A stretch of DNA of 10,153 bases from Candidatus Zymogenus sp. GTDB taxonomy: Bacteria > Desulfobacterota > Zymogenia > Zymogenales > Zymogenaceae. Under the pieces are notes generated by a model that was not told the DNA's origin, ran no database searches, and worked only from the letters and a program-made list of their open reading frames with translations. Shown here piece by piece: positions 1-10,153 of the stretch (position 1 is the first letter of the stretch; every line of letters begins with the position of its first letter). A program made the translations under genes and the position numbers. Location: the NCBI GenBank assembly GCA_030613285.1, contig JAUWME010000041.1, positions 1 to 10,153 on the forward strand, in the 5' to 3' direction.

Positions 1-66
1 GGCGTTGTCCAACACCCCAACATTTCGGGGATTTTTGAAATGATCCATAACTTTTTCACTGTACAT
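1..66 (-). CDS. nifU: NifU/IscU Fe-S scaffold protein, N-terminal fragment
   Basis: Only the first 22 codons are in the window; the gene runs off the left edge on the minus strand. The protein begins MYSEKVMDHFKNPRNVG, the characteristic N-terminus of the NifU/IscU scaffold family, on which [2Fe-2S] clusters are assembled from sulfur supplied by a NifS/IscS partner. The metal-binding Cys residues lie beyond the edge, so it cannot be decided whether this is a short IscU type or a longer NifU with extra domains. The start ATG (66-64) is preceded by an AGGAG ribosome binding site (complement of 77-81). It lies downstream of the NifS-like gene in the same direction, separated by 289 bp of repeat-containing DNA, so cotranscription is likely but not certain. 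The family call is firm despite the short fragment, because the N-terminal motif is highly specific. Confidence 0.88.
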   Translation of the reverse strand, partial: MYSEKVMDHFKNPRNVGVLDNA

Positions 67-76
67 AATTGCCTAT

Positions 77-81
77 CTCCT
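77..81 (-). promoter_or_regulatory. Ribosome binding site of nifU
   Basis: The complement reads AGGAG about ten bases before the ATG at 66. It supports that ATG as the true start of the truncated gene at the window edge. Confidence 0.6.
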
Positions 82-124
82 GTGTTAAAGTATCTTACTA
101 TTAATAAATTCCTTTTCTTTTTTG

Positions 125-300
125 TCATTTAAGACAAAAGCATATTGAGATTGCCACGTCGTTCGCTTTTCTATCGAAAAGCTCTCTCCTCTTAAATGAC
201 ATTAAAGGGTGCTGTCTCCACCTTGTCATTGCCTTCTTGACAAAGGAATCCAGAAAAATATCCACTGGATTCCCAATCAAGTTGGGAATGACAAATTGTA
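125..300. repeat. REP/MITE-like intergenic repeat with nested hairpins
   Basis: This stretch between the nifS-like gene and nifU holds several inverted repeats. The outer arms are TTGTCATT (223-230) and AATGACAA (287-294). GGAATCCAG (245-253) pairs with CTGGATTCC (265-273), and alternatively TTCCCAA (270-276) pairs with TTGGGAA (282-288) across a five-base loop. The two inner hairpins share bases, so they exclude each other. Related sequence occurs at 6287-6319 (ACTGGATTCC ... AATGACAAA) and the CCACCTTGTCATT block recurs near 6645. Repeats of the form CTGGATTCCC...GGGAATGAC are common between genes in Desulfobacterota and other phyla. No open reading frame here looks coding. Confidence 0.6.
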
Positions 301-355
301 ATTGTCCAACCACACAACATCCAACCACATTGATTACCAACCCCCTTTTGCGTCT

Positions 356-1540
356 CTATTTTGTGTCAACCCCCTTGAGATACTTTGTATAAAGGGGCGA
401 CATCTTTCGGAGCCTATCAACGATGGGAGGCATAACCTCAAGGACGTACTTGACATCCTCCATGTCGTTGATCATCCCAAAGCTGAAGACAAGGGAACCC
501 TGGGCCAGGGCCGTTTCTATCTTCATCGCTTCGAGAACATGAGAGGCCTTTAATGCTCTTGATGTACAGGCGGAACCGCTTGCCACGCACACTCCCTCTA
601 TGCTGAGGCTCAAAAGCATGGCTTCTCCCTCGATGAACTCCACCACAAAACTTGCATGGCCGGGAAGTCGCTCCTTTGGGTGTCCTGTAAGGTAGAGATG
701 ATCGACTTTGGAGGTAAGACCATCAATGAGGGCATCCCTCATACCTGATAGATATTCAGCGCGATTTGCCATCTCCCCTTTTGCAAGCTCAGCAGCAATT
801 CCCAGCCCAACAATCCCCGGAAGATTCTCGGTGCCGGGCCGCCTGCCATCTTCTTGTATCCCCCCGTCTATCAATGGAATTATTCTCGTCCTTTTTTTAA
901 TATATAGGGCAGCGGCGCCCTTTGGGCCGTAAAACTGGCTCCCGGATAGTGAGAGGGTATTGACCCCAAGCTCCTTTACATCAACGGGGATATTACCCGC
1001 AGCAGCCACCGCATCCGTATGAAAGACTACGCCCCGCTTCTCTGCAACTTTCTGAATTTCCCCCACAGGTTCAATCGTCCCCACCTCGCTGCTGGCAAGC
1101 ATGACAGAAACAAGGATCGTATCATCGGTAATTGCCTTATCAACATCATCGGGATTGACAACACCGTATTTATCGACGGGGACGTGGGTTACCGAAAACC
1201 CCTCTTTTGTGAGGCTTTTTGCAGAATGGAGGACCGACTGGTGTTCAATGGCTGAAATGACGATGTGGCTCCCTTTCTTTTTTGCGGCATGGGCAAGTCC
1301 CTTAATGGCAATATTGTTCGACTCGGTGCCGCTGGACGTAAAGAATATTTCATTGGGTTCAGCCGAGATGAGGTCTGCCACCTTTTCCCGCGCTTCTTCG
1401 ATGGCTCCCTTTGCTTGTTCGCCAAAGATGTGAATGCTCTGAGGGTTTCCAAAGTATCCTTTCAGAAATGGTATCATCCCTTCGACAACGTCGTTATTTA
1501 CCGGTGTCCCTGCTGCGTGATCAAGATATATTTTTTTCAT
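356..1540 (-). CDS. NifS/IscS-family cysteine desulfurase homologue lacking the PLP lysine
   Basis: The 394-residue protein matches class V aminotransferase-fold cysteine desulfurases (NifS/IscS) along its whole length. Recognisable blocks are YLDHAAGTPV (5-14), the phosphate-binding SSGTESNN (69-76), EHQSVLHS (99-106), FHTDAV (173-178), FYGPKG (203-208), RPGTEN (234-239) and the sulfur-accepting loop ASGSACTS with Cys325. In active members this loop Cys takes the persulfide from substrate cysteine held by PLP. Here the Schiff-base lysine (normally HK before the aromatic-YGPKG block) is Gln202, read directly as codon CAG (complement of 935-937), and the preceding His is Ser201. Other pocket residues also differ: Ser151 for Asn, Ala179 for the PLP-contacting Gln, Val351 for the substrate-carboxylate Arg. 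His100, Asp176 and Thr72 remain. Normal length and no frameshift argue against a decaying gene. It lies upstream of nifU, which suggests a sulfur-transfer or docking partner for NifU. The start follows a G-rich ribosome binding site and a strong promoter. Family assignment is firm; desulfurase activity is doubtful. Confidence 0.93.
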   Translation of the reverse strand: MKKIYLDHAAGTPVNNDVVEGMIPFLKGYFGNPQSIHIFGEQAKGAIEEAREKVADLISAEPNEIFFTSSGTESNNIAIKGLAHAAKKKGSHIVISAIEHQSVLHSAKSLTKEGFSVTHVPVDKYGVVNPDDVDKAITDDTILVSVMLASSEVGTIEPVGEIQKVAEKRGVVFHTDAVAAAGNIPVDVKELGVNTLSLSGSQFYGPKGAAALYIKKRTRIIPLIDGGIQEDGRRPGTENLPGIVGLGIAAELAKGEMANRAEYLSGMRDALIDGLTSKVDHLYLTGHPKERLPGHASFVVEFIEGEAMLLSLSIEGVCVASGSACTSRALKASHVLEAMKIETALAQGSLVFSFGMINDMEDVKYVLEVMPPIVDRLRKMSPLYTKYLKGVDTK

Positions 1541-1575
1541 TTCCCCCCCCGTTTTTTTTCATATCTTTTAATTAT

Positions 1576-1604
1576 AATATATAATAGCCGAGTCATTTTG
1601 TCAA
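1576..1604 (-). promoter_or_regulatory. Sigma70-type promoter of the nifS-like gene
   Basis: On the minus strand TTGACA (complement of 1599-1604) is followed by a 17-base spacer and TATATT (complement of 1576-1581). A transcript would begin near 1569, giving a leader of roughly 30 bases before the ATG at 1540. The leader contains a run of eight or nine G residues followed by AA just before the start codon, which probably serves as ribosome binding site. I see no clear operator for an Fe-S regulator. Confidence 0.65.
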
Positions 1605-1736
1605 GTATTTTTTGCAAAATATTTGCGCTCTTATGAAAAAGCGGACCCCCCCTCCCGCAAATCATGATGCAGGCAACGATGAAAATAAATGAATAGGCGT
1701 AGAGACGATAGAGTTATCATCCAAATGAAAATGTTC

Positions 1737-1763
1737 TTGTCATTATACTTTTTTTATTATAAT
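1737..1763 (+). promoter_or_regulatory. Possible promoter for the SRPBCC-like gene
   Basis: TTGTCA (1737-1742) and a perfect TATAAT (1758-1763) are separated by only 15 bases, shorter than the usual 16-18. TTCTTG at 1734-1739 would give an 18-base spacer but is a poorer -35. The region is AT-rich, so chance matches are likely. The ATG at 1804 follows about 40 bases later. Confidence 0.35.
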
Positions 1764-1803
1764 ATCTGCTAAAAGACCAACATCAATCATAAGGTAATTA
1801 TAA

Positions 1804-2256
1804 ATGATTGCTCGAATAACAACGCATTTTGATTGTACTGAAAAAGAACTTTGGGAAAAAATAATCGAGCCAAAGTCATTACAATTTGTAGCTTCACCTA
1901 TTTTGCGTTTTGAACCACTTGTTAAGGGGGAATTTGATGGTGAGTGGATTACAGGTAAAACGTATGAGCTAAAGTTGCGTTTTCTAAATATTTTACCCCT
2001 GGGACGTCACAGAATAAAGGTAGTTTCAATAGACAAAACATCAAACACAATTGTAAGTGTTGAGAGCGGCACGCTTGTACCGGTATGGAATCATACAATA
2101 GAGTTTGGTCAAAAAGAAGAAGGTAAATTAAACTACATCGATGAGATTGAGATAAAGGCGGGGTTGCTGACGATAGGCATTTGGTTATTTGCTCATCTGT
2201 TTTATCGTCATCGTCAAAGACGTTGGAAAAAACTGCTGGAACAAATTTATGGATAA
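1804..2256 (+). CDS. SRPBCC/START-like small ligand-binding protein
   Basis: This 150-residue protein probably has the SRPBCC (START/polyketide cyclase) fold, a small helix-grip domain enclosing a hydrophobic pocket. What is seen is a first strand MIARITTHFDCT followed by the helix ELWEKIIEPKSLQFVASPILRF, alternating beta strands through residues 50-110 (GKTYELKLRFL, RHRIKVVSIDK, NTIVSVESG, YIDEIEIKAG), and a long C-terminal amphipathic helix ending HRQRRWKKLLEQIYG. That order is characteristic of the family. It is soluble with no signal peptide. The ligand cannot be predicted. A weak AAGG ribosome binding site precedes the ATG. The gene is the only complete plus-strand gene here and is AT-richer than its neighbours, with many A/T-ending codons. 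It is flanked by an attC-like palindrome and a tandem repeat, which hints at acquisition by transfer. The coding call is good; the fold assignment is inference from pattern. Confidence 0.72.
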   Translation: MIARITTHFDCTEKELWEKIIEPKSLQFVASPILRFEPLVKGEFDGEWITGKTYELKLRFLNILPLGRHRIKVVSIDKTSNTIVSVESGTLVPVWNHTIEFGQKEEGKLNYIDEIEIKAGLLTIGIWLFAHLFYRHRQRRWKKLLEQIYG

Positions 2257-2263
2257 TAAAAAA

Positions 2264-2338
2264 GACGGTTAACAAGGCGCCCTACCAGCTATTCCGCTGT
2301 GCTGCTTTCTCTCCCGGCTATGCAGGTCGTTTAACGTC
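2264..2338 (+). repeat. Imperfect palindrome, possibly attC-like
   Basis: Eight bases after the SRPBCC-like stop codon, GACGGTTAAC (2264-2273) begins an imperfect inverted repeat that closes with GTTTAACGTC (2329-2338); eight of ten positions pair. The left side continues AAGGCGCC and the whole unit is 75 bp. Position just after a stop codon, length and the AAC ... GTT ends recall integron cassette attC sites. However, the right core GTTTAAC deviates from GTTRRRY and the left GGTTAAC from RYYYAAC by one base each, and the inner arms pair poorly. It is recorded as a palindrome, with attC only a possibility. Confidence 0.3.
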
Positions 2339-2434
2339 CCTTCATCCTTCCTTCATTAAATTGCATTTTTACGATAATAAATGGCGGTTCGACTTTTTGC
2401 GAGTCCATCAATATTTAGCAAGTCTTAATCTAAA

Positions 2435-2491
2435 ACTACAAATATTGTCATGGGGTCTAATCAGAACTACAAGTATTGTCAGGGGTTCTAC
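2435..2491. repeat. Two-copy 31-bp tandem repeat beside the V4R gene end
   Basis: ACTACAAATATTGTCA followed by TGGGGTCTAA (2435-2460) recurs 31 bp later as ACTACAAGTATTGTCA followed by GGGGTTCTAC (2466-2491). The second copy overlaps the V4R stop codon (complement of 2488-2490). Repeated short motifs of this kind occur at the ends of some insertion sequences, for example the IS21 family, but no transposase is present here. It could be a solo end left by a lost element. Confidence 0.5.
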
Positions 2492-3099
2492 TTTCCAAAG
2501 GTAACAAGGAGTTGGCATACTTCATCTCCCTTGGCCCTGCACAGTGTCTCCACAACATTAACCCCATCTACTCCCGACCAAGTCCCCATTCCAGCTATGA
2601 AATCCGCCTCAATGACGCATATCGGACCCTCTGCCTTTACATCGACGCACCAAGGGCAATCGGGCATATCCTCAATTATCTTGTCGTCCTGAATATCAAT
2701 GGTAGTGGCCGTTCCGAACATCTGGGTAACATTATCTATATACGTTTTGTAGACCAATTTAAACTTATCGATGGGGTCAAGCCCATCCATCTCAAGCTCC
2801 CCAATTCCGAAAAGCCCGGGGAAATCCTCCATCATTTGGTGAAAGGACTTTTTGCCTGCTCCCCGAATAACGGATATAAAACCCTTCTCTCCAAAGATAT
2901 CAATAGTGGCGGTAAATATCTTGCTGAAGGTCTCTACAGGCTCTCCGGGATTGTAGTCGTTTGGGGGGTAGTTGCCGACGAGTCTCTCAAGTCCCTTGTA
3001 CCTGAGGACGGTATTGATGCCATTTTTTCCTAATATTTCTTCTAATTCGGTCAGAATGAAGTGCATTAAACCATTTGGAAGCTGTTTTTTGGGATCCAT
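2488..3099 (-). CDS. V4R-domain (4-vinyl reductase-like) protein
   Basis: This 203-residue protein ends in a V4R domain, a small-molecule-binding fold named from BchJ-like 4-vinyl reductases and related to hydrocarbon-binding regulators. The signature runs from about residue 145: DCPWC (147-151), a Gly-Pro-Ile-Cys (158-161), a Gly-rich turn, VVETLCRAKGDEVC (182-195) and a terminal beta strand. Five Cys (148, 151, 161, 187, 195) lie in this domain, a pattern often suggested to bind metal. The first half is an alpha/beta region without a motif I can name. There is no signal peptide and no DNA-binding domain, so a soluble sensor or accessory role is more likely than a stand-alone regulator. The start has an AAGGAT ribosome binding site (complement near 3110-3115) and a promoter upstream. 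It is probably monocistronic. The substrate is unknown, and a tetrapyrrole role cannot be assumed because no chlorophyll genes are present. Confidence 0.85.
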   Translation of the reverse strand: MDPKKQLPNGLMHFILTELEEILGKNGINTVLRYKGLERLVGNYPPNDYNPGEPVETFSKIFTATIDIFGEKGFISVIRGAGKKSFHQMMEDFPGLFGIGELEMDGLDPIDKFKLVYKTYIDNVTQMFGTATTIDIQDDKIIEDMPDCPWCVDVKAEGPICVIEADFIAGMGTWSGVDGVNVVETLCRAKGDEVCQLLVTFGK

Positions 3100-3169
3100 T
3101 TCTTAACTATCCTTTCTTTTGTAAGTTTTCTTATTATTGTGCCGGGATTTTCTATACTTTTGATTATTA

Positions 3170-3198
3170 AAAATAGCAATAATAACAGTAAGTGTCAA
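3170..3198 (-). promoter_or_regulatory. Sigma70-type promoter of the V4R gene
   Basis: TTGACA (complement of 3193-3198), a 17-base spacer and TATTTT (complement of 3170-3175) lie upstream of the V4R gene. The predicted start near 3163 gives a leader of about 64 bases that contains an AT-rich stretch before the AAGGAT ribosome binding site. Confidence 0.6.
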
Positions 3199-3249
3199 GT
3201 AAAAAGTAAGAAGACATAGTAACGTTGAAATATAAGGTTGGAGTATCAA

Positions 3250-3360
3250 ATGAAACAAATTCCAAAACGAACCAACAAAGCAGGAGCAGCTATAGTCTTG
3301 CCAGCATTGTCAGAATCGTTAGAATTACCAGATTTGATCTACCTGAAGATTTTTTTATGA
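3250..3360 (+). CDS. Possible 36-residue small ORF of unknown function
   Basis: An ATG at 3250 preceded by GGAG at a good distance opens a 36-codon frame reading MKQIPKRTNKAGAAIVLPAL and ending in a Leu-rich tail with a TGA at 3358-3360. It runs toward the DUF362 gene and overlaps its stop region by six bases. No family is recognised. The Shine-Dalgarno spacing favours translation, but the short length and lack of any known motif leave chance or a decayed remnant equally likely. Confidence 0.22.
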   Translation: MKQIPKRTNKAGAAIVLPALSESLELPDLIYLKIFL

Positions 3361-4683
3361 ACAGTTGAAGTGGGTCTCGTCAAACTCCTCTTTTCCCTCA
3401 TACTTCTTCGCAATCTCACCCATGTAGAAATCGTAGGCCCCCTCAACAAAATCCACTCCACAGATTTTTAGGGCATTCTTCAACTCTTCCACAGGAGGCG
3501 GGCACCCCTTTACCGCAAGGGCGCCTTTGATATTTGCATTACCCTTGTTTGCCTTGATGATGCAGTTGCCCAGGAGAATTGTCCTGTCGTATCCGGGCCT
3601 CGCCAGCATTTTTTTTCCACTTAATATCTCAAAGTTCGAAAACGGGTTGTCCTCACCCCCCTGGCCCCCTTGCATCTTTGCCGAGATAAGAAAGATGTTT
3701 GCCATATTCACCACGGGGGAACAGCCCGTGCAGAGCGTAGTATCATATTTTGGCACGGCAGCGCCTTTTATACCCATCCTGTCAAAGACTGTAGGGCCGG
3801 TGTTCTCCTCGTTCCAGCTCCAGTCCCACTTTATCGGCTTTTTGACAGCGTCAATATCTTCCCCAATCAAATCAATCTCCTGAATATCCAAAGACTCCTC
3901 CCCCCGATCGGCGTAATATTTCAGGTGAGCAATTTCGTTCGGGTCAAGCCCCATAAGCGTGGTTCCAACAACGTCGGCCGCAAGTATGTCTGTAGAAGCA
4001 ACGATTAAATCCGATCGGTGTGCCTTGCCCGTCACCATCGGCCCCTTCTCCAAGATGTAGATGCCGTCCAGCACAGTAAGGTCTGGGGCAATCTTCTCTG
4101 CGATGAGTGAGATGGCCAAATCGAGATCGATTTCAGGGTGATGACACAACCTCTTGGAGGCGGTCTTGAGGCACCCCTTGAGGTTCTTAAAACCGAGTGA
4201 TACTTTCGTCTGGGCGTGTGTCTTCATCACCGGCAGATCGATGAAAAAATCGATATTCAGCACATCTTTTGCGATGGAGACGTCAAGTCCCTTTGTCAGC
4301 TCAATTTTTTCAGATTCTGATTTATTAAGGTCGATAAGTTTTGCGCCGTACCGTTTTACTATTTTCTCGTAGCCAAGCTTTTTCATAACAAATTCCGAGT
4401 CCGGGGTGTCGTCGTAGATTTTTACGGCCCCCTCGGCAATCGAGATATTTGTAACTCCAAATTCCTTTAGGAGGATCACCATATCTTCCACCATCCTTGT
4501 TGTGGTAAAAAAGCCGTATGGAGGAAGGTAGTGATCGTTATCCCACGTCAGGGCGTTCGGTTTTATGATAACGGCGTCTGACAGCTTCAGATCTGAAAAA
4601 CCGTCTGAAAGCTCGATGGCTTCCCGTAAGGACCCCGTGGGTTTTTTATATTTAACGATTGCTACTTTCTTTTTGTTTTCCAA
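3355..4683 (-). CDS. DUF362-domain protein, Cys-rich, putative Fe-S binding
   Basis: This 442-residue protein carries the DUF362 domain. Supporting segments are VIIKPNAL (38-45), an N-terminal GFFTTTRMVEDMVILLKEFG block (58-76), VLNIDFFIDLPVMKTHAQTK (141-160), FKNLKGCLK (165-173) and VLDGIYILEKGP (204-215). These correspond to the KPN, DLPvmKTH and K-N-xKG signatures of the family. DUF362 proteins are widespread in anaerobes, often linked to ferredoxin-type domains, and their reaction is not established. Here the C-terminal third holds Cys318 and Cys321 (CTGC), Cys374, Cys394 (GCPPP), Cys408 and Cys441. That set could bind an Fe-S cluster, but the classical CxxCxxCxxxCP ferredoxin motif is absent. 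No signal peptide is visible, so it is probably cytoplasmic. A GGGAGG ribosome binding site lies upstream of the ATG. It follows the acyl-CoA synthetase gene with a 133-bp gap containing GACGTY repeats, so it may be the second gene of that operon or separately controlled. Confidence 0.87.
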   Translation of the reverse strand: MENKKKVAIVKYKKPTGSLREAIELSDGFSDLKLSDAVIIKPNALTWDNDHYLPPYGFFTTTRMVEDMVILLKEFGVTNISIAEGAVKIYDDTPDSEFVMKKLGYEKIVKRYGAKLIDLNKSESEKIELTKGLDVSIAKDVLNIDFFIDLPVMKTHAQTKVSLGFKNLKGCLKTASKRLCHHPEIDLDLAISLIAEKIAPDLTVLDGIYILEKGPMVTGKAHRSDLIVASTDILAADVVGTTLMGLDPNEIAHLKYYADRGEESLDIQEIDLIGEDIDAVKKPIKWDWSWNEENTGPTVFDRMGIKGAAVPKYDTTLCTGCSPVVNMANIFLISAKMQGGQGGEDNPFSNFEILSGKKMLARPGYDRTILLGNCIIKANKGNANIKGALAVKGCPPPVEELKNALKICGVDFVEGAYDFYMGEIAKKYEGKEEFDETHFNCS

Positions 4684-4729
4684 GTTTTATTCCCTCCCAA
4701 AGTTTTAGCAGAATGTACAGCTTTTACAG

Positions 4730-4797
4730 GACGTTAATTGTTACAAGACGTCAACTATAATATGCCGTCAATTAGACGTTTTATTCAGACGTCTATT
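4730..4797. repeat. Cluster of degenerate GACGTY-AAYT direct repeats
   Basis: Five decamers related to GACGTYAAYT occur in one orientation: GACGTTAATT (4730), GACGTCAACT (4747), GCCGTCAATT (4764), GACGTTTTAT (4775) and GACGTCTATT (4788). Spacings are 17, 17, 11 and 13 bp. They fill most of the gap between the acyl-CoA synthetase stop and the DUF362 start. They may be binding sites of a regulator or part of an irregular repeat; some copies contain TTGAC on the minus strand, so promoter elements may be embedded. Confidence 0.45.
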
Positions 4798-4816
4798 AGG
4801 TATGTTAATACGTGTA

Positions 4817-6247
4817 TTATTTAAATATGTCCACTCCGTGAACCTTCATAAAATCAACGTACTTTTGGATATTCATCGTCGCCCTTGCCATCCTCGCCGC
4901 CGACGGATACGCAGGGATTCCCACCTCTCTCAACCTCCCAATAAACTCCGCCCGAACCGCTTCAGCATCCGAGCTGTTTTCGTATACCCTTGGGATTATC
5001 ATAACCGTGGGCTTTTTCACCTTAGAAAGCCCCTCGATAAGGATGTTGACACTCATATCCCAAGCATCGGGCGCCATCGCCTTTATCATCTCAGGATACT
5101 GGCAACCCATTACAATATCGATATTTGGGTCTTCGGCGGCAAGCATCATTGCGTTTACAAAGATATTTGGCGCAAACCCAAACATCCCAAGATCGATGGG
5201 ATTTTTAGTCGATGTATTCACAGCGGATATATCCACACCGATCTTCTTTTGGATTTTTTCCGAAAGGGTCGGGACAGACAATCCATTTAGTGATACGCCG
5301 TCCGTAAGCTCAACGGAGCTTCCACCCCCGGCAACGGCGATGGCAACGTTTCTCCCCTGGGGCAAAAACCCCAACTTCAGGGCAATCATAACATCCGCCA
5401 GCTCGTTTTGATTCTCCACGTTAATGACGCCCAGCTGATCCATGACAGAATCCCAGATTTTCGTGGGCACAGCAACCGCACCGGTGTGGCTGGAGGTCGC
5501 TCTGGCACCGTCCACAGACCTCCCCCCTTTCCAGAGCACCAATGGTTTCTTTTTTTCTAATATGGTCTTTTTTACAACGCTTTTAAATCGCTCCCCATCC
5601 TTGACGTCCTCGGCATACCCACAGATAAACTTGATCCTGTCATCCTCTGCAAAATACTCAATGAAGTCCTCAATGGCGAGATTCGCCTGATTTCCAAGAC
5701 TGATGACTTTGTTAAAATCGAGGCCGATGGAAAGCCCGCGGATGGTAAAATTCAGGGCGTGGCCGCCAGACTGGGAAAAGAAGGCCACATCACCCCTGAT
5801 GTCGCTATTAAGTTGTGCGTAAAAGACAAGCCCCGACTCCGGGCAGTGGGCGCCGATGCAATTAGGACCAACGATGCGGGTCTCGCTCCCACGGATTGTC
5901 TCTATCAACTCCTCTTCCAGGGCGTATTCGCCCATCTCGGAAAAGCCGGAGGTAAAGACGAGCACAAACTTTGCCTTTGCAATAACACACTCTTTAAGGA
6001 CACCGTTCACTTTCTCCCTGGGGAGCATGATAAAGGCGTAGTCCACCCTCTCCGGAACGTCATTTATTGTGGGGAAACATTCTATCCCCTCGATGTCGGT
6101 GTATTTTGGATTTACGCCGTAGAGTTTGCCTTTGAAGCATTCTTTCAGGCTGTAGAAGAATCCGGCCCTGTCCCTGATGACGTTGGGCGAAGCGCCAATT
6201 ACTGCTACTGATTTTGGATAGAAGAGGGGGTCTAAATTGATACTCAT
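4817..6247 (-). CDS. Acyl-CoA synthetase (NDP-forming) alpha subunit, no ATP-grasp domain
   Basis: The 476-residue protein is the alpha part of an NDP-forming acyl-CoA synthetase, the enzyme class that interconverts acyl-CoA, ADP and phosphate with acid, ATP and CoA. The N-terminal CoA-binding Rossmann domain starts DPLFYPKSVAVIGAS (Gly18-Ser20), followed by GPNCIG (127-132) and SQSGG (158-162). SSHTGA (252-257) holds His254, which matches the phospho-His of the family. The second half is the succinyl-CoA-ligase-like flavodoxin domain. The ATP-grasp (beta) domain found in fused homologues or as a partner subunit is absent from the chain and the window, so the nucleotide step needs a partner elsewhere. 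The frame is open to an ATG at 6322, but I prefer 6247: it gives the family-typical N-terminus, while the extra 25 residues are encoded inside a noncoding repeat. The ribosome binding site is weak (GAGAAAAAG). The substrate is unknown. Confidence 0.87.
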   Translation of the reverse strand: MSINLDPLFYPKSVAVIGASPNVIRDRAGFFYSLKECFKGKLYGVNPKYTDIEGIECFPTINDVPERVDYAFIMLPREKVNGVLKECVIAKAKFVLVFTSGFSEMGEYALEEELIETIRGSETRIVGPNCIGAHCPESGLVFYAQLNSDIRGDVAFFSQSGGHALNFTIRGLSIGLDFNKVISLGNQANLAIEDFIEYFAEDDRIKFICGYAEDVKDGERFKSVVKKTILEKKKPLVLWKGGRSVDGARATSSHTGAVAVPTKIWDSVMDQLGVINVENQNELADVMIALKLGFLPQGRNVAIAVAGGGSSVELTDGVSLNGLSVPTLSEKIQKKIGVDISAVNTSTKNPIDLGMFGFAPNIFVNAMMLAAEDPNIDIVMGCQYPEMIKAMAPDAWDMSVNILIEGLSKVKKPTVMIIPRVYENSSDAEAVRAEFIGRLREVGIPAYPSAARMARATMNIQKYVDFMKVHGVDIFK

Positions 6248-6286
6248 GTTACTTTTTCTCACAAGAGAGTTTATTGCGAAAGATTT

Positions 6287-6319
6287 ACTGGATTCCAGTT
6301 TTCCAAGGAAATGACAAAA
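6287..6319. repeat. Repeat related to the 264-295 element
   Basis: ACTGGATTCC at the left and AATGACAAA at the right match the ends of the element at 264-295, with different hairpins between. ACTGGATTCCAGT (6287-6299) is a palindrome around one central base, and TTTCC/GGAAA pair across two bases (6300-6311). It lies in the leader of the acyl-CoA synthetase transcript, upstream of the preferred start codon. Confidence 0.5.
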
Positions 6320-6363
6320 CATTGTGGTTTCAACTATGGTAATTCCAAAATTGAACTGGGGAG

Positions 6364-6391
6364 ATTATATCAGAGGGGGTGGGTTTGTCAA
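6364..6391 (-). promoter_or_regulatory. Sigma70-type promoter of the acyl-CoA synthetase gene
   Basis: A perfect TTGACA (complement of 6386-6391), a 16-base spacer and a perfect TATAAT (complement of 6364-6369) form the best promoter in the window. Transcription from near 6357 gives a leader of about 110 bases to the preferred ATG at 6247, and this leader contains the repeat at 6287-6319. Confidence 0.7.
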
Positions 6392-6557
6392 AATAATTCC
6401 GTAAATTATTTTCACACAACCAAACTTTGTCATCGCGAGGAGAATATCTATTTAAAAAAGGCGACGTGATAATCTTGTAGTATACGCTACCAATTTGCAT
6501 TGAAGTAATCTTTTTTGTAAGGATTTTTGTGGGTGGAGGCTTTGGGGAGGATAGGGA

Positions 6558-6582
6558 AAACAAGGGGTTAAGCCCCTTGTTT
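6558..6582 (-). terminator. Perfect 10-bp hairpin, probable terminator of the dtxR-family gene
   Basis: AAACAAGGGG (6558-6567) pairs perfectly with CCCCTTGTTT (6573-6582) across a five-base loop. Read on the minus strand the right arm ends in TTT and is followed by one more T and then CCC, a short tract. The position, about 105 bp past the regulator's stop codon and upstream of the next promoter, suits a factor-independent terminator on the minus strand, though the T-run is weak. Confidence 0.5.
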
Positions 6583-6686
6583 ATTCATCACAAGATTGCT
6601 TTATTGCTCACCCCAACTACCTGTCATTGCAAGAAGCCATTGTTCCACCTTGTCATTTAAAAAATGATGGTTTTCAATCTTTACAA

Positions 6687-7181
6687 TCACTCTTCCCCAA
6701 ACCTCGAATCCATACACTTCTTGCACTGAGATTCATCAAGACCGTGTTCGCAAAAATCTCCGAATTTCTCAATGAAATCTGCCCCCACCATCGGACAACC
6801 CTCCACGTACTCAATATAGTTCAGCAGTCTCGAAAGAACCACGTCGTCAATAATATGCTCAATACGGCAGGCGTTTTTTTCCGCTATATCCTTTTCGATG
6901 CAAAGTACCTTGTTTAAAAACCGTGATATTATTTTGTGATTGTTGACAAGTTTCTCGGCTATCTTCTCTCCCTCTGGGGTCAAGGTTATGACCTGATGGG
7001 GGTCGTAGTTGACAAGTCCCTTTTCGCTGAGTTTTTTTAAGGCCCCGGTAACAGACGGCATCTTGACATCGAGAGCGCTTGCGATGTCCCTCACCCTTGC
7101 CACGCGGTTGTCCAAAATAAGGTGGTGTATGACTTCGAGATAGTCTTCCATGTTGGAGCTTAGCGAATTCTCTTGAGACAT
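6687..7181 (-). CDS. DtxR-family metal-dependent transcriptional repressor, iron-type ligands
   Basis: The 164-residue protein has the DtxR/MntR layout: an N-terminal winged helix-turn-helix (about 10-70, with RVRDIASALDVKMPSVTGALKKLSEKG split across helices 2 and 3) and a metal-binding dimerisation domain (about 75-135). Expected ligands are visible: MEDYLE gives Asp13 and Glu16, NNHK gives His82, and ACRIEH gives Cys105, Glu108 and His109. The Cys at the position of DtxR Cys102, rather than MntR Glu99, points to an iron-responsive protein, although Mn sensing cannot be excluded. There is no SH3/FeoA domain. Instead a short tail has Cys143, His145, Cys153 and Cys156 (CEH...CKKC) plus an upstream GCP, a possible extra metal site. 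The start is ATG 7181, not 7199, because AGAGGAGG lies directly before 7181 and a promoter predicts transcription from about 7203. Metal-bound protein would repress uptake genes. A palindrome in its own promoter suggests autoregulation. Targets are not visible here. Confidence 0.9.
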   Translation of the reverse strand: MSQENSLSSNMEDYLEVIHHLILDNRVARVRDIASALDVKMPSVTGALKKLSEKGLVNYDPHQVITLTPEGEKIAEKLVNNHKIISRFLNKVLCIEKDIAEKNACRIEHIIDDVVLSRLLNYIEYVEGCPMVGADFIEKFGDFCEHGLDESQCKKCMDSRFGEE

Positions 7182-7191
7182 TTTTGTCCTC
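7182..7191 (-). promoter_or_regulatory. Ribosome binding site deciding the DtxR-family start
   Basis: On the minus strand GAGGAGGAC precedes the ATG at 7181 with a spacing of about six bases. The alternative ATG at 7199 would lie upstream of this site and only about four bases from the predicted transcription start, so it is unlikely to be used. Confidence 0.65.
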
Positions 7192-7209
7192 CTCTGCAAT
7201 ACTCATCTA

Positions 7210-7238
7210 ATTATATTAGGCAAAACTAATTATGTCAA
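7210..7238 (-). promoter_or_regulatory. Consensus sigma70 promoter of the dtxR-family gene
   Basis: TTGACA (complement of 7233-7238) and TATAAT (complement of 7210-7215) are both perfect, with a 17-base spacer. The predicted start near 7203 gives a short leader of about 22 bases to the ATG at 7181. Such a strong promoter would need a repressor, and the palindrome in its spacer is the obvious candidate site. Confidence 0.75.
7215..7230. promoter_or_regulatory. Candidate DtxR-family operator (autoregulation)
   Basis: ATTAGGCAAAACTAAT is an inverted repeat with perfect five-base arms ATTAG and CTAAT around six bases, filling the spacer between -35 and -10. The left half TTAGG matches the half-site of the known DtxR/IdeR operator (TTAGG...CCTAA); the right half is CTAA. 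Binding there would block RNA polymerase, so a metal-dependent negative loop is inferred. Confidence 0.5.
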
Positions 7239-7324
7239 GTCTTTTCGTTATTTTTGGTTTTTTTATAAAGGGGACATTAAAGATTTGGATGGAAATGGGA
7301 TTGTAAAATAGAACGTGATTGCCG

Positions 7325-7370
7325 TGTCATTAGCTCAGCCACAAGCTGATCTAATTCCTCTTGAATGACA
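7325..7370. repeat. 46-bp inverted-repeat element with TGTCATT/AATGACA ends
   Basis: TGTCATT (7325-7331) and AATGACA (7364-7370) frame a unit with an inner hairpin TCAGC/GCTGA (7335-7349). It lies between the tonB stop and the DtxR-family promoter and shares its ends with the elements at 223-294 and 6287-6319. It may form a hairpin at the 3' end of the tonB transcript, but there is no T-tract. Confidence 0.45.
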
Positions 7371-7425
7371 GGGAGAAATTGACGGAGAGGTGGCAATCTG
7401 TCTCTAACCAATCACTACTAATCTA

Positions 7426-8154
7426 CTACCGCAACTCATACTTGATGGGAACCTTGAGGTTCAGTTTTTTCCTGTTTAGCTTTGCCGGAATCGGCGGATA
7501 GGGAGAAGCCTTGAGGATCGTGCTCAAGGCCGCATCATCGAGGGTTTGATACCCTGAACTCAAAACCACCTTCATCACCACAACAGACCCTGATGAATCG
7601 ATGAGAAACGAGACCGTGGTTGTTCCTTCCTCGTCGTTTATCCTTGCCACTCTGGGGTACTTCTTCTTTTTTTCAATCCTATCTCGGATTTTTAAAATAT
7701 ATCGATTCAATATCTTACGATTTAATAATTCACTCCTTAAGCTATCTCCCAAAACCCCCTCGTTTAACGTTGCGCCTACGTCATCATCAACGGGCGTTTG
7801 AAAATCGCCCTCCTCCACTTCATTATCAATCTTTTCAGGATCAACCTTTGCAAGATCGGGATCGATCTCTTTTATTTTTTTTTGAGGTAATTTTTTTTGC
7901 TTTCTAATTTCGTTATCGGATCGGTCGTCTTCAGAGATCACGATATCCATTGTGGTGATTCTCCCTGTGTTTAATTGGGACGGCATCACCATAAATATTG
8001 GGAAGAGGAGAAATATCAGAAAGAGGTGGAAAATCGTGGAGAGGGAGAGGTACGGGAGGTGTCTCTTAAATCCTCCACCCTGTTGATTAATCACGTCAAA
8101 TTTCGCAGGCTGGTTCTTAACTTCATCTCTATTTTTTTTGTTCATATTAGACAT
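7426..8154 (-). CDS. tonB: TonB-family energy transducer
   Basis: This 242-residue protein has the TonB layout: a cytoplasmic N-terminus of about 35 residues, one membrane segment (about 36-57), a charged periplasmic linker and a C-terminal TonB domain (about 165-242). The membrane helix contains Ser39 and His43 spaced as in the S-x3-H motif of E. coli TonB, needed for coupling to ExbB/ExbD. The C-terminal domain shows the YPxxAR start (166-171), the beta-strand FLIDSSGSVVVMKVVLSSG (183-201) and the LDDAAL helix (205-210), ending in KVPIKYEL. TonB passes proton-motive energy from ExbB/ExbD to outer-membrane receptors for iron chelates and other scarce substrates. The linker is rich in Lys, Asp and Glu rather than Pro, and the long N-terminus is atypical. 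It lies 77 bp after the ABC ATPase gene in the same direction with no obvious promoter between, so cotranscription is likely. No exbB or exbD is in the window. Confidence 0.9.
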   Translation of the reverse strand: MSNMNKKNRDEVKNQPAKFDVINQQGGGFKRHLPYLSLSTIFHLFLIFLLFPIFMVMPSQLNTGRITTMDIVISEDDRSDNEIRKQKKLPQKKIKEIDPDLAKVDPEKIDNEVEEGDFQTPVDDDVGATLNEGVLGDSLRSELLNRKILNRYILKIRDRIEKKKKYPRVARINDEEGTTTVSFLIDSSGSVVVMKVVLSSGYQTLDDAALSTILKASPYPPIPAKLNRKKLNLKVPIKYELR

Positions 8155-8231
8155 TTCAATCTCTTCTTTCAGCCCCGTCAGCCCCCAAATTAGCCGCCCA
8201 TTGGCTATTGACTCTAACTACTATCAACTAT

Positions 8232-9431
8232 TTACTGTTTAATATCCACTCGATTGCCGGTGGACTTGTCAAAAAAGTGAACTCCCTTTTCATTGAGTGA
8301 AAAAGTTCTCACATCACCGGGGGACAATGGAGTAGCCCCGCTTTCCACATTTATTCTCATTGTAATATCCACTCCAGCCACACCAAGGGCAGAAACGGTA
8401 ACGTGGCTCTCATAGCCAAGCTCCTCCACGTGTTTGACCTCCCCTTCAAATTGCCCCGCCACATTTTTACCCTTTTTGCTGCTATCGGTTTTACACAAAA
8501 TATCTTCGGGTCTAATTCCAAAAATTATCTCCGAGAAATCCCGGTTGTCTTTTAAAACAATATTATCTGCAAGCGACTTCTCGATAATCCCGTGGAGCCT
8601 CGTAGCTGGCTCGATAAGATTCATATTGGGACTTCCGATAAAGCGGGCAACAAAGATGTTTTTAGGCGATTGATAAATTTCCCTTGGGGTTCCCACCTGC
8701 TCAATAGCGCCGTCATTCATCACTGCCAGCACGTCCCCCATCGTCATTGCCTCAATCTGGTCGTGGGTGACAAAGACCATGGTGCCTTTAACGTCTTTAA
8801 TAATTCTCGATATATCAGAGCGCATCTTTACCCTCAACAGGGCATCGACGTTGCTCAAAGGCTCATCCATCAAAAAGAGGCTTGGGCTTTTAACGATGGC
8901 CCGTCCCAGTGCCAAACGCTGTTTCTCCCCGCCGGAAAGATGTCCCGGTTTTTTCTTTAGTAGTTGAAAAATCCCCAAAAGCGACGCCGCATCCCGCGCC
9001 CGCTTGACCGCCTCCCTTTTTTTCATCCCCCTTGTGGTCAGACCAAACGTCATGTTCCTTTCCACCGTCATGTGGGGATACAGGGCATAATCCTGAAAGA
9101 CCATGGCGATATTTCTATCCTTCGGGTTTTCGTCTGTGATGTCGCTGCCAGCGAGAAAAACCCTCCCACTATCTGGCATCTCAAGTCCGGCAATAATTCG
9201 AAGGAGCGTCGATTTTCCGCACCCCGAAGGCCCCAGCACCACCATGATCTGGTACTCTTCAACCACAAGGTTTACCGAACTTAGGGCCACCGATGTTTGG
9301 GGCGAGTCACCGCTATCCTCAATTGAATCGTTTCCATCTTCAATTGAATCAGCTCTGCAACCTTTAATAAAATCAGAATTTCCCAATGGCCCAAAACACT
9401 TGGAAATATCTTTTAGTTTCAGGTAGCTCAT
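8232..9431 (-). CDS. ABC transporter ATP-binding protein, MalK/UgpC (CUT1-like) type
   Basis: The 399-residue protein is a nucleotide-binding subunit of an importer with a C-terminal TOBE regulatory region. Motifs: Walker A GPSGCGKST (67-75), Q-loop Gln113 (VFQDYALYP), signature LSGGEKQ (165-171), Walker B LFLMDEP (185-191), D-loop SNVDA, and switch His223 (VTHDQ). FIGSPNMN and FGIRPEDI in the C-terminal part are typical of MalK/UgpC carbohydrate or polyol-phosphate importers, though PotA- and FbpC-like relatives share the layout. It sits on the inner face of the membrane with two permeases and a binding protein, none of which is in the window. Between the aromatic of the A-loop region (about residue 13) and the strand before Walker A there is an acidic insertion of roughly 30 residues containing DSIEDGN and DSIEDSG, not usual for the family. 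ATG 9431 is preferred over a GTG at 9449 because it starts the family-typical strand. It is followed by tonB. Confidence 0.92.
   Translation of the reverse strand: MSYLKLKDISKCFGPLGNSDFIKGCRADSIEDGNDSIEDSGDSPQTSVALSSVNLVVEEYQIMVVLGPSGCGKSTLLRIIAGLEMPDSGRVFLAGSDITDENPKDRNIAMVFQDYALYPHMTVERNMTFGLTTRGMKKREAVKRARDAASLLGIFQLLKKKPGHLSGGEKQRLALGRAIVKSPSLFLMDEPLSNVDALLRVKMRSDISRIIKDVKGTMVFVTHDQIEAMTMGDVLAVMNDGAIEQVGTPREIYQSPKNIFVARFIGSPNMNLIEPATRLHGIIEKSLADNIVLKDNRDFSEIIFGIRPEDILCKTDSSKKGKNVAGQFEGEVKHVEELGYESHVTVSALGVAGVDITMRINVESGATPLSPGDVRTFSLNEKGVHFFDKSTGNRVDIKQ
9315..9351. repeat. Two-copy 21-bp tandem repeat inside the ABC ATPase gene
   Basis: ATCCTCAATTGAATCG (9315-9330) and ATCTTCAATTGAATCA (9336-9351) are near-identical copies 21 bp apart, encoding two copies of a DSIED-containing heptad in frame. 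The insertion appears to have grown by duplication without breaking the frame. Confidence 0.7.
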
Positions 9432-9490
9432 AAATCGCTCTTCAATCACCCATCAATCAATATACTCGTTGACTCATATTTAAAATATTA

Positions 9491-9519
9491 ATAGTAAAAC
9501 GACAGCCTCATTTTGTCAA
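9491..9519 (-). promoter_or_regulatory. Sigma70-type promoter of the ABC ATPase-tonB unit
   Basis: TTGACA (complement of 9514-9519) with a 17-base spacer and TACTAT (complement of 9491-9496). Transcription would start near 9484, about 53 bases before the ATG at 9431. The -35 box and the next six bases (AAATGA) are the same as at the nifS-like promoter. Confidence 0.55.
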
Positions 9520-9628
9520 GATTTTTAAATTTCAGAAATTACTTCAAATTGTTTCATTTATAGGATAAACTGTTAGTGTAAACTTAAAGAAGCAAAGTTG
9601 GAAAACAGTAAAAGAAAAGAAGGTGAAA

Positions 9629-10153
9629 ATGAGTAGAAATGCCCACAGTGAGCCAAAATCCAAAACAGTATCACACTTTGCCGAAAATCTCCTCAGGCCC
9701 GTGGAGTTCGCCGCAAAAGACAATTATCAAAAAATCGACACCGTCAGGGGTCTTGAGGGAACAGCATCAAAGATTGTGGGTGAGATGAAGGGGGCAGTGG
9801 ATTTTAAAAAATGGGAAGGTAATATTATTAAGCTGGGAAATCTCTTCATCGGCTATGACTTAAAAGCTACAGACGAGAAGCAATCTACCTTACAAGAAGC
9901 TGGGGAGATATTAAAGAGAATCGCATCCGCCAACCCCACAGCATCGGTGGACAAAGCCACACCCCCCGCTAATAGTAACCGTAAACCCTCCATCAACTTA
10001 TCAGAATTGAGGGAAAGATTCAACACCCCCGCAACTTTTGTCAAAGGGGTGGGGCCCAAGCGGGCAAAGGTTTTTGAGAAGAAGGGTGTCAAGACCGTCG
10101 AAGACCTCCTCTACTATTTTCCAAAATATTACATTAACATCAGGGGTGTAAAA
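9629..10153 (+). CDS. recG: RecG ATP-dependent DNA helicase, N-terminal fragment
   Basis: The frame opens at ATG 9629 and stays open to the right edge, giving the first 175 residues of RecG, the helicase that reverses stalled replication forks and migrates Holliday junctions. The diagnostic part is residues 136-165: TFVKGVGPKRAKVFEKKGVK (136-155), a helix-hairpin-helix-like turn, then TVEDLLYYFP leading into the DNA-binding wedge domain. The helicase motifs lie beyond the edge. About 130 residues precede this point, an N-terminal extension that is also seen in RecG of some other bacteria; it is partly helical with a Pro/Ser/Asn-rich linker near 101-122. AAGG lies a few bases upstream of the ATG. 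The gene is divergent from the ABC ATPase gene with a 197-bp gap, and no strong plus-strand promoter stands out there. The identification is secure even though the helicase domain is missing. Confidence 0.9.
   Translation, partial: MSRNAHSEPKSKTVSHFAENLLRPVEFAAKDNYQKIDTVRGLEGTASKIVGEMKGAVDFKKWEGNIIKLGNLFIGYDLKATDEKQSTLQEAGEILKRIASANPTASVDKATPPANSNRKPSINLSELRERFNTPATFVKGVGPKRAKVFEKKGVKTVEDLLYYFPKYYINIRGVK

Follow-up and report, generated by a model that had tools for sequence, protein, structure and literature searches.

The nifS* gene and its surroundings

The window, meaning the whole stretch of DNA that was analysed, is one entire contig of 10,153 bp (C202) from a genome assembly of 2.84 Mb in 546 contigs that is 88% complete. 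On its reverse strand, at 356..1540, lies a gene that we call nifS*, encoding a 394-aa homologue of NifS and IscS without the Schiff-base lysine. As the initial annotation had claimed, the frame is intact, running from an ATG start with no internal stop. In an alignment with E. coli IscS, Gln202 (codon CAG, 935..937) occupies the column of the PLP lysine, Lys206, and Ser201 (938..940), Ala179 (1004..1006), Ser151 (1088..1090) and Val351 (488..490) replace His205, Gln183, Asn155 and Arg354, respectively. Cys325 (566..568), the cysteine of the sulfur-carrying loop and the counterpart of Cys328, is kept, and His100, Asp176 and Thr72 align with His104, Asp180 and Thr76; all of these codons are read on the reverse strand. 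The initial annotation had named the same nine residues and proposed this alignment, which bore out every one of them.

We take Arg354 to hold the substrate carboxylate, Gln183 and His205 to be PLP contacts, and His104 and Asp180 to be the pair holding the PLP ring. From the missing lysine and the missing equivalents of Gln183, His205, Asn155 and Arg354, nifS* is predicted to have lost both PLP binding as an aldimine and cysteine desulfuration in the usual way. The catalytic roles of Lys206 and Cys328 in E. coli IscS are described in the part of PMC2854127 available to us. By profile search the protein has the aminotransferase class V fold (PF00266, 250.6 bits against a cut-off of 21.5), with NifS and IscS as its best models. 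Its score with the best of these, TIGR03402, is below the NifS equivalog cut-off (493 against 530.75 bits), which is a weak test because the lysine-type NifS of the same genome, to which nifS* is 45% identical, also lies just under it at 527.8.

A sequencing or assembly error at codon 202 was rejected: a genome of the same genus, G001, has the identical CAG, and Gln is present in 119 of 119 other best database matches. Between nifS* and its G001 orthologue dN is 0.11 and dS, near saturation, is 1.9, giving a dN/dS of about 0.06; as judged from these substitution rates, nifS* is under purifying selection.

The adjoining gene is iscU, whose start (1..66, reverse strand, continued on contig C301) is cut by the contig end after the first 22 residues; because the window is the whole contig, the scaffold gene is incomplete within it. 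Between the two genes is a gap of 289 nt (67..355), compared with 23 nt in G001. The gap contains a dispersed repeat at 185-310 that, counting this copy, gives 51 matches across the genome at E ≤ 1e-5 (40 of 119 candidates scored). C301 (locus L118) opens with the same 118 bases as the contig end and carries the complete iscU (L118:53-550), which encodes 165 aa and ends in a short tail that contains Cys. A dsrE2-like gene lies 3' of it, within 578-1111, and is followed by tusA at 1142-1381. Joined across the contigs, the operon order is nifS*-iscU-dsrE2-tusA, and in G001 these four genes form one continuous run (L120). The initial annotation was thus right to place nifS* beside nifU, with only 22 residues of the scaffold in the window and the remainder on C301.

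The scaffold consists of the NifU N-terminal, IscU-type domain only (PF01592, 166.4 bits; TIGR03419, 192.6 against a cut-off of 187.9) and keeps its cluster-site residues, three cysteines and an Asp. TusA and DsrE2 match their families with 82 bits (PF01206) and 173.7 bits (PF13686); they are best called relatives and not proven orthologues, since both score under the NCBIfam equivalog cut-offs (45.9 against 78 for NF001423 and 74 against 210 for NF047629). The C301 copy is the single tusA above the family cut-off in the genome.

A second, canonical NifS, which the initial annotation had suggested looking for, is present in the same genome. This lysine-bearing gene, L002, is on another contig, behind an Rrf2 gene and before a gene that by eye resembles mnmA, and there is no iscU on its 4.8-kb contig. 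We considered selenocysteine in L002, where one TGA had been flagged, and rejected it; the TGA is an ordinary stop. A second IscU-like gene, 43% identical to the query, was seen at 3235-3678 of L119 (G000:C451), flanked by ATPase genes with ferredoxin-like motifs and by a reductase-like protein with a rhodanese-like end, all named by eye.

Elsewhere in the window are an ORF without a family match (1804-2256, forward strand), a V4R-type domain just under its cut-off (2488-3099), a DUF362 protein (3355-4683), an acetate-CoA ligase alpha-like protein (4817-6322), a DtxR/MntR-type regulator (6687-7199), a TonB C-terminal protein (7426-8154) and a sugar-type ABC ATPase (8232-9449). The suggestion that the organism lives with abundant sulfide drew no support from dsrA within the genus: there was no match above cut-off in G000 or G001. 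Nor does dsrA favour a host that reduces sulfate, as G044, G059 and G100 likewise gave no match above cut-off. The gene is present in three other hosts of lysine-less proteins, G009, G031 and G035.

A broad family of lysine-less NifS proteins

nifS* is a member of a broad bacterial family and not a single odd gene. Among the best 120 of 8000 scored database matches, the window protein included, Gln stands at the lysine position throughout, and the equivalents of Cys328, His104 and Asp180 are kept in 120/120. We also scanned loci using an alignment of 18 Gln-type proteins as query, with one genome per species and ranking by likeness to that alignment. The lysine is absent from 78 of the 80 nearest loci (best 80 of 579 relatives). 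Since only the closest kin of Gln-type proteins were kept, this figure gives the reach of the clade, not how frequent it is within NifS as a whole. The site is mostly Gln in the 78, with Met, Leu, Pro, Glu and Arg also found. The two exceptions, L076 and L082, have the lysine and all of its companion residues, and the loop cysteine is kept at 80/80 of these best-ranked loci.

Lysine-less loci among these 80 span about ten phyla, their hosts, by record title, belonging to Chloroflexi, Aminicenantes, Acidobacteria, Planctomycetota (anammox genera), Nitrospirae, Deltaproteobacteria, Elusimicrobia, Omnitrophota, Saganbacteria and Actinomycetota. A less selected sample was drawn from 39 genomes of the window's phylum and its kin, in which the best matches were read for the own genome and 29 others; the lysine was missing from the best match of the own genome and from those of 14 of the 29 others. 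Viral contigs yielded no close relatives of nifS*.

The companion residues have largely disappeared with the lysine. Asn155, Gln183, His205, Lys206 and Arg354 are invariant in 45 lysine-type proteins and mostly gone from 90 lysine-less ones, where they persist in 16, 2, 12, 0 and 0 proteins, respectively. Cys328, His104, Asp180 and Ser326 are conserved in at least 97% of the pooled 135. The lysine-less group has markers of its own, with Ser in place of Ala106 and, just past the loop, Lys in place of Glu334 and Ala in place of Pro335. L003, L130:8717 and L100 were left out of this comparison.

In a careful tree of 65 rows, built without six active-site columns, 35 lysine-less rows form one clade (support 96/94), whose members mostly adjoin iscU; the initial annotation had suggested a tree to look for such a clade. 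A. fulgidus IscS falls apart from this clade. It pairs with a bacterial protein, L100 (100/99), inside a group of 12 rows (98/93) of which the other 10 are lysine-type. This tree needs two changes at the lysine site, whereas a quick tree of 94 rows (138 rows thinned by identity to 90, plus 4), from which the careful tree dropped 29, needs three and includes one very long row. The initial annotation had left undecided whether the bacterial gene was independent of or related to the archaeal one: in the best tree the two belong to separate lysine-less lineages, yet a constraint uniting all lysine-less rows is not rejected (p-AU 0.147). On these trees, the lysine appears to have been lost either twice, with similar companion losses, or once and deeply.

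The best solved relative of L100 is A. fulgidus IscS, at 474 bits, with the next different protein at 360. Among the best 120 of 8000 scored matches to L100, its own record included, Asp occupies the lysine site in 119, and Gln183 is replaced by Ala and His205 by Asn in all 120.

Genes beside lysine-less NifS and desulfurases elsewhere in the genome

At 66 of the 78 lysine-less loci iscU adjoins nifS*, and in 55 of the 66 no more than 30 nt separate it from the end of the matched region. The cluster-site residues Cys37, Asp39, Cys63 and Cys106 of the partner IscU are each present in 77-78 of 78, and the single exception is a gap. Within 6 kb, tusA is found at 53 of these loci and dsrE at 24, and other neighbours are a small zinc-ribbon gene or tail (46), nfu (20), nadA (20) and rrf2 (8); all are lower bounds, as several contigs end close by. 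The zinc-ribbon count covers a Cys-rich IscU tail or a small trailing gene, as at L118, L007 and L023. In the IscU partners, the HCS motif is followed by Asn in 61 of the 67 listed for lysine-less NifS (78 in total) and by Val in 18 of the 22 listed for lysine-type NifS (30 in total).

The sulfur-carrier genes distinguish the two kinds of NifS. A tusA or dsrE gene on the same strand within 1.5 kb accompanies 59/91 lysine-less genes and 0/47 lysine-bearing ones, and tusA alone 56/91 against 0/47, with a Fisher p of 1.7e-14 that is overstated because related loci are not independent and the tree offers only two fully separate pairs. The comparison sets aside L001, L113-L117, identical sequences and the window's own gene, and its 47 lysine-type rows include the SufS-like L003 and the very divergent L130:8717. 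Its tusA and dsrE profiles were derived from genes adjoining lysine-less NifS, which could favour matches there; in a looser repeat (E ≤ 0.05, either strand) marginal tusA matches appeared at 2/47 lysine-type loci. When only loci with both flanks of at least 1.3 kb were counted at the loose threshold, the figures were 47/71 lysine-less and 2/36 lysine-type. The neighbours of lysine-type genes are instead iscU (30/47), nfu (18) and rrf2 (7).

At lysine-less loci tusA lies downstream in 43 cases and upstream in 13, so that gene order has been rearranged while the linkage was kept. Neither tusA nor dsrE was found within 1.5 kb at 32/91 lysine-less loci, many of them from Aminicenantes, and some of these contigs end nearby. 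When 148 genomes of the phylum were searched for AfIscS-like genes, two Asp-type loci came up, each having an upstream tusA and one of them a dsrE-like gene as well; neither gene stands beside any of the eight lysine-type rows from that search (0/8). The 91-versus-47 counts already include one of these Asp loci (L194, which encodes L100) and three of these lysine-type rows (L101, L196 and L198). The carrier cysteine is kept in 56/56 TusA and 27/27 DsrE proteins encoded near lysine-less NifS.

Two additional cysteines recur in TusA of lysine-less operons, in 43/56 and 47/56 proteins, and to our knowledge such extra recurring cysteines are unusual in a sulfur carrier. Aminicenantes-like loci (L014, L016, L043, L048, L064 and others) have the operon nfu-nifS*-iscU-nadA, sometimes without tusA, and often with rubrerythrin-like and nth genes further along.

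Many hosts of lysine-less proteins also have a conventional enzyme. We sampled 50 genomes from the 78 loci, and the canonical NifS lysine motif is present in 36, by a pattern that is not exhaustive, since the lysine-type NifS proteins of G054 and G080 (L165 and L147) escaped it. In nine of the 50 the lysine-less protein is the sole NifS-type match at E ≤ 1e-60. One of the nine, G068, encodes a lysine-bearing SufS-like protein; in the other eight (G043, G044, G047, G049, G051, G056, G059 and G088) no lysine-bearing class V desulfurase was detected, which does not amount to proof of its absence, given the 100-N gaps in G044 and completeness figures that are not given. The other class V matches in these eight genomes are serine-pyruvate-type aminotransferases only, as we take, by eye, the secondary matches with an SQKG motif (L182-L187) to be, plus in G044 a broken near-copy of its lysine-less gene. 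This NifS-like fragment, a candidate second NifS that we rejected, is the start of a lysine-less near-copy broken by a 100-N gap. Two of the eight genomes are chromosome-level records; that of G044 is not closed, as its chromosome is scaffolded and contains gaps. The sole TusA found is close to nifS* on the same contig in G043, G044, G047 and G056 and on another contig in G051; G049, G059 and G088 have more than one.

Proposed function and known systems

That nifS* is in use is argued by its retained loop cysteine, by purifying selection and by an IscU partner whose cluster site is complete. We consider it probable, at roughly 60%, that this NifS/IscS paralogue is dead as a desulfurase, docks IscU and makes its loop cysteine available as a relay for sulfane sulfur, as a cluster ligand, or as both, the two roles being compatible. 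Judging from homology and the operon, nifS* would form an IscS-like dimer and dock the IscU encoded by the next gene. As a relay, DsrE2 and TusA would supply sulfane sulfur and TusA would hand it to Cys325, in a direction that we infer; TusA would then depart, IscU would dock, and the sulfur would move from Cys325 to IscU. Alternatively or in addition, Cys325 could serve as an outer ligand while IscU assembles its cluster, a role reported for A. fulgidus IscS. The initial annotation had proposed a docking or sulfide-handling partner for NifU. The adjacent scaffold gene is consistent with docking, and because the neighbours are the sulfur carriers DsrE2 and TusA, a sulfane-sulfur relay seems a better fit than sulfide alone.

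The proposed handover from TusA to IscU draws on E. coli, where, in the part of PMC2854127 available to us, the IscS-TusA crystal places the two cysteines about 4 Å apart, and IscU displaces TusA, so that the two cannot bind IscS simultaneously and must alternate; a relay through nifS* would likewise require alternate binding. That complex (PDB 3LVJ) joins TusA to a loop-cysteine NifS-type protein at a known docking surface. According to the same portion of PMC2854127, sulfur in E. coli flows from IscS to TusA, whereas in nifS* it would run the other way, since nifS* should not make persulfide from cysteine. The relay has evidence against it in the 32/91 lysine-less loci without nearby tusA or dsrE and in linkage counts that are not independent.

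It is rather unlikely that the protein has a docking or ligand role only, with Cys325 completing the cluster on IscU, free sulfide feeding it, and TusA and DsrE2 acting elsewhere, for example in tRNA thiolation. A. fulgidus IscS offers a precedent (PMC7585200, available part), as does the M. jannaschii SMS system, reported to use sulfide in the accessible part of PMC12192291, and both the eight genomes without a detected lysine-bearing desulfurase and the loci without carrier genes would suit such a role. What speaks against it is that the tusA/dsrE linkage is specific to lysine-less NifS (59/91 against 0/47) and recurs in the Asp lineage, and that the sole TusA found is close to nifS* in four of those eight genomes. 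We think it improbable that a pyridoxal cofactor, held with no Schiff base, still serves a different reaction here, as it does in PMP-type sugar dehydratases, whose lysine has also been replaced. Non-covalent cofactor binding is conceivable because the His104 and Asp180 equivalents are invariant, and Thr76 and Thr243 are largely kept; but Gln183, His205, Asn155 and Arg354 have mostly been lost together, and position 206 varies widely (Q, P, M, L, E, R, S, A or N), unlike a new catalytic residue. Nor do the recurrent neighbours (iscU, tusA, dsrE, nfu, nadA, rubrerythrin-like, nth, purA, trxB and flavin-reductase-like genes, partly named by eye) suggest a new PLP substrate.

The protein might instead lack activity of its own and act as a partner or regulator of the genome's lysine-type NifS, the latter making the persulfide. 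With the canonical lysine motif in 36/50 sampled genomes, a lysine-type enzyme could supply persulfide, and the own genome does have L002, with no iscU on its contig; 8/50 genomes have no detectable lysine-type partner, however, and nifS* and L002 lie on different contigs, and we regard this account as improbable. A decaying duplicate or an assembly artefact has next to no chance of being correct. The catalytic residues are gone and the assembly is fragmented (546 contigs), but the low dN/dS, the Gln of 119/119 nearest proteins and the loop cysteine of 80/80 loci refute it by conservation, leaving residual doubt for single loci only.

Lysine-less IscS is already known from archaea. A. fulgidus IscS (PDB 4eb5, 4eb7, 4hvk and 4r5f) and M. 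acetivorans IscS1 belong, like nifS*, to the NifS/IscS family, have lost the lysine and have an IscU partner, according to the available part of PMC7585200, which agrees with the parallel, including the complex with IscU, that the initial annotation had drawn. There, A. fulgidus IscS is reported to be inactive and to deliver no sulfur, its contribution being a Cys that ligates the IscU-bound cluster. nifS* has likewise lost the lysine and kept the loop cysteine and iscU partner, and in both proteins the equivalents of Gln183, His205 and Arg354 are replaced. The two differ in that the archaeal protein has Asp at the lysine site, where nifS* has Gln, and groups with a bacterial Asp lineage amid lysine-type NifS.

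With the NifS/IscS desulfurases (TIGR03402, TIGR02006; E. coli IscS) nifS* shares full-length homology, the sulfur loop and the iscU operon, but it has neither Schiff-base lysine nor substrate Arg and scores below the NifS model cut-off. The Minimal ISC system (MIS) also combines a NifS-type protein with an IscU-type scaffold; it is described, in the part of PMC12192291 available to us, with a cysteine desulfurase, from which nifS* differs because the catalytic lysine is missing. In the open-licence literature, where failure to find is a weak absence, we found no published report of a bacterial lysine-less clade, of its link to TusA and DsrE2 or of genomes lacking a detected cysteine desulfurase.

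Textbook ISC-type Fe-S assembly starts from cysteine via a PLP enzyme. We suggest tentatively, at somewhat less than even odds, a third mode of ISC assembly, in which a non-enzyme NifS takes sulfur from DsrE2 and TusA on its loop cysteine and feeds IscU, in some bacteria without any cysteine desulfurase. It would have arisen in one large clade and possibly again in the Archaeoglobus-type lineage, with similar pocket losses and, where viewed in bacteria, TusA alongside. If this is true, IscU would draw on a different sulfur source across many bacterial phyla, which have kept the NifS-IscU partnership and discarded its chemistry. A. fulgidus IscS, moreover, ceases to be an isolated puzzle and becomes part of one of two broad lineages with a common genomic signature. 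The genomes named above as having no detected cysteine desulfurase are places where the idea can be tested.

The AfIscS-like Asp proteins are a large bacterial family (for example, L100 and L195), and their source annotations, where given, read cysteine desulfurase.
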